Positions 1-64,000 of a stretch of DNA of 64,000 nt are shown here, in pieces. Origin of the DNA: Pseudomonadota bacterium (lineage in GTDB: Bacteria; Pseudomonadota; Gammaproteobacteria; Burkholderiales; Thiobacillaceae); the NCBI GenBank assembly GCA_021811235.1, contig JAJZPG010000002.1:62001-126000 (forward strand), in the 5' to 3' direction. Below the pieces are notes generated by a model, which searched no databases, had not been told where the DNA came from, and worked only from the letters and a program-made list of their open reading frames with translations. Position numbers and translations under genes: made by a program. Each line of letters begins with the position of its first letter. Positions within the stretch are counted from its first letter, which is position 1.

Positions 1-717
1 ACGCACATTCTCGCGCTGCGCGGCGACCGGGTCGCGGCGGGTGGCGCTGCCACCGTGGATGACGTACACGCCGAGGCTTTGGCAGACCACGCCGACGCGG
101 CGGCTTTTCGCCATCAGTCGCGTCAGGAAGTGCACGTCCTCGCATACCTTGAAGCCGGTCGGATAGCCGCCCAGCTCAATGAAGCGGGCACGCGGCAGCG
201 ACAAGGTATGCGTATCGCCGAAATGGTCGGCGACGAAGGCGGCGATTTCGGCGGGCGCCTCCATCGCCACGCGCGCAGCGCCCGCAGCCTTGCCCAGCAT
301 CATCCGGCCCGACGCGTGCTGGGCCATCGAAGTGCCGAGCAGCGCGCCCGCCTCGTCGCGGTATTCGTAGTCGCCGGTCAGGCAGTCCAATGCCGGGTCC
401 TCCGCAATCCATTCGGCATGCAGCCTCAGCCGATCGGGCGCGTACCAGTCGTCCGCATCCAGAAAGGCCAGCCAGTCGCCGCTGGCAGCCGCCGCGCCAG
501 CGTTGCGTGCCACCGAGACGCCCCGGTTGGGCTGCCGGATCAGGCGCACGGCATCGCCGAAACCGGCCGCCACCTGGGCGGTGGCGTCGGACGAGCCGTC
601 GTCGACCACGATGATTTCGTGCGCCGGCCAGCTCTGCGCTCGCACCGATTCGATCGCACGCGCCAGCGTGGCCGCGGCATTGAACGCAGGGATGATCACC
701 GAGAAGCGCGGGGTCAT
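1..717 (-). CDS. Glycosyltransferase family 2, partial at the left edge
   Basis: The 239 visible residues begin FSVIIPAFNAAATLARAIESV, carry the VDDGSSD nucleotide-sugar loop and a FLDADDW metal-binding DxD motif near residue 90, and read like the GT-A domain of a GT2 enzyme. The C-terminus lies outside the window. It would add a sugar from a nucleotide-sugar donor to a lipid-linked glycan on the cytoplasmic side of the membrane. Its ATG overlaps the TGA of the upstream deacetylase-like gene (ATGA), so the two are translationally coupled. The context is exopolysaccharide synthesis; donor and acceptor cannot be told from sequence. Confidence 0.85.
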   Translation of the reverse strand, partial: MTPRFSVIIPAFNAAATLARAIESVRAQSWPAHEIIVVDDGSSDATAQVAAGFGDAVRLIRQPNRGVSVARNAGAAAASGDWLAFLDADDWYAPDRLRLHAEWIAEDPALDCLTGDYEYRDEAGALLGTSMAQHASGRMMLGKAAGAARVAMEAPAEIAAFVADHFGDTHTLSLPRARFIELGGYPTGFKVCEDVHFLTRLMAKSRRVGVVCQSLGVYVIHGGSATRRDPVAAQRENVR

Positions 718-1907
718 GCGCGGCCTCCGACGAGCGCGAGCGGCAGGGCCAGGCCAGAGAGCTGCGCCAGCCGGCGAAAGCGCGGAATTTCGTCGAGGCG
801 GGCACGCCAGGCGGCCAAGCGCGGCCGCAGGCGCGACTCGATCCAGGCCGGATCGCGGTTCTGCAACGCGCGGGCGAGTTCCAGCGGGGCGACGAAACGC
901 ACGCCGGGGCAGGTTGCCAACGCCGCATTCAGGCCCGCCTCGAGCGCCGCCAGGCTCGTCTCGCGCGCCTGCAGGAAATTGAAGCGGTGGGTCTCGGCCA
1001 GGCACGCACGGCCCTGGCGCGTGCGCTGCGCCAGACCGTCCGCCAAGCGCTGCGGCGCGTGGCCCAGAGCCGGTTCGAAGTAGACGTCGCGCACCAGATA
1101 GGTCTGCCCTGCCCGTGAACGCTCGCCCGTCAGCATCGACGCATCGACGCAGCCCGGTGCCCCTGCTGCGTTGCGACAGGTTGCACGGCTGCCCGGCGTG
1201 ATCACGACCTCGATCCCGGCCTGCTCCCAGGCGGCCTCGACGGCGGCATCCCAGACGAAGGTGGTGGCGACCGCCACCTGCGGGACCGTGCCGAAAATCG
1301 ATTGATACGATGCGCATTCGTCCGCCACCGCCTGCCGGATGGTTGCGCCGGGCAGGGCATGCGACGGCAGGCTGGAGGCATCCACCCAGCGGCTCTGCAA
1401 AGCCGGGGGCAGCGTTTCCGTGGCGGCGGGCGCGGCGGCGGTGAGCCAGTCGCGCACGCTGCCGTCGGCTTGCGCGGCAGCCAGCAGAGCAGGCGGCCAG
1501 TAGTGGCATTGACCATGCAGTTGGGGGACGAACACCCCGGCGGCGATGCCCTCCTGGATGGCGGCGCGTACGCCGTCGAAACGGCCATCTGCGAGCGATA
1601 GCGCGTGGTATTCGGTCCAGCCGGAAGCGGCGATGCGCGGACCGTCCGGCACCTCCAGCACCACGCCCAGCGTCATCAATGCGGCGCGTCCGCTGCGGTC
1701 ATGCACCCGCTGCAGCAACGCGGTCAATTGCTGCAATGCTTCGGCCTGCTCCAGCGGCCCTGCCCCCCAGTCGTCGCTCTCGATGACGAGAACAGGCTGA
1801 CGCAGCACTGGTTCGCGCCAGCGCGCGGCGAGCGGGCGGGCGTAGGCGAGCAGCATGCCTCCCCACAGCAGAACGATCGCGGCGAGAGCGAGTGCCAGCA
1901 TGTCCAT
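714..1907 (-). CDS. Membrane-anchored, divergent polysaccharide-deacetylase-like protein
   Basis: 397 residues. The first 25 or so form a hydrophobic anchor (LALALAAIVLLWGGMLLAYA). The rest resembles a very divergent NodB-type deacetylase: an ESDDWG motif near residue 40 could supply the metal-binding aspartate, and HGQCH gives the HxxxH metal pair. This assignment is an inference, because overall similarity to well-known deacetylases is low. A second, canonical XrtA-type deacetylase lies at 17989-18837. The start was chosen because its ATG overlaps the sulfotransferase stop by one base (TGATG). It probably modifies the exported polysaccharide. An alternative is a non-catalytic NodB-fold protein. 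Confidence 0.6.
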   Translation of the reverse strand: MDMLALALAAIVLLWGGMLLAYARPLAARWREPVLRQPVLVIESDDWGAGPLEQAEALQQLTALLQRVHDRSGRAALMTLGVVLEVPDGPRIAASGWTEYHALSLADGRFDGVRAAIQEGIAAGVFVPQLHGQCHYWPPALLAAAQADGSVRDWLTAAAPAATETLPPALQSRWVDASSLPSHALPGATIRQAVADECASYQSIFGTVPQVAVATTFVWDAAVEAAWEQAGIEVVITPGSRATCRNAAGAPGCVDASMLTGERSRAGQTYLVRDVYFEPALGHAPQRLADGLAQRTRQGRACLAETHRFNFLQARETSLAALEAGLNAALATCPGVRFVAPLELARALQNRDPAWIESRLRPRLAAWRARLDEIPRFRRLAQLSGLALPLALVGGRA

Positions 1908-2830
1908 CAATACCCCATCCGCGACGCCACCTCGGCCACCTGCGGCAGCACGCGCTCGATCCGGTCGCGGTTGCGGCCGTCCTTCCATTTGTCGAGGCGG
2001 ATTTCGGAGAAGGCGTTGTAGGGAATGTCGAGCACCTCGGCGCAGTGCGCCTGCAGGCGCGCGTCGAAGGCCAGGCCGCACCCCTCGAACACGCGGCGGA
2101 AGGTGGCCACCGGGTCGCGCAGGAAATCCTCGTAGTACACCTCGACCCACTGGCCGGCCGGGATGGCGGCCTTGGCGTCGAGGATGGCGCGATTGATCGC
2201 GTTGTACTGGAAGGCGGCGACGTCCTCGACCGGCGCGTTCACGTAGTTGCGCCAGCCGTCGGCGAGGAAGAAGCACCACTGCTTCAGCTGGCCGTTTTCC
2301 ACCGCCACCTGCGCCGGCAAGTCGTTCGACCAGGTGGCGAATTCGTCCGGCTTCTTCCAGCCCTCGATCAGCGAATTGAGGTTGTCGCCCGGGCTGCGCT
2401 TGACGAAGACGAACACGGCGTCGGGAAACAGCGCATGCAGATAGGGTACGCACAGGCCATTCTGGTTGTTCTTGTCGACCCAGCGATGATGGCCGGTCCA
2501 GCTGTAGAAATAACGGCTGACGGTGGCGCGGTCGGTCGGGCTGGCGTCCGCCGCGCCCAGCGCGTGGGTATCCCAGTGCTTGGCGGCTGGCGGATGCAGC
2601 CCGGTCCAGTAATCGTGGGTTTCGCGCTGCAGGCTGCCGATCTCGCGCGATTCCGACAGCGTCTTGTAAACCAGCGTGGTCCCGGCGCGCGAACAGCCAA
2701 CCACGATGACGGGCCGCGTCGCCGGTTTCCGCGCGACATTCCAGCGCAGGCCGCGCAGGCCGCGTTGCAGCCGGCGCGCATGGAACACCAGCGTTTTCGC
2801 CACTTTGTCAAAAAATTCGCTCAAACTCAT
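1907..2830 (-). CDS. Sulfotransferase family protein
   Basis: 307 residues from ATG 2830; a TTG at 2851 would add seven residues but has no better ribosome site. The N-terminal VVGCSRAGTTLVYKTL matches the 5'-phosphosulfate loop that holds PAPS, and FVFVKRSPGDNLNSL fits the 3'-phosphate-binding strand and loop. Sulfotransferases move sulfate from PAPS to a hydroxyl or amine. In this locus the likely acceptor is a sugar of the exopolysaccharide or a linked lipid, but the acceptor is inferred from location only. It is translationally coupled to the deacetylase-like gene downstream. Confidence 0.8.
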   Translation of the reverse strand: MSLSEFFDKVAKTLVFHARRLQRGLRGLRWNVARKPATRPVIVVGCSRAGTTLVYKTLSESREIGSLQRETHDYWTGLHPPAAKHWDTHALGAADASPTDRATVSRYFYSWTGHHRWVDKNNQNGLCVPYLHALFPDAVFVFVKRSPGDNLNSLIEGWKKPDEFATWSNDLPAQVAVENGQLKQWCFFLADGWRNYVNAPVEDVAAFQYNAINRAILDAKAAIPAGQWVEVYYEDFLRDPVATFRRVFEGCGLAFDARLQAHCAEVLDIPYNAFSEIRLDKWKDGRNRDRIERVLPQVAEVASRMGY

Positions 2831-2956
2831 GCACTTTCTGTCGTTAACCAACGGATGCCCATCCGACCCGGAACAGGGCTAACAGGATTCGTGCCAGGCT
2901 GCCGGCTCGTTTATAGTTGGCGGACATTATCCCGTATCACACTGACACAACACACC

Positions 2957-4783
2957 ATGGATGGCATTTTTGGCTGGCTGGGCGACCACGGCGCGCATCA
3001 GGATCTGATCCGACACATGGGGCGCGCGGCTGGCCTGTCGCCTGAGGGCCTGCTGCACGAACACAGCAGCCAGATGCTCGGCGTGGCGGCCTGTTCGCGT
3101 TTCGGCAAGGCCGACATCCACGTCGAGAACGGCCTGGCCGCTACGCTGATCGGACGCCCGCGCTTCCTCGACGACGAGCTCGACTTCATCGCTCGCGACC
3201 AGAACCCGGCGGTGGCGGTGGCGCACGGCTGGGTGCGCCACGGCGAGGCCTTGCCGACGCTGATGCAGGGCAGTTTCGCCTTCGCTGTGCTCGAACCGCT
3301 GAAAAAACGGGCCTGCCTGGTGCTCGACCGCATCGGCGCAGAACGCCTGTGCTACGCGCGGCATGGCGGCCAACTGGTATTCGGCAGCAGCGCGCAGAAC
3401 GTTGCCGCGCACCCCGCCGTAGGCCGGACCATCGACCCGCAGGCGATCTACGATTATCTGTACTTTCACACCATTCCCGCGCCGCGCAGCGTATACCGGG
3501 GCGTGCACAAACTATTGCCGGGGCAGATCGTCACGCTGAAGAACGGGCAGATCGACAGCCGCTTCTACTGGCAGGCCGACTACGCGCCCGCCGAGGCCGG
3601 TTTCGACGCCCATCGCGACCGCTTCCGCAGCCTGCTGGACCAGGCCGTGCGCGACGCCGATGCACCCGCCACCGCAGCCTTCCTCTCCGGCGGCACCGAC
3701 AGCTCGACCGTCGTCGGCGCGCTGACGGCCGCGCGCGGCGGACCGGTCGACACCTTCTCGATCGGGTTCGACGCCGACGGCTTCGACGAGATGGAATATG
3801 CGCGCTGCGCCGCCGAGCGTTACGGCAGCCGCGCCAACGAGCACTACCTCAAACCGGCCGACATCGTCACCGCGGTTCCCGTCATCGCACGCGAATACGA
3901 CGAGCCCTTCGGCAACGAATCGGCGGTGCCGACTTATTTCTGCGCCCGCGCCGCGCGCGAAGCCGGCTTCGAACGCATGCTGGCGGGCGACGGCGGCGAC
4001 GAGATCTTCGGCGGCAACGCACGCTACGCCAAGCAGAAGCTGTTCGAGAACTATTTCCGCGTGCCTGCTGCGTTGCGGCGCGGCCTCATCGAACCGGTCG
4101 CGCATCTTCCCGGCCTGTCCGACCACTTCCCGCTGTCCAAACTGAAAAGCTACGTGCGGCAAGCCAACATGGGTCTGCCGCTGCGCATGGAAAGCTACAA
4201 CTTCCTGCACCGCACGCCGCTCGACCAGATCTTTGCCGCGGATTTCATCCATGCCGTCGATCCTTCGACAGCCGACGCCGCCCTCACCGAAGTGTACGAA
4301 CGCACCGCGTCCGACCATTACATCAACCGCATGATGCACCTGGACCTGAAGTTCACCCTGGCCGACAACGACCTGCGCAAGGTCGGCACCATGACCGAGG
4401 CGGCCGGCATCGAGGTGCGCTATCCGCTGCTCGACGACCGCCTGGTGGCTTTCGCCAATCATCTGCCGGTCGACTACAAGGTGCGCGGGCAGAAGCTGCG
4501 CTGGTTCTTCAAGGAGGCGCTCACCGACCTGCTGCCGGAAAAGATCATCAACAAGAGCAAGCACGGCTTCGGCCTGCCGTTCGGCGTGTGGAGCACGCAA
4601 TACGCGCCGCTCGGCGAACTCGTGCACGACAGCCTGGCCGACTTCAAGAAGCGCGGCTGGGTCCAGCCTGCCTACCTCGACCACATGCTCGCCATGCAGC
4701 GCGGCCCGCACGCGAGCTACTACGGCGTGATGATCTGGGTGATGATGATGCTGGAACGCTGGCTGCAGGCCAACCAGCACTGA
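2957..4783 (+). CDS. Asparagine-synthase-like protein lacking the glutaminase cysteine
   Basis: 608 residues. The N-terminal class II glutaminase-like domain begins MDGIFGW; asparagine synthases normally begin with Met-Cys-Gly, so the nucleophilic Cys is Asp here. The synthetase half is intact, with the ATP-pyrophosphatase loop SGGTDSS at residues 244-250, LAGDGGDEIFGG, and a conserved KHGFGLPFG segment near the C-terminus. It may therefore activate a carboxylate with ATP and use free ammonia or another amine, as beta-lactam synthetase and lasso cyclase do. It is the only plus-strand gene inside the minus-strand polysaccharide locus. A paralogue with Cys2 is at 11057-12976. The gap upstream (2831-2956) has a TATAGT box at 2923 but no convincing -35. 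Confidence 0.88.
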   Translation: MDGIFGWLGDHGAHQDLIRHMGRAAGLSPEGLLHEHSSQMLGVAACSRFGKADIHVENGLAATLIGRPRFLDDELDFIARDQNPAVAVAHGWVRHGEALPTLMQGSFAFAVLEPLKKRACLVLDRIGAERLCYARHGGQLVFGSSAQNVAAHPAVGRTIDPQAIYDYLYFHTIPAPRSVYRGVHKLLPGQIVTLKNGQIDSRFYWQADYAPAEAGFDAHRDRFRSLLDQAVRDADAPATAAFLSGGTDSSTVVGALTAARGGPVDTFSIGFDADGFDEMEYARCAAERYGSRANEHYLKPADIVTAVPVIAREYDEPFGNESAVPTYFCARAAREAGFERMLAGDGGDEIFGGNARYAKQKLFENYFRVPAALRRGLIEPVAHLPGLSDHFPLSKLKSYVRQANMGLPLRMESYNFLHRTPLDQIFAADFIHAVDPSTADAALTEVYERTASDHYINRMMHLDLKFTLADNDLRKVGTMTEAAGIEVRYPLLDDRLVAFANHLPVDYKVRGQKLRWFFKEALTDLLPEKIINKSKHGFGLPFGVWSTQYAPLGELVHDSLADFKKRGWVQPAYLDHMLAMQRGPHASYYGVMIWVMMMLERWLQANQH

Positions 4784-4790
4784 ACCCGGC

Positions 4791-4814
4791 GGCGGCCCGA
4801 TTGCGCGGGCCGCC
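4791..4814. terminator. GC-rich hairpin between convergent genes
   Basis: A perfect 9-bp inverted repeat (ggcggcccg / cgggccgcc) with a 6-nt loop lies between the plus-strand asparagine-synthase-like gene and the minus-strand ligase-like gene. No T-run follows on either strand, so it is at best a non-canonical bidirectional terminator. Confidence 0.45.
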
Positions 4815-4831
4815 TGGCTGGCACGCCGCCG

Positions 4832-6118
4832 CTATCTGGCCGCCGATTCGCGCCTGCCGGCAAACGTCACGATCGGCACCGGCTGTTTTTCCAGCACGCC
4901 CGAGAACTTGGCGGCCAATACCAGGATGATCATCAAGTGGTAGGGCAGGTCGAAGTAGCCCATCCCGAGGAAGGCCCCGCCCGCGGCATAGCCGACCAGG
5001 CTGACCTGGATCATGGCCGCGAGGTCGGCCGCCCATTTCTTGTCGGGATCCTTCTTGCAGCGCTTGATGATCTGCTGGGCGCGGATCCAGGCCAGCAACC
5101 CGAGCAGCATGAACAGGCCGAAGCCGATGAATCCCTGCTCGCCCATGATCTCGAAATAGATGCTGTGCACGTCGCGCACGTTGAACGGGTCCGGCGCGTA
5201 CTGGCGGAAGACAGGCGGCCGCCACATCTCGAAGCCGCCGCCGGTGACGCGGTCCTTCGCCACGTTGAACGCCGTATGCCAGGCGTTGATCCGGCCCTGC
5301 GCGGACTGGTCCTGCTCATAGGTGTTGATGGTGCCCATGCGGTCGTACCATTCCTGCGGCATGACCGAGGCGATGATGCCGACCGCCGCCGCCATGTAGA
5401 TCGCGGTGATGAATTTGCTGCGGCTCTTCAGCCACAGGAACAGGCCCATGGCCACCATCGCCACCAGCCCGCCCCGCGACTGGCTGCCAATGGCCGCGAC
5501 GCCGGTCAGCACCATGGCCGTGGCGAGCCCCGTCCTGACCCATTGGCGGGTTTCCTGCAGGTGCAGGTAGCGGATGAGCGGGATCGTCATCACCAGCGCC
5601 AGCGCCAGCTCGTTGTTGCCGGCGATGAAGGTCTCGGTCGGGCCCTGCACCCGGTACGCGCCGCCGTTGATGATGGTGAAGATGCCGCCCTTGACGCCAT
5701 AGAAACCGAACGACAGGGCGATCACCCAGACCAGCCAGTGCAGCTTGTGGCGGTCGGTGATGATGAGCGCGGTGAGGAAGATCATCAGCTGGATCTTCCA
5801 TACCTTGTTCCATTGCAGCCAGGCCACGTCCGAATAAAAGGCGAAGAACGTGGTGAACAGCATCCAGCCGACAAACATCAGCAAGATGATCGTCTCGCGG
5901 GTCCACGGCATGTCCTTCTTCTCCTTCGACGCCATGAAGGCGACGATGGTGACCAGGCCGACGATCATCGAGAACGGCAGGTTGTAGGCAAAGCCCCACG
6001 CCAGCCGGTGCGGGTTCATGTAACCCAGCCACGACCACAGCAGGATGCCCAGCCAGGGACGTTTGAAGACGAAGGGCAGCAGGCTGAAAATCAGGCCTAC
6101 GATGAAAAGATCTCTCAT
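4832..6118 (-). CDS. O-antigen-ligase-like membrane protein, exosortase A-associated
   Basis: 428 residues, with around ten hydrophobic helices from the N-terminus (LFIVGLIFSLLPFVFKRPWL) to about residue 400 and a large loop near residues 255-310. The layout matches the Wzy/WaaL superfamily, specifically the putative O-glycosylation ligase found beside exosortase A (TIGR03097). Such proteins polymerise lipid-linked glycan or transfer it to an acceptor on the periplasmic face. The context raises the possibility that the acceptor is a PEP-CTERM protein or the polymer itself; neither is shown. The start ATG overlaps the upstream stop (ATGA). It is the last gene of the long minus-strand run. Confidence 0.85.
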   Translation of the reverse strand: MRDLFIVGLIFSLLPFVFKRPWLGILLWSWLGYMNPHRLAWGFAYNLPFSMIVGLVTIVAFMASKEKKDMPWTRETIILLMFVGWMLFTTFFAFYSDVAWLQWNKVWKIQLMIFLTALIITDRHKLHWLVWVIALSFGFYGVKGGIFTIINGGAYRVQGPTETFIAGNNELALALVMTIPLIRYLHLQETRQWVRTGLATAMVLTGVAAIGSQSRGGLVAMVAMGLFLWLKSRSKFITAIYMAAAVGIIASVMPQEWYDRMGTINTYEQDQSAQGRINAWHTAFNVAKDRVTGGGFEMWRPPVFRQYAPDPFNVRDVHSIYFEIMGEQGFIGFGLFMLLGLLAWIRAQQIIKRCKKDPDKKWAADLAAMIQVSLVGYAAGGAFLGMGYFDLPYHLMIILVLAAKFSGVLEKQPVPIVTFAGRRESAAR

Positions 6119-7215
6119 GCGGATTCGACTTTCTGCGCAACGGGCGGAATGGCGATACCCACCATATCCATCATCAGGGCATCGGCAAAGTATTTTGCAC
6201 CCAGCGCATCGAAACTGAACGCGGCCGCCCCGCCCCAGATCGGTGCCGTGCTCGGCAAGGCATCGCGCAGGGCGAGATCGTCGCCCTCGGTGCGCTGGTT
6301 GCGCTTGATCCAGGCCAGCGCGCGCCAGGCCGCGTCGCGCCAGTGCGCGCCCTGCTCCAGTTGCGCCAGGCGCAGCCAGCACGTCGCCATGTTTGCCACA
6401 CCGGGGACGCTGACGTGGGTGGCCGCCGGCATCCAGCCATCGTCGAATGCACCAGCCAGCCAGCCGTCTCCGTGCAGATGGTCGAACAAGGCCTGGGCCG
6501 CACGTCGGGCGGCCCGCAGGGCACGCGTCTCGTCCAGCAACACCGCCGATTCGAGCAGGCCGCGGATGACGCCTGCCAGGGCAAAGGTGGGGGACGGCAC
6601 CGCCGGATCGGGAAACCAGCCGCAAGGCGTTTGCTGCACCAGCACCGCATCCAGATGACGGCGCGCGGCATCCAGCCACGCCGGATCCTGGGTCAGCTCC
6701 CCCAGACGGGCCAGCGCATGGGCAGCCTGCGCATGCTGCGTAGCGGATGGCAGCGTCGCTCCGCACAACCCCTGGCCGCTCTTCGCCGCGCGCACCAGGC
6801 TGCCGGCATCGCCGAGCTGCACATGGCCGGCGAGCAAGCCATGGATGCGGCCCGCCGATGCCGTGTCGGGCTGCGCCAACAAGGCGTCCAGCATGGCGCG
6901 TGCCCGGTTGCCGAGCTCGGGCCAGGCCAGGTAGTCGGCCGCAGGCAGGCAGGTTTCGATCAACGCGCCGGTCGCCTCCGCGCTCGCCGGCTGCCAGCCC
7001 GACTCGAACGCCCAGCCCCCCGCCACGCTGCCGGGTGCAGCACGGCAGGCGTCCTGGGCGCGGCACAGCCATTCGAGCGTGGCCCGCAAATGGGTGCGAT
7101 GCGCCTGCTCGGGCTGGCGTGCAACGCCCGCCAGATCCTGCATCACCCAGCGCATCGGGCGCGGGCGCCAGGCCTTGTGGCGTATCGACAGGTCGAACCA
7201 GGCAGCCGGCTTCAT
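6115..7215 (-). CDS. Predicted alpha/alpha-toroid protein of the polysaccharide locus
   Basis: 366 residues, no signal peptide or membrane segment. Repeated amphipathic helices carry Gly-Trp turns (GGWAFESGW, CGWFPDP, GDGWLAG, DDGWMPA), typical of alpha/alpha toroids such as terpene cyclases and six-hairpin glycosidases. I cannot assign a family or catalytic residues; the DxDD motif of class II terpene cyclases is not evident. Coupled ATGA junctions on both sides place it firmly in the polysaccharide operon. It could be a glycan-processing enzyme such as an unsaturated-uronide or polymer-trimming hydrolase, but this is a guess. Confidence 0.65.
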   Translation of the reverse strand: MKPAAWFDLSIRHKAWRPRPMRWVMQDLAGVARQPEQAHRTHLRATLEWLCRAQDACRAAPGSVAGGWAFESGWQPASAEATGALIETCLPAADYLAWPELGNRARAMLDALLAQPDTASAGRIHGLLAGHVQLGDAGSLVRAAKSGQGLCGATLPSATQHAQAAHALARLGELTQDPAWLDAARRHLDAVLVQQTPCGWFPDPAVPSPTFALAGVIRGLLESAVLLDETRALRAARRAAQALFDHLHGDGWLAGAFDDGWMPAATHVSVPGVANMATCWLRLAQLEQGAHWRDAAWRALAWIKRNQRTEGDDLALRDALPSTAPIWGGAAAFSFDALGAKYFADALMMDMVGIAIPPVAQKVESA

Positions 7216-8597
7216 GTCGTCCCGCCTCCAGCCTGCGCCAGGGCGCCGTTCAAGGCGACGTGGCTGACCACGTAGCGATGCTTGCCCGAGGCTTCCGGGG
7301 CAATCGCGTCCTGCAGTTTCAGATCGACAACCAGCGATTTGCCCAGGCGGGCCCGCAATCCCTCGGTCACCTCGCCGCGCGCCGTCTCGCTCCAGGCGGC
7401 GGCGGGCACCACCAGCACTTCCAGCCGGTCGACCGCATGCTGAATCAGCTTGAACTGCGCCACGCCGGGGATCGCGCGCAGCACGTAGATCACCGCCAGC
7501 GCATGCATGATGCGGCCGTCGGCAGCGACGATGAAGTCGGTCTGGCGCCCCACCACCCCATCCAGCACGGCCAGCCCGCGCCCGCCCGGATCCGCGCGTC
7601 CGCTGCGGCGGACCACGTCGCCGGTGCGATAGCGGATGAAAGGCTGCGCCGCGGACACCAGGCAGGTGATCACCGCCTCGCCTTCCTCGGCCGGATTGCC
7701 GGCGGCGTCGAGCACTTCGATGACATGCGTCTCGCTCATCTGCAGCAGCACGCCATCCGGCGATTCGAGCGCCATCAGGCCGGCATCGCGTGCGCCGTAT
7801 TCGACCGCAACCGGCACGCCGAACACACGTTCGATCAGTTCGCGCTGGTGCGGGAACAGCGGTTCGCCGGTGCTGCTCACCACCCGCAGCGCAGACAGCT
7901 CCGGCTTCACGCCGCGTGCCTCGGCATGCGCTGCCAGCAACGCAAGGCTGCTGGCGTAGCCGTAGATCGCCTTCGGATTCCACGCCCGGATCGCCTCCAG
8001 GTAGTCGTCCATCCGCGCGGGCGACATTTCGAATGCGTTCAGCAACAGCTGGTTCACCAGCCGGTCGCGCAGGGTCTTGATACGGTCGGTCTTGCTCAAT
8101 TCCACCGGCGCGCCCCACAGGTACACCTCACGCTCGCCGGGCTGCACGCCCCACCAGCGCCGCGCGCGCAGACGCCCGGCCGCATCCGCAGCCTGGCGCG
8201 CACGACCGAAATGGAAGATCAGCGGCTCGCCGCTCGAACCGCCCGTGGTGTAGGGGAACACGCCGCCCGGCACCCCGCGCCATACCAGTTGCTCGACGTT
8301 GTCGCGCGCATCGCGCTTGTCCATCGTCGGCAGGCGCGCCAGATCGCTCGGCAGCACCGCGCCGGCACGCACCATGTCGACGAGGCCGGCGGCCTGCAGC
8401 CGCGCGGCATGCCATGGACTGTGCGCCAGTGCGGTTTGCAGCAGCACGTTGAGGTGCCCGGTCTGGTAGTCCAGCATGTCCTCGCGCGACAGCCATTGCG
8501 TGCGGTCGAGTTCCTCCAGCACGGGGAAGGTGGGGCGGTGCATCGCCGCCTCCTGCAGGCGGAATACGCTGCGTGCGAACCAGGCGGGCACGCTCAT
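7212..8597 (-). CDS. CapK-like adenylate-forming enzyme (phenylacetate-CoA ligase family)
   Basis: 461 residues. The ATP loop YTTGGSSGEPL (around residue 117), the YGARDAG segment and the RYRTGDVV segment are the hallmarks of ANL-superfamily phenylacetate-CoA-ligase/CapK proteins. These enzymes activate a carboxylic acid as an acyl-adenylate. In capsule loci they are thought to supply or transfer acyl or aryl groups, though substrates are mostly unknown. The start ATG overlaps the stop of the glycosyltransferase upstream. With the FemAB-like acyltransferase and the two asparagine-synthase-like proteins in the same locus, it suggests an amide- or ester-decorated polymer. Confidence 0.82.
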   Translation of the reverse strand: MSVPAWFARSVFRLQEAAMHRPTFPVLEELDRTQWLSREDMLDYQTGHLNVLLQTALAHSPWHAARLQAAGLVDMVRAGAVLPSDLARLPTMDKRDARDNVEQLVWRGVPGGVFPYTTGGSSGEPLIFHFGRARQAADAAGRLRARRWWGVQPGEREVYLWGAPVELSKTDRIKTLRDRLVNQLLLNAFEMSPARMDDYLEAIRAWNPKAIYGYASSLALLAAHAEARGVKPELSALRVVSSTGEPLFPHQRELIERVFGVPVAVEYGARDAGLMALESPDGVLLQMSETHVIEVLDAAGNPAEEGEAVITCLVSAAQPFIRYRTGDVVRRSGRADPGGRGLAVLDGVVGRQTDFIVAADGRIMHALAVIYVLRAIPGVAQFKLIQHAVDRLEVLVVPAAAWSETARGEVTEGLRARLGKSLVVDLKLQDAIAPEASGKHRYVVSHVALNGALAQAGGGTT

Positions 8598-9841
8598 TTG
8601 ACCGCCAGCTCCGCAGGCGCCCCGGCCGAATCGATGAGGCCGTCGAATGCGCGCAGCAGCTGCGCCACGCGCCTGTCCCACTGGTTGGCCTGTGCGTAGT
8701 CGATGATCGCGGCCCGGTCCCACTGCTTTGCCAGCGCATCCTCCAGCGCCTGCTGCAGGGCAGCTGCATCGCCGAACGGCACGACCGCGCCGAGATCGTC
8801 GCGGCAGACGACTTCGCGATTGCCGCCGACGTCGGTGGTCACGACCGGCAGGCCGCACGCCATCGCCTCGAGAAAGACGTTGGCCCAGCCTTCGTTGCGC
8901 GTGGCGAGCACGAACACATCGGCCGCCGACAGCGGCCATTTGAGTTCGTCGGGCGGCAGGGAACCGAGAAAATGCACCTGGCCGGCGAGTCCGAGCCGGG
9001 CGGCCTGGGCTTCGAGCTCGGCGCGCATGTCGCCTTCGGGGCTGGCGCCGCCGACGATGAGGTAGTGCAGGTCTGGACTGCCCGCCCGCAGCGCAGGCAG
9101 GCAGTCGATGACACGATGCATGCCCTTGCGCTCGACCAGGCCGCCGACCGAAATCAGGACGCGGGCGTTCTCAGGCAGCGCGAAGCGGGCGCGTGCGGCG
9201 GCCCGATCGACCGGCCGGAACACGGCGGTATCGACGCCGTTGCCGACGACCTCGGTCTTGCCTGCGTCGGCGCCGAGTTCGAGCGCCAGCTGGCGCAGCG
9301 AATCGGACACCGAGAACACCCGTGCCGCCGCCTTGAGCACGCGCGACAGACGCGGGCGCAGCACAGGGTTGCGGCTATGCGGGACCTCGGTACCGCGGAG
9401 CGTCACGGTCACCGGCAGGCCGAGCCAACGGCCCAGCCGGATGGCGGCTTCGCCGTCGGGATAGGCGAAGTGGGCGTCGATCAGGCGCACGCCCTGCCGC
9501 TTGAGCCGACGCAGCAGGAAGAAACTGGCAAGCGCCATCGACAGGCCGTCGGCGCGGCGCAAGAGGCCTGGGACGGACAGAAAGCGCGGGTGATAGACAC
9601 GAATGCCCTGCTGCATTTCCAGCGCCGGAGCCTGCGGCCGGTAGCCTGGCCGCAGGCGGCGGATCAGCGACTGTCCGGGGAACCACGGCTGCGGCGAGAC
9701 GACCGCAAGCGGCCGCTCGCGCGCGACTCGAAACATGCGCTCGCGGATGAACAGGCCGGCGCCGGGGCGTGCCGCGCTGGGAAACAGCGAGCTGAACACC
9801 ACCAGGTCGATGCCGCCGGCGGCGGCGTGCCGCTCAGCCAA
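8594..9841 (-). CDS. Glycosyltransferase family 4
   Basis: 415 residues. A GT-B fold is indicated by the N-terminal IDLVVFSSLFPS strand, the Rossmann-type ISVGGLVERKG loop, and the GT4 donor signature ATRNEGWANVFLEAMACGLP with its EX7E glutamates. The GTG at 9883 would add 14 residues and overlap the neighbour by 50 bp with no Shine-Dalgarno sequence. I prefer the TTG at 9841, which has GGAG seven bases upstream and overlaps the stop of the preceding gene. It likely adds one sugar of the repeat unit at the cytoplasmic membrane. Confidence 0.85.
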   Translation of the reverse strand: MAERHAAAGGIDLVVFSSLFPSAARPGAGLFIRERMFRVARERPLAVVSPQPWFPGQSLIRRLRPGYRPQAPALEMQQGIRVYHPRFLSVPGLLRRADGLSMALASFFLLRRLKRQGVRLIDAHFAYPDGEAAIRLGRWLGLPVTVTLRGTEVPHSRNPVLRPRLSRVLKAAARVFSVSDSLRQLALELGADAGKTEVVGNGVDTAVFRPVDRAAARARFALPENARVLISVGGLVERKGMHRVIDCLPALRAGSPDLHYLIVGGASPEGDMRAELEAQAARLGLAGQVHFLGSLPPDELKWPLSAADVFVLATRNEGWANVFLEAMACGLPVVTTDVGGNREVVCRDDLGAVVPFGDAAALQQALEDALAKQWDRAAIIDYAQANQWDRRVAQLLRAFDGLIDSAGAPAELAVK

Positions 9842-11060
9842 GCGCCGTCTCCATCCCCGGCTTCCCCAGGCTGCCGTAGACACCGCGATAGCGCGCCACG
9901 CTGGCGGCCCAGTTGCGTTCGGTCTCGACGAACTGGCGGCCGTTCCTTTTCATGCTGTCCCAGCCCTGCTCGTATTTCAGCAGCGCCACCACCTTGCTGG
10001 CGAGGTCGCCCGCATTGCCGGCGCGGAACAACACGCCGGTCCTGCCGTCCTGGATCAGTTCCCTGTGGCCGCCGACGTCGGATGCCACCATCAACCGCCC
10101 CTGCGCCATCGCCTCCAGCGGCTTCAACGGGGTGACCAGTTCGGTCAGCCGCATCGGATGGCGCGCGTAGACCAGCACGTCGATGAGGTCGTAGTAGCGG
10201 TTCACCTCGTCGTGCGGCACGCGCCCGGTGAACACCACCCGGTCCTTCAGATCGAGCGCCATCACCTGCTGCTTCAGCGCGGCATCCTGCGGTCCGCCAC
10301 CGACCAGCAACACTTTCACGTCGGGCATCTGCTTCGCGATCGCCGGCAACGCCGCGATCAGCAGGTCGAGGCCTTCGTAGGCGTAGAACGAACCGATGAA
10401 CCCCAGCACGCGGCTGGCGCCGAGGCCGAGCTTCATCTTCAATTCGGGGTCGGGCTTGCCGCCGACGGCAAACTTGTCGATGTCGACCGCGTTGGGGATG
10501 ACGGTGATCTTCTCGGCCGGGATGCCGCGCGCGGCCAGATCGGCGCGCAGACCTTCGCAGATCACGGTCACCGCGTCGGCCTGCCGCACGGCCCAGGTTT
10601 CCAGCGCGCGCGTGAGGCGGTAGCGCAGGCTGCCCTCCCGGGTGCTGCCGTGGTCGACCGCGGCGTCCTCCCAGAATGCACGGATTTCATAGACGACGGG
10701 GATGCCGAGCCGGCGGCCGACGCGGATCGCCGGCACCGCGTCGAGCACCGGCGAATGCGCGTGCAGGATGTCCGGCCGCAGCTCGCGCGCCAGGTCCAGC
10801 AGGCGCTTCTCGATCGCCCCCATGACCGCGAACGGATCGCCGCCAGGCAGCTTCGCGAGCAGGCCGCCCGGCTTCGGCGTACGGTAGAAATGCAGGCCGT
10901 CGGCGTCCTCCTCCGGCACGCTGCAATTGATCTGCTTGGGGCCGGACAGGTGATAGGTGTCCCAGCCCAGCTTGCGCTGGTTGCGCAGGATCGCCGCGCT
11001 GCGGAAGGTGTAGCCGGAATGCAGCGGCAGGGTGTGGTCGAATACGTGCAGGATCTTCAT
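9834..11060 (-). CDS. Exosortase A-associated glycosyltransferase (GT4, TIGR04063-like)
   Basis: 408 residues, beginning MKILHVFDHTLPLHSGYTFR, the characteristic opening of the PEP-CTERM/exosortase A-associated GT4 family. The GT4 donor region reads PLKPLEAMAQGRLMVASDVGG, preceded by GFIGSFYAYEGLDLL. It acts as a retaining glycosyltransferase on a lipid-linked intermediate. ATGA overlap with the amidotransferase gene upstream gives translational coupling. Its fixed position next to the amidotransferase, typical of XrtA loci, suggests consecutive steps on the same sugar. Confidence 0.9.
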   Translation of the reverse strand: MKILHVFDHTLPLHSGYTFRSAAILRNQRKLGWDTYHLSGPKQINCSVPEEDADGLHFYRTPKPGGLLAKLPGGDPFAVMGAIEKRLLDLARELRPDILHAHSPVLDAVPAIRVGRRLGIPVVYEIRAFWEDAAVDHGSTREGSLRYRLTRALETWAVRQADAVTVICEGLRADLAARGIPAEKITVIPNAVDIDKFAVGGKPDPELKMKLGLGASRVLGFIGSFYAYEGLDLLIAALPAIAKQMPDVKVLLVGGGPQDAALKQQVMALDLKDRVVFTGRVPHDEVNRYYDLIDVLVYARHPMRLTELVTPLKPLEAMAQGRLMVASDVGGHRELIQDGRTGVLFRAGNAGDLASKVVALLKYEQGWDSMKRNGRQFVETERNWAASVARYRGVYGSLGKPGMETALG

Positions 11061-12976
11061 GCGGCCTCGCGCTCCGCCCCGTCCATGCCGAGCACCTGGC
11101 CGAGGAAGGCGTCGAACATCAACACCGTCCACAGGATCACCGAATAGTCGCGGCGACCGGACTGGTGCGCCTCGAACACCTCGCGCAGAAAATCCTGGTT
11201 GAACATGCCGGTCGACGCCAGTCGTTCTCCCAGCACCACGCCGCGGATAGTGGCGGTGAGCGGGCCGCGGAACCAGGCGGCAAGCGGTACCGAGAAGCCC
11301 ATCTTTTTCCGGTACAGCACGTCGTGCGGCAAATAGGGCTCCATCGCCTTCTTCAGCAGGTATTTGCCTTCGGTGCCGCGCAGCTTGAGATCGACCGGCA
11401 AGCCGGACACCCAGCCCATCAGTTCGTGGTCGAGCAGCGGCTCGCGCACTTCGAGCGCGTGCGCCATGCTGGCGCGGTCGACCTTGGTGAGGATGTCGCC
11501 GACCAGATAGGTCTTCATGTCGAGGTACTGCACCAGCGACAGCGGGTCGTCGGTGGGCGCCACCGCGGCGTGGCGGCGCAGCACGTCGACCGCCTGGTAG
11601 CCCTGCAGCTCGCGCCGGAAGGTCGGCGAGAACAGCTGTTTGCGTTGCGTGTCAGACAGCAGCGAGACGCCATGGAAATAGCCCTCGACGGTATCGCGCG
11701 CCAGCGCCTCGAAGGTGGTCTTGGCGCGGAACACCTTGGGCGCCCAGTCGGCTTTCGGATACAACTTCCCGAGCGTGCCGAACAGCGGACGGCGCAACGC
11801 GAGCGGCATCACCGAGCGCATGCGCTCCTCGTAGCGAAACCAGCGGTAGCGCCGGTAGCCGGCGAAATGTTCGTCGCCGCCGTCGCCCGACAGCGCGACT
11901 TTCACGTGCTTCCGCGCCAGTTCGCACACCCGGTAGGTGGGCAGCGCGGACGAGTCGGCGTAGGGTTCGTCGTATACCTGCGCCAGCTTGCCGACCAGGC
12001 TGAAGTCGTTGGAGGCGACCGTCTCGACGTGATGCCGCGTGTGGTAGCGGTCGGCGACCTGTTGCGCGAATTCGATCTCGTTGAACGCGGGGTCGTCGAA
12101 GCCGATCGAGCAGGTGTTCACCGGCGTCGCCGACTGCGTCGCCATCATCGCCACCACTGCGCTGGAGTCGACGCCGCCGGACAGGAAGGCGCCGAGCGGG
12201 ACGTCGGCGATCATGCGCAGACGGATCGATTCCTTCATGCGCTCGACCAGCTCGTCCATCGCGCCGGCCTCGTCCTTCACCGCCACCGGCTCGAAAGGCA
12301 TGTCCCAGTATTGTTTCGGCAGCGCCCGCGCCTCGCCACGCTTCAGGGTCAGGGTGAAGCCCGGCGGCAGCTTGTGCACGCGCTTGAAGATGGTACGCGG
12401 CTCGGGCACGTAGCCGTAGGCGAAATACTCCTCGACTGCCAGCGGATCGATGTCGCGCGACAGGCAGGGATGCACCATCAGCGACTTCAGCTCGGAACCG
12501 AAAATGAATTCGCCGGTATCGAGAAACGCGTAGTACAGCGGTTTGACGCCGAAGCGGTCACGCACCACGAACAGCGTTTCCTGCTTGCGGTCCCACAGCG
12601 CGAACGCGAACATGCCGCGAAAACGCGCGACGCAGGCCTCGCCCCAGGCCTCCCAGGCATGAACGATGACCTCGGTGTCGGAATGGGTGCGGAAGACGTG
12701 GCCGAGCGCCTCGAGCTGGGGCACCAGTTCCTGGAAATTGTAGATCTCGCCGTTGAACACGACGACCACGCTGCCGTCCTCGTTGAACAGGGGTTGCTGG
12801 CCGCTGGAGAGATCGATGATCGACAGCCGCCGATGCCCCAGCCCCACGCCCGGCTCCAGGTGCAGGCCGCCCTCGTCCGGCCCGCGATGGAACTGGGTTT
12901 CGTTCATGCGATGCAGCAGCTCGCGCGAGATCTCGTTCACGCCGCTGGTATCGAAAATTCCGGTGATGCCGCACAT
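11057..12976 (-). CDS. Exosortase A-associated asparagine synthase-type amidotransferase
   Basis: 639 residues. The start MCGITGIFD gives the free N-terminal Cys nucleophile of class II glutamine amidotransferases, with RGPDEGG and the FNGEIYN segment in the glutaminase domain. The synthetase domain has SGGVDSS at 266-272 and SGDGGDEHFAGY. This is the XrtA-system amidotransferase 1 family (TIGR03108). It should use glutamine and ATP to amidate a carboxylate, perhaps a uronic acid of the polymer rather than aspartate. Unlike the plus-strand paralogue at 2957-4783, all catalytic motifs are present. Confidence 0.92.
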   Translation of the reverse strand: MCGITGIFDTSGVNEISRELLHRMNETQFHRGPDEGGLHLEPGVGLGHRRLSIIDLSSGQQPLFNEDGSVVVVFNGEIYNFQELVPQLEALGHVFRTHSDTEVIVHAWEAWGEACVARFRGMFAFALWDRKQETLFVVRDRFGVKPLYYAFLDTGEFIFGSELKSLMVHPCLSRDIDPLAVEEYFAYGYVPEPRTIFKRVHKLPPGFTLTLKRGEARALPKQYWDMPFEPVAVKDEAGAMDELVERMKESIRLRMIADVPLGAFLSGGVDSSAVVAMMATQSATPVNTCSIGFDDPAFNEIEFAQQVADRYHTRHHVETVASNDFSLVGKLAQVYDEPYADSSALPTYRVCELARKHVKVALSGDGGDEHFAGYRRYRWFRYEERMRSVMPLALRRPLFGTLGKLYPKADWAPKVFRAKTTFEALARDTVEGYFHGVSLLSDTQRKQLFSPTFRRELQGYQAVDVLRRHAAVAPTDDPLSLVQYLDMKTYLVGDILTKVDRASMAHALEVREPLLDHELMGWVSGLPVDLKLRGTEGKYLLKKAMEPYLPHDVLYRKKMGFSVPLAAWFRGPLTATIRGVVLGERLASTGMFNQDFLREVFEAHQSGRRDYSVILWTVLMFDAFLGQVLGMDGAEREAA

Positions 12977-13027
12977 GCTGGTTATCTGTCCCTGTTCTGT
13001 CGAATTTTCAGGCCGTTCGACGGCCGT

Positions 13028-14152
13028 TCAGCGCCTTTTTTCCAGCGTCTGGTCGTACACGGCGGCATACGCCCCGGCCATCGCCGGGATGCTGAAGCGC
13101 TGCTCGGCCTGTCGCCGCGCATGCTGGCCGTGTCCCTCGATGCGAGCCGGAGAGTCCAGGTAAAAAAGCAAGGCCTGTACCATCTCGTCCAGATCGTCTG
13201 GCCGCACCAGCAGGCCATTGGCGCCGTCCTGCACCAGCTCGACGTTGCCGCCCACCGCCGTGGCGATCACCGGCAAACCGCTCGCGAACGCTTCCAGAAT
13301 GGTATTGGAGACGCCCTCGTTCCTGGAAGGCAGCACGAAGACGTCGATCATCTGCATGATTGCCGCGATGTCTTCGCGCTCGCCCGGGAGCCAGGCCAGA
13401 TGCGCCAGGCCCGCGCCCTGCAGCATGTCGAGACAGGTTTCGCGCGCGGCGCCCTCGCCGACGATGACCAGACGCGCGCGCTCGGCGCGCTCGGGCTGCT
13501 GCCGCATCAACTGGATGAAGGCACGCACCAGCAGGGGATAGTTCTTGACCTCGACCATGCGCCCGACCGAGCCGAACACGATGCTCTCCGGGTGGGCGAA
13601 ATCCGGGCGCGGACCGCTGCGCGGATGGAATTTCACGCTGTCGACGCCGTTGTAGATCTGGTGCAGCTTGTGCACCGGCACGCCGATGTCGCGGCGCAGC
13701 CAGGCTTCCAGGTCCCGGCTCACCGCAATGTAGTTCGACACCAGCGGCCGGGCAGCGCGGCGCAGCAGGTTGTATTTCCAGTTGCGCCCGTGCAGATCGA
13801 ACACGTCGCGCCCATGCTCGCCGTGCACCGTGGCGCGGACGCCGGCGGCGGCGGCGACGAACTGCGCCTCCAGCGCGGCCAGGTTGCGGGTGTGCACCAG
13901 GTCGGGTTCGAGGCGGCGCAGCAGCCTCCACAGACGCATCGCCCAGCCGAGGCTGTGGCCTGGCGGGCGGTTCAGGGCATGGAAATCGACCCGCTGCGCG
14001 GTGATGCGGTGGCGGAATCCGCTGTAGTCGGTCAACGCCACCACGGTATGCCGATAACGCTCAGGCGGCAGCGTGTTGAACAGGTTGACCATGCCGTTTT
14101 CCATGCCCCCCGTATCGAAACGGTGGACAACATGCACGATGTGCGCGGTCAC
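13028..14152 (-). CDS. Exosortase A-associated glycosyltransferase (GT4, TIGR03088-like)
   Basis: 374 residues from a GTG that overlaps the exosortase stop as GTGA. The N-terminus HIVHVVHRFDTGGMENGMVN is typical of the second sugar transferase of PEP-CTERM/EpsH loci. The donor-binding segment LPSRNEGVSNTILEAFASGLP carries the GT4 EX7E pattern. It contributes one sugar to the repeat unit. The GTG start is chosen for coupling and because no ATG lies near the conserved N-terminus. A 51-bp gap separates it from the next gene, the longest break in this part of the operon. Confidence 0.9.
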   Translation of the reverse strand: MTAHIVHVVHRFDTGGMENGMVNLFNTLPPERYRHTVVALTDYSGFRHRITAQRVDFHALNRPPGHSLGWAMRLWRLLRRLEPDLVHTRNLAALEAQFVAAAAGVRATVHGEHGRDVFDLHGRNWKYNLLRRAARPLVSNYIAVSRDLEAWLRRDIGVPVHKLHQIYNGVDSVKFHPRSGPRPDFAHPESIVFGSVGRMVEVKNYPLLVRAFIQLMRQQPERAERARLVIVGEGAARETCLDMLQGAGLAHLAWLPGEREDIAAIMQMIDVFVLPSRNEGVSNTILEAFASGLPVIATAVGGNVELVQDGANGLLVRPDDLDEMVQALLFYLDSPARIEGHGQHARRQAEQRFSIPAMAGAYAAVYDQTLEKRR

Positions 14153-15696
14153 TGCCCGTCGACCTGGTCGAGCGTCTGCCCGATCGCGGGCTCCATGTCG
14201 GCGGCAAAACGGGCCAGCGTGGCGGCCGCATTGTCCAGCCCGGCATCCTCGTAAGGCGTGGCGATCAGCACCGACAGGCCGTCGTCGCGCTGCAAGCGCA
14301 CGCGGTCGAACGCGAGCACCAGCTTGGCCAGTTGATCGTTCACCAGGGGACGCTGATTGATCAGGTTCCACTGCCACACCAGCAGGCGCTGGCCGTCGCT
14401 GCCGCGCATCTTGGCCTGCCGAACCTGACGCTGCACACCGCCGATCTCGACGCTGACGATAGCCTCGCCGACGTTCGACCAGTGCGGATCCTTCTGCCGG
14501 ATCATGAAATTCTGCGAATTGATCAGTTCGGCATCCTGGCGCTGGGTCACGTAGTAGTCCAGTTCCAGGAAGACGTTGCGCCCGGCCTGGGTATAGGATT
14601 GGCGCAGCTGGCGATCCGCCCCGACCCAGTGCGGCAGCCAGCTGGTAAACGCCGCGCCGGGTTGCCATCCGCCCTGTGCGCTGACCTGCAGGGGCGGCAT
14701 GGCGGGCAACGCGCGGGCATCCAGCCAGCGCGCATACGCCGGCCACAGGCCTGCCACCAGCAGCACGGCCAGGGCAACCGGCAGCAGCGGGAGCGCCCGG
14801 CTGCCGCCTGCCTGCCCGGCAGCCGGGCGGACGACCTCCGCTTCGGGCTGGTCGTCCTCGCGCCAGAAGCTGCCGATCCAGAACAGCAGCAGCATGACGA
14901 TGCCGAAGAACACCCAGCCGTAGATGTAATGATCGACGCCGAGCGCGAGCTTCATGTCGGACAGGTGCGCGATCATCACGATCATGTAGGCGCGCCCGCT
15001 GTTGGCGAACACCGGCACGATCATCGCCGCCAGCGAGAACAGCACGCGCCGCTGCCACGAACGGTAGGTGAGATAGGCGTACAGCACGCCCAGCGTGATC
15101 GAGGCGATCAGATAACGCAGACCCGAGCACCCCTCGACCACCGACCAGTCGCCGCTGGGGATGCTGAAGAAAGTGCCCTCACGGTAGACCGGTATGCCGG
15201 TCAGCTGCAGCATCGACACGGTAAAGTCGGCGGTCACGCCCATCAGCGGCTGGATCAGGAATTCGCCCACCGGCACCGCGAAGAACAGGAACATCAGGGG
15301 AAAAAACGCCGCCCACACGAACGTCCAGCCGAGCAAGGCCCACACCACGCCGATCAGCAGGGCGATGAATGCGTATTGCGCCACCACGTTGACGCTGCCT
15401 GCGTCCGCCAGCAGCCAGCTGGCGCCGGCGGCCACCAGCAGCAACAGCCCGCGCCAATCGGGGCGCGGCCGGATCTGCGCCAGCGTTCCGCGCTTGCGCC
15501 AGATGAGCCAGGCGCTGATCGGAACGATCAGGTAGCCGTGGGCGAAGGTTTCCGAGCGCTCCCACACCTCGACCATCGAATGGAAGGTCGGCCAGAAGAT
15601 GCCGGTCAGCAGCAGCAGGACGCCGACCGTCAGTACGGCTGGCAACAACCAGCCATTGCGCGCAGTCAAGGGAAGCGAATCGGGCAAGGCACTCAT
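14149..15696 (-). CDS. xrtA: Exosortase A with fused EpsI domain
   Basis: 515 residues. About eight membrane helices are followed, from around residue 300, by a periplasmic EpsI-type domain (DUF3485). The transpeptidase-like catalytic set is visible: Cys190 in VEGCSGLRYL, Arg235 in NSGRAYM and His256 in GVDHYIYGW. Exosortases cleave the C-terminal PEP-CTERM signal of exported proteins at the inner membrane and probably pass them on to a surface or matrix acceptor. The PEP-CTERM protein at 29236-30072 is a likely substrate. ATG 15696 is coupled to the upstream stop (ATGA); a GTG three codons earlier is less likely. Confidence 0.95.
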   Translation of the reverse strand: MSALPDSLPLTARNGWLLPAVLTVGVLLLLTGIFWPTFHSMVEVWERSETFAHGYLIVPISAWLIWRKRGTLAQIRPRPDWRGLLLLVAAGASWLLADAGSVNVVAQYAFIALLIGVVWALLGWTFVWAAFFPLMFLFFAVPVGEFLIQPLMGVTADFTVSMLQLTGIPVYREGTFFSIPSGDWSVVEGCSGLRYLIASITLGVLYAYLTYRSWQRRVLFSLAAMIVPVFANSGRAYMIVMIAHLSDMKLALGVDHYIYGWVFFGIVMLLLFWIGSFWREDDQPEAEVVRPAAGQAGGSRALPLLPVALAVLLVAGLWPAYARWLDARALPAMPPLQVSAQGGWQPGAAFTSWLPHWVGADRQLRQSYTQAGRNVFLELDYYVTQRQDAELINSQNFMIRQKDPHWSNVGEAIVSVEIGGVQRQVRQAKMRGSDGQRLLVWQWNLINQRPLVNDQLAKLVLAFDRVRLQRDDGLSVLIATPYEDAGLDNAAATLARFAADMEPAIGQTLDQVDGQ

Positions 15697-16913
15697 GCGG
15701 GGCACGTCTCCAGAACGGGAGCAACGGCAGGCGCCGTTTCGAACAGGACATCGACTGCCGATACGTTGCGGGTCCAGTCGTAGTGGGTGAGGATGCAGTC
15801 GCGCGCCGCGGCATTGGACCCGCGCGTCTGTAGCTGGGCGATGACACTGCGGGCGAACCCGGCCTCGTCCTGCGCCAGCTGGAAATCGCGCCCGGCCACG
15901 GCGCGGATGCCCTCGGCCGCCTGCGGGGTGGCCACCACCGGACGCGCCATCGCCATCGCCTCCAGCACCTTGTTCTGCACCCCGCGGGCGATCCTGAGCG
16001 GCGCCACCGCACAGGCCGCGTGCGCCAGCCAGGGCCGCACGTCGGGCACGCTGCCGGCGACCACCACGCCGGGCTGGCGTGCGAGCGCCAGCACCGCGTC
16101 AGTGGGCCGGCTGCCGACGATGGTGAACTGCGCCGCCGGCACTGCAGCCCGCAGCGCCGGAAAAATCCGTTCGGCAAACCAGCTGACGGCGTCGACGTTG
16201 GGCCAGTAGTCCATCGCACCGGTGAATACCACGCCCTGCACAGCGGGCGGATAGGGATTCGGATAGTCGCGCGCCGGCGAGAAATACTCGGCGTCGACGC
16301 CGTTCTCGAACGCGCCGATCTTGTGGCGGGCGGCGGGCGCGCGCCGCTGCAGCAAGGCCGCCTCGTCTTGCGACACCAGCAGGGTGGCGTCGAATTCCGC
16401 AGCCACCCGCGCTTCCCACTCGGCCAGCTTGCGCCCTTCGCGCGCGTACACCCACGACATCGGCCAGCGCTGCGTCGGCGCGTACTGCGTCCACTTGTCG
16501 GAATCGACGTCGACCATGTCGAGCACGCGGCGCGCGAGGCTCGCCGGCATGAACTGTGTCATGGCCGAGGAAAACGCCAGGCCGCGCGTCACCGTGCCGT
16601 CCGCCGCCAGCCCGGCAGCCCAGCGCCCGAGTTCGCGGCTGCGGTAATACGGCAACGTCAGCGCGTCCCCGGTCAGCAGGCCCGTCAGACTCGCCAGCCT
16701 GGCGCGCCGCGGATGCAGCGGCAGCAGCTTGATCGACGCGCAATACGGCTTCAGCGCTTCACCATATTGCCAGTCCTCGGGGTCGTCGACGAAAGCGCCG
16801 AGGTGGATGGCATAGCGCTTCGAAAGATGGCGCAGCAGGTGGAACGAGCGGATCTTGTCGCCCTTGTTGGGCGGGAACGGGATGCGGTGCGCGAGGAACA
16901 GCAGGCCTTCCAT
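15693..16913 (-). CDS. Exosortase A-associated sugar transferase (TIGR03087-like)
   Basis: 406 residues starting MEGLLFLAHRIPFPPNKGDK, the signature opening of the first sugar transferase of PEP-CTERM/EpsH systems. The C-terminal half is GT4-like: FTGAMDYWPNVDAVSWF and GVQNKVLEAMAMARPVVAT. It probably adds a sugar early in repeat-unit assembly. The gene starts 11 bp after the FemAB-like stop and its stop overlaps the exosortase start, keeping it in the core glycosyltransferase-exosortase block. Confidence 0.9.
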   Translation of the reverse strand: MEGLLFLAHRIPFPPNKGDKIRSFHLLRHLSKRYAIHLGAFVDDPEDWQYGEALKPYCASIKLLPLHPRRARLASLTGLLTGDALTLPYYRSRELGRWAAGLAADGTVTRGLAFSSAMTQFMPASLARRVLDMVDVDSDKWTQYAPTQRWPMSWVYAREGRKLAEWEARVAAEFDATLLVSQDEAALLQRRAPAARHKIGAFENGVDAEYFSPARDYPNPYPPAVQGVVFTGAMDYWPNVDAVSWFAERIFPALRAAVPAAQFTIVGSRPTDAVLALARQPGVVVAGSVPDVRPWLAHAACAVAPLRIARGVQNKVLEAMAMARPVVATPQAAEGIRAVAGRDFQLAQDEAGFARSVIAQLQTRGSNAAARDCILTHYDWTRNVSAVDVLFETAPAVAPVLETCPA

Positions 16914-16924
16914 GGTCGGGTCCG

Positions 16925-17986
16925 CTAGCCCAGGTTCTTCACGATATGCGGCCCGATCACGTTGGCGAGCGCCAGCGGCATTTTCTTCCAGGCCTGGATG
17001 AAGAGGCGATACTTCGGGTTGAGCGGATTGATTTCGGGCACATCCTTGTCCGCCACCAGGAAATATTCGTAATACAGCGGCGTCGGCTCGAAACCCCAGT
17101 TCTTCTTGAAATCGAACGAGCCGGTGCCGCGCTTGCTGCGGCCGAAGTCGAACACCTTCAGCCCCCGCTCGCAGGCGCGGCGCATCAGGTCCCAGTACAT
17201 GAAGTCGTTGCCGGCGACCGCGCGCGCGGCCTCGACGCCGCCGCCGTAGTAGGGCAGCACCTCGTCGCGGAAATAGAACGACATCACGCTGGCGATCACC
17301 TGGCCGTCGAGCGTGATGGTGAGCACTTCGCAGTCGTCGCCGAATTCGTCCTTCAGCAGCCGGAAGAATTTGCGCGAAAACACCGGCGTGCCAAGCCGGT
17401 GCACGCTCGCCGAGTAGGCCTGGAAGAAGCGCGTGGTGTCGACGTCGATCTCGCCGACGAGGCCGGCCTTGATGCCCTTCCTGACCATCGCGCGCTGCTT
17501 GCGCGGAATGGCGTTCATGTTGGCCTCGAGCTCGGGATCGATCGCTTTCTTGAACGTGACGTAGAGGTCCTTGGTCGGCCAGTGCGCATGCTGAGCGGCC
17601 TGGTTGCGGTATTCGAGCGCGCCGACCCTGAGCTGCCGCGCCAGCGCCTGTGCCGCCGCGTCGAGGGCGCGGTACGCTGCGTCGTGGTCGGCGAGGATGC
17701 CGCCGTAGGCGCAGAACGGCAGCGAACCCAGGCTGTGGCCGAACAACCGGCTCCTGATCTCGGCCAGCGGCAGCACGCCGACGATCTCGCCGCCGCGCTC
17801 GGCCAGCAGGAAATGCGTGCGATGGCCGAACGCACCCTCGATCACGCGCCGCCAGCCGGCGCGATGGAAGAAGGTCGCATCCGGATGCGCGTTCACGTAG
17901 GCATCCCAACGGTCAGGCTCGTGCGACTGCAGAGGGCGTACCGTGACGTCTGCGGTCAGGTCGGCGGCGGGAAGTTCAGACTGCAT
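16925..17986 (-). CDS. FemAB-like acyltransferase, XrtA/PEP-CTERM-associated
   Basis: 353 residues. It shows the double GNAT-like fold of the FemAB family: FFHRAGWRRVIEGAFGH near the N-terminus, and FDFGRSKRGTGSFDFKKNWG in the second domain, the conserved block of TIGR03019. FemAB proteins attach amino acids from aminoacyl-tRNA to peptidoglycan precursors; the exosortase-associated group probably aminoacylates or acylates the polysaccharide. A GTG two codons upstream overlaps the deacetylase stop and is an equally possible start. It supports the idea of an amide-modified polymer in this locus. Confidence 0.9.
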   Translation of the reverse strand: MQSELPAADLTADVTVRPLQSHEPDRWDAYVNAHPDATFFHRAGWRRVIEGAFGHRTHFLLAERGGEIVGVLPLAEIRSRLFGHSLGSLPFCAYGGILADHDAAYRALDAAAQALARQLRVGALEYRNQAAQHAHWPTKDLYVTFKKAIDPELEANMNAIPRKQRAMVRKGIKAGLVGEIDVDTTRFFQAYSASVHRLGTPVFSRKFFRLLKDEFGDDCEVLTITLDGQVIASVMSFYFRDEVLPYYGGGVEAARAVAGNDFMYWDLMRRACERGLKVFDFGRSKRGTGSFDFKKNWGFEPTPLYYEYFLVADKDVPEINPLNPKYRLFIQAWKKMPLALANVIGPHIVKNLG

Positions 17987-17988
17987 GT

Positions 17989-18837
17989 TCACTGTTCTGC
18001 GAGGAATACGCGATCGACGCGATCCCATTCGAAATCGTTCAGCAATTGGCGCAGTCTGCCCGGCATGCGTTGCAGATTGACGTAATGGCGGAAGCGCGTT
18101 TTCGCCGGAATACCCCGCTGGCGCGGCTGCTCGGCGTCGACTTCCCAGGGGTGGAAATAGAACATGCACGGCGCCCGGTCCTCGCTGTTCACCCGTTGCA
18201 GCATCCAGCGCGACACCTGGTACGGCAGCAGGCGGAACCAGCCGCCGCCGGCCGCGGGTAGGTTGCGTCCCCACAATGGCACCGTGGTCGGCGGCAGTTC
18301 GAGGATGCCGCCCGCGCCGTTGGGACGGTGCGGGAAACGCGGGGCATCGGGCATGCCGTAGTGGTCGTGTTTGACCGGGTAGATGCTGGAACTGTAATCG
18401 TAGCCCGCGTTCTCCAGTTCCTCGACTGCCCACCAGTTGCTGCGGTTGATTGAAAAGCTCGGTGCGCGATAGCCGCGCACGGCCACCCCGCCAAGATCCT
18501 CGAGGATGCGCTTGGCCCGGGTGACGTCGTCGCGGAACTGCTCGGGCGTAAGCTCGCTCGCGCGCTGGTGGCCGTAGCCGTGGCTGGCGAGTTCGTGGCC
18601 ATTGTCGACGATGCGGCGCACCACTTGCGGATGGCGCTCGGCAATCCAGCCGAGGGTGAAGAAGGTGGCCCGGGCATCGGCCTCGTCGAGCAGGCCGAGG
18701 ATGACGTCGACGTTGCGCTCGACCCGGCACGGCAGGCTGTCCCAGTCCTCGCGCCGGATGTGCGCCGCGAACGCCGACACCTGGAAGTAGTCCTCCACGT
18801 CGATCGACATCGCATTCTTCATTGCGGCGCCCTTCAT
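17989..18837 (-). CDS. XrtA-system polysaccharide deacetylase
   Basis: 282 residues, NodB-fold carbohydrate esterase 4 (TIGR03006-like). Motif 1 is SIDVEDYFQ with the metal/catalytic aspartates, motif 2 is HELASHGYGH (HxxxH), and YRAPSFS and the C-terminal FYFHPWE complete the set. It removes N-acetyl groups from GlcNAc- or ManNAc-type residues, consistent with the UDP-GlcNAc 2-epimerase gene just upstream. ATG 18837 is coupled to the epimerase stop (ATGA); a second ATG at 18822 preceded by AAGGG is an alternative start. Confidence 0.92.
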   Translation of the reverse strand: MKGAAMKNAMSIDVEDYFQVSAFAAHIRREDWDSLPCRVERNVDVILGLLDEADARATFFTLGWIAERHPQVVRRIVDNGHELASHGYGHQRASELTPEQFRDDVTRAKRILEDLGGVAVRGYRAPSFSINRSNWWAVEELENAGYDYSSSIYPVKHDHYGMPDAPRFPHRPNGAGGILELPPTTVPLWGRNLPAAGGGWFRLLPYQVSRWMLQRVNSEDRAPCMFYFHPWEVDAEQPRQRGIPAKTRFRHYVNLQRMPGRLRQLLNDFEWDRVDRVFLAEQ

Positions 18838-19958
18838 CCGACCACCCTCGCCGCCGACAGGGCATGCGTCCCTTTCTGCATCGGCAGCCAGCCCTTGAGC
18901 GTGTGGGCAATGCGCATCGCTGCGCGGCCATCCCAGTATTCCGGAATCCGGCCGGCCTTGCCGCTGCCCGCCATCACCTCCTCGAACGCCGCGCGGATCG
19001 CAGCCGGATCGGGGCCGACCAGGGTATTGGTGCCTTCGGAGAGGGTGATCGGCCGCTCGGTGTTGTCGCGCAAGGTCAGGCAGGGCACGCCGAGCGCGGT
19101 GGTCTCTTCCTGGATGCCGCCGGAATCGGTGAGCACCAGTCTGGCGTCGCGCATCAGGCCCAGCATTTCCAGATAGCCGACCGGCGGCAGCACATGCAGC
19201 CCGTCGAGTTTGGCGGTGAAGCCGAATTTCTCGATGTTGCCGCGGGTGCGCGGATGCAGCGGCATCACCACCGGCAGCCTCCGATTGATCTCGCCGACGA
19301 CGTCGAGCAGCGCGCCGAGCGTCTCCCGGTGATCGACATTCGAGGGCCGGTGCAGCGTCAGCACGGCATACTGCGGCAGCGCGGTGCCCAGGGTGCGCTC
19401 GGCCGGCACCGCACGTTCGAGATTGCGGTGCAGGGTATCGATCATCACGTTGCCGACGAACTCGACGCGGGCAGGGTCGATGCCTTCGCGCTGCAGGTTG
19501 GCAAGCGCGCTTTTTTCGGTGGTGAACAGCAGATCGGAAATCTGGTCGGTCAACACGCGGTTGATCTCCTCCGGCATGCTGCGGTCGTAGCTGCGCAGGC
19601 CGGCCTCGACGTGGATCACGCGCACGCCGCGCTTGGCTGCCACCAGTGCGCAGGCGATGGTGGAGTTGACGTCGCCCACCACCAGCACCGCCTGCGGCTG
19701 CACGCTTTCCAGCACCGGTTCGAAACGCTTCATCACCTCCGCCGTCTGCACCGCGTGGCTGCCGGAACCGACTTCCAGATGATGGTCGGGCGGGGGAATG
19801 CCCAAGTCGGCAAAGAAGCTGTCGCTCATCGCCGCGTCGTAATGCTGTCCGGTATGCAGCAGCTGAGCCGCGATACCGGTCTCGGCCAGCGCCGCCATCA
19901 CCGGGGCGATCTTCATGAAATTCGGGCGGGCGCCCGCGACACATAGAACCTGGGTCAT
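18834..19958 (-). CDS. wecB: UDP-N-acetylglucosamine 2-epimerase (non-hydrolysing)
   Basis: 374 residues. VLCVAGARPNFMKIAPV, HTGQHYD, RSMPEEINR and the SDSGGIQEE phosphate-binding loop are diagnostic. It interconverts UDP-GlcNAc and UDP-ManNAc in the cytoplasm, providing ManNAc for polymer synthesis. Start ATG 19958 has AAGG eight bases upstream; the TTG two codons earlier is less likely. Full length for the family (about 370-380 residues). Only 9 bp separate it from the AAA ATPase upstream. Confidence 0.95.
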   Translation of the reverse strand: MTQVLCVAGARPNFMKIAPVMAALAETGIAAQLLHTGQHYDAAMSDSFFADLGIPPPDHHLEVGSGSHAVQTAEVMKRFEPVLESVQPQAVLVVGDVNSTIACALVAAKRGVRVIHVEAGLRSYDRSMPEEINRVLTDQISDLLFTTEKSALANLQREGIDPARVEFVGNVMIDTLHRNLERAVPAERTLGTALPQYAVLTLHRPSNVDHRETLGALLDVVGEINRRLPVVMPLHPRTRGNIEKFGFTAKLDGLHVLPPVGYLEMLGLMRDARLVLTDSGGIQEETTALGVPCLTLRDNTERPITLSEGTNTLVGPDPAAIRAAFEEVMAGSGKAGRIPEYWDGRAAMRIAHTLKGWLPMQKGTHALSAARVVG

Positions 19959-19967
19959 GGCCAAACC

Positions 19968-20999
19968 TTAATAGGTGGTGTCGTTCTGCTCGGGCGGCGT
20001 GTCGTCATCCGTTACACGGCGCTCGCTCACCGTGTAGAGAATCTTGCGCACGATGGGCAGGATGCGGTTGACCGAGCGCTCGACCTGCTCGATGCGCTGC
20101 GCCAGCCGGGCGGTGTCCTCGTTGGGCGGCATGCCGTTCGCCGGCGCCGGATGGTTGATGCCGGTGCCGCCATGGAAGTCCTGGTGCGCCACCTCGTTTT
20201 TCAGGTCGGCGATCACCTCGTCGACCTCAGCCTCGCCGAAGTGGGTCTTTTCCTCGAGGAAACCGAACAACAGCAGACGGTCGCAGGTGGTGTTGATGCG
20301 TCGCGGGATGCCTCCGGTGAAGCGATGCAGCGCAGCGAACGCCTCATCGTCGAAACCGGGCATGCCCTGCCAGCCAACCGTGCGCAGGCGGTGCTCGATG
20401 TAGCCGCGCGTTTCGTCGGGATCGAGCGGCCCCAGATGGTACGAGGCCACCACGCGCTGGCGCAGCTGCTGCATGTCGGGGCTTTGCAGAATGCCGCGGA
20501 ACTCGGGCTGGCCCAGCAGGAAAGTCTGGATCAGCGAGCGTTCGCTGTTCTGGAAATTGGACAGCATGCGCAGCTCTTCCACCGCCCGCTGGGTCAGGTT
20601 CTGCGCCTCGTCGACCACCAGGAGCGCACGCTTGCCCTGGCGCGCGGCCGCGCCGAGGAAATCTTCCAGGTTCTTCAGCAGTGCCGACTTGGTCAGCCCC
20701 TCGTGCTCCAACCCGAACGATGCGGCCACGCTGCGCAGGGTGTCCTCGGCGTCGAGCTGCGTCGACACCAGCTGCGCGGCAACCAGATTGTGGGCCTCGA
20801 GCTGGCGGAACAGGTTGCGCACCAGCGTGGTCTTGCCGGCACCGACCTCGCCGGTGATGACGATGAAACCCTCGCCCAGCGACAGGCCGTAATCGAGGTA
20901 GGCCATCGCCCGCTTGTGGCCCTTGGAGCCGAAGAAGAAACGCGGGTCGGGATTGAGCTGGAACGGCTTGGCGCTAAAGCGATAGTAATCTTCGTACAT
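19968..20999 (-). CDS. ExeA-like AAA ATPase of the XrtA system
   Basis: 343 residues. It opens MYEDYYRFSAKPFQLNPDPR, typical of the ExeA/GspA-like ATPases of PEP-CTERM loci (TIGR03015). Walker A is GEVGAGKT at residues 50-57 and Walker B is LLVVDEAQNL, with GIPRRIN as the sensor 2 region. The last 90 residues are charged and low-complexity. A role in assembly or energising of the export machinery is assumed by analogy with GspA. It lies between the beta-barrel protein and the epimerase and is conserved there in exosortase A loci. Confidence 0.92.
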   Translation of the reverse strand: MYEDYYRFSAKPFQLNPDPRFFFGSKGHKRAMAYLDYGLSLGEGFIVITGEVGAGKTTLVRNLFRQLEAHNLVAAQLVSTQLDAEDTLRSVAASFGLEHEGLTKSALLKNLEDFLGAAARQGKRALLVVDEAQNLTQRAVEELRMLSNFQNSERSLIQTFLLGQPEFRGILQSPDMQQLRQRVVASYHLGPLDPDETRGYIEHRLRTVGWQGMPGFDDEAFAALHRFTGGIPRRINTTCDRLLLFGFLEEKTHFGEAEVDEVIADLKNEVAHQDFHGGTGINHPAPANGMPPNEDTARLAQRIEQVERSVNRILPIVRKILYTVSERRVTDDDTPPEQNDTTY

Positions 21000-21079
21000 G
21001 ACAATCCGTTATCTGAGTGAGGCACAGGCCGTGCGCGCACGGAATGCGAAGCAACCGCTGTGCCATTCCGGCAGGCCGG

Positions 21080-22645
21080 TCAGAAGCGCATGTTGACCGA
21101 CGCCGTCAGGCTGTTTTCTTCGTAGTCCGAATTCGCCGCGTTCGAATCCCGCTGGGTATGGCGGAAAATCAACGCGCCGTTGAGGTCCTCGGCGAAACGG
21201 TGATTGAGACCGAGGTTGAGGCTCATGATGTCGTCCTCGCGCGCCGCGCCGCCGGTCACGGCACTGTCCAGACTATTGCGTGTGAGCGACAGGCCGCTGG
21301 TCGCAGTGGTCCGTGGAGAGAGGCGATAGCTGACAGAACCCGTCACTCCCTGGACATGATCTTGCGCATCGCCGAGTGCCTGGTACAGACGCTTGATGTC
21401 TTGTGCCGACAGGCCAAAACCTAGGCGGCCGACGTTCCATGACATTCCGGCAGTCAGGCTCTTGATGACATAGATGCCATTGGCTATCCCGATCGTTTTC
21501 AGGCCAAGGGCCACCAGCACAGCATCCGAGAAAGTGGTATTGCTAATTATTTGCCCTGCCGTGAGCGGGCCCACGCAGTTGGCCGGTGCGGCCTGGGAAA
21601 GATCGGTTGCCTCATCAAGATAATAGAGACCAGTCCCTGTCGTGCACACAAAGAATAGTTTGCTGCTTTGCTCCAGGAACTGCTGGGTGATGTCGCTCAC
21701 ATCCTCCGAATAACGCACCGACCACTGGGACAGTCGTGTGCGGTGGCTGCCGGCAAAGCTGAAGGTACGGCCAAAATAACGCTCCCCGACGGAAGCTTCA
21801 ACGCTGGTCCGACGCGTCGGCGACCAGCCGAAGCCCACGCTGTAGAACGAACCGTCTGTCCCACTCGTGCTGAGGTAATCGTTCTTGTCCTGCCCCACCG
21901 TACCGAATACCCGGAACTTGCGGGTCAGCGCATAACCGGCGGTCGCGCTGGCGCGCTCGAGCGTGGTATCGGTATTGGCTGCGGGCGTGGCGGCATTGCG
22001 GTTTTCCGCCTTGCGAATGGAGTAGTTCAGGGCCCAGCTCAAATCGTCGAAACGGGTCCCGCTGCTCAGGGTCGCGTTAAACGAATTCGCGCTGGAATCG
22101 GCCGCCGCCTGCTCTTTGAAAATCGCGCCGCTGGCGGTGTAGCGCGCCTGCGCATAGGCGAAGGTGCCGAGGCGCTTCTGGATGTAGGGGCTGATCGAAT
22201 AGGTGCCGACGGTGGCGCGGTTGCTATCGTTGACGCTAGCGTCGGCGGTCGACCCCAGCAACGAGATGAGCTCCTGCGAGAGACGCGCGGTGCCGTCGAT
22301 GAACAGGAAATCCTCGACCAGTTCGGCTTTGCCGACGGCGTTGAGGTTGTGGTAGAGGTCGTCGCTCTCATCGTCGCCGAAGCGCGCCACGCCGGTCATG
22401 CCGTATTGCAGGGTGGCCTGCACCCGACGCGAGCCCTCGGAACGCAGCATGAAGCCCGGTGTCGCGGTGAGGATCAGCGCGTCCTCGGGATTGTTCTCGC
22501 TCTGGTTGGCGTTGTCGGTATAGGTGGCCGACGCATTCAGCGTCGGTTCGAACCGCCAGTCGACGGCGTGCGCCTGCGTTGCGAATGCCATCGCCATGAA
22601 AACAGAAAAAGCTCCTGCGAGGGGAGCTTGTCTGTGCGGCGCCAT
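21080..22645 (-). CDS. Outer-membrane beta-barrel protein, PEP-CTERM system-associated
   Basis: 521 residues (TIGR03016-like). A signal peptide ends AFATQAHA near residue 27; the mature part is made of alternating polar/aromatic strands with Tyr-rich turns and ends in a C-terminal Phe (NMRF), as outer-membrane barrels do. It probably forms the outer-membrane pore for the polysaccharide with the export lipoprotein. ATG 22645 is chosen to give a normal signal peptide; ATG 22687 lies inside the end of the kinase gene and would make a 41-residue signal. Confidence 0.85.
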   Translation of the reverse strand: MAPHRQAPLAGAFSVFMAMAFATQAHAVDWRFEPTLNASATYTDNANQSENNPEDALILTATPGFMLRSEGSRRVQATLQYGMTGVARFGDDESDDLYHNLNAVGKAELVEDFLFIDGTARLSQELISLLGSTADASVNDSNRATVGTYSISPYIQKRLGTFAYAQARYTASGAIFKEQAAADSSANSFNATLSSGTRFDDLSWALNYSIRKAENRNAATPAANTDTTLERASATAGYALTRKFRVFGTVGQDKNDYLSTSGTDGSFYSVGFGWSPTRRTSVEASVGERYFGRTFSFAGSHRTRLSQWSVRYSEDVSDITQQFLEQSSKLFFVCTTGTGLYYLDEATDLSQAAPANCVGPLTAGQIISNTTFSDAVLVALGLKTIGIANGIYVIKSLTAGMSWNVGRLGFGLSAQDIKRLYQALGDAQDHVQGVTGSVSYRLSPRTTATSGLSLTRNSLDSAVTGGAAREDDIMSLNLGLNHRFAEDLNGALIFRHTQRDSNAANSDYEENSLTASVNMRF

Positions 22646-22667
22646 CTGGACGCGGCGCGGGCGGGAC

Positions 22668-23609
22668 TTATTTGCCGTAACTGCCATAGTAGCCATAGTA
22701 GTAATCTGCACCCGGGGTCGGCGTGGTCTTGTTCAGCAGCATGCCCACCACTTCGCACGACTGAATGTGGCTGAGGGCTTCGCGCACGGCCTCCTGCGAG
22801 GTCTTCTCGGCCTCCACCACCATGACGATCTGCCCCATGTGGGTCGCCAGCACGCTCGATTCGCTGGTCGCCAGGAGCGGCGGGGAATCGAACAGGATTA
22901 TACGGTCGGGATAGCGATTGCCGATATCCTCGACCAGGCGGGTCATGGCGGCACTTGCCAGCAATTCGGTCGCGCGCTTGTAGGTGCGGCCGGCCGGCAG
23001 CACGGTCAGCTTGGCGATGTCGGTCTTGATCAGCACGTCGGACAGCTTGAGGTTCTTGTCCTGCAGCACGTCGAGCAGCCCCTTGTCGGCGTGAATACCA
23101 AGGTATTCCGGCACGCGCGGCTTGGCGACGTCGGCGTCGATCAGCAGCACGGTGCGATCCATTTCCATCGCCATCGAGATGGCGAGGTTGATCGCGCAGA
23201 AGCTCTTGCCTTCGCCCGGCAACGAACTCGTCACCATGATGAGGTTGCCGTTCTTGACCCGCGCCGTGCCCTGGCCGAAGGCATTGGCGATGAGCGGCCG
23301 CTTGATGATGCGGAATTCTTCTGCGATCTGGCTCTTTTCGGCGTCCGGCGACACCACGCCCATGCGATGCAGGCGCGCGAGGTTGATCGACTGCACCTGG
23401 CTGTTGCCCTCCAGCGTCTCCGCATCCGGCACGCTGAACATCGGCTCGATCGGGGTGGCCACGAAGGGCTCGGCATGGCTGCTGCGCTGCTTGTTGAGCG
23501 CGTTCTCGATCATGCTGCCGTCGTGGCCGCCGTCGACGGTGCCGGCTTGGGGTGCGGGACGGGGCGCGCCCGTGCCGATCTTGCCTGCTGCTTTTTCAAT
23601 AATGCTCAT
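22668..23609 (-). CDS. Tyrosine autokinase of the XrtA exopolysaccharide system (CpsD/BY-kinase)
   Basis: 313 residues. Walker A is SSLPGEGKS, Walker A' is LLIDADVAKPR and Walker B is IILFDSPPLL: the BY-kinase set. The C-terminus is a tyrosine cluster (DYYYGYYGSYGK, six Tyr) that would be autophosphorylated. It matches the exosortase-associated kinase family (TIGR03018). Its cytoplasmic phosphorylation cycle controls polymer length together with the Wzz-like protein encoded 8 bp upstream. The first 80 residues are variable and probably contact that partner. Confidence 0.93.
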   Translation of the reverse strand: MSIIEKAAGKIGTGAPRPAPQAGTVDGGHDGSMIENALNKQRSSHAEPFVATPIEPMFSVPDAETLEGNSQVQSINLARLHRMGVVSPDAEKSQIAEEFRIIKRPLIANAFGQGTARVKNGNLIMVTSSLPGEGKSFCAINLAISMAMEMDRTVLLIDADVAKPRVPEYLGIHADKGLLDVLQDKNLKLSDVLIKTDIAKLTVLPAGRTYKRATELLASAAMTRLVEDIGNRYPDRIILFDSPPLLATSESSVLATHMGQIVMVVEAEKTSQEAVREALSHIQSCEVVGMLLNKTTPTPGADYYYGYYGSYGK

Positions 23610-23617
23610 GCTCTCTC

Positions 23618-25150
23618 CTACCCCGCACGCGACACGACCAGTTGCAGGACCATCACCGCACCGTAGGCCGCAATCAGGCTGCCCAGGGCGGCCAGATAGG
23701 TCAGCAGACCCTTGCGCTTGCGACGGCGGGTTTCATCGGTTTCCACTCGAGACACCGCACCCAGCAGCGGCAGGCCGGTCAGTTCGCGCAGGACGCGACG
23801 GTCGGTCACGGTGCGGCGCAGCTGACTCAGCAGGAAGGCCACCGCGACGCCCGCGCCAAGGCCGCCGAGGGTGACCAGCGACAGCAGCAGCGGACGATTC
23901 GGCCACGCCGGCTGGCTCGGCACGAAGGGCGGATCGATCACGCGGAAATCGACCGTGTCGGTCTTGCTCTCGACCTCGCCCGACATGGTCACCGACTCGC
24001 GGCGTTTCAGGAGGGCGTCGTAGTTCTGGCGATAGACGTCGTAGTCGCGCATCAGCTGGGTGTATTCCTGCTCCACCTGCGGAATCATGTTGGAGGCATT
24101 GCGCAGCTCGCCGTAGCGGCGCTGGTATTCGGCGACGCGGGCGTTGAGCGACGCCACCGTGGCGTCCGCCTCGGCGATGGCGATGGTGAGCTGCTGATAC
24201 ACCGGGTTCTGGATCCGTGCGCCGGCCGGATCGGTCTTGCGCGCCGCGAGATCGATCTTCTTCTGCTCTTCCAGCTTTTCGATCAGGCGCTTGGTCGACT
24301 GGATGTCGGGATGCAGATCGGTGTACTGCAGACGCAACTGGTCCATCTGCTTCTGCAGCGCCTGGATGCGGCCATCGACCTCGCTGTTGGTCGACACGGC
24401 CGCTGCCGCGGTCAGCTCGGGCTCTTCGTCCGCCAACTGGCGCTTGAGCTGGTTGCGGCGGTTGGCCGCTTCCTGCTGGTCCAGCTGCGCCTGCCGCAGC
24501 TGCCCGCTCACCTCGGCCAGCTTGGCGTAATAGTCGCCGCCCTGTCCCGGCATCATGCCGATGTGCTTCTGCTTGAATTCCTTGAGCGCGTTCTCGGCGT
24601 CGGTGAGCTTCTGCTGATACTGCTGCAGCTGCTCCTCGATGAAGCGCTGCGAACTGGAAATGTCCTGGCGGGTCTTGCCGAGGCTGGTCTCGACGAAGAT
24701 GGTCAGCAGCGACTGCACCACTTTCTTGGCGAGGTCGCCGTTGGCATCCTGATAGCTGATGGTGTAGAGGTTTTCACGGCCGGCGTCGGCGATGGAAATC
24801 TTGCTGGCCAGATCGTTCAACATGGCCTCGGTCTGCTCGGGCGTCTTCGCCTTGACGTCGAGGTCGGTCATGCGCGCGACTTTTTCCAACGTCGGACGGC
24901 TGACCAGCTGGCGCGTCATCAGCTTGATCTGCTGCTCGACATTGGGCTCCGCCGCGAGGCCGGACAGCAGCGGCTTCAACAGGGTCTGCGTGTCCACATA
25001 GACGCGCGCCGACGCCTGGTAGCGATCCGGGATCATCATCACCCAGGTCCAGCCGATGATGCATACCAGCCAGGCCACGGCGACGCCCCACCAGCGCCGC
25101 TGCCAGGCGGCCTTGGCGTATCCCAGAATTTGCTGCAACACTTGATCCAT
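23618..25150 (-). CDS. Wzz-like polysaccharide chain-length determinant, XrtA type
   Basis: 510 residues. Membrane segments lie near residues 20-40 (VAVAWLVCIIGWTWVMMIP) and about 425-445, with a further hydrophobic stretch at the very C-terminus. The long periplasmic part is rich in coiled coil (QRFIEEQLQQYQQKLTDAEN, KLEEQKKID). The family is the PEP-CTERM chain-length protein (TIGR03007). It sets polymer length and activates the tyrosine kinase encoded next. The kinase domain is separate, as in proteobacterial Wzz plus Gram-positive-like kinase pairs. Confidence 0.92.
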   Translation of the reverse strand: MDQVLQQILGYAKAAWQRRWWGVAVAWLVCIIGWTWVMMIPDRYQASARVYVDTQTLLKPLLSGLAAEPNVEQQIKLMTRQLVSRPTLEKVARMTDLDVKAKTPEQTEAMLNDLASKISIADAGRENLYTISYQDANGDLAKKVVQSLLTIFVETSLGKTRQDISSSQRFIEEQLQQYQQKLTDAENALKEFKQKHIGMMPGQGGDYYAKLAEVSGQLRQAQLDQQEAANRRNQLKRQLADEEPELTAAAAVSTNSEVDGRIQALQKQMDQLRLQYTDLHPDIQSTKRLIEKLEEQKKIDLAARKTDPAGARIQNPVYQQLTIAIAEADATVASLNARVAEYQRRYGELRNASNMIPQVEQEYTQLMRDYDVYRQNYDALLKRRESVTMSGEVESKTDTVDFRVIDPPFVPSQPAWPNRPLLLSLVTLGGLGAGVAVAFLLSQLRRTVTDRRVLRELTGLPLLGAVSRVETDETRRRKRKGLLTYLAALGSLIAAYGAVMVLQLVVSRAG

Positions 25151-25202
25151 GTGGACGTTCCACCATCAACAAAGCAGCCGCCAGCCTGCGGCTTGGGCAC
25201 AA

Positions 25203-25222
25203 GCGCCGCTCAAGAGCGGCGC
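25203..25222. repeat. Perfect GC hairpin between export lipoprotein and chain-length genes
   Basis: An 8-bp perfect stem (gcgccgct / agcggcgc) closed by a CAAG tetraloop lies in the 81-bp gap between the first two genes of the operon. No T-run follows, so it is more likely an mRNA stability or attenuation element than a full terminator. Confidence 0.5.
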
Positions 25223-25231
25223 AGACAGGAT

Positions 25232-25855
25232 TTAGAACAGGCTTTCAGGCACGACCAGGACGTCGCCCGGGCGCATGTCGACGTTGGCCGAAACATCACC
25301 GCCGCGCAGCAGGTCTTCGAGGCGCACGCCGAGGCGTTCCTGCTTGCCGTCCACGGTGCGCAGGATGTAGGCCTTGTTGCCGGCCGCGAAATCCGTGAGG
25401 CCGCCGACCGCGATCATCAGGTCGATCAGGCTCATTTTCTCGCGATAGTTGAGCGCCTGCGGCTTGGCCGCTTCGCCGACCACGCGGATCTGCTGGTCGA
25501 ACGGACCGATGCCGCCGCCGACGATGACGGTGACGATGGGTTCCTGGATGTATTTGGCCAGCGCCTTCTCGATATCGCGCGCCAGCTGGGTCGGGGTCTT
25601 GCCGGAAGCCTGGAGGTCCTCGACCAGGTTCATGGTCATCTTGCCGTCGGGACGCACCGGGAAGCTGCCCGACACTTCAGGGTTGCGCCAGACGAAGACC
25701 TGGACCGAATCGCCCGGGCCCACCAGATAGTTCCAGTCGACCTGGCCGGTGCGCTCGGGAGCGGGCGGATAGGTCGGCGTGCTGGAGCAGCCGGCCATGG
25801 CGGCCACGGCCAGCACCACCCCGGCACGCACGATATGCTTGTTGATCGTAAACAT
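25232..25855 (-). CDS. Polysaccharide export outer-membrane lipoprotein, XrtA type
   Basis: 207 residues, Wza-like (TIGR03027). A lipoprotein signal ends AVAAMAGC with the lipobox Cys at position 23. A polysaccharide-export domain follows (YLVGPGDSVQVFVWRNPEVS), then SLBB-type segments around IRVVGEAAKP. It forms the outer-membrane or periplasmic export channel. ATG 25855 is chosen because AGGGAGG sits six bases upstream; the GTG two codons earlier is too close to that site. It is the first gene of the 17-gene minus-strand run. Confidence 0.92.
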   Translation of the reverse strand: MFTINKHIVRAGVVLAVAAMAGCSSTPTYPPAPERTGQVDWNYLVGPGDSVQVFVWRNPEVSGSFPVRPDGKMTMNLVEDLQASGKTPTQLARDIEKALAKYIQEPIVTVIVGGGIGPFDQQIRVVGEAAKPQALNYREKMSLIDLMIAVGGLTDFAAGNKAYILRTVDGKQERLGVRLEDLLRGGDVSANVDMRPGDVLVVPESLF

Positions 25856-25885
25856 GTCCACCCTCCCTTATATGCAGTTAATCCG

Positions 25886-25900
25886 CTGGCATTATGCCAG
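25886..25900. promoter_or_regulatory. Palindrome upstream of the exopolysaccharide operon
   Basis: ctggcattatgccag is a perfect 7-bp inverted repeat with a one-base centre, 31 bp upstream of the export lipoprotein start. Read on the minus strand it also contains TGGCAT with a GG-N10-GC spacing, a weak sigma-54-like box whose -12 half (CAGC) does not fit well. It may be an operator or a degenerate promoter. The rest of the 25862-26076 gap shows no other strong signal. Confidence 0.4.
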
Positions 25901-26076
25901 AGCGAATTAAAAAACTGGCGTCAATGCAAAGACTGCTAGCAAGCCACGGGCCAGCCTGCAAAACCCGGCCGCATCGTGGATGGGCAGCGCCCCGCTCCGT
26001 CGGATGCGCCACCCCGGACGTTGGCAACCCGACACCCATGTCGTAAGTCCGACGCCCGCCGCGGTATCATGTGCCC

Positions 26077-26448
26077 ATGAGCCCTCACGAGATCGACAGC
26101 CTCGACACGCTGCGCCGGCGCATCCGGGAATTCGCCGAAGCACGCGCATGGGAACGCTACCATACGCCGAAAAACCTGGTGATGGCGCTCTCGGTGGAAG
26201 CATCCGAGCTGCTGGAACCCTTCCAGTGGCTCACCGCAGAACAAAGCCTGCAACTCAGCGCCACGCAGCGCGAAGCCGTGCGCCAGGAAATCGCCGACGT
26301 GCTGATCTACCTGACCCGGCTGGCGGATCTGCTCGACATCGACCTGCTGGAGGCCGCCGCCGACAAGCTCGCGATCAACGCGCACAAGTACCCTGTCGAC
26401 AAGGCGCACGGCAACGCCCTCAAATACTCGGACTTTTCGAATGACTGA
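26077..26448 (+). CDS. MazG-like nucleotide pyrophosphohydrolase
   Basis: 123 residues. EASELLE followed by EIADVLIYL gives the EXXE...EXXD metal-binding pattern of the all-alpha NTP pyrophosphohydrolase superfamily (MazG-like/RS21-C6). Such small proteins hydrolyse non-canonical or deoxy-NTPs to monophosphates in the cytoplasm. ATG 26077 is chosen; a GTG two codons upstream is possible. It overlaps the ferredoxin gene by 8 bp and starts a plus-strand group running to the ABC permease. Confidence 0.88.
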   Translation: MSPHEIDSLDTLRRRIREFAEARAWERYHTPKNLVMALSVEASELLEPFQWLTAEQSLQLSATQREAVRQEIADVLIYLTRLADLLDIDLLEAAADKLAINAHKYPVDKAHGNALKYSDFSND

Positions 26449-26758
26449 CCCGTACTTCAAGCATCACGTGTTCTTCTGCACCAACCAGCGCGACGACGGC
26501 GCCAAATGCTGCGGCGCCACCGGCGGCCAGCACATGCGCGACTATCTGAAGAAGAAGGTCAAGCACGCCAACCTGAACGGGCACGGCAAGTGCCGCATCA
26601 ACAGCGCCGGCTGCCTCGACCGCTGCGACGAAGGCCCGCTGCTGGTGGTCTATCCGGAGGGTGTCTGGTACACCTACGTCGACGAGTCCGACATCGACGA
26701 GATCTTCGAATCCCACCTCAAGCAGGGGCGTATCGTCGAACGCTTGCGGCTGAAGTGA
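26441..26758 (+). CDS. Thioredoxin-fold [2Fe-2S] ferredoxin
   Basis: 105 residues. The pattern [34 protein letters not shown] and [10 protein letters not shown] matches the thioredoxin-like [2Fe-2S] ferredoxin family (NuoE-like fold, Shethna type). Four of its cysteines would hold the cluster. It is a soluble one-electron carrier; no redox partner is encoded nearby. It is translationally linked to the MazG-like gene. Confidence 0.9.
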
Positions 26759-26781
26759 GGCGGCCGAGCGAAGCGGCCACC

Positions 26782-27384
26782 ATGAAGCGCTACAAATTGC
26801 GCATCCCGGTTCCCGCAGGCAAGCTGGAAACCGTGATCGACGACCCCGAGACCGATCGTCGCGGCCTGCTGCTGGTCGCGCACCCGCATCCGCTGCACGG
26901 CGGCAGCCTCGACAACAAGGTGGTGACGACGCTCGCCAAGGCGGCCACCGAAATGGGGTGGGTCAGCGTGCGCCCGAATTTCCGCGGCGTCGGCATGAGC
27001 GACGGCACATTCGACGCCGGCGTCGGCGAGACCGACGACCTGCTTGCCGTCGCCCGTTTCGTCGAAGCGAGCTACCCCGGCCTGCCGTGGGCGCTGGCGG
27101 GCTTTTCCTTCGGCGCCTTCGTGCAGCACCGCCTGCGCCAGGAATTGCACGCCAAGCGCCTGATCCTGGTCGCGCCGGCGGTCACCATGTACGAATTCGA
27201 CCCGGTACCTCCCGATACCGTGGTGATCTTCGGCGACGCCGACGAGTTGATCCCGCCCGCCGCGATCCGCCTGTGGGCCGAGCAGCAGGGCCTTGGCACG
27301 AAAATCATCCCCGAAGCCGGGCACTTCTTCCACGGCAAGCTGAAGGAACTGAAACAGGCCTTTCTGGAGTCCTGCCCATGCTGA
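26782..27384 (+). CDS. Alpha/beta hydrolase (dienelactone hydrolase-like)
   Basis: 200 residues. [11 protein letters not shown] near the N-terminus, RPNFRGVG, the nucleophile elbow GFSFGAF (Ser in GxSxG), GDADELIPP with the acid and GHFFHG with the His form the family's catalytic set. This small cytosolic type is widespread in proteobacteria and lacks a well-defined substrate. A short GGCCG/CGGCC stem precedes the ATG. Its stop overlaps the start of the ABC ATPase gene. Confidence 0.88.
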
Positions 27385-28283
27385 ACGTACGCGGCCTCAC
27401 CAAGAAGTACGGCGACACCGCGGTGGTACGTGGCCTCGATTTGCACGTCAAGCGCGGCGAATGCTTCGGGCTGCTCGGCCCCAACGGCGCCGGCAAGACG
27501 ACCACGCTGCGCCTGCTGCTTGGCCTGACGGATCCCGACGCCGGCACGATCGAGCTCGCCGGCATCCCGGTTCCGCAGCGCGCACGCGAGGCGCGCATGA
27601 GGGTCGGCGTGGTGCCGCAGATGGACAACCTCGACCCGGATTTCTCGGTGCGCGAGAACCTCATCGCCTACGGCCGCTACTTCGGCATGGACAATAAGAT
27701 CATCGCCGCCCGCGTGCCCGAACTGCTCGACTTCGCCGGCCTCGCCAGCAAGGCCGACGCGCAGATTTCGCAGCTGTCGGGCGGCATGAAGCGGCGCCTC
27801 ACGCTCGCTCGCGCGCTGGTGCACGACCCCGACATCCTGTTCCTCGACGAGCCGACCACCGGACTCGACCCGCAGGCGCGTCACCTCATCTGGCAAGGTC
27901 TGCGGAGATTGATCAACGCCGGCAAGACCATCCTGCTGACCACGCACTTCATGGACGAGGCCGAACGGCTCGCCGACCGCCTCGTCATCCTCGACCACGG
28001 TGCCATCGTCGCCGAAGGCGCACCGCGCGCGCTGATCGAGTCGCACATCGAGCCGGCGGTGGTCGAGGTCTACGGCGAAGGGCTCGACGCATGGACGCGC
28101 GATCACGCCGGCAGCGTCTGTTCGCGCTTCGAGACCGTCGGCGAGACGCTGTTCTGCTACACCGACGACGCCGACTGCGTGATCGACGCGCTCAACCACG
28201 CGAACGGCCTGCGCTACGTGCACCGGCCGTCGAATCTGGAAGACGTCTTCCTCAAGCTCACCGGGAGAGACCTGCGTGACTAG
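27378..28283 (+). CDS. ABC-2 exporter ATP-binding protein (NodI-like)
   Basis: 301 residues. Walker A is GPNGAGKTT, the signature is LSGGMKRR, Walker B is ILFLDEP, and the switch His is in [11 protein letters not shown]. Family and gene pair match NodI/NodJ-type ABC-2 exporters, which in rhizobia export lipo-oligosaccharide and elsewhere have unknown lipid or glycan cargo. ATG 27378 overlaps the hydrolase gene by 7 bp. It forms a transporter with the permease downstream (8-bp overlap). Confidence 0.93.
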
Positions 28284-29061
28284 GCATCTGCGCATTCCGC
28301 GCCTGTCGTGGCGCTTCATCCCGGTTTGGCAGCGCAACTACCTGGTGTGGAAGAAGCTCGCCATCCCGTCCATCCTCGGCAACCTCGCCGACCCGATGCT
28401 GTACATGCTCGGCCTCGGCTACGGCCTCGGCAGCCTGCTGCCGGACGTCGCCGGCATGCCCTACCTTACCTTCCTCGCCGCCGGTACCGTCGCCTACAGC
28501 ACGATGAACGCCGCCACCTTCGAGGTGCTGTACTCGAGCTTCTCGCGCATGCACGTGCAGCGCACCTGGGACGCCATCATGAACGCGCCGATGACGCTCG
28601 ACGACGTCATGCTCGGCGAACTGACCTGGGCGGTGTCGAAGAGCCTGCTCTCGGGGCTGGCGATCCTGGCGGTGATCTGGGGGCTGGGCATCTACGGCAG
28701 TTTCTGGATGACGCTGTGGATCATCCCGGTCGTGGCACTGGTCGGCTTCTGCTTCGGCGGCATGGGGCTGGTGATGAACGCGCTGTCGCCGAGCTACGAT
28801 TTCTTCCTCTACTACTTCACCCTGGCGATCACGCCGATGGTGCTGTTGTGCGGCGTGTTCTACCCAGTGTCGCAGCTGCCGCCGCTGTTGCAGGACGTGT
28901 CGGCCTGGCTGCCGCTCACCCACGCCATCGATCTGGCGCGGCCGCTGGTCGTCGGCAACGTCCCTGACGATATTGCGCTGCATATCGCCGGACTACTGGC
29001 GTATGGCAGCGCAGGCTACGTCATCGCGCTGGCGCTGACGCGCAAACGACTGCTGAAATAA
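28276..29061 (+). CDS. ABC-2 exporter permease (NodJ-like)
   Basis: 261 residues from a GTG overlapping the ATPase stop. Six membrane helices are visible, with the conserved ABC-2 cytoplasmic segment ([16 protein letters not shown]) after helix 2 and [12 protein letters not shown] before the last helices. It forms a homodimeric channel for the NodI-like ATPase. Location near the polysaccharide locus allows a role in exporting a lipid-linked glycan or decoration, but it is a separate transcription unit and the cargo is unknown. Confidence 0.92.
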
Positions 29062-29179
29062 ACCGGGCACGTTGATCATTCGACCGGAGCGTTGAGTTGC
29101 AGACGCTCGCCCGGCCGCCTGGCAGGCGGACAAGCCCTTGCATGCGCGGGTTTGCGCGGATCGACGCAAGCCATTTCTC

Positions 29180-29195
29180 TGGAACAGGAATTGCA
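29180..29195 (+). promoter_or_regulatory. Sigma-54-like promoter of the PEP-CTERM gene
   Basis: TGGAAC-N5-TTGCA has the exact GG-N10-GC spacing of sigma-54 -24/-12 elements and one mismatch to TGGCAC-N5-TTGC. A transcript from it would have a leader of about 30 nt before ATG 29236. PEP-CTERM genes in related bacteria are known to be driven by the PrsK/PrsR system with RpoN, which fits. Confidence 0.65.
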
Positions 29196-29235
29196 GGCAG
29201 GCCTGTATTGCGTCTATCCGCTTACAGCACCCGTC

Positions 29236-30072
29236 ATGCAAACAAGATACAGCCATTCCCGCAAACGCACGCGCCGTGTGGGTTTACTCGCCCTGGGCAT
29301 CGCCTCGCTGCTCAGCCCGGCAGGAATGATCGTTGCCAGCTCCATTGTCGTGGCAACGGTGGTCGGTGGCGTTGTCAGCCTATCCAACCACACGCCCGCG
29401 TCCAACAAGGAATCTCCAGTCGCACCCGGCAGCGCGTTGCCGGGCGCCCCCGCCCCCGCGGCCGCCCGGGCCTATGCAAGCGGAGAAATCACCCATATCG
29501 ACATGGATGGGTCCCCCCTTCCCGTCATGCTGACGGACGCCAGCGACGCCATAGCCGGCCATCCGGGCGCCAGCGGACCGGGCTACATGCCGCCTTCCCT
29601 GTTCAATGCGCCGCCTGCTCCTCAGGGGCATCGCACACCCAGCCAGTCGCCGCCCCCCTCCCCCCCAGGTGCGCCTCCTGGCCCGGCTTTCCCGTCTTCG
29701 CTCGCCCCGACCACGCCAGACCATCCGCAACCGCCCGTCACCCACCCTGGCGGGCCGTCACCGAGCCAACCCGGCGCTCCGGACACGCCGCCCATTCCGG
29801 GCGGCCCAGACTTGCCGCCTGCAAGCCTGCCGCCGACACTGACCGGCGACCTCCCGCCCACGACGGACGGGAAGACGCCGGGATTCCCCGGTTCTGACCC
29901 TGCCGGTGGCATGCCCCCCGACACGCAGGACGACAGCGCGCCGCTGCAAAATGACAGGTCAGGCCCCATCGCTGCGGTGCCCGAGCCTTCGACCCTGGGG
30001 CTGACTCTCTTGGGATTGCTAGGCTTGGCATGGGCAGGCCGCCGCACGGCCGCCCGGGCGTACCACGCCTAA
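29236..30072 (+). CDS. Proline-rich PEP-CTERM surface/matrix protein
   Basis: 278 residues. A basic N-terminus and hydrophobic stretch ([20 protein letters not shown]) form a signal or anchor. Residues about 60-240 are low-complexity and rich in Pro, Gly, Ser and Thr. The C-terminus is a textbook PEP-CTERM signal: [20 protein letters not shown] followed by GRRTAAR. The exosortase at 14149-15696 should remove this tail. Function of the proline-rich part is unknown; an extended linker or matrix protein is likely. ATG 29236 is preferred over upstream in-frame starts because it gives a proper signal peptide and fits the promoter. It converges on lipA with a 4-bp overlap. Confidence 0.88.
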
Positions 30073-31004
30073 ACGTCGCCTACGCCTGCCGCCTGCTGGT
30101 CGGCGTGATAGCTCGACCGCACCATCGGTCCGCAGGCCGCGTGCTTGAAACCCATCGCCAGCGCCTCCTGCTCGAACTGGGCGAAGCGCTCCGGGGTGAC
30201 GAAGCGCAGCACCGGCAGGTGGTGCTTCGACGGCTGCAGGTACTGGCCGAGGGTCAGCATGTCGACATCGTGCGCGCGCAGGTCGCGCATCACCTCGAGG
30301 ATTTCCTCGTCGGTCTCGCCAAGCCCCAGCATCAGGCCCGACTTGGTCGGGATCGCGGGATGGTGCGCCTTGAAATCCTTGAGGAGTTTCAGCGAATGCG
30401 CGTAGTCGGCGCCGGGGCGCGCCGCCTTGTACAGGCGCGGCACGGTTTCCAGGTTGTGGTTCATCACGTCGGGCGGCGCGCTGCCCAGCATGTCGAGCGC
30501 CTTCTCCAGGCGACCGCGGAAATCCGGGGTGAGGATTTCGATGCGGGTGGAAGGCGACTTCTCGCGCACCGCTGCGATGCACTGCGCAAAATGCTCGGCG
30601 CCGCCGTCGCGCAGGTCGTCCCGATCGACGCTGGTGATCACCACGTATTTCAGCGCCATCAGCGCGATCGTTTCGGCCAGATGGCGCGGCTCGTCGGCGT
30701 CGGGCGGCAACGGCGTGCCATGGCCGACGTCGCAGAACGGGCAGCGCCGCGTGCACAGGTCGCCCAGGATCATGAAGGTCGCGGTGCCGTGGCCGAAGCA
30801 TTCGCCGAGGTTGGGGCACGAGGCTTCCTCGCACACGGTGTGCAGCCTGGCCTCGCGCAGGATGCCTTTCAGCCGTCCGACGTTCGGCAGGCTCGGCGCC
30901 TTGGCGCGGATCCACGGCGGCAGGCGCATGCGCTCCTGCGGCACGATCTTGATCGGGATGCGCGAAGTCTTCGCGGCGCCCTTATGCTGGAGAGGGTCTG
31001 CCAT
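30069..31004 (-). CDS. lipA: Lipoyl synthase
   Basis: 311 residues. The auxiliary [4Fe-4S] motif [12 protein letters not shown] and the radical-SAM motif CTRRCPFC are both intact, with the RSSYHAD C-terminal segment holding the serine ligand. LipA inserts two sulfurs into protein-bound octanoyl groups of 2-oxoacid dehydrogenases and GcvH. ATG 31004 is preferred to a TTG seven codons upstream. It is separated from lipB by five intervening genes instead of lying next to it. Confidence 0.97.
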
Positions 31005-31041
31005 AATCAGCTCGGAATGAAGCAAAAACGAATTTTAGCCC

Positions 31042-31620
31042 ATGCGACACCTTGCTCTGACCCTGCTGGCGCTGTGGGGGCCGCCGGTCGCCGCCACCGA
31101 AGTCAGCCTCGACCCCGAAACCGGGCTTGCCACCTGGCAAGCCGAAACGTCCGGCATCCAGGTGCGCCTGACCCAGATCAGCCCGGACCAGGCACGCGCC
31201 TTCTACCAGGCACGCGGGTTTTCCGCGGCGGCCGCGGAACGCTACGCCGCCGAATGCGTTTTCATGACCGTGGTGCGCAATATCGGCGACGTGCCGATCG
31301 AGCATCGCCTGGCCGACTGGCGCTATGTCGTCGCCGGCCAGCGCCCGCGAGCCATCCGCAGCAAGGCGCAATGGGCACGGCTGTGGAAGCAGGCGGGCGT
31401 GGGCGAGCCGGCGCGCATCGCGTTCACCTGGGCGCAATTCCCGACCTCTCAGACTTTTGCGCCGGACGACTGGAACCAGGGCATGACGACCTACAGCGTG
31501 CCGCGCGGCGGTCGCTTCGACCTGCATTTCACCTGGCGTACCCGGAAGGGCACGGACGCGGGCGGCACTCGTCATTCAGGAATCCTCGAACAGGTGCAAT
31601 GTGCGGATGAACATTCGTAA
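31042..31620 (+). CDS. Secreted protein of unknown function next to a TlpA-like thioredoxin
   Basis: 192 residues with a short signal peptide (LALTLLALWGPPVAA). The mature part contains ISPDQARAFYQARGF, a CVFMTVVRN strand, and one further Cys near the C-terminus, so a disulfide is possible. I do not recognise a family. It overlaps the TlpA-like gene by 14 bp, so the two are probably co-expressed and act together in the periplasm, with the thioredoxin as a candidate for keeping its cysteines reduced. Confidence 0.75.
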   Translation: MRHLALTLLALWGPPVAATEVSLDPETGLATWQAETSGIQVRLTQISPDQARAFYQARGFSAAAAERYAAECVFMTVVRNIGDVPIEHRLADWRYVVAGQRPRAIRSKAQWARLWKQAGVGEPARIAFTWAQFPTSQTFAPDDWNQGMTTYSVPRGGRFDLHFTWRTRKGTDAGGTRHSGILEQVQCADEHS

Positions 31621-32140
31621 AACATTCGCGGCGGGCCTTGCCACGCTGTGCCTGGCCCTCCCCGCAGCCGCTGCCGACCTGCCGCCCTTGTCGCACGGCC
31701 TGACGCTGCAGGCGCCGAAATCCGCCCCATCGCTGAAGCTTGCCGATCTCGACGGCAAGTCCCACGATCTCGCGAAGCTCAGGGGGAAGGTGGTGCTGAT
31801 CAACTTCTGGGCGACCTGGTGCCCGCCGTGCCGCCGCGAAATGCCGTCGCTGGAGCGCCTGTCGCAGGCACTGGCGGGTGAGCCTTTCATCGTGCTGGCA
31901 GTCGACGTCGGCGAGGACGCCGACACCATCGAGGCCTTCACCAACCAGCTCGACACCGTGCCGACCTTCCCCATCCTGCTCGACGCCACGAGCCGCGCCA
32001 TGCAGGCGTGGAAGGTGGCGGGACTGCCGACCACCTTCCTGGTCGACAAGCAAGGCCGCGTCGTCGCCAGCGCCATCGGCGGGCGCGAATTCGACCATCC
32101 GGCGATGGTCGCGGCGATTCGGGCGATGCTGGTGAAGTAG
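31607..32140 (+). CDS. Periplasmic TlpA/ResA-type thioredoxin
   Basis: 177 residues. The signal peptide ends LPAAAA; the thioredoxin fold has NFWATWCPPC with Cys72 and Cys75, and a cis-Pro in GLPTTFLVD. Such proteins reduce disulfides in periplasmic targets such as apocytochromes or CuA sites. ATG 31607 is chosen over the GTG two codons upstream because it leaves a normal signal peptide. It is followed by the large inverted-repeat region at 32144-32262. Confidence 0.92.
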   Translation: MNIRKTFAAGLATLCLALPAAAADLPPLSHGLTLQAPKSAPSLKLADLDGKSHDLAKLRGKVVLINFWATWCPPCRREMPSLERLSQALAGEPFIVLAVDVGEDADTIEAFTNQLDTVPTFPILLDATSRAMQAWKVAGLPTTFLVDKQGRVVASAIGGREFDHPAMVAAIRAMLVK

Positions 32141-32143
32141 TAA

Positions 32144-32262
32144 TAGGGGCTAGGATTTACGGACTGGGGACGAGGGGATGAGCGGCTAAGCCGCGCCTTC
32201 ATGAATTGACGAAACGCGGCGCAGCCGCTCAAGGCCCCCTAACCCCTAAATCCTAGCCCCTA
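32144..32262. repeat. Long nested inverted repeat between convergent genes
   Basis: Outer arms at 32144-32159 and 32247-32262 are a perfect 16-bp inverted repeat (taggggctaggattta). Inside it lie an 8-bp pair (32180-32187 with 32223-32230) and a 6-bp pair (32190-32195 with 32215-32220). It fills the whole gap between the TlpA-like gene and the Rieske gene and could terminate transcription from both sides. The outer arms are themselves heptad repeats (separate entries). It is also the size of a small non-autonomous element. Confidence 0.75.
32145..32179. repeat. Heptad repeat tract A1
   Basis: Five consecutive 7-bp units with the G-rich core in register: aggggct, aggattt, acggact, ggggacg, aggggat. 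It forms the left arm of the inverted repeat after the TlpA-like gene. Confidence 0.65.
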
Positions 32263-32269
32263 CCCCCTA
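32235..32269. repeat. Heptad repeat tract A2
   Basis: Five consecutive 7-bp units ending CCTA or CTA: cccccta, accccta, aatccta, gccccta, cccccta. It is the right arm of the inverted repeat and ends at the stop of the Rieske gene. Confidence 0.75.
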
Positions 32270-32575
32270 GACCTTCACCCACACCTGGCCGTCCTCGACC
32301 TTCACTTCGTAGGTCTTGATCGGCTCGTCGGCGGGGTCGCAGGTGGGCTGGCCGGTGACGAGGTCGAAGTAGCTGCCGTGCAGCGAGCACTTGATCTTGC
32401 CGTCCTTGATGCAGCCGAGGTAAAGCGAGTAATCCTCGTGGCTGCACATTTCGTCGACGACGTAATGGGTGCCGTTCGAGTTGCACAGCAATAGCCGCTT
32501 GCCGTCGACGACGACGCGCTTCATCTGCGCCGGCTTGAGTTCGTCAGCGGCGGCGATGGCGACGAATTCACCCAT
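32267..32575 (-). CDS. Rieske-type [2Fe-2S] ferredoxin
   Basis: 102 residues. CSHED (C44-x-H46) and CSLHG (C63-x2-H66) are the two halves of the Rieske cluster site, as in small ferredoxins of aromatic-ring dioxygenases. No oxygenase or reductase gene is nearby. Its ATG directly follows the TAA of the TrpD-like gene with no gap, so the pair forms one translational unit driven by the promoter at 33716-33745. The partner is therefore probably the TrpD-like protein's pathway, not a dioxygenase. Confidence 0.9.
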   Translation of the reverse strand: MGEFVAIAAADELKPAQMKRVVVDGKRLLLCNSNGTHYVVDEMCSHEDYSLYLGCIKDGKIKCSLHGSYFDLVTGQPTCDPADEPIKTYEVKVEDGQVWVKV

Positions 32576-33691
32576 TTACTTCACCCGCGCCACGGCACGG
32601 CCGGAATCCAGCACGGCGCGGATCTGCGCGGCTGCGTCGTCCACACTGGCGGCCTTGCCGACGTGATGCAGGATGACCGAGCCGGCCAGTACCAGCGAAT
32701 CGTAGGTCGCCCCCTTGTCGCCCTTGAGCGCCAGGATGCCGGCTTCGGCGGCGGCGTGCGCGGTGGCCTTGATGTCAATGGCAGCGACGATCTCGTCCTC
32801 GCCCGCCTCGCCGGCCACCGAACCGGGCAGCGGCACCGCACGCACCGGCTGGTCGATACCGAGCGCCACCGGATCGATCGCCGCCTCGATTTCGGCGCCG
32901 CGGTCGTGGTAATGAAAATACTTGCCGGTCTGGCGTAGCGACGGAATCACCCCGCCCTCGACGCCGCGCACGATGCAGGCGGTGTCGAAGCCGGCCTCGC
33001 GCGCGAGATCGGCGTACACCGGCGGATAGGGCTTGTGCACGTAGCCGGTGACGAAATGGGTTTTCTTCTTGCCGACGATCGGCTTCGACAGCACTTCCAC
33101 CGTGGTCAGCACCTGGCGCTTGATCATCTGCGCACGCAGCGTGGTGAGGTTGTGCAGGCCGGGGTTGGATTGCGCCTGGTCGATGTAGGTCCAGCCAATC
33201 GCCGGGTCGGCCAGCCGCGCAGCCGCTTCGGCCGGTGCCAGGTCCACCGGCACGCCGGCGGCTTCCAGCACGTGACGCGCAGTCACGCCGTACTTGGGGC
33301 CGACCTTGTCGAGGCCGTGCGAAACGACGTGCACGCCGAACTCGGCCAGCAGCGGCCCCAGGAAGGGCGCGGCCGGCAGGCAGCGGTTGTAGCCGTCGTA
33401 GGGGTCGCCGATGTCGACCACTTCGTCGACGGCGGCGGTGACGCGGCGGGTCGTTTCCAGCACCGCGTCGAGCACCCCGCGGTTTTCATCCTGCGTTTCG
33501 CGCTTCATGCGCAGGGCGATGAAGTAGATGCCCACCTGCACCGGGTCGATCACGTTGTCGATGATGGCCTTGGTGCCCAGGTGCGCCTCGGTGCGGCTGA
33601 TGTCCTTGGACAGGTCCGGCCCGGTGGCGATGCGCTGGATGATCGAGCGCATCAGGAGTTTGGGGTCGGACGGCAGGGTGTCGGTGCTCAT
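32576..33691 (-). CDS. Anthranilate phosphoribosyltransferase-like protein (TrpD fold)
   Basis: 371 residues. An N-terminal helical domain (QVGIYFIALRMKRET) and the VVSHGLDKVGPKYGVTARHV segment match the TrpD/thymidine-phosphorylase-like fold. The PRPP-binding GTGGD motif of true TrpD is replaced by GDPYDG at residues 95-100, so canonical anthranilate chemistry is doubtful. It should be treated as a TrpD-like protein of unknown substrate. GGAG lies six bases before the ATG. It is coupled without a gap to the Rieske ferredoxin gene, an unusual pairing. Confidence 0.75.
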   Translation of the reverse strand: MSTDTLPSDPKLLMRSIIQRIATGPDLSKDISRTEAHLGTKAIIDNVIDPVQVGIYFIALRMKRETQDENRGVLDAVLETTRRVTAAVDEVVDIGDPYDGYNRCLPAAPFLGPLLAEFGVHVVSHGLDKVGPKYGVTARHVLEAAGVPVDLAPAEAAARLADPAIGWTYIDQAQSNPGLHNLTTLRAQMIKRQVLTTVEVLSKPIVGKKKTHFVTGYVHKPYPPVYADLAREAGFDTACIVRGVEGGVIPSLRQTGKYFHYHDRGAEIEAAIDPVALGIDQPVRAVPLPGSVAGEAGEDEIVAAIDIKATAHAAAEAGILALKGDKGATYDSLVLAGSVILHHVGKAASVDDAAAQIRAVLDSGRAVARVK

Positions 33692-33715
33692 TGGATAACT
33701 CCATTAGAAGTTACA

Positions 33716-33745
33716 AGAATACTAATAACCAAGTAAATCGGTCAA
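33716..33745 (-). promoter_or_regulatory. Sigma-70-type promoter for the TrpD-like/Rieske pair
   Basis: On the minus strand TTGACC and TATTCT are separated by 18 bp, in an AT-rich stretch unlike the surrounding DNA. The -35 box overlaps the end of lipB. A transcript would start about 15-20 bases before the GGAG ribosome site at the TrpD-like start. Confidence 0.55.
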
Positions 33746-34374
33746 GAATAGATCCTGCCGATCAGCGTATGGGCAAGCGCCTGCTCTGCCTGGGAAATCG
33801 TTAGATTCACGCCGAGGTCGCGGCATTGCGTGACCCGCATGCCCGCGTAGCCGCAGGGGTTGATCGCGGCGAACGGCGCCAGGTCCATGTCGACGTTGAG
33901 CGCCAGACCATGATAGGTGCATCCGTGCTTCACGCGCAGGCCGAGCGCGGCGATCTTGGCACCGTCGACATAGACGCCGGGCGCGCCCTCCAGGCGCGAT
34001 GCCGTCACGCCCGCATCCGCCAGCAGGTCGATCACCGCCTGTTCCATGCGGTTCACCAGCTCGCGGATGCCGTAGCCACGCCGCCTGAGATCGACCAGCA
34101 CGTAGGCCACGACCTGCCCGGGGCCGTGGTAAGTGATCTGGCCGCCGCGGTCGATCGGTACCACCGGGGTGTCGGTCGCAGCGATCAGGTGTTCCGGCTT
34201 GCCCGCCTGCCCCAGGGTGTAGACCGGCGGATGCTCCAGCAGCCAGATCTCGTCCGCGGTGTCGGCGGTGCGTGTCGCCGTGAAGTCCTGCATCGCCCGC
34301 CACGTCGGTTCGTACTCGACCCGCCCCAACCGCCGCACGCAAGGATCGGAAGCCTCGCGTCCCCCGCCTTGCAT
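33742..34374 (-). CDS. lipB: Octanoyl-[acyl-carrier-protein] protein N-octanoyltransferase
   Basis: 210 residues. The [18 protein letters not shown] block, the HGLALNV segment and the NPCGY motif with the catalytic Cys are the LipB signature; the lysine lies in [10 protein letters not shown]. LipB moves octanoate from ACP to lipoyl domains for LipA. ATG 34374 has GAGG six bases upstream, but both the site and the first dozen codons are made of heptad repeat tract B. Core homology begins at [13 protein letters not shown], where a GTG (34338) is an alternative start. Confidence 0.95.
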
Positions 34375-34399
34375 CTTGCACCTCGAATCTTGTGCCTCG
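34351..34399. repeat. Heptad repeat tract B at the lipB start
   Basis: Seven consecutive 7-bp units on the plus strand, most fitting NNYCTYG: agcctcg, cgtcccc, cgccttg, catcttg, cacctcg, aatcttg, tgcctcg. On the lipB strand they read as purine blocks (GAGG, AAGA) that include the probable ribosome site and the first codons of lipB. Confidence 0.8.
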
Positions 34400-34403
34400 C
34401 CGA

Positions 34404-34670
34404 TCACAGTGCCATCTTCACCCATGGGTGCGAGGTGATCTCGCGATACAGCGCGTCCAGCTGGGCCTTCGAGGTGGCGCGGACCACAACGGTCAGCGAC
34501 AGATAGTTGCCATTGCGCGACGCGCGCATCTCGACCGTCTCGGGACGGAAATCCGGCGCATGGCGCAGCACCAGCTCGACCATGGTCTGCGCGAAATCGT
34601 CGCGCCGTTCGCCCATGATCTTGATGGGAAAATCGGTGGGGAATGTGAGCAGGGTGTCCTGTTCACTCAT
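34404..34670 (-). CDS. ybeD: YbeD family protein (DUF493)
   Basis: 88 residues. [27 protein letters not shown] and the [21 protein letters not shown] stretch match the small ferredoxin-like-fold YbeD/DUF493 family, almost always encoded beside lipB in proteobacteria. An allosteric or regulatory role in lipoate metabolism has been suggested from that linkage; no activity is established. The ATG overlaps the aminotransferase stop. Confidence 0.93.
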
Positions 34671-35515
34671 GCGCGCATCACCTCACGCTTGAAAGTCTGG
34701 TACAGACCGTCCATGCGCCGCGCCAACGGCCCCGGCACGCCGGCGCCGACAGGCACGCCGTCGAGTTCCACGATGGCCATGATTTCCTTGGTCGACGAGG
34801 TCATCCACACCTCGTCCGCACTGCGCACCTCGGCCTCGGCAATCGGCCGCACCTCGTGCGGAATGTCGTGCGCCGCGGCGAGCTCCAGCACCACGTCGTA
34901 GGTGATGCCGGTGAGCATCAGGTGGGACGGCGGCGGCGCCAGCAGCACGCCGTTCTTCACCACGAAGATGTTGCTCGCCGCGCCCTCGGTGAGGAAGCCG
35001 TCCCGCAGCATCACGGTTTCGGCGCACTCGGCATCCACCGCCTGCTGCCGCAGCAGGATGTTGGCCAGGAGCGAGATCGCCTTGATGTTGCAGCGCAGCC
35101 AGCGGTTGTCGACGGCCGTCACCGCGCACACACCTGCCGCCTTCTGTGCGGGCGCGGCGGTCACCAAGGGTTGCGCGTACATGAACACCGTCGGCGGCAC
35201 GCCTTGGGGAAAGGCATGGTCGCGCGGCGCGACGCCACGAGTGACCTGGATGTAGAGCGAATGATCGTCACCATCCTGCTGGTCGATCATGCGCAGAATC
35301 AGGTCACGCCATTCGGCGGTTCCGTGCGGGTTGACGAGACGGATGCCATCGAGGCTGGCCTGCAGGCGGCGCAGATGGTCGTCGAGCCGGAACGGCTTCT
35401 TCGAATACACCGGGATCAGTTCGTAGACGCCGTCGCCGAAGACGAAGCCGCGGTCGAGCACCGACACTTTCGCGTCGGCGAGCGGCAGGAACTGGCCGTT
35501 CAGATAGGCGTTCAC
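34667..35515 (-). CDS. Class IV aminotransferase (D-amino-acid transaminase-like)
   Basis: 282 residues, fold-type IV PLP enzyme. LDRGFVFGDGVYE, the RGVAPRDH stretch, the Schiff-base lysine in CNIKAISLL, and EGAASNIF in the phosphate-binding cup are present. The position between dacC and ybeD fits a D-alanine aminotransferase providing D-Ala/D-Glu for peptidoglycan. Branched-chain aminotransferase activity cannot be excluded. The start is a GTG overlapping the stop of the upstream gene (GTGA). Confidence 0.9.
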   Translation of the reverse strand: MNAYLNGQFLPLADAKVSVLDRGFVFGDGVYELIPVYSKKPFRLDDHLRRLQASLDGIRLVNPHGTAEWRDLILRMIDQQDGDDHSLYIQVTRGVAPRDHAFPQGVPPTVFMYAQPLVTAAPAQKAAGVCAVTAVDNRWLRCNIKAISLLANILLRQQAVDAECAETVMLRDGFLTEGAASNIFVVKNGVLLAPPPSHLMLTGITYDVVLELAAAHDIPHEVRPIAEAEVRSADEVWMTSSTKEIMAIVELDGVPVGAGVPGPLARRMDGLYQTFKREVMRA

Positions 35516-36627
35516 TTGGCGAACAGCAGCCGGATCGAGTCCCAGCCGCGGCCCAGGATCCCGGCCACGCTGACGTCATGCAACGCGACCAGCGGATAGT
35601 CGCCGAGCAGCTTGCCGTCGAGCGTCAACCGCAGGGTGCCCATGCGCTGCCCCCTGCGCACCGGCGCGACGATGGGCTGCTGGGTGATGATCTGCGCCCT
35701 GATACGCGAGGCGCTGCCTCGCGGCGTGAGCAGATGGAAATCCTGTTCGAAGCCCAGGCTCACCGTCGCACGCGCGCCGCGGTAGAGATTCGCCACCTTG
35801 ACCGGCTGCCGGGCGCGATAGAGCAGCACGCTGTCGAAGTTCTCGAAGCCGAAGTTCAGCAGCCGCAATGCATCCTGCGTGCGCTGCGCGTCCGAGCGCG
35901 CGCCGAGCACCACCGCTATGCGGCGCTGGTCGCCGCGCTGTGCCGAGGCCGCCATGCAGTAGCCGGCCTGCACGGTGCGGCCGACCTTGAGGCCGTTCAC
36001 CGTACTGTCGCGCCACAGCAGGCGGTTGGCGTTGTAGTAGCTGAGTCCCTTGAATGCCAGTTCCTTCTGCGCAAAGAACGTCTGCCGGTCGGGAAAGTCG
36101 CGCATCAGCGCGCGTCCAAGCAGGGCGAGGTCGCGCGCGCTCGACTCGTGCCCGGGCTCGGTCAGGCCGGTCGCGTTCATGAAGCGGGTACGCGTCATGC
36201 CGAGCCGCCTGGCCTCGCGGTTCATACGCTCGACAAAGGCCGCTTCGCTGCCGTCGGTCGCGGTCACCAGCGCGAGCGTGGCGTCGCCCGCCGATTGCAG
36301 CAGCATCGCCTGCAGCAGGGTGTCGACGCTCACCTGGTCGCCGGCCTTGAGGAACACGCGGGCGCCGTCGACCCGCGTCGCGGCCTCCGGCACGGTGACC
36401 ATCTCACCCAGGCCGAGCTTGTTCCTGCGGATGTCGCCCAGCAGCACATAGGCGGTCATCAGTTGCGTCAGCGAGGCCGGTGCCAGCGGCAGATCGGGCT
36501 GGTGCGCCGCCAGTTCGCGCCCGCTGGCCTGGTCGATCACCACCCAGGCACGCGACGCAATGCCGGCTGGCGCCGCCCAGACCGATGCGGAAAACAGGAG
36601 CGCCAGCCCCCACCAGAGGTATTTCAT
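35512..36627 (-). CDS. D-alanyl-D-alanine carboxypeptidase homologue with degenerate active site
   Basis: 371 residues with a signal peptide (YLWWGLALLFSASVWA) and full PBP5/6-like (peptidase S11) length, including the C-terminal beta domain and an amphipathic tail (GWDSIRLLFAK). All three penicillin-binding motifs are altered: SxxK is SLTQ (52-55), SxN is SAG (112-114), and KTG is KVG (214-216). Loss of the motif lysine and asparagine should abolish carboxypeptidase activity. The gene is otherwise intact and embedded in the elongation operon, so it is probably a structural or regulatory pseudoenzyme rather than a decaying gene. Confidence 0.9.
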   Translation of the reverse strand: MKYLWWGLALLFSASVWAAPAGIASRAWVVIDQASGRELAAHQPDLPLAPASLTQLMTAYVLLGDIRRNKLGLGEMVTVPEAATRVDGARVFLKAGDQVSVDTLLQAMLLQSAGDATLALVTATDGSEAAFVERMNREARRLGMTRTRFMNATGLTEPGHESSARDLALLGRALMRDFPDRQTFFAQKELAFKGLSYYNANRLLWRDSTVNGLKVGRTVQAGYCMAASAQRGDQRRIAVVLGARSDAQRTQDALRLLNFGFENFDSVLLYRARQPVKVANLYRGARATVSLGFEQDFHLLTPRGSASRIRAQIITQQPIVAPVRRGQRMGTLRLTLDGKLLGDYPLVALHDVSVAGILGRGWDSIRLLFAK

Positions 36628-36642
36628 GCTTGCCCTTCTCGA

Positions 36643-37461
36643 TCAATCACGTCTGACCAGGACCGCATTCAGGTCGAGGCGTTCCCGCATGCGCGCGCGA
36701 TCCGAATGCGCCGCGTCATCGTCGGGATAAGGGCCGAGCTGCACACGGTGCAGGTCGCCATTGAGCACCACGCGTGTCTGACTGGGATCGAGTTCGAGTT
36801 CGCGCATGAGGCGATCGAGCAGTTTCCGCGCATTGTCGGCCCGCGAGAAGGCGCCCACCTGCAGGTAGATCCCTTCCTTGAGCGCCTCGCCCTGCGTGTC
36901 GTAGCTGTCGGGATCGAGGCTTTCGACCCGCACCCGGGTGCTGCCGTATTTCAGGTAGCCCAGCTTGTGGGCGGCGGTATACGACAGGTCGATGATGCGC
37001 TTGCTGTGGAACGGGCCGCGATCGTTGATGTGCACCACCACCGACTTGCCGTTGTTGAGCGCGGTGACGCGCGCATAGCTGGGGATCGGCAGGGTGGGAT
37101 GCGCAGCCGTCATGGCATACATGTCGTAGAGCTCGCCGGACGCGGTCTTCTTGCCGTGGAAACGGCGGCCATACCACGACGCCAGGCCTTCCTCGCGAAA
37201 ATCGCGCAAGCTGGTCTGCGGCGTATAGGTGTTGCCGAGCGCGACATAGGTGCGGTTGGCAAAGCGGTGCAGCGGCTCGCGGCGCGGCACCGCGTCGGGC
37301 ACCGCGTCCAGGTTCGCCGGCGGATTGGCCTCGGGGCCGTCGTCGAGGTAATAGCCGCCGCCTTTCGAGGGCGTGGAAGCCTGCTTGGCAGGGGGCGTGC
37401 TGCCGCAACCGGCAAGCGCCAATCCCAGGGCCGCCGCACTCAGAATCAGGATCGCATTCAT
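36643..37461 (-). CDS. rlpA: RlpA-like septal ring lytic transglycosylase (lipoprotein)
   Basis: 272 residues. The lipoprotein signal ends LGLALAGC. The double-psi beta-barrel domain has GLASWYGRRFHGKKTASGE and NDRGPF with the catalytic Asp, and a SPOR domain (LQVGAFSRADNARKLLDRL) closes the protein. RlpA cleaves glycan strands lacking stem peptides. ATG 37461 is preferred to the GTG two codons earlier. It lies between rodA and the dacC-like gene, as in many beta- and gammaproteobacteria. Confidence 0.93.
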   Translation of the reverse strand: MNAILILSAAALGLALAGCGSTPPAKQASTPSKGGGYYLDDGPEANPPANLDAVPDAVPRREPLHRFANRTYVALGNTYTPQTSLRDFREEGLASWYGRRFHGKKTASGELYDMYAMTAAHPTLPIPSYARVTALNNGKSVVVHINDRGPFHSKRIIDLSYTAAHKLGYLKYGSTRVRVESLDPDSYDTQGEALKEGIYLQVGAFSRADNARKLLDRLMRELELDPSQTRVVLNGDLHRVQLGPYPDDDAAHSDRARMRERLDLNAVLVRRD

Positions 37462-37478
37462 ACGCACATTCTAGCCTG

Positions 37479-38579
37479 TCAGGTTTTATTGAGCTGGCGA
37501 TGGGTCGCCACGCTCATCAGGATGCCCACCCCCAGCAGCAGGGTGACGAGCGCGGTTCCCCCGTAGCTCATCAACGGCAAGGGCACACCCACCACCGGCA
37601 GGATGCCCGACACCATGCCCATGTTGACGAACACGTAGGTGAACAGGTTGAGGCTCAGCGTGGCCGCCATCAGCCGTCCGAACAGGGTCGGGGCGCGCGC
37701 GGCAATGACCAGCCCGCGCGCGACGATGGCGAGATACAGCCCCACCAGGAAGATCACGCCGACATAGCCGAATTCCTCGCCGAAGACGGCGAAGATGAAG
37801 TCGGTCGTACGCTCGGGAATGAAGTCGAGCTGGTTCTGCGTCCCTTCCATCCATCCCTTGCCGAACAGGCCGCCGGAACCGATCGCGATGGTCGACTGGA
37901 TGATGTGGTAACCATCGCCCAGCGGGTCCGCGGTGGGGTCGAGCAGGGTCAGCACGCGGCGCTGCTGATAGTCGTGCAGGAAGCCCCACGCCACCGGCAG
38001 GCTCGCGGCACCCAGCGCGGCACCGCCGAAGATGATCTTCCACGGCAGTCCGGCGAAGAACAGCAGATAGAAGCCCGAGGCGCCTATCATCAGCGCCGTG
38101 CCGAGGTCGGGCTGGCGCAGGATCAGCAGGAAGGGCACCAGCAGCATGGCGCCGCCGGCCGCGAAGTGCTTGAGCCTCAGGATCGCCTCGTTACGCTGGA
38201 AATACCAGGCGAGCATCAGCGGCAACGCCAGCTTCAGCAGTTCCGAAGGCTGGAAGGCCATGAAACCCAGATTGAGCCAGCGCCGCGAGCCGTTGCGGAT
38301 CTCGCCGAACAGCGCCACCCCGACCAGCATCACCACACCCGCCACATACAGGGGCGGGCCGAACTTGGACAGGATATGCGGCGGCACGTTGGCCATCACC
38401 ACCATCACCGTCAGTGCCAAACCGATGTTGACGAGATGGCCGCTGATGCGCGCCGGGCTCTGCCCCGAGGCGCTCGCCACCACGGCGAGGCTGATGCCCA
38501 GCAGCGCCACCACGAGGGTCAGCAGGATGCCGTCCAGATGGCTCAGCCTACGTACGATCCAGTGACTAGTCCGCGGCAC
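37479..38579 (-). CDS. rodA: Rod-shape peptidoglycan polymerase RodA
   Basis: 366 residues, SEDS family with ten predicted helices. RQPDLGTALMIGASG, FGKGWMEGTQNQLDFIPER TTDFIFAVFGEE and PLMSYGGT are the conserved SEDS segments; the catalytic Asp region lies in the long loop after helix 7. RodA polymerises lipid II together with PBP2 in the elongasome. The GTG start overlaps mrdA by 14 bp, keeping both in one translational unit. Confidence 0.97.
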   Translation of the reverse strand: MPRTSHWIVRRLSHLDGILLTLVVALLGISLAVVASASGQSPARISGHLVNIGLALTVMVVMANVPPHILSKFGPPLYVAGVVMLVGVALFGEIRNGSRRWLNLGFMAFQPSELLKLALPLMLAWYFQRNEAILRLKHFAAGGAMLLVPFLLILRQPDLGTALMIGASGFYLLFFAGLPWKIIFGGAALGAASLPVAWGFLHDYQQRRVLTLLDPTADPLGDGYHIIQSTIAIGSGGLFGKGWMEGTQNQLDFIPERTTDFIFAVFGEEFGYVGVIFLVGLYLAIVARGLVIAARAPTLFGRLMAATLSLNLFTYVFVNMGMVSGILPVVGVPLPLMSYGGTALVTLLLGVGILMSVATHRQLNKT

Positions 38580-40458
38580 TGTTCGCCTCCAGTTGCATGT
38601 CGCCGGGACGCTTCCCGGTCAGGTAGTAATCGAACACCGCGCGCGCAATCGGCGCGGCGGTACCGCTGCCCGAACCGCCGTTCTCCACCATCACCGCCAC
38701 CACGATGCGCGGGTTCTCGGTCGGCGCATAGGCGATGAACAGCGCATGGTCCCGGTGCTGCCGGGCCAGCCGGCTGGCATCGTAGCGCGCCCCCTGCTTG
38801 ATGCCGACGATCTGCGCGGTGCCGGTCTTGCCGGCGATGGTGTAGGGGGCGCCGGCGGCCGAGGCGGCGGCGGTGCCGCCCGGGCGCATCACGTCCATCA
38901 TGCCTTGGCGCACCACCTCGAGATGCTCTGGCGCGATCGCCACCTGTCCGCGTACCACGCCCGGCAGCGGCTGCCAGATGTGGGTGAGTGGGTCGCGCGC
39001 CGCCTGGACCAGCCGCGGTTCGACCCGCTTGCCGCCGTTGGCGAGCATGGCCGCCACCGTCGCCAGCTGCAGCGGGGTGGTCAGATGATAGCCCTGGCCG
39101 ATGCCTGCAATCACCGTTTCGCCCGGATACCAGGGCTTCTTCCAGCGGCGCTGCTTCCATTCGCGCGACGGCAGGAGGCCCGACGATTCCCCTTCGAGGT
39201 CGATGCCGGTCTTCTCGCCGAGGCCGAACTGCGCGAGGTAGTCGTGCATGCGGTCGATCCCCATGTCCACCGCCAGCCTGTAGTAGTAGATGTCGCACGA
39301 CTGCGAGATCGAGCGCCGCAGATCGACCACGCCGTGCCCCTCGCGTTTCCAGTCGCGGAAGCGGTGGCGGCTGTTGGGCAACGAGAAATAGCCGGGATCG
39401 ACGATGCTGTCCGACGGCTTGCGCACCCCCAGCTCCAGCCCGGCCAGCGCCATCAGCGGCTTGATGGTCGATCCCGGCGGATAGATGCCGCGCAGGACGC
39501 GGTTGACCATCGGCCGCTCGGGCGACTCGTTGAGCGACTTCCAGGTTTCCGGATCGATGCCGTCGACGAACAGGTTGGGGTCGAAGCCAGGCTTGGACAC
39601 CAGCGCGAGCACCCCGCCGGTGTTCGGATCGAGCGCCACCAAACCGCCGAGGTAGTCGCCGAACGCATGCTCGGCCACCGCCTGCAGGTCCGCATCGAGA
39701 TACAGGCGCAGGTCCTTGCCCGGCACCGGTGGAATCCGCGACAGCATGCGCACCGCGCGGCCGCTGGCGTCGGTCTCCATCTGGTCGAAGCCGGTGCGGC
39801 CGTGCAGCAGGGTTTCGTAGCTCTGTTCCAGCCCGGTCTTGCCGATGTGCACGCTGCCGCGGTAGTTTTCCTCGCGCCCGGTTTCGCGCAGGGATTTCAG
39901 GTCGCGGTCGTTGATACGGCCGATGAAACCCACCACGTGCGCCATGCCTGGCCCGGCCTGATAGTTGCGGAACAGCCGCGCCTTCACCTCCACCCCTGGC
40001 AGGCGGTAGCGATTGGCGGCAAGGATCGCCACTTCCTCGTCGGTCAGCTTGCTTTTCAGCGGAACGGTTTCGAATTCATGCGATTCGGAAAGCAGGCGGC
40101 GGAAGCGGCGCAACTGGCCGGGGGTGATTTCGATCAACTTGCCGACCTCGGTCAGCGTGGCCTCGAGGTCGTGGGTCTGCGCGCGGGTCAGCTCGAGCGT
40201 GTAGGCCGAATAGTTCTCCGCCAGGATGTGGCCGTTGCGGTCGAGGATCAGGCCGCGGTTGGGCGCCGCGGGCACCAGCGAAATGCGGTTGCTCTCGGCG
40301 CGCTGGATGTAGTGCTCGTGCTGCATGATCTGCAGATGGAAGCCGCGTCCCAGCAGCGCGGCCGCGAGCAGCGCGACGAAGGCCGCCCCCACTTTCAGCC
40401 GTCCGTGAAAGCGGGCCAGCTCGCGATCCAGGTTCTTCAGCGGCGTGGCTAACGACAT
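38566..40458 (-). CDS. mrdA: Penicillin-binding protein 2 (elongation transpeptidase)
   Basis: 630 residues. A single N-terminal membrane anchor (VGAAFVALLAAALLG), a pedestal domain (NRISLVPAAPNRGLILDRNG) and the transpeptidase domain with intact motifs PGSTIKP (SxxK), SQSCDIYYY (SxD) and AGKTGTAQ (KTG). It crosslinks new glycan strands made by RodA. All motifs are intact here, in contrast to the dacC-like gene two positions downstream. It follows mreD by 7 bp. Confidence 0.97.
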   Translation of the reverse strand: MSLATPLKNLDRELARFHGRLKVGAAFVALLAAALLGRGFHLQIMQHEHYIQRAESNRISLVPAAPNRGLILDRNGHILAENYSAYTLELTRAQTHDLEATLTEVGKLIEITPGQLRRFRRLLSESHEFETVPLKSKLTDEEVAILAANRYRLPGVEVKARLFRNYQAGPGMAHVVGFIGRINDRDLKSLRETGREENYRGSVHIGKTGLEQSYETLLHGRTGFDQMETDASGRAVRMLSRIPPVPGKDLRLYLDADLQAVAEHAFGDYLGGLVALDPNTGGVLALVSKPGFDPNLFVDGIDPETWKSLNESPERPMVNRVLRGIYPPGSTIKPLMALAGLELGVRKPSDSIVDPGYFSLPNSRHRFRDWKREGHGVVDLRRSISQSCDIYYYRLAVDMGIDRMHDYLAQFGLGEKTGIDLEGESSGLLPSREWKQRRWKKPWYPGETVIAGIGQGYHLTTPLQLATVAAMLANGGKRVEPRLVQAARDPLTHIWQPLPGVVRGQVAIAPEHLEVVRQGMMDVMRPGGTAAASAAGAPYTIAGKTGTAQIVGIKQGARYDASRLARQHRDHALFIAYAPTENPRIVVAVMVENGGSGSGTAAPIARAVFDYYLTGKRPGDMQLEANSAAD

Positions 40459-40465
40459 CTCTGGC

Positions 40466-40966
40466 TCAAGCCCGGTCCTGCAAACCCTTGCCGTGCCACA
40501 GCCGCACGATCAACGCGACCAGATACCACAACACGGTACTGGCCGGCACCGTCATCAGGATGCTTAGCCCCGCCGGCGGATTGACCGCCAGCCAACCGAC
40601 CAGCAATACGGCCAACTGCACCGCCAGCAGGACGGGGAACAACTGCGCGGCCTGGCGCAGCGGATCGAACTGCAGCAGCCGCAGGCGCAGGAACAGCACC
40701 AGGTAGACGCCGATCGCATAAGCGATGGCATGCTGGCCGAACGCCGCGCCATCCTGGAAATCGGCCAGCAGGCCAAGAAAGAACGCCGTTGCAAAGCCAA
40801 TTCGCGCAGGCTGATGCAGTACCCAGAAGAGCACGGCCACCAGCACGAAATCGGGCCGCAGGACCAATGCCCAGCCGGTCCATGGCAACTGCTCCAACAA
40901 CACCGCCAGCGCCAGGGTGCCGAGGATGCGGCGCCAGCTTCCCGGGTTTTCGGCCGCCACGTTCAT
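40466..40966 (-). CDS. mreD: Rod-shape-determining protein MreD
   Basis: 166 residues, five to six membrane helices, with the family pattern LRPDFVLVAVLFWVLHQP, then GLLADFQDGAAFGQHA and a polytopic C-terminal half. MreD links MreC to the inner-membrane elongation machinery. ATG 40966 overlaps the mreC stop (ATGA). Confidence 0.95.
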   Translation of the reverse strand: MNVAAENPGSWRRILGTLALAVLLEQLPWTGWALVLRPDFVLVAVLFWVLHQPARIGFATAFFLGLLADFQDGAAFGQHAIAYAIGVYLVLFLRLRLLQFDPLRQAAQLFPVLLAVQLAVLLVGWLAVNPPAGLSILMTVPASTVLWYLVALIVRLWHGKGLQDRA

Positions 40967-41808
40967 CGCGCCCTCACCTGCGGCTCGGCGATCAGCACCA
41001 GCACGGCGCGGGCACGGTCGACGCCCGCCAGTGGCAGGCACTCCACACGCAGATAGGGACTGGATTGCGAACGCGACACGCGGCTGACACGCGCCACCGG
41101 AATCCCCGCCGGATAGATACGATCGATGCCCGAGGTCAGCAGGCGATCGCCTGCCCGGATATCGGTCTGCGCCGGCATGTAGCGCAGTTCCATCTGGCCG
41201 CGCCCGCTGCCGGCCGCCAGCCCGCGCTGGCCGGTGCGTTCCACGTAGACAGGGGTCAGCTGTTCGGGACTGCTCACCAGCGTGACCTCGCTCGATGCCG
41301 GATACACCCGGTTGATCTGCCCGACCAGCCCGGCGGCGTCGACCACCGGCAGGCCGCTGCGCAGTCCCGCGCCGGCACCCTGATCCAGCGTGATGCGCTG
41401 GGCAAACCAGTCGTGTCCCTGATACAGCTGCGCGGCATGCACCACCCGCTGGCCGGGACGGGCCTGCAATTGCAGGAGCATGCGCAATTCGGTGTTTTCA
41501 CGGGCCAGGTCCCTGGAGGTGTTCACCTTGACCAGCAGGCCTGCACGCTCGGCCAGCAGCGCATCGCGTTCCTTCTGCAGCAAACGGTGACGGGTAAAGA
41601 AACCGCCGAGTTCGGTGGCGACGTCGCTGGGTGCGCGCATGACCTGGCGCACCGGCTGCAGCAACAGCGAAAAGCCGCTGCGCAGGCCATCGAGCGCGCG
41701 ATAGCGGGCATCGATCACCACGCAGGCCACGCCGATCAGCAGCCAGATCAAGAGGCGCGCCGTCGGCCCCAGCCGGCGGGCAAACATGAGCTGACCGGGC
41801 ATCGCCAT
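40963..41808 (-). CDS. mreC: Rod-shape-determining protein MreC
   Basis: 281 residues. An N-terminal membrane helix (LLIWLLIGVACVVID), a coiled coil around residues 70-110 (HRLLQKERDALLAERAGLL) and the two beta-barrel domains with ITLDQGAGAGLRSGLPV fit MreC. It is periplasmic and stimulates PBP2. In-frame ATGs three codons (MPGQL) and seven codons (MFARR) later are alternative starts. Confidence 0.96.
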   Translation of the reverse strand: MAMPGQLMFARRLGPTARLLIWLLIGVACVVIDARYRALDGLRSGFSLLLQPVRQVMRAPSDVATELGGFFTRHRLLQKERDALLAERAGLLVKVNTSRDLARENTELRMLLQLQARPGQRVVHAAQLYQGHDWFAQRITLDQGAGAGLRSGLPVVDAAGLVGQINRVYPASSEVTLVSSPEQLTPVYVERTGQRGLAAGSGRGQMELRYMPAQTDIRAGDRLLTSGIDRIYPAGIPVARVSRVSRSQSSPYLRVECLPLAGVDRARAVLVLIAEPQVRAR

Positions 41809-41845
41809 CAGCCGCCCCAGTCTGCCGGGCTACGCGAAGCTGCGC

Positions 41846-42974
<1,129 letters not shown>

Positions 42975-42990
42975 GTCATCCGATACTCCC

Positions 42991-43278
42991 ATGTCCCTCA
43001 GTCAGGACGACGTCAAGCGCATCGCCGCCCTCGCACGCATCGAAATCGACGATGCGCAGGCGCAGGCCACGCAGACCCAGCTCAACACCATCTTCGACCT
43101 CATCGCCGCCATGCAGGCAGTGGACACGGGCGGCATCGCGCCGATGGCCCACGCGCAGGAGGTCTTCCAGCGCCTGCGCGACGACGCCGTCACCGAGACC
43201 GACCGCCACGCCGTCTTCCAGGCCATCGCCCCGGCGGTCGAGAACGGCCTCTACCTCGTGCCCAAAGTCATCGAATAA
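42991..43278 (+). CDS. gatC: Asp/Glu-tRNA amidotransferase subunit C
   Basis: 95 residues. [18 protein letters not shown] and the C-terminal FLVPKVIE-like end (LYLVPKVIE) fit GatC. It stabilises GatA against GatB in the GatCAB complex, which converts misacylated Asp-tRNA(Asn) and Glu-tRNA(Gln) to the amidated forms. It lies three bases upstream of gatA. Confidence 0.96.
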
Positions 43279-43281
43279 GCC

Positions 43282-44739
43282 ATGCCCGACACGTCCCTTT
43301 CCGCGCTGGCCGCGCAGCTCGCGGCCAGACAGGTGTCCAGCCGCGAACTGGCGCAGACCTATCTCGACCGCATCGCCGCGCTGAACCCGGCGATCAACGC
43401 CTTCATTACCGTCGACGCCGAGAAGACGCTGGCGGAGGCCGCTGCCGCCGACGCCCTGATCGCCGCCGGCAACGCGGGCCCGCTCACCGGCGTGCCGATC
43501 GCCCACAAGGACATCTTCTGCACCGACGGCTGGCTCACCACCTGCGGCTCGAAGATGCTGTCCAACTTCGTCGCGCCCTACGATGCCCACGTCATCCAGC
43601 GCTTCAAGGCCGCCGGCATGCCGAGCCTGGGCAAGACCAACATGGACGAGTTCGCCATGGGCTCAAGCAACGAGACATCGTTCTTCGGAGCGGTGAAGAA
43701 CCCCTGGAACCCGGCTTACGTGCCCGGCGGTTCGTCCGGCGGCGCCGCCGCCTGCGTCGCGGCGCGCATGGCGCCCGCCGCCACCGGCACCGACACCGGC
43801 GGCTCGATCCGCCAGCCGGCCGCGCTGTGCGGCATCACCGGACTCAAGCCCACCTACGGCCTGGTGTCGCGCTTCGGCATGATCGCCTTCGCCTCCAGCC
43901 TCGACCAGGCCGGGCCGATGGCGCCGTCGGCCGAGGACTGCGCGTTGCTGCTGAACGTGATGACCGGCTTCGATCCCAACGACTCGACCAGCCTCGAGCG
44001 TGACAAGGAGGACTACACGCGCGACCTGCAGAAGCCCCTCGCCGGACTGCGCGTCGGACTGCCGAAGGAATTCTTCGCCGAAGGCCTCAACAGCGAAGTC
44101 GCCGCCGCGGTGGACGCAGCCGTCAATGAGCTGAAGAAGCTCGGCGCAACGACGGTCGAAATCTCGCTCGCCAACTCGAAACTCGCCATCCCCGTCTACT
44201 ACGTACTTGCGCCGGCTGAGGCCTCGAGCAACCTGTCGCGCTTCGACGGCGTGCGCTACGGCTACCGCGCGCCGGAATATGCCGACCTCAACGACATGTA
44301 CGCCAAGACCCGCGCGCAGGGCTTCGGCGCCGAGGTCAAGCGCCGCATCCTGATCGGCACCTACGTGCTCTCGCACGGCTACTACGACGCCTACTACCTG
44401 CAGGCGCAGAAGATCCGGCGCTTGATCGCCGACGACTTCGCCGAAGCATTCAAGGCCTGCGACGTCATCCTCGGCCCTACCGCGCCGGGCACCGCGTTCA
44501 AGCTGGGCGAAAAATCCGACGACCCGGTCGAGATGTATCTCAACGACCTCTACACCATTCCCGCCAACCTCGCGGGCCTGCCCGGCATGAGCCTTCCCTG
44601 CGGCTTCGATGCCCAAGGCCTGCCGATCGGCCTGCAGCTCGTCGGCAACTATTTCTCCGAGGCGAAGATGCTCAACGTCGCCCACCAGTACCAGCGCGCC
44701 ACCGACTGGCACGCCCGTCGCCCGGAGGGCCTGCAATGA
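43282..44739 (+). CDS. gatA: Asp/Glu-tRNA amidotransferase subunit A
   Basis: 485 residues, amidase-signature family. The catalytic Lys is in [12 protein letters not shown], the cis-Ser and nucleophilic Ser in GGSSGGAAA and [12 protein letters not shown]. It releases ammonia from glutamine for transfer to the aminoacyl-tRNA. Normal family length; its stop overlaps the gatB start as ATGA. Confidence 0.98.
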
Positions 44740-46181
44740 AGTGGGAAACCGTCATCGGGCTGGAAGTCCACACCCAGCTCGCCACGAAATCGAAGATCTT
44801 TTCGGGCAGCAGCACCGCTTTCGGCGCCGCGCCCAACACGCAGGCGAGTGCGGTCGACATCGCGCTGCCCGGCGTGCTGCCCGTGCTGAACAGGGGCGCG
44901 GTGGAATGCGCGATCCGGTTCGGCCTGGCGATCGGCGCGAACCTCAACCGCGTCAACGTGTTCGACCGCAAGAACTACTTCTATCCCGATCTCCCCAAGG
45001 GCTACCAGATCAGCCAGCTCGCCAGGCCCATCGTCGAGGGCGGCGCGCTGAAGATCGTGGTCCCTTCGACAGGCTCAGGACAGTCGGAAGAGCGGACCAT
45101 CCACCTCACCCGCGCCCACTTGGAAGAGGACGCCGGCAAGTCGCTGCACGAGGACTTTCACGGCATGACCGGCATCGACCTCAACCGCGCCGGCACGCCG
45201 CTCCTGGAGATCGTCTCCGAGCCGGAGATGCGCTCCAGCGCCGAGGCCGTCGCCTACGCGCGCGCGCTGCACACGCTGGTGACCTGGATCGGCATCTGCG
45301 ACGGCAACATGCAGGAAGGCAGCTTCCGCGTCGACGCCAACGTCTCGGTGCGGCCTGTGGGGCAAGCCGAATTCGGCACCCGCCGCGAAATCAAGAACCT
45401 CAACTCCTTCCGCTTTTTGCAGCAGGCGATCGACTACGAAGTCCGCTGGCAGATCGAGACGCTGGAGGATGGCGGCCGCATCCAGCAGGCCACGGTGCTG
45501 TTCGACCCCGACACCGGCGAGACACGCATGATGCGCAGCAAGGAGGAGGCGCACGACTACCGCTACTTCCCCGACCCCGACCTGCTGCCGATCAGGCTCG
45601 ACGAGGGCTGGATCGAAACCGTGCGCGCCAACCTGCCCGAACTGCCCGCCGCGATGCAGGCGCGCTTCCAGAACGACTACGGCGTCTCGGCCTACGACGC
45701 GTCGGTGCTGACCGGAACGCGCGCGCTCGCCGAATACTTCGAGGCCGCCGCCCGCGCCTGCGGCCAGGGCAAACTCGCCGCCAACTGGGTGATGGGCGAA
45801 TTCTCGGCCGCACTCAACAAGGCCGAGCTCGACATCGCGCAAAGCCCGGTCTCCGCCGCCCAGCTCGGCGCACTGATCGCGCGCATCCAGGACGGCACGC
45901 TGTCCGGCAAGCTCGCCAAGCAGGTGTTCGAAGGGCTGTGGGAAGGCGCCGGCGAAGTCGACGCCATCATCGAGGCGCGCGGTCTCAAGCAGATGTCTGA
46001 TTCCGGCGAGCTGGAAAAAATCATCGACGAGGTGCTCGCCGCCAATCCCAAGTCGGTCGAGGAATTCCGTTCCGGCAAGGACAAGGCCTTCAACGCCCTG
46101 GTCGGCCAGGTGATGAAGGCCAGCCGCGGCAAGGCCAACCCGGCGCAGGTCAACGAGCTGCTTAAGGCCAAGCTGCAGTAA
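44736..46181 (+). CDS. gatB: Asp/Glu-tRNA amidotransferase subunit B, with a repeat-encoded loop
   Basis: 481 residues. [34 protein letters not shown] and the C-terminal YqeY-like domain ([20 protein letters not shown]) are typical. GatB binds the tRNA and phosphorylates the side-chain carboxylate. Around residues 108-118 the loop reads [11 protein letters not shown], encoded by an interspersed repeat fragment (separate entry), between the strand KIVV and the conserved [13 protein letters not shown]. The frame is kept and the rest of the protein is intact. Confidence 0.97.
45062..45084. repeat. Interspersed repeat fragment inside gatB
   Basis: The sequence ccttcgacaggctcaggac within this span matches a short element I know to recur in many proteobacterial genomes, whose in-frame translation PSTGSGQ is found in unrelated proteins. 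Here it encodes a surface loop of GatB. No second full copy was seen in the window. Confidence 0.65.
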
Positions 46182-46188
46182 GCGAAAA

Positions 46189-46208
46189 GGGGCGCCGACT
46201 GGCGCCCC
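46189..46208 (-). terminator. Hairpin followed by T-run for the DUF4124 gene; poly-C on the other side
   Basis: A perfect 8-bp stem (ggggcgcc / ggcgcccc) with a GACT loop. On the minus strand it is followed by TTTTC, giving a plausible intrinsic terminator after the DUF4124 gene. On the plus strand the stem runs into a 12-base C homopolymer (46205-46216) instead of Ts. Confidence 0.6.
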
Positions 46209-46221
46209 CCCCCCCCGACCG

Positions 46222-46239
46222 CGCACCGGATCCGGTGCG
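46222..46239. repeat. 18-bp perfect palindrome between convergent genes
   Basis: cgcaccggatccggtgcg is a perfect 18-bp palindrome in the 72-bp gap between gatB and the DUF4124 gene. Together with the hairpin beside it, it may help terminate gatB transcription; no protein-binding function is evident. Confidence 0.55.
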
Positions 46240-46253
46240 TCGGACACATCGGG

Positions 46254-46904
46254 CTAGTGGCTGCCCCCCGTCAGCTCGCGGAAGCGCACCTTGTCGGCCG
46301 CGTACTTCTCGCGCACCTGCGCCATCGTCTCTTCGTTGCTCTGGATGGTGCGCTTCAGCTCCTCGCTTTCCCGCGTCGCTTGCGCCAGCTGATCCTTGAT
46401 GCCAGGCCCGACCGGACGGCCGGCCTTCTCGATGTTGGCGATGCGGCTGCGAAGCTCGGCCATGTTGGCTTCCACCGCCTTGGCGCGGATCTGGGCACCC
46501 TTGATCGCGAGCTTGTGGTGTTCCAGCGCGCGGTCGCGCGCCAGGTCGATCTCCGCTTCGGTGGTATAGGTCGAGGTCAGGGCACGGTCGCGCTGCACCT
46601 GTTTCTGCTGCTCCAGCTCCATGCGCTTCTGCTCGGCCTGGCGCTCCGCCTCGGCACGACGCTCCGCTTCGGACTGCGTGCGCTTGATGACGTTGCCCTG
46701 CTTGCTCATCTCGACGCCGCCGCTTTTCTGGTAGGTCGTCGGCGGCGTATCGCTGTAATGCACGCGGCCATTGCCGTCCACCCAGCGGTACATCCCCGCC
46801 TGCGCAAGCCCCGCGGCCAGCAACAGGACGACGGCCAGCGTGCTAGACGCCGTACTTTTCCCGGTAGGCCGCCACGGCCTGTAGTTCGGTTTGTCGCTTC
46901 GCAT
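46254..46904 (-). CDS. DUF4124-domain periplasmic coiled-coil protein
   Basis: 216 residues. After a hydrophobic signal ([14 protein letters not shown]) comes the DUF4124 domain ([18 protein letters not shown]), then a long charged coiled coil ([20 protein letters not shown] and onward). Function unknown; DUF4124 proteins are periplasmic and common in proteobacteria. The only ATG giving a signal peptide (46904) lies 62 bp inside pyrE and leaves a long basic N-region; a CTG start near 46838 would be needed to avoid the overlap. Confidence 0.82.
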
Positions 46905-47481
46905 CACGTTCCAGAAACCCCACCAGATTGTCCAGCGTGACCACCGCCACGACTGGAATGCCATATTGTTCGCGCACTTCCTGCACTGCGGATTTCTCGC
47001 CGGTGCCGCGCTCCATGCGGTCCAGCGCGATCACCACGCCGGCCGGTTCGGCACCCGCGTGGCGGATCAGGTCCACCGACTCGCGCACCGAGGTGCCCGC
47101 CGAGATCACGTCGTCGACGATCAGCACGCGCCCCTTGAGCGCCGCACCGACCACCGTCCCGCCTTCGCCGTGGTCCTTCGCTTCCTTGCGGTTGTAGGCG
47201 TACGGCACGTTTCGCCCCATACCCGCCAGCGCGATCGCGATGCTCGCCGCCAGCGGGATGCCCTTGTAGGCCGGCCCGAACAGCACGTCGAACGCAATCC
47301 CCGAGTCGACGATGGCTTTCGCGTAAAATTCGCCCAGCCGTTTCAGCTTGTCGCCGTCGTTGAACAGCCCCGCATTGAAGAAGTAGGGGCTCATGCGTCC
47401 CGCCTTGGTCTTGAACTCGCCAAAACACAGCACGTTCGAGGCGATGGCGAATTCCACAAATTCGGCTTTGTAATCGGACAT
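46843..47481 (-). CDS. pyrE: Orotate phosphoribosyltransferase
   Basis: 212 residues. The PRPP motif [13 protein letters not shown], the [10 protein letters not shown] flexible loop and [11 protein letters not shown] are diagnostic. It makes orotidine 5'-phosphate in pyrimidine synthesis. It diverges from xth with only 27 bp between the starts, so the promoters must overlap the coding ends. Confidence 0.97.
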
Positions 47482-47508
47482 TTTTCTGAACTTCTTGAAT
47501 CAATCTTG

Positions 47509-48288
47509 ATGCGAATTATATCGGCCAACCTCAACGGCATCCGTTCCGCCGCCACCAAGGGCTTCTTCGACTGGCTGCCCAGCCAGCAGGCGGACGTCGT
47601 CTGCGTGCAGGAACTCAAGGCACAGGCCGCCGACCTCAAGCCCGAATTCATCCAGTGCGACGGTCTCTCCGGCGCCTTCCACTACGCCGAGAAGAAAGGC
47701 TACAGCGGTGTCGGCGTCTACACCCGCCAGGCGCCGCAGCGCATCGTCGAAGGCCTCGGCGTGCCCGAGTTCGACGCCGAGGGCCGCTACATCGAGGCCG
47801 ATTACGGCCAGCTGGCGGTCATCTCGCTCTACCAGCCTTCCGGCTCCAGCAGCGAAGAACGCCAGCAGGCGAAATTCCGCTTTCTCGATGCCTTCTTCCC
47901 TCACCTCGAGGCGCTCATCAAGTGCGGCCGCGAAATCGTCATCTGCGGCGACTGGAACATCGCCCACAAGGAAATCGACCTCAAGAACTGGAAATCCAAC
48001 CAGAAGAACTCCGGCTTCCTGCCCGAGGAACGCGCCTGGATGACCCGGTTGTTCGACGAGCTCGGCTGGGTCGACGTCTACCGCAGCCTCTACCCCGAAC
48101 ACACCGGCGAGGCCTACACCTGGTGGAGCAACCGCGGCCAGGCCTGGGCCAAGAACGTCGGCTGGCGCATCGACTACCAGATCGCCACCCCGGGCATCGC
48201 CGCCAGGGCAAGATCCGCCCGCGTCTACAAGGACCAGCGTTTTTCCGACCACGCGCCGCTGATCGTCGACTACGATTACGCCCCATGA
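47509..48288 (+). CDS. xth: Exodeoxyribonuclease III
   Basis: 259 residues, EEP nuclease fold. VVCVQELKAQ (metal Glu), ICGDWNIAH (Asp-Asn), and the C-terminal SDHAPLIVDY (catalytic Asp-His) are intact. It repairs abasic sites and trims 3' ends. ATG 47509 begins the conserved MRIISANLNGIRSA. Its stop overlaps the next start (ATGA), linking it to the AmpG-like gene. Confidence 0.97.
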   Translation: MRIISANLNGIRSAATKGFFDWLPSQQADVVCVQELKAQAADLKPEFIQCDGLSGAFHYAEKKGYSGVGVYTRQAPQRIVEGLGVPEFDAEGRYIEADYGQLAVISLYQPSGSSSEERQQAKFRFLDAFFPHLEALIKCGREIVICGDWNIAHKEIDLKNWKSNQKNSGFLPEERAWMTRLFDELGWVDVYRSLYPEHTGEAYTWWSNRGQAWAKNVGWRIDYQIATPGIAARARSARVYKDQRFSDHAPLIVDYDYAP

Positions 48289-49670
48289 GCGCACGCGCCC
48301 ACCCCTGGCTCAACGCTCTGCGGGTCTACGCCCACCCGCGCGTCGTCGGCATGCTGTTCCTCGGCTTCTCGGCCGGGCTGCCGCTGCTGCTGGTGCTGGG
48401 CACGCTGTCGTTCTGGCTGTCCGAAGCGGGGATCGCGCGGGCGACGATCGGGCATTTGAGCTGGGTGGGGCTGGCATACGGGTTCAAGTTCCTGTGGTCG
48501 CCGCTGGTCGACCGGCTGCCGCTGCCCTTTCTGACTGCAAGGCTGGGCAAGCGGCGGGCGTGGCTGCTGCTGTCGCAGGTGTGCATCGCCGCCGCGCTGC
48601 TCGGCATGGCGAACACCGACCCGGTGGCGAACCTGACGCACATGGTGTTCTTCGCACTGGCGGTGGCCTTCGCCTCGGCGACGCAGGACATTGCACTCGA
48701 CGCCTACCGCATCGAGGCGGTGGAAACCGAGAAGCAGGGCGCGATGGCGGCGACCTACCAGGCAGGTTACCGCATCGCGATGATCACCGCGGGCGCCGGC
48801 GCACTGTGGATCGCGGCCGCGTTCGACCCCAGCGAGGCGACCTACGATTTCCGTCCCTGGCAGGTTGCGTACACGGCGATGGCGGCGCTGATGACGGTCG
48901 GCCTACTCACCACGCTGATCATCCGCGAACCGGAACGGCACATTTCCCGCGAGACCAATGAGCGCGAGTTGCACGCGCGCGAGAAGTTCGCCGCCGCCGG
49001 CCTCTCCGGTGCGCCGCTGAATGCCGCCGCCTGGCTCTACAGCGCCGTGCTGTCGCCCTTCATCGACTTCATCCAGCGCTACAAATGGGAAGCCCTGCTG
49101 ATGCTGGCGCTGATCGCCGTCTACCGCATTTCCGACGTGGTGATGGGGGTGATGAGCAACCCCTTCTACCAGGAAATGGGGTTCACCAAGGACGAGGTGG
49201 CCACCGTGTCCAAGGTCTACGGCGTGATCATGACCATCGCCGGCGCGGCGCTGGGCGGTCTATTGACCATGCGGATCGGCGTGATGCGCACGCTGTTCCT
49301 CGGCGCGCTGCTGTCCGCCGCGACCAATCTGCTGTTCGTGTGGCTGGCCGGGCGCGGCCACGACGTCGGCGCGCTGGTGTTCACCGTGTCGGCGGACAAC
49401 CTCTCGGCGGGGATCGCATCTAGCGCCTTCGTCGCCTATCTCTCCGGCCTGGTGAACCAGGCCTACTCGGCGACGCAGTACGCGCTGTTCACCTCGGTGA
49501 TGCTGCTGCTGCCCAAGTTCATCGCCGGCTTCTCGGGGGAGTTCGTCGACGCCTGGGGCTGGGCGGGTTTCTTCACGGGCACGGCAGCGATCGGGGTTCC
49601 GGTGCTGTTGCTGGTGTGGCTGACCGCCAGACGCCAAAGACCCGGGACCCGGGAGCAGAAGGCGCCATGA
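48285..49670 (+). CDS. AmpG-like muropeptide permease (MFS)
   Basis: 461 residues, twelve or more membrane helices. GFSAGLPLLLVLGTLSFWLSE, FLWSPLVDRLPLP, the ATQDIALDAYRIE motif and YQAGYRIAMI are conserved in AmpG transporters. These import anhydromuropeptides for cell-wall recycling. The last residues (RRQRPGTREQKAP) are encoded by a heptad repeat. It is coupled to xth upstream and to the TauE/SafE-like gene downstream by ATGA overlaps. Confidence 0.92.
   Translation: MSARAHPWLNALRVYAHPRVVGMLFLGFSAGLPLLLVLGTLSFWLSEAGIARATIGHLSWVGLAYGFKFLWSPLVDRLPLPFLTARLGKRRAWLLLSQVCIAAALLGMANTDPVANLTHMVFFALAVAFASATQDIALDAYRIEAVETEKQGAMAATYQAGYRIAMITAGAGALWIAAAFDPSEATYDFRPWQVAYTAMAALMTVGLLTTLIIREPERHISRETNERELHAREKFAAAGLSGAPLNAAAWLYSAVLSPFIDFIQRYKWEALLMLALIAVYRISDVVMGVMSNPFYQEMGFTKDEVATVSKVYGVIMTIAGAALGGLLTMRIGVMRTLFLGALLSAATNLLFVWLAGRGHDVGALVFTVSADNLSAGIASSAFVAYLSGLVNQAYSATQYALFTSVMLLLPKFIAGFSGEFVDAWGWAGFFTGTAAIGVPVLLLVWLTARRQRPGTREQKAP
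49634..49661. repeat. Heptad repeat tract C at the SafE-like start
   Basis: Four 7-bp steps: ccaaaga, cccggga, cccggga, gcagaag; the two middle units are identical. The tract encodes the end of the AmpG-like protein and supplies the AGAAGG that precedes the next ATG by four to five bases. Confidence 0.6.
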
Positions 49671-50347
49671 TCGAACTCTCCCTGCTCACCGCGCTGCTCG
49701 CCGGCCTGCTCGGCGGCGTGCACTGCGTCGGCATGTGCGGCGGCATCGTCGCCGCGTTCTCCTTCCGCGCCGACGGCAGCACGCCGCCGTTCCGCCTGCA
49801 TCTGGCCTACAACCTCGGGCGGGTGACCTCCTACGTGATCTTCGGTGCGCTTGCCGGCGCGCTCGGCGCCTCGCTCAAGCTGGCGGAATTCCTTCCGGTG
49901 CAGACGCTGCTCTACGTGCTGGCGCAGGCCGTGATGATCCTGCTGGGCCTGTACCTGGCCGGATTCAATCAATGGGTGCTGGTGTTCGAGCGTGCCGGCG
50001 GCGCGCTGTGGAACCGGGTCAAGCCGCTGTTCCAGACGCTGTTGCCGGTGAAATCGCTGCCGCAGGCGCTGCTCGCCGGCATGGCCTGGGGCTGGCTGCC
50101 CTGCGGCCTGGTGTATTCGGTGCTGGTGTCGGCACTGGCTGCGGGCAGCGCCACGTCGGGGGCCGCGCTGATGCTGGCGTTCGGCCTCGGCACGCTGCCC
50201 AACCTGCTGGGCATGGGCTTGTTCGCACGGCAGATCCAGCCCTTCATGCAGCAGCGCTGGGTGCGGCGCGCGGCCGGATTGACGGTGGCGGGCTTCGGCG
50301 CCTGGGGCCTGCTGGCACTGGCCTGGTCGGCATTCGCGTCGGCCTGA
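49667..50347 (+). CDS. Sulfite exporter TauE/SafE family protein
   Basis: 226 residues, six membrane helices. GGVHCVGMCGGIVAAF near the N-terminus is the hallmark of the cytochrome-oxidase- and metal-associated branch of the TauE/SafE family, with a second conserved half at GMAWGWLPCGLVYSVL. Members are linked to copper or sulfite/sulfur-compound transport; the true cargo here is unknown. It ends the xth-ampG transcription unit. Confidence 0.88.
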   Translation: MIELSLLTALLAGLLGGVHCVGMCGGIVAAFSFRADGSTPPFRLHLAYNLGRVTSYVIFGALAGALGASLKLAEFLPVQTLLYVLAQAVMILLGLYLAGFNQWVLVFERAGGALWNRVKPLFQTLLPVKSLPQALLAGMAWGWLPCGLVYSVLVSALAAGSATSGAALMLAFGLGTLPNLLGMGLFARQIQPFMQQRWVRRAAGLTVAGFGAWGLLALAWSAFASA

Positions 50348-50350
50348 CCG

Positions 50351-50380
50351 CAAAAAGAAACAGCCCCGTTGACGGGGCTG
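50351..50380 (-). terminator. Intrinsic terminator after the DUF4426 gene
   Basis: On the minus strand CAGCCCCG-TCAA-CGGGGCTG (perfect 8-bp stem) is followed by TTTCTTTTTG. It ends the metA-Mla operon and faces the end of the TauE/SafE gene. Confidence 0.85.
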
Positions 50381-50404
50381 CGGAAGGCGAGAGTCGGGCG
50401 GCGC

Positions 50405-50833
50405 CTACTTGTAGAACTTCTGCTCGAAGCTCATCTCGCGCCGGGGCTCGCCCGCCACCTCGACGGTGGCGGTGAATTTCAGGGTGTCCGGCGGCGCGAC
50501 GCGGAATTCGCCGAGGTAGTAGATCGCGGTCCCCTCGCGGATTTCACGCATTTCGACATGGGCCAGCTGCTGGTTGAGGTTGGTGGCGTAGACCTTGAGC
50601 TTCGCCGGCACCGGCGCCAGTGCGCCGACCTTGTTCGGTCTCAGCACCGACACCGTGACCAGGCCGCGCGTCTTGCTGCGCTCGATCTTGTAGGCGCGCG
50701 CCACCTCGGGCAGCAGCTCGTCGGTGGTGAGCGCGTTGTAGTGGATTTCGAGGGTGCCGAATTTCTGCGAAATTTCGGCGTGGGCGACGGCAGCGACGGA
50801 ACACAGGAACAGGGCGGCAAGCATGCGCTTCAT
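50405..50833 (-). CDS. DUF4426-domain periplasmic protein
   Basis: 142 residues with a signal peptide ending VAAVAHA. FGTLEIHYNALTTDELLPEVA, YKIERSKTRGLVTVSV and the FEQKFYK end match DUF4426. Function unknown; a beta-sandwich fold is likely. It follows the lipoprotein gene by 47 bp and is closed by the terminator at 50351-50380, so it is the last gene of the Mla-type operon or a short unit of its own (GAGGAGAGAG ribosome site). Confidence 0.88.
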   Translation of the reverse strand: MKRMLAALFLCSVAAVAHAEISQKFGTLEIHYNALTTDELLPEVARAYKIERSKTRGLVTVSVLRPNKVGALAPVPAKLKVYATNLNQQLAHVEMREIREGTAIYYLGEFRVAPPDTLKFTATVEVAGEPRREMSFEQKFYK

Positions 50834-50880
50834 GGTCTCTCTCCTCTTGTTGTGGGCGATGCCTTATTGATTGTAGGCGC

Positions 50881-51510
50881 TTATCGCCGCGTCGCGAGCC
50901 AGGCGGTCAACTCGTCGAGCGCCCGCCCGACGGCCACGCTGGAAGCCTGCGCGGCGCCTGCCGCGTCGTAGCTCGCGAGCGGCACCTGCTGCTCGAACAC
51001 GCGCTTGCCCAGCAGGGTGCGCTGCTTCAGGTCGACCAACTCGACCCGCAGCACCAGTCGCACCTGTCCGGGCTGGCTGGACGCGTCGTGATAGAACTCG
51101 ACCAGTTCGCTGTCCAGCAGCAGGTCGCCGCGCACGTGGCCGCCCGCCGCGGCGACGCGGTACGCGCCCTGGCGGTCGAGCCGGGTGCGCATGAGCTCGG
51201 CGAAGCGCTTGCCGGGACGCTCGGTCCAGCGTGCGAACTGGTACTGACCGCGGGTACCGGCGCTGCGGCTGAATACGAGCTGGTCGGTATCGTAGAAGCT
51301 GCCGGCGGCGGTGTCGAGCACCAGCAGGGTGGGCACATGCGCTTCCCCGCCTTGCAGGACGTCGGCGCGTTGCGGAACGGCCTCCTTGGGGGCGCCCGCG
51401 GCGTCGCCCAGCACGTAATACACCACGGCAGGCGCGTCGTTCTTGCCGCCCAGGCTGACGCACCCAGCAAGCGCCAGGCTCAGCGCGGCCAGGACCAGGC
51501 TCTTTTTCAT
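50881..51510 (-). CDS. ABC-type transport auxiliary lipoprotein (PqiC-like)
   Basis: 209 residues. The lipobox is LSLALAGC (Cys16). VVYYVLGD, the QFARWTERPGKRFAELMRTRL stretch and the VLRVELVDLKQRTLLGKRVF strands match the LptE-like ABC_trans_aux family. It is an outer-membrane lipoprotein, the likely partner of the MCE-domain protein encoded upstream (ATGA overlap) in phospholipid transport between membranes. Confidence 0.9.
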   Translation of the reverse strand: MKKSLVLAALSLALAGCVSLGGKNDAPAVVYYVLGDAAGAPKEAVPQRADVLQGGEAHVPTLLVLDTAAGSFYDTDQLVFSRSAGTRGQYQFARWTERPGKRFAELMRTRLDRQGAYRVAAAGGHVRGDLLLDSELVEFYHDASSQPGQVRLVLRVELVDLKQRTLLGKRVFEQQVPLASYDAAGAAQASSVAVGRALDELTAWLATRR

Positions 51511-52454
51511 GGCAGTTTTTCTCCGGGGCCGAGTTGCTGCGGACTGGGGCCGAACAGGATGGAACGCGGTTCGGACAGGCGTTGTCCGGCGGTGGTGAGG
51601 GTGTCGGCACTGGTGCGCACGTCGCGGCTGACGTTGGTCAGTTCCAGCGTGCCGGTTTCGGTGAACAGCTGGACGCGCTCGGATATCAGGCTGGCGTCGC
51701 GCTGCAGTTTCTCCATCGCCAGCCGGGCCTCGTCGAGCGCGGCTTCGGCATTCTGGCCGACGCCGAGGATGCTGCCTTCGGCGCGCGTGGCGGCCTGGCT
51801 GATGCTGGCGCCGGCGAAGCGGAATTCGTCGGAGGCATCGCGGATCCCCTGCACCGCAGCGTCGAGGCTTTGCTTGTTGGCGACCAGATGGCTCGACAGT
51901 TCATTGAGGTTGGCGAGGGTGCGGTTGATGGCGAGCTGATTCTCGTCCGACAGCAGCGTATTCATTTTCTCCAGCACCTGCGCGCCGTTGACCGCCAGCT
52001 GCGACACGGCGGTGGCGACCTTGTCGATGTCGGAACTGCCCTCGGCGATGACCGGATAGCGCTCTCCCTTCGGCACCTCGAGCAGCAGCGGGCTGCCGCT
52101 CGCGCCATTGTCGATCTCCAGCGCCGCGATGCCGGTCACCAGGTTGCGCTTGATGTAGGCCGCCGCACCGGCATGCACCGGCACGCCTTCGTCGATGCGC
52201 GCGGTGACGCTGACCGCCTCGTCGCCCCCCTGGGCGAAGCGGTAGCCGTCGACGACGCCGACCTTGATGCCGCGCATCTTCACCGGGCTGCCGACCGCGA
52301 GGCCGTCGAGCGACTGCTGCTTGAAATAGATGGTGTAGCTCTGATACGCGATCTGGTCGGCGAAACCCGCCAGCCAGACGATGGCCAGCGTCATCAGCGC
52401 GATGACCGCCAGTACCAGGGCGCCCACCAGGGTGTAGCGGCCTTCAGTTTCCAT
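51507..52454 (-). CDS. MCE-domain lipid transport protein (MlaD-like)
   Basis: 315 residues. An N-terminal anchor (LVGALVLAVIALMTLAIVWLAG) precedes one MCE domain (YFKQQSLDGLAVGSPVKMRG, GIAALEIDNG), then a long helical tail from about residue 155 that may form a tunnel or coiled coil. It is larger than E. coli MlaD (183 residues), more like the PqiB/LetB-like tube-forming type with a single MCE ring. It should carry lipids across the periplasm. Confidence 0.93.
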   Translation of the reverse strand: METEGRYTLVGALVLAVIALMTLAIVWLAGFADQIAYQSYTIYFKQQSLDGLAVGSPVKMRGIKVGVVDGYRFAQGGDEAVSVTARIDEGVPVHAGAAAYIKRNLVTGIAALEIDNGASGSPLLLEVPKGERYPVIAEGSSDIDKVATAVSQLAVNGAQVLEKMNTLLSDENQLAINRTLANLNELSSHLVANKQSLDAAVQGIRDASDEFRFAGASISQAATRAEGSILGVGQNAEAALDEARLAMEKLQRDASLISERVQLFTETGTLELTNVSRDVRTSADTLTTAGQRLSEPRSILFGPSPQQLGPGEKLP

Positions 52455-53211
52455 GCACGGGTTCCCCCTTAGTCTCGCGCGCCGCGAAATAATCGGTGAG
52501 CCACGGATCGTCGATGGTTTTCAGCGCATCCACCGTGCCGCTGCCGAGCACGCGGCCGTCCGACAGCACGATGACGCGGTCGATGATCGAAAACAGTGTA
52601 TCCAAGTCGTGGGTGACGAGGAATACGGTGAGGCCGAGACTGTCGGCCAGCAACCGGATCAGCCTGTCGAAGGCGCGCGCCGAAATCGGGTCGAGTCCGG
52701 AAGTCGGCTCGTCGAGGAACAGCAACTCGGGGTCGAGCGCGAGCGCGCGCGCCAATGCCACCCGTTTGCGCATGCCGCCGGACAGTTCGCTCGGCCGCTT
52801 CTTCGCGGCATCCGGCGGCAGGCCGGCCAGCGCGAGTTTCAGCCGCGCCAGCTGGCGGCAGATGGCGCGCGGCAGCTCGGTATGCTCGAACAGCGGGGTG
52901 GCGACGTTGTCTTCGACCGTCAGCGAGGAGAACAGCGCACCGTCCTGGAACAGCACGCCAAAGCGGCGGCGCAGCGTGTTCATCTGCTCCGGCGTGCTGT
53001 CCCACACCGACTGTCCGAACAGCTCGATACGGCCGGCCTGCGGCCTCAGCAAGCCGATGATCTCGCGCAGCAGCACCGACTTGCCGGTGCCGCTGCCGCC
53101 GATCAGCGCAACCACCTCGCCACGCGCGACCGACAGGCTCAGGCCGCGATGGATGCGGTGGCCGCCGAGCGTGGTGGAGACGTCGCGGACGTCGAGAACG
53201 GTTTCGCCCAT
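52444..53211 (-). CDS. ABC transporter ATP-binding protein (MlaF-like)
   Basis: 255 residues. Walker A GGSGTGKSVLL, signature ELSGGMRKRVALARAL, Walker B LLFLDEPTSGLDP and the THDLDTLF switch region are typical of MlaF-type ATPases. It powers lipid movement with the permease encoded upstream; the two genes overlap by one base (TGATG). It overlaps the MCE gene by 11 bp. Confidence 0.95.
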   Translation of the reverse strand: MGETVLDVRDVSTTLGGHRIHRGLSLSVARGEVVALIGGSGTGKSVLLREIIGLLRPQAGRIELFGQSVWDSTPEQMNTLRRRFGVLFQDGALFSSLTVEDNVATPLFEHTELPRAICRQLARLKLALAGLPPDAAKKRPSELSGGMRKRVALARALALDPELLFLDEPTSGLDPISARAFDRLIRLLADSLGLTVFLVTHDLDTLFSIIDRVIVLSDGRVLGSGTVDALKTIDDPWLTDYFAARETKGEPVHGN

Positions 53212-54305
53212 CAGATGCCCAGCCGCACGAACGACACGGCAAAGATCGCGTTGAGGATGATGATGGCGACCAGGCTCTGCACCACGGTGGACGTGGTGTG
53301 GGCGCCGACGCTGCGCGCGTCGCGGGTGACCGAGAGCCCCATGCGGCAGGCGATCAGCGCGATCGATAGGGCGAACACCGGCGCCTTGCCGACCCCCACC
53401 AGCAGTGTCTTCAGCAGCAGGACGTCGACCATGCGGTCGAGGAACATGTGATAGGAAATGTCCAGTTGTTCCTGTGCCACCAGCATGCCGCCGGCGATGC
53501 CGGCGATGTCGCCGATGAAGACCAGGAGCGGCATGGCGAGCAGCAGCGCCAGCATGCGCGGAATCACCAGCACCGCCAGCGGCGACAGGCCGAGCGTGGT
53601 GATGGCGTCGATCTCCTCGGTGACTTTCATGGTGCCGATCTGCGCGGTGATGGCGGCGCCTGTACGACCGGCCACCAGCACTGCGACGATGACCGGAGAA
53701 ATCTCGCGCAGCACGGCCAGCAGGATGCCGTCGACCACGAAGATATTCGCGCCGTACTGCTGCGCCTGGTCGCCCAGCAGATAGGCGAACACGACGCCGA
53801 GCAGGAACAGCATGCCGACCACGATGGGAATCGCGCCGACGAAGATGTCGCGCACCTGTGCGCTGAATTCGCGCCAGCGCCAGCGCTCCGGCCTGCCGGC
53901 CAGGGTCAGCAGTTCGACCGACAGGCGGCCGATGAAATCGAGCAGACCGACGAGGTGGCCCCATATGGCTGCGGTACCCTGTCCGGTCAGTTCGAACACG
54001 CCCTCGCGGCGCGGCGCGGGCTGCGCAATCGTGGTCGCGGCGTGCCGTGCCACCAATTGCAGCATCGCCAGATGGTGCGGCTGAAAGGCGCGCAACTCGG
54101 GCAGGGGATCGTCGGGCCGCGGGCGGGCGGCCGTCAGCAGCAGCCAGGCGCCATTGGTGTCGAGCTGGGTGACGCCGGCGCCGTCGAGTATGCGCACGGA
54201 CTTGCCGCTGAGGCGCGGCAGCGCGGACGCGGATTCGGCGTGCCAGTCGCCGCTGGCGATCAGCGCGCCCTGGCCCTCGTCGAAGTGCGCGCTTGCCGCC
54301 GTCAT
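53211..54305 (-). CDS. MlaE-type permease with N-terminal STAS-like domain
   Basis: 364 residues. Residues 1-110 resemble a STAS domain (VRILDGAGVTQLDTNGAWLLL), and the rest is an MlaE permease with five or six helices (GRTGAAITAQIGTMKVTEEI and LVGVGKAPVFALSIALIACR). In Mla systems the STAS protein MlaB is separate; here it is fused. The start ATG overlaps metA (ATGA), an unusual coupling of methionine biosynthesis to lipid transport. Confidence 0.93.
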   Translation of the reverse strand: MTAASAHFDEGQGALIASGDWHAESASALPRLSGKSVRILDGAGVTQLDTNGAWLLLTAARPRPDDPLPELRAFQPHHLAMLQLVARHAATTIAQPAPRREGVFELTGQGTAAIWGHLVGLLDFIGRLSVELLTLAGRPERWRWREFSAQVRDIFVGAIPIVVGMLFLLGVVFAYLLGDQAQQYGANIFVVDGILLAVLREISPVIVAVLVAGRTGAAITAQIGTMKVTEEIDAITTLGLSPLAVLVIPRMLALLLAMPLLVFIGDIAGIAGGMLVAQEQLDISYHMFLDRMVDVLLLKTLLVGVGKAPVFALSIALIACRMGLSVTRDARSVGAHTTSTVVQSLVAIIILNAIFAVSFVRLGI

Positions 54306-55354
54306 GCCAGCCGGAGCGGATTGTTGGGGTCGATGCCCGGCATGAAGGGCAGGCCGCGTTCGCGGTGCGTGACCTGGTAGACGCAGCCGATCCAGTTGCC
54401 GACCACCGCTTCGGCGGTGTCGTGCCAGGTGTTGTCGAGCTGCGGCAGCACCAGCGCCTCCGGGAACGCCACCGTGTCGCCGGCGCGCATGCGGCTGCCG
54501 AACTCGGCGAGCAATGCCTGCGCCTGGCGGTTGAAGTAGCGCTGCGGGAACGGCGGGAAGGCGGGCAGCGTGCCGGACGCGGCCAGCAGCAGGTCGCGCT
54601 TGTATTCCTTCAGCAGCGACACCGTGTCGTATTCGGGATGCCCCTGGAAGAACACGGTACGCAGGCCGTCGCCGCTCACCGCCAGATGCACGCCGGCGTC
54701 CGCGCTCTCGACCAGCACCTTGACCCCGGCCGCCTCGAACTGCGCGCGCGAGACGTCGTTCCAGCGCGAATGCGGGACATCGAACCGGGTATTGACGTCG
54801 GCCACCAGCGGATGGCGGCCGTCGGTGACGCGATGTTCGAACACGCCCCAGATCTTGTGCGGCTGTTTCACCCGCGTCTTCCCGTGGCGGAACTGCATCA
54901 CCGCGTGGGTGGCGAGGCACGAGCACAGCGTCGAGGTGACGTGGTCCCAGGCCCAGTCGATCACCTCGATCAACGGCTCCCAGAACGGCTCGTCGGCGAG
55001 GTTGGGATGGCTGACGTTGGCGCCGGTGATGATGAGCGCGTCGAGCCCGGCTTCGCGGATCGCCTCGAAGGATTCGTAGTACTGCGCGATGTGCGCCTGC
55101 GCCTTCTCCCCGCGCGGCAAGGTCGGCAGGGTGAAGGGATGCATGTAGAACTGCGCGATCGGGTTGGATTCGCCGACCAGCCGGTAGAACTGCCGCTCGG
55201 TCGCCTCCAGCGCGGCGTCCGGCATCATGTTCAGGAGACCGACGTGCAGCTCGCGGATTTCCTGCTTGGCCGCGCGCTCGGTCGACAGCACCGTGATGCC
55301 GTCCTGGCGCAGACGCTCGAAGGTGGGCAGCGCGTTATGCGCGACCAGCGGCAT
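54302..55354 (-). CDS. metA: Homoserine O-acyltransferase, MetA family
   Basis: 350 residues. VGLLNMMPDAALEATERQF, ITGANVSHP, the nucleophile in STLCSCLATHA and FFQGHPEYD with the catalytic His match MetA (class-I glutamine-amidotransferase fold). It acylates homoserine with succinyl- or acetyl-CoA in methionine synthesis; the acyl donor cannot be decided here. The ribosome site (AGGGGG) is supplied by heptad tract D, five bases before the ATG. Confidence 0.95.
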   Translation of the reverse strand: MPLVAHNALPTFERLRQDGITVLSTERAAKQEIRELHVGLLNMMPDAALEATERQFYRLVGESNPIAQFYMHPFTLPTLPRGEKAQAHIAQYYESFEAIREAGLDALIITGANVSHPNLADEPFWEPLIEVIDWAWDHVTSTLCSCLATHAVMQFRHGKTRVKQPHKIWGVFEHRVTDGRHPLVADVNTRFDVPHSRWNDVSRAQFEAAGVKVLVESADAGVHLAVSGDGLRTVFFQGHPEYDTVSLLKEYKRDLLLAASGTLPAFPPFPQRYFNRQAQALLAEFGSRMRAGDTVAFPEALVLPQLDNTWHDTAEAVVGNWIGCVYQVTHRERGLPFMPGIDPNNPLRLA

Positions 55355-56255
55355 GCGTGCCCCCTGATCCCTGACCCCTGAATCCTGATTCCTGGACTTC
55401 GGCCCCTGGTTCTTTCCTGGCGATGGCGGCTTCCAGCAACGCGAGGAAGTCGCGCTCGTCGCGCACCTGCGCGATCTCCTGCGAAGTCACCGTGTAGCCA
55501 TGCGGCCTGGCGATCGCCTCGTAGCGCGGGATGCGCGAATGGAACAGGCGCGGGAACACCCAGCGCGCGAAGTCGTTCGGCTCGATCTGGGCGACGAACT
55601 CGAGGCCTTTTTCAGTGAGATAGACCGGCAGGTGCTCAGCGAGGAAGGCCGGGCGGAAATACAGCGGCTTGGGATCGGACTGCGCGCGCTTGATCAGCGT
55701 CTCCTCCTCCTCGCGCGTGGTGGTCTGGATGTAGAGGATCAGCGTGTGCTCGGCCAGGAGTTCGACCACGCCCGGCTCGTCCAGCTCGCACAGGCTGCCG
55801 CCGACGTCGTTGACGAAGTGCGGATAGCCGTAGATTTCCTGGCCCTTGCGGATGAATTCCGGAACGTCCTTCATGGCGGCGATCTCGGCATCGCGGTACG
55901 CCGCCTGGCGGCGCGAGAACTCGTCGAGCGAAAGCCCGCCCCACTCCGGCCCGCCGAGCTTGCCGACGAAGGTGAGCACCGGCCCGAGGTCGTGGATCTT
56001 GATGTTGTTCTTGATGTCGATCCAGTCGTTGCGCAACAGATCGCGCAGAAAGGGCACCTGCATCGCCTGCTGCTTGATCAGGTCGAGGATCGGTTCGTCC
56101 AGGTAGCGCGTGCCGATGCGGTAGTCGCCGGAAAAATGGAACCAGTCGTGGCCGCGCAGCAGGGACGAGATGTGCGTCTTGCCGACACCGGACATGCCCA
56201 GCAGCGTGATGCGCTTGGTCGGCCAGGCGCGGAAGGATTCGGGTGTGAAGTGCAT
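55335..56255 (-). CDS. P-loop ATPase/kinase-like protein of unknown role
   Basis: 306 residues. A clear Walker A (GMSGVGKT, residues 20-27) opens an adenylate/shikimate-kinase-like fold; FSGDYRIGTRYLDEP and GGPEWGGLSLDEFSRRQA are conserved segments. I know this family only as a widespread uncharacterised proteobacterial ATPase. The last 20 residues (VQESGFRGQGSG and onward) are encoded by heptad tract D and look added by the repeat. It overlaps metA by 20 bp. A trailing stem of unrelated sequence suggests the original stop was lost. Confidence 0.8.
   Translation of the reverse strand: MHFTPESFRAWPTKRITLLGMSGVGKTHISSLLRGHDWFHFSGDYRIGTRYLDEPILDLIKQQAMQVPFLRDLLRNDWIDIKNNIKIHDLGPVLTFVGKLGGPEWGGLSLDEFSRRQAAYRDAEIAAMKDVPEFIRKGQEIYGYPHFVNDVGGSLCELDEPGVVELLAEHTLILYIQTTTREEEETLIKRAQSDPKPLYFRPAFLAEHLPVYLTEKGLEFVAQIEPNDFARWVFPRLFHSRIPRYEAIARPHGYTVTSQEIAQVRDERDFLALLEAAIARKEPGAEVQESGFRGQGSGGTHAAGRA
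55363..55411. repeat. Heptad repeat tract D at the metA start
   Basis: Seven units in exact 7-bp register: cctgatc, cctgacc, cctgaat, cctgatt, cctggac, ttcggcc, cctggtt. On the minus strand they encode the ATPase C-terminal tail and provide the metA ribosome site. Confidence 0.85.
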
Positions 56256-56316
56256 GAACTCGGGTTTTGGATGACCAGCCCGAAGCCTACCGAAAAGCCA
56301 TGCAATTAAAAAGGGC

Positions 56317-56365
56317 GCACCCCGCTTTGGTGCACGAGGGTACCCGCCCCGCACCAATTCGGCTC
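56317..56365 (+). promoter_or_regulatory. NtrC-like upstream activator motifs
   Basis: GCACC-N7-GGTGC at 56317-56333 (right half TTTGGTGCA is perfect) and GCACCAATTCGGCTC at 56351-56365 (left half perfect) resemble NtrC sites (TGCAC-N7-GTGCA), though the spacing of the first is two bases too long and the second has a weak right half. They lie about 100-145 bp upstream of the sigma-54 promoter, the usual distance. Confidence 0.45.
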
Positions 56366-56462
56366 ACGACCGCCCGGCACGCTTCACCCTCGACGGCCAC
56401 ACCCTGCGCCATTCCCCAGCAATGGCGTGCCCTGCCGCGACACCCGCGTGGCGGCAAACGGC

Positions 56463-56478
56463 TGGCACAACGGTTGCT
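56463..56478 (+). promoter_or_regulatory. Sigma-54 (RpoN) promoter of the guanidine-riboswitch operon
   Basis: TGGCAC-N5-TTGCT is a perfect match to the -24/-12 consensus with GG-N10-GC spacing. Transcription would start near 56489, about 45 bases before the riboswitch aptamer. It implies control by an enhancer-binding protein such as NtrC. Confidence 0.85.
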
Positions 56479-56529
56479 AATACCCCTGCACCGGGAACAG
56501 CGGCGCATCGTCGTCCGCAAGTACCGCGA

Positions 56530-56628
56530 AGGAGGGCTAGGGTTCCGGTCCCGCAGGGGATGCTGGTCCGAGAGCCGCCGGCACCGCCCAAGGGCGGGGC
56601 TCCACGGAGGGACAAAAGCCCGGGAGAC
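56530..56628 (+). ncRNA. Guanidine-I riboswitch (ykkC) aptamer
   Basis: The conserved blocks CTAGGGTTCCGG (56537-56548), CTGGTCCGAGAG (56562-56573) and ACGG-AGGGACAAAAGCCCGGGAGA (56604-56627) appear in order with a CCGCCC/GGGCGG hairpin between the last two, as in the ykkC family bound by guanidine. The 3' end of the aptamer is shared with the hairpin at 56619-56648, so ligand binding and hairpin formation are mutually exclusive: guanidine should switch expression on. Related ykkC subtypes bind ppGpp or PRPP, but the conserved blocks here are those of the guanidine type. Confidence 0.88.
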
Positions 56629-56648
56629 GCGATTGTCGCTCTCCCGGG
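56619..56648 (+). terminator. Expression-platform hairpin overlapping the riboswitch
   Basis: CCCGGGAGA (56619-56627) pairs with TCTCCCGGG (56640-56648), extended by GCGA/TCGC around a TTG loop with one bulged C. The 5' arm is part of the aptamer. The run after it is ACTTATAAACC, poor in T, so termination may need Rho or the element may act on translation of the downstream gene. Confidence 0.7.
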
Positions 56649-56681
56649 ACTTATAAACCTGACATCTCCACGGAGTACACC

Positions 56682-57668
56682 ATGCACCTGAATGCCTTGC
56701 TGAAGACCCTGCTTGCCACCGTTGCCGGTGCCCTCATCGCCGGCCACGCCCATGCCGCCCCCACCCTGAAGCTCGGGCTCACCACCTGGATCGGTTATTC
56801 GCCGTTCTACGTCGCCGACGCGCTCGACCTGTACAAGAAATACGACCTCAAGGTGAAGCTGCAGACCTTCACCGACCCCGCGATGCTGCCGTCGGCGCTG
56901 GCGGGCGGTGCCATCGACGGCGCGCTGATGACCTACGACCAGGTGGTCGGCGCCGCCGGCCAGGGCCAGAATTTCAAGGTGGTGATGCCGGTGGACTACT
57001 CCTACGGCGGCGACGCCGTGCTGGCCGACAAGTCCATCACCCAGGTCAGCCAGCTGAAGGGCAAGAAGGTCGCCTACGCGCCGCTGTCGCCGTCCGACTT
57101 CCTGCTCGCCTATGCGCTGAAGATCAACGGCATGAGCGACAAGGACATCCAGCCGGTGAACATGACGCCGGAAGCGGTGCCCGCGGCGATGGCGTCGGGC
57201 GCCACCTCGGCCGGCGTGACCTACGAGCCCAACGTGTCGCAGATCCTGGATTCCGGCAAGGGCAAGTTCCACGTCATCTATTCCTCGCGCGAAGCACCCG
57301 GCATCATCACCGACGTGCTCGCCTTCGACGTCAAGAAGCTCGGCAAGGACGACAAGCAGATCATGGCCCTGATGCGTGGCTACCTCGACGGCCTCGCCTA
57401 CATGAAGGCCAAGCCGCTTGACGCGGCCAAGCTGATCGGCAAGGCCGTGGGCGTGTCCGACAAGGAAGCGCTGGAGCAGCTGAAGGGCGTCTACAACATT
57501 CCGCTGAAGGAAATGCCCAAGACCTACGCCAAGGGCAAGGACACCACCTCCTTCTACGTCAGCGGCGACGTGATCAACGAGATCCTGATCAAGAACGGCC
57601 AGATCAAGAAGGCCGCCGCGATTCCCGCCACCCTGGACGACCGCTATGTGAAGGCGCTGCTGAAATAA
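56682..57668 (+). CDS. Periplasmic substrate-binding protein (NitT/TauT, NMT1-like)
   Basis: 328 residues. The signal peptide ends GHAHA; LKLGLTTWIGYSPFYVAD, the DGALMTYDQVVGA and GKKVAYAPLSPSDFLL segments match the SsuA/TauA/NMT1-like binding proteins. Being the first gene after the guanidine riboswitch, it may bind guanidine or a guanidino or ureido compound. GGAG lies six bases before the ATG. No permease or ATPase gene follows within the window, so it is an orphan or works with a transporter encoded elsewhere. Confidence 0.9.
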   Translation: MHLNALLKTLLATVAGALIAGHAHAAPTLKLGLTTWIGYSPFYVADALDLYKKYDLKVKLQTFTDPAMLPSALAGGAIDGALMTYDQVVGAAGQGQNFKVVMPVDYSYGGDAVLADKSITQVSQLKGKKVAYAPLSPSDFLLAYALKINGMSDKDIQPVNMTPEAVPAAMASGATSAGVTYEPNVSQILDSGKGKFHVIYSSREAPGIITDVLAFDVKKLGKDDKQIMALMRGYLDGLAYMKAKPLDAAKLIGKAVGVSDKEALEQLKGVYNIPLKEMPKTYAKGKDTTSFYVSGDVINEILIKNGQIKKAAAIPATLDDRYVKALLK

Positions 57669-57675
57669 GTCCCCG

Positions 57676-57697
57676 GCCGCCCTCGACGGAGGGCGGC
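57676..57697 (+). terminator. Hairpin after the binding-protein gene
   Basis: A perfect 9-bp stem (gccgccctc / gagggcggc) with a GACG loop is followed by ATTTCTC. The short T-run makes it a weak or partial terminator that would leave the binding protein expressed above the downstream genes. Confidence 0.6.
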
Positions 57698-57716
57698 ATT
57701 TCTCCCGATCCCCGCC

Positions 57717-58727
57717 ATGTCCACCCGATTGTTCCGCCACCCCGACGGCGCCCTGCCCAATACGCTGGCGCTGGCCTATTCCCTCTCAGGCTATGCCGGC
57801 GGCCTGTGGCTGATGGCGACCGCATCCTGGCCGCTGGCGCTGGCCGCCACCCTGTGGTTCGCCCACGCATTGATCGTCTCGGCCTACCTGTTCCACGAAT
57901 TCGCCCACGGCACGGTTTTCACCCAGCCCGAGGCCAACACCCGCGGCGGCGTGCTGATGACTTGGCTCACCGGCAGCTGTTACGCCCGCTACGACCACTT
58001 GCGGCGCAAGCACATGCGCCACCACGTCGACCGCGCCGACGTCATCAGCCTCGACACCAAGGCGTTGCTGCAGGCGTCTCCTGTCTGGGTGCGGCGCGCC
58101 GTGCTGGCGCTGGAATGGGCCTACGTGCCGGCGGTGGAATTGCTGATGCACGCCTACGTCGTGGCGCGCCCTTTTCTCGATCCCACGCGGCATGGCGAGC
58201 GCGGCCGTGCCGTCGCCATCCTTGCCGTGCGCGGCAGCGCCTTCGCGGCGCTCGGCCTTGTCTCACCGCGCGCGCTGCTGCTGTATGCCGTCGCGTATCT
58301 GGCCATGGTCACGGTACTGCGCTTCGCCGACGCCTTCCAGCACACCTACGACGCCTACGCCATCCCCGACGGCGACCCGGTCCCGGCCGACCGGCTGCGC
58401 GACAAGGCCTACGAACAGGCCAACACCTATTCCAACCTGGCCAGCCTGCGCTGGCCCTGGATCAACCTGCTGCTGCTGAATTTTCCGTATCACAACGCCC
58501 ACCACGACCGCCCCACCGCCCCGTGGTATCGGCTCCCCGCGCTGCACCGCGAGTTGTATGGCGAGCACCCTCGCCAGGTGATCCCCATGGCCAGGCTCTT
58601 GCTGCCCTTCCATCGCCATCGCGTCACCCGCGTGCAGGCCGAAGACTACGGTGAGGTCGACCCCGGCAGCGGGCAGGCCGCGGCCTTCGTCGGCGCGGTG
58701 TCGGTGTCCTTCCTGACGGCAACATGA
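57717..58727 (+). CDS. Fatty-acid-desaturase-family diiron membrane protein
   Basis: 336 residues. Three histidine boxes are intact: HEFAH (60-64), HMRHH (99-103) and HNAHH (259-263), between hydrophobic segments, as in membrane diiron desaturases and hydroxylases. Its substrate in a guanidine-controlled operon is unclear: it could hydroxylate or desaturate a guanidino compound or an acyl chain. It overlaps the EamA gene by four bases (ATGA). Family-wide assignment is firm; function is open. Confidence 0.88.
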   Translation: MSTRLFRHPDGALPNTLALAYSLSGYAGGLWLMATASWPLALAATLWFAHALIVSAYLFHEFAHGTVFTQPEANTRGGVLMTWLTGSCYARYDHLRRKHMRHHVDRADVISLDTKALLQASPVWVRRAVLALEWAYVPAVELLMHAYVVARPFLDPTRHGERGRAVAILAVRGSAFAALGLVSPRALLLYAVAYLAMVTVLRFADAFQHTYDAYAIPDGDPVPADRLRDKAYEQANTYSNLASLRWPWINLLLLNFPYHNAHHDRPTAPWYRLPALHRELYGEHPRQVIPMARLLLPFHRHRVTRVQAEDYGEVDPGSGQAAAFVGAVSVSFLTAT

Positions 58728-59620
58728 CGACCCTCACGCTGTTCCTCCCGCGCCGCCATGGCACGGCCATCTCCGCCCTGCTGGGCGGAGCCGTGCTATG
58801 GGGGCTGTTCTGGTGGCCGCTCAAGCAGCTCGACGCCGCCGGCATCCATGGCAGCTTCGTGCAGGCGGTCGCCTACGGGCTGCCCGCGCTGGTCCTGCTG
58901 CCGTGGGCCTTGCGCACGTTTCACCTGTGGCGCGACCAGGCCGCGCTGCTGCTGCTCATCGCGCTCCTCGGCGGCTGGGCCAACGCCTCCTTCGCCAGCT
59001 CGCTCACCTACGGCAGCGTGGTACGGGTGCTGTTGCTGTTCTATCTGGCGCCGGTGTGGACCATCCTCGCGGCACGGCTGTTCCTCGGCGAGCCCTTCAC
59101 CCGCCTGCGCCTTCTTGCCCTGGGACTGGCGCTGGCGGGACTGGCGTTCACCCTCGGCGGCCCGGAAATATTCGATTCGCCGCTCTCCGCCATCGACCTG
59201 CTGGCCCTGTCATCGGGCCTTGCCTTCGCCCTCAACAACGTCGCCATCCGTGCCGGCCAGGGGCTGCCCGACGCCGCGCGCGCGGTCGCGGTGTTCGCCG
59301 GCTGCGCCCTGGTCTCGCTCGGCTTCATGGGCTGGCATGGCCAGCCGCTGCCCGCGCTCGAACCGCCCCATCTGCTCGCGCTGGCGGGACTGGCGCTCGC
59401 CTGGGTGCTGCCCGGCACGCTGGCCACGTTCTACGGCGTCGCCCGCCTCGACGCCGGCAAGGCCGCGATCCTGCTGCTGGCCGAGCTGGTGGTGGGCGTG
59501 ATCTCCGCCGTGCTCGTCGGCGGCGAGGCCTTGTCGCCACAGGAGGCACTGGGCGGCGCGCTCATCCTCGCCGCAGCGGTGATCGAGGCGCGCACCGAAT
59601 CGGCGGGAGCCCACGCATGA
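58724..59620 (+). CDS. EamA/DMT-superfamily transporter
   Basis: 298 residues, ten helices in two EamA repeats (first GGAVLWGLFWWPLKQLDAAG, second SSGLAFALNNVAIRAG). EamA proteins export small metabolites and amines; they belong to the same superfamily as the SMR guanidine exporters that guanidine-I riboswitches often control, so export of guanidine or a product is possible. Coupled to both neighbours by ATGA overlaps. Confidence 0.9.
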   Translation: MTTLTLFLPRRHGTAISALLGGAVLWGLFWWPLKQLDAAGIHGSFVQAVAYGLPALVLLPWALRTFHLWRDQAALLLLIALLGGWANASFASSLTYGSVVRVLLLFYLAPVWTILAARLFLGEPFTRLRLLALGLALAGLAFTLGGPEIFDSPLSAIDLLALSSGLAFALNNVAIRAGQGLPDAARAVAVFAGCALVSLGFMGWHGQPLPALEPPHLLALAGLALAWVLPGTLATFYGVARLDAGKAAILLLAELVVGVISAVLVGGEALSPQEALGGALILAAAVIEARTESAGAHA

Positions 59621-60267
59621 ATCCCGCCCGCACCGCCCTGCTGGTGATCGACATGCAGCGCGACTTTCTCGACCCCGGCGGCTACGCAGCCGCGGTCCGT
59701 CTCGACGTCGACGCCCTGCGCCGGCCGATTCCGGCCATCCAGCATTTGCTGGACATTGCGCGCCGCCTCGGCATGCTGGTGGTGCACACGCGCGAAGGCC
59801 ACCGCCCCGATCTGGCCGACTGCCCGCCCGCCAAGCTGGCACGCAGCCGCGCCGCCGGCGCCGAAATCGGCAGCGCCGGACCGCTCGGCCGCCTGCTGGT
59901 GCGCGGCGAGTTCGGCCACGACTTCGTCGACGAACTCCAGCCCCTGCCCGGCGAGCCGGTGATCGACAAACCCGGCTACGGCGCCTTCCATCAGACCGAC
60001 CTGGCGCAAGTCCTGCAGAACCGCGGCATCGAGCATCTCATCCTCGGCGGCGTCACCACAGAAGTATGCGTGCATTCGACCCTGCGCGAAGCGGTCGACC
60101 GCGGCTACGACTGCGCGCTGGCCGGCGACGCCTGCGGCTCGGCCCACCCGCACCTGCACGCCGCCGCCCTGCAGATGGTGGCGGTGGAAGGCGGCGTGTT
60201 CGGACGCGTCGCCGGCAGCGCTGCCCTGATCGCCGAGCTGGAACGCGCGCAGGAGGCCAGGCCATGA
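59617..60267 (+). CDS. Isochorismatase-family cysteine hydrolase
   Basis: 216 residues. The Asp12-Lys117-Cys150 triad is visible in LLVIDMQRDF, VIDKPGYGAF and TTEVCVHST, with the cis-peptide GGVTTE. Members of this fold include biuret, triuret and ureidoacrylate amidohydrolases, so hydrolysis of a ureido- or guanidine-derived compound is plausible in this operon. Substrate not established. ATGA overlaps on both sides. Confidence 0.9.
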   Translation: MNPARTALLVIDMQRDFLDPGGYAAAVRLDVDALRRPIPAIQHLLDIARRLGMLVVHTREGHRPDLADCPPAKLARSRAAGAEIGSAGPLGRLLVRGEFGHDFVDELQPLPGEPVIDKPGYGAFHQTDLAQVLQNRGIEHLILGGVTTEVCVHSTLREAVDRGYDCALAGDACGSAHPHLHAAALQMVAVEGGVFGRVAGSAALIAELERAQEARP

Positions 60268-61046
60268 CCCAGGTTCTGCGCCTGTGGCCGCTGCTCACCG
60301 GCCTCCACAAGTACGACAAGTCGCTGTCGACGCGCAATCGCGGCCACGGCCAGATCATCGAGGCACCGATCCTCGCCTACCTGATCGAGACGAAAAACGG
60401 CCGCATCCTCTACGACGTCGGCTGCGACTACGCCAAGATCGCCGACCCGGCGAAACGCGACCGCTACTACGACCCGGAATCCTTTCCCTTCGGCCCGCCC
60501 GAGATGCGCGAGGAAGACCGCATCCCGCATCATCTGAAACGGCTGGGGCTGACGGCCGCCGACGTCGACGTGGTGTTCGTCGGCCACCTGCACTTCGACC
60601 ATGCCGGCGGGCTGTGCGACGTGTGCGGCGCCGAGGTGCACGTGCAGCAGGCCGAACTCGACGCCGCGCGCTCCGGCCTCGACGTCGCGGTGTTCGCCGA
60701 CGACCTCGCCGGCAATTACAACTGGAAAGCGCAGCAGGGCGAATACGATCTGGTGCCCGGCGTGCGCGCCGTCGCCAGCCCCGGCCACACCGCCGGCCAC
60801 ATGTCGCTGTTCGTCGAGCTGCCGAAGGGGCCGCCGCTCATCCTCTGCGGCGACGCCGCCGACCTCGCGGAAAACCTCGAGCAGGAAATCGCCCCCGGCT
60901 TGTGCTGGCAGGACCGCGAGGACGAAGCGCTGGCGAGCATCCGCAAGCTCAAGTCCATGGCGCGGCAGGAAGGCGCCGAGCTGTGGCCCAACCACGATAT
61001 CGCCTTCTGGAACACGCTGCGGCGTTTCCCGCAATTCCATGAATAG
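60264..61046 (+). CDS. Metallo-beta-lactamase-fold hydrolase (AHL-lactonase-like)
   Basis: 260 residues. HLHFDH (His108, His110, Asp112, His113), SPGHTAGH and the CGDAAD and NHD metal ligands give a two-metal MBL site resembling N-acyl-homoserine lactonases. Activity could be on a lactone, ester or amide; the family name alone does not prove quorum quenching. It is coupled to the cysteine hydrolase and overlaps the GGDEF-EAL gene by 8 bp. Confidence 0.9.
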   Translation: MTQVLRLWPLLTGLHKYDKSLSTRNRGHGQIIEAPILAYLIETKNGRILYDVGCDYAKIADPAKRDRYYDPESFPFGPPEMREEDRIPHHLKRLGLTAADVDVVFVGHLHFDHAGGLCDVCGAEVHVQQAELDAARSGLDVAVFADDLAGNYNWKAQQGEYDLVPGVRAVASPGHTAGHMSLFVELPKGPPLILCGDAADLAENLEQEIAPGLCWQDREDEALASIRKLKSMARQEGAELWPNHDIAFWNTLRRFPQFHE

Positions 61047-63246
61047 GTGGACGCCGCCCCTCCCTGACGATCCGGCCGCGACGGATACGGCCGCGCCGCT
61101 CGACATCACGCGTCTGCTCACCACCATCACCGACAACCTGGTCGGCATGATCTATCGCTGCCGCATCGATGCGACCTGGACCATGGAATACGTCAGCGAG
61201 GGCTGCTACAAGCTCACCGGCTACCGCCCCGACGAACTGGTGTTCAACAACCGCGTGTCGTACGACCAGATGACCCTGCCGAAGGACCGCGAACGCGTCA
61301 ACCGGGCCATCCACGCCGCACTCGAGGCCAACGAGGCATTCGACGTGGAATACCGCATCCGCCGCGCAGACGGCCAGGTACGCTGGGTGCTGGAGCGTGG
61401 CGTCGGCCTGCACAATGCGCACGGCCAGCTGGCCTGGATCGAGGGTTTCATCCAGGATATTTCCGAGCGCATGGCCGCCAACGAGGCGCTGCACGAGGCG
61501 GTGCGGCGCTATCGCAGCCTGTTCGAGCACGCCACCGAGGGCATCTTCCAGACCACGCCGGAAGGCCGTTATCTCAACGCCAACCCGGCACTTGCGCGCA
61601 TCTACGGCCACGCCTCGCCGGATGAGCTGATCGCGCACCTGCACGACATTCCGCGCCAGCTCTACGTGCAGCCGGAGCGGCGCGCCGAATTCGTGCGCCT
61701 GATGCAGGAACAGGGCGCAGTGCGCAATTTCGAATCGCAGGTCTACCGGTGCGACGGCCGCGTCATCTGGATTTCCGAGAACGCACGCGCGGTGAAGAAC
61801 GCCGACGGCAGCGTGCAGTTCTTCGAAGGCACCGTGGTCGACATCACCGAGCGCAAGCAGCACGACGCCGTGCTGGAACACCAGGCCAGGCACGACAGCC
61901 TGACCGGCCTGCCCAACCGTTCGCTGCTGCGCGACCGCATCGAACAGGCCATCGGCAAGGCGCGGCGCGACGGGCACCTGGTGGCGGTGGTGTTCGTCGA
62001 TCTCGACCACTTCAAGCTGATCAACGACAGCCTCGGCCACCACGTCGGCGACCGCCTGTTGCTGGAGGTCGCCGACCGTCTCATCGCCTGCGTGCGTGGC
62101 CACGACAGCGTGGGGCGCCAGGGCGGCGACGAGTTCGTGCTGGTTCTCACCGAGATGCACGACGACAACGAAATCGTCTCCATCGTCAGCCGCCTGCTCG
62201 AAGTGATCTCGCAACCCTGGGTCGACAATGGCCAGGAATACGGCCTCAGCTGCAGCGTCGGCGTCAGCTGCTTCCCGCAGGACGGCGACGACCCGGACGC
62301 GCTGCTGCGCTGCGCCGACGCCGCCATGTACAAGGCCAAGGCGACCGGGCGCGGCACCTACCATTTCTACACGCCCGAACTGAACCAGGCGGTCAGCGAA
62401 CGCCTCGAACTCGAAAACAGCCTGCGCCATGCGCTGGAACGCGGCGAATTCCGCGTCCATTACCAGCCGCGCATCGAGGTCGTCAGCGGCCGCATCATCG
62501 GTGCCGAGGCGCTGATCCGCTGGGACTGCCCCGGCAAGGGCCTGGTCCAGCCCGACAGCTTCATCTCGATCGCTGAGGAGACCGGACTCATCATCCAGAT
62601 CGGACAATGGATCCTGCAGGAGGCCTGCCGCCAGAACAGCGCCTGGCAGCGCGCCGGCCTTGCGCCCATCGTCGTCTCGGTGAACCTCTCGCCGATCCAG
62701 TTCCGCCATGCCGGGCTGGTGTCGTCGGTGGCGGACGCGCTGGTGCAGGCCAGGCTCGATCCGTCGTATCTGGAACTCGAGCTGACCGAATCCTTCGTCA
62801 TGCACGACGCCGAGCGCATCAACGTCGCCATGCAGTCCCTGAAACGGCTCGGCGTCGACATCGCGGTGGACGACTTCGGCACCGGCTATTCGAGTCTCAG
62901 TTATCTCAAGCGCTTTCCGGTCGACCGCCTCAAGATCGACAAGAGCTTCGTACGCGACATCGACAGCGATCCCGACGACGCCGCCATCGTGCGCGCCATC
63001 ATCACCCTCGGCCACGCCCTCGGCCTGAAGGTGGTGGCCGAGGGTGTGGAAACCCCGGCCCACCTCGAATTCCTGCAGCAGCACGACTGCGACGAACTGC
63101 AGGGCTACTATTTCAGCCGGCCGGTTCCCGCAGCCGACATGGAAGCCTTGCTGCATGGCCAGGCGGACGGCGGCTGCCGCTGCCGGGCCGGCCTGGATGC
63201 CCACGCGGCCGCCCCCTGCAACTGCGGCGGACACCCCGGCGAATGA
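61039..63246 (+). CDS. PAS-PAS-GGDEF-EAL c-di-GMP turnover protein
   Basis: 735 residues, soluble. Two PAS domains (about 25-145 and 155-275) precede GGDEF (motif 362-366, with the RxxD inhibitory site R353-D356) and EAL (GAEALIRW at 489; LTESFVMHD and DDFGTGYSS metal and catalytic segments). Both catalytic sets look intact, so it may make and degrade c-di-GMP. The tail is Cys-rich (CRCRAGLDAH and CNCGG). It overlaps the MBL gene by 8 bp and is translationally part of the guanidine-responsive operon. Confidence 0.93.
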   Translation: MNRWTPPLPDDPAATDTAAPLDITRLLTTITDNLVGMIYRCRIDATWTMEYVSEGCYKLTGYRPDELVFNNRVSYDQMTLPKDRERVNRAIHAALEANEAFDVEYRIRRADGQVRWVLERGVGLHNAHGQLAWIEGFIQDISERMAANEALHEAVRRYRSLFEHATEGIFQTTPEGRYLNANPALARIYGHASPDELIAHLHDIPRQLYVQPERRAEFVRLMQEQGAVRNFESQVYRCDGRVIWISENARAVKNADGSVQFFEGTVVDITERKQHDAVLEHQARHDSLTGLPNRSLLRDRIEQAIGKARRDGHLVAVVFVDLDHFKLINDSLGHHVGDRLLLEVADRLIACVRGHDSVGRQGGDEFVLVLTEMHDDNEIVSIVSRLLEVISQPWVDNGQEYGLSCSVGVSCFPQDGDDPDALLRCADAAMYKAKATGRGTYHFYTPELNQAVSERLELENSLRHALERGEFRVHYQPRIEVVSGRIIGAEALIRWDCPGKGLVQPDSFISIAEETGLIIQIGQWILQEACRQNSAWQRAGLAPIVVSVNLSPIQFRHAGLVSSVADALVQARLDPSYLELELTESFVMHDAERINVAMQSLKRLGVDIAVDDFGTGYSSLSYLKRFPVDRLKIDKSFVRDIDSDPDDAAIVRAIITLGHALGLKVVAEGVETPAHLEFLQQHDCDELQGYYFSRPVPAADMEALLHGQADGGCRCRAGLDAHAAAPCNCGGHPGE

Positions 63247-64000
63247 CGGCACGCATGCCTGTTCCGCTCGCGGACCCGACCGACCCGCCGCCTCCGGTGC
63301 CTGTGCCCTATCTCGGCGTGTGGCGGCGCAGCCTGCTCGAAACGCCCACCACGCAGGACACGACGAGCCGCGTGCTGTGGCTGCAGACGCCTCGCTGGCA
63401 TGCCGACTTGCGCATCCCGGAAGGCCGGCCCGACTTCTCCGGCGTGAACCGCCTCGCCGGATGCGACGACGCCCAACTCGCCTGGCTCGCCACCCAGCAG
63501 GGCTTCTGCGGTCTCACCCAGGTTGACGGCGAACGCTGCACCTGGCACCGGCAGATGGATTTTCAGCCCGCCAACGGCAGCCGCGACGCCGGCCGCATGG
63601 CTTTCGACGGCGAGCGTGTCGTCGAGACCGGCATCGAGGCGGACTATCTGGAAATCTGGGAACGCCTGCCCGAGAGCCGCGGCGGTACCGCCGCCCTCCA
63701 GCTGGCTGCGGAAAACGGCGAACGGCCGCTGCGCCCCGCCTGGCTGCTGATCGCCGGCGACTGCTTCATGTTCGTGCGCGGTCGCGCCCTGACCTTGCCG
63801 CGCGCCGCCGACCTGTCCTCGCTCATCGCACGAACCCGACCCGAGCGGACCCAGCTGCTGGCCTGGCTCGACGTCGAGATCAGTTTCGGCCGCCGCAACG
63901 GCCCCGCGCCCTGGCGCATCGAACACTCGACCCTCCCCTTCCGCGAGGGGCAGACCGTCACTTCTCCCGGCGCGTTGCAGCGCCGCGGCCATCAGCTGGT
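63243..64000 (+). CDS. Uncharacterised protein, partial at the right edge
   Basis: The first 252 residues are visible; the end lies outside the window. ATG 63243 overlaps the GGDEF-EAL stop (ATGA). It has no signal peptide. VPYLGVWRRSLLETPTTQDT, WLQTPRWHADLRIPEGRP and AWLATQQGFCGLTQVDGERC look like strands of a beta-barrel or lipocalin-like fold. I recognise the pattern as a conserved protein of unknown function but cannot name a family. Its place in the guanidine-riboswitch operon suggests a small-molecule-binding role. Confidence 0.75.
   Translation, partial: MTARMPVPLADPTDPPPPVPVPYLGVWRRSLLETPTTQDTTSRVLWLQTPRWHADLRIPEGRPDFSGVNRLAGCDDAQLAWLATQQGFCGLTQVDGERCTWHRQMDFQPANGSRDAGRMAFDGERVVETGIEADYLEIWERLPESRGGTAALQLAAENGERPLRPAWLLIAGDCFMFVRGRALTLPRAADLSSLIARTRPERTQLLAWLDVEISFGRRNGPAPWRIEHSTLPFREGQTVTSPGALQRRGHQL

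Follow-up and report, generated by a model that had tools for sequence, protein, structure and literature searches.

A guanidine-I riboswitch behind a sigma-54 promoter and paired NtrC-like sites: a probable two-input leader in Thiobacillus and other Proteobacteria

In a 64,000-nucleotide stretch of a Thiobacillus genome (hereafter the window), a sigma-54 promoter preceded by a pair of NtrC-like sites stands ahead of a guanidine-I riboswitch aptamer and of an operon headed by the gene of a transporter substrate-binding protein. We consider it probable that this leader combines two inputs, expression of the operon requiring both a shortage of ammonium and the presence of guanidine. When nitrogen is limiting, phosphorylated NtrC would bind the pair of sites at 56318-56366 and activate RpoN polymerase at the promoter at 56463-56478, giving a transcript that would open with the guanidine-I aptamer, identified by a model match and with guanidine as its presumed ligand. 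When guanidine is absent, a hairpin at 56619-56648 would capture the 3' arm of the aptamer and expression would be blocked, while in the presence of guanidine the aptamer would keep this arm and expression would continue. The products of the operon would probably import and degrade a compound that we presume to be of the guanidino type, and nitrogen could then be recovered via the guanidine-carboxylase pathway of a second operon with the same type of leader. The parts of this system are known and, as far as can be judged from sequence, their coupled layout appears to be a new combination of them; in the open full-text literature, we found no description of a guanidine riboswitch coupled to sigma-54/NtrC control.

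Regarding the aptamer (56526-56628, plus strand), it matches the Rfam guanidine-I (ykkC) family RF00442 at 74.9 bits, above the cut-off of 63 (cmscan, E-value 3e-12), and over the complete model (positions 1-107). The promoter TGGCACAACGGTTGCT (56463-56478, plus strand) is an exact match to the -24/-12 consensus, with the -24 GG and the -12 GC correctly spaced. The aptamer starts 48 bases 3' of this element, and the predicted transcription start (~56489) lies ~37 bases 5' of the aptamer. A first-pass annotation of the window had read a perfect -24/-12 promoter and a complete ykkC aptamer in this place; both readings hold, the second by the covariance-model score, and the span that it gave, 56463-57668, reaches correctly from the promoter to where the first gene ends. 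A gene for RpoN is present in the genome (467.6 bits, cut-off 277). In the stretch that separates the start site from the aptamer, a small leader hairpin (GCGG..CYGC, 56500-56518, plus strand), which falls outside the Rfam model, is conserved in Thiobacillus leaders, 94% of cells being paired across 9 distinct sequences, with changes that are mostly one-sided. Further downstream, a match to RF02506 (57795-57859, minus strand) reaching 28 bits against a cut-off of 55 was dismissed as chance.

Within the 64 kb of the window, TGGCACN5TTGCW is matched exactly at two places, one of them TGGCACAACGGTTGCT; the slightly relaxed pattern TGGCAYN5TTGCW occurs 16 times over the 2.85 Mb of the genome, and its reversed form twice. 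Such a frequency is the one argument in favor of an accidental association between the aptamer and a promoter-like sequence, an explanation to which we assign a negligible probability and which is already refuted by the conservation of the arrangement. Indeed, when 56 genomes of the genus (Thiobacillus, judging by its named relatives) were searched, guanidine-I matches turned up in 13, to a total of 17; the source genome has two, and one match, decayed-looking, is below the cut-off. A near-consensus -24/-12 element scoring 14-15 of 15.5, read on the aptamer strand, was present at all 17 loci. In these loci, the element starts 68-75 bases 5' of the aptamer core, a near-fixed spacing, while the letters of the spacer differ. 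The sampling was then extended to 399 genomes of the order and 399 of the phylum, a promoter being called when it scored at least 13 of 15.5 and was located 20-120 bases upstream. Among Pseudomonadota loci of the importer type, defined as an aptamer followed by a binding protein, permease, desaturase-like or UAAP gene, 59 of 61 carried the promoter against 0.7% of shuffled sequences, for a set of loci fetched mostly for the best-scoring aptamers and including many that are mutually related.

The same element was found at none of the seven loci in which the aptamer precedes an APC permease gene (0/7), a contrast with the importer type that is partly one of lineage, all seven coming from one family. 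RpoN is encoded in all seven of these genomes, as it is in five others, and the missing promoter is therefore not due to the want of the sigma factor. Guanidine-I aptamers before an APC permease and a guanidinase have been described in comammox bacteria (PMC11410670); the aptamer class is the same as here, but the importer is of another type and the seven APC-type loci that we sampled are devoid of the -24/-12 element. The identical order of elements was recovered in annotated records of Caballeronia (beta), chosen as a same-family stand-in for Burkholderia cenocepacia, of Rhizobium johnstonii 3841 (alpha) and of Pantoea (gamma). On this sequence evidence, the layout appears to be widespread in Proteobacteria. 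The first-pass proposal that nitrogen limitation and guanidine are coupled gains support from the retention of the promoter at every guanidine-I locus of Thiobacillus and at most loci of the importer type, and from a genome that encodes both RpoN and NtrC. In R. johnstonii 3841, pRL9 has in addition a guanidine-II riboswitch (40.2 bits; locus L127, 5117-5166) that is internal to the operon of the guanidine-I aptamer, where the ATPase gene ends and 5' of UAAP1.

Upstream of the promoter, two NtrC-like sites are located on the plus strand at 56318-56334 (CACCCCGCTTTGGTGCA, with a strong right half-site) and at 56350-56366 (CGCACCAATTCGGCTCA, with a strong left half-site), each at a position kept in the genus. 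Taken singly they are weak, each scoring 8.4 of 11.4, and the best site has p = 0.27 in shuffled sequences. Since single-site scoring was uninformative in the window, the sites were assessed as pairs, against controls for spacing, shuffled sequence and scrambled motifs. The window pair, whose starts are 32 bp apart, has a summed score of 16.8, and at spacing 31 a score of 16 is attained in only 0.1% of shuffles. For comparison, the two sites of the E. coli glnA enhancer are ~32 bp apart. Relative to the promoter, the pairs of the genus are consistently positioned, at about -132/-101 or -144/-112. Over the loci examined, a pair scoring at least 16 at a spacing of 30-32 bp was found in 35 of 62, whereas 60 scrambled palindromes gave a mean of 0.1 and a maximum of 4; the commonest spacing was 31 in Thiobacillus and other betaproteobacteria, and 30 and 31 were jointly commonest in the phylum sample. 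The genome's porin-glnK-amtB operon served as a positive control, its promoter bearing a pair with a spacing of 31 and a score of 19.6. For two further sigma-54-type sites of the window, taken as negative controls, the scores were 12.1 and 12.3, at the level of the shuffle mean. The window leader thus resembles the NtrC/sigma-54 promoters of glnA and glnK-amtB, with a -24/-12 element and, between about -100 and -145, two NtrC sites separated by ~31 bp, a layout also shared by the genome's own porin-glnK-amtB operon, but it differs from them by the addition of a ligand-sensing riboswitch as a second input.

NtrC itself is encoded by the genome (702 bits, equivalog cut-off 558.6), together with several further activators of the NtrC family, so that another enhancer-binding protein such as NtrX could drive this promoter instead. 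The weakness of the single sites in the window is in keeping with such an alternative, as is the lack of a convincing pair at some loci (e.g., L033 and L044). We nevertheless regard it as improbable, the 30-32 bp pair matching the NtrC consensus far above scrambled motifs and recurring before the glnK-amtB operon of the same genome. The two NtrC-like motifs noted in the first pass, from which NtrC had been inferred, are accordingly strong as a pair and conserved in place, and NtrC remains the favored activator. On the minus strand, a terminator-like hairpin with a T-tract (56315-56335) overlaps the first NtrC-like site and lies upstream of a divergent gene (55335-56255). Elsewhere in the window, sigma-54-like sites at 21050-21065 and 25938-25953 (both minus strand) stand ahead of ATPase-like and polysaccharide-export-like genes; pair scoring revealed no NtrC site pair at either, and they probably belong to an exopolysaccharide cluster with a different activator.

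Downstream, a hairpin formed by CCCGGGAGA and TCTCCCGGG (56619-56648, plus strand, -24.4 kcal/mol) competes with the 3' part of the aptamer, CCCGGGAGA being common to the 3' end of the aptamer and to the 5' arm of the hairpin; this is the overlapping hairpin that had been noticed from the sequence. Its pairing is preserved in 98% of cells in 15 genus leaders. The 5' arm is nearly invariant, and covariation is one-sided because this arm is fixed by the aptamer. No canonical U-tract follows the hairpin and a terminator scan gives it no score, so that, without a U-tract, an intrinsic terminator is unsupported. The hairpin ends ~24 bases 5' of the presumed ribosome site (GGAG, 56672-56675), which it does not mask. 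The off-state could be reached through Rho-dependent termination, through pausing or by an effect on translation.

Outside the window, at a distance of 28 kb and directly downstream of glnK-amtB, the same genome has a second guanidine-I aptamer (C56:154734-154836, minus strand, 87.8 bits). It heads an operon encoding, in order, a binding protein, a permease, an ATPase, a creatininase-like protein, a type III glutamine synthetase, UAAP1 (364 bits, cut-off 206), UAAP2 (349 bits, cut-off 285), a carboxylase of the urea-carboxylase family (1928 bits, cut-off 1304) and an allophanate hydrolase. We take UAAP1 and UAAP2 to be the subunits of carboxyguanidine deaminase. In addition, the carboxylase has Asp where the yeast urea amidolyase 5i8i has Asn (residue 1330), a substitution that is presumably a mark of guanidine carboxylases. 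Carboxyguanidine deaminase has been described as CgdAB (PMC9800807). An operon with a guanidine carboxylase, next to glnK-amtB, fits the suggestion of the first-pass annotation that guanidine is a managed nitrogen source.

This operon also bears on the identity of the ligand. Related ykkC subtypes bind other ligands, and the window operon contains neither a guanidine carboxylase, nor UAAP1/UAAP2, nor an allophanate hydrolase, two facts that would suit an aptamer sensing ppGpp, PRPP or a nucleotide ahead of an operon unrelated to guanidine. We hold this to be very unlikely: the aptamer scores above the guanidine-I cut-off, its sister heads an operon encoding a guanidine carboxylase and the two subunits of carboxyguanidine deaminase, and in other genera window-type operons adjoin the genes of guanidine-carboxylase operons. 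Guanidine thus remains the ligand that we favor.

The window operon comprises five genes on the plus strand. The first (56682-57668) encodes an ABC transporter substrate-binding protein of the NitT/TauT type (NMT1/SsuA-like; Pfam PF09084 and PF13379), with matches to the NCBIfam models SsuA_fam and ABC_peri_uca that are below cut-off; it is predicted to be the importer component for a guanidine-type compound. It is followed by a membrane protein of the fatty-acid-desaturase family (57717-58727, PF00487), kept in the operon in distant genera, oxygenase-like and probably a pathway hydroxylase, and by an EamA (DMT) transporter (58724-59620, PF00892), likewise kept and taken to be an exporter. The fourth gene (59617-60267, PF00857) encodes an isochorismatase-like cysteine hydrolase whose nearest relative is biuret hydrolase (PDB 6xjm, 233 bits), and the last gene of the conserved operon (60264-61046, PF00753) a lactonase-like hydrolase of the metallo-beta-lactamase fold (AiiA model 147 bits, under the cut-off of 375). 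Guanylurea hydrolase is described as feeding the guanidine carboxylase pathway (PMC9800807); the fourth gene product belongs to the same isochorismatase-like hydrolase family as guanylurea and biuret hydrolases but, unlike biuret hydrolase, it scores below the family cut-off (BiuH model, 269 bits under a cut-off of 370).

The five-gene order recurs in Sulfurisoma, Parasulfuritortus and other betaproteobacteria, while Pseudomonas and Stutzerimonas have the first three genes in common. In longer versions, two SDR dehydrogenases are encoded as well, and one of these versions also has a creatininase-like protein, all as named from sequence alone. The conserved operon is also found behind guanidine-I aptamers at loci L063, L064, L065, L114 and L116. 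Several Thiobacillus genomes have partly lost the operon and kept the promoter and leader (L016/L060, L014/L055, L015/L059, L017/L061); the aptamer leads directly into the metallo-hydrolase gene in L016 and is itself partly deleted in L017. In Gallionellaceae (L103-L113, L115), genes for a carboxylase and/or an allophanate hydrolase precede the operon, which retains the -24/-12 element, with no guanidine-I aptamer at the leader place. Promoter and riboswitch are therefore separable, and guanidine control of this operon is not universal.

These Gallionellaceae loci, together with the relatives that have a leader whose genes are lost and with a competing hairpin devoid of a U-tract, could indicate that the nitrogen promoter is the true control, the riboswitch of the window being a low-effect leftover ahead of an operon for another nitrogen compound. 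To this explanation we give little credence, the core letters of the aptamer and the competing hairpin having been kept in 15 genus leaders and the aptamer recurring before the window-type operon in Sulfurisoma, Parasulfuritortus, Pseudomonas and Stutzerimonas. With both inputs retained as the preferred reading, the window operon looks like an undescribed guanidino-compound pathway. More tentatively, and with a little less than even confidence, we propose that this operon and its longer versions may import a larger guanidino compound, oxidize it by means of the desaturase-family protein and release guanidine or allophanate, NtrC/sigma-54 and guanidine-I gating the process with guanidine as the product signal.

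In Raoultella, Klebsiella and Erwinia, guanidine-I riboswitches have been reported before guanidine importer and carboxyguanidine deaminase genes (PMC12186494). These systems have in common with the present one the aptamer class placed before an ABC importer and, presumably, the assimilation of nitrogen from guanidine. However, the review names neither sigma-54 nor NtrC, whereas a -24/-12 promoter and an NtrC pair precede the aptamer here, and the window operon is another gene set. The NtrC regulon of Burkholderia cenocepacia H111 includes a urea carboxylase (BCAS0272), a related binding protein (BCAS0269) and BCAS0271, guanidine being unnamed (PMC5491218), and a survey of sigma-54 regulons lists 102 COG3665 genes, 59% of them named urea carboxylase, again without naming guanidine (PMC12316311). 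Our results suggest that genes of NtrC regulons annotated for urea are guanidine genes.

Finally, these findings concern two questions, the reason for the abundance of guanidine riboswitches in bacteria and whether guanidine is mainly a poison to be expelled or a nutrient. The sigma-54/NtrC layer before guanidine-I importer operons in alpha-, beta- and gammaproteobacteria suggests that guanidine serves these bacteria as an emergency or reserve source of nitrogen. The two-signal response is a prediction that can be tested in laboratory strains, and the substrate of the conserved operon could reveal a natural origin of guanidine.
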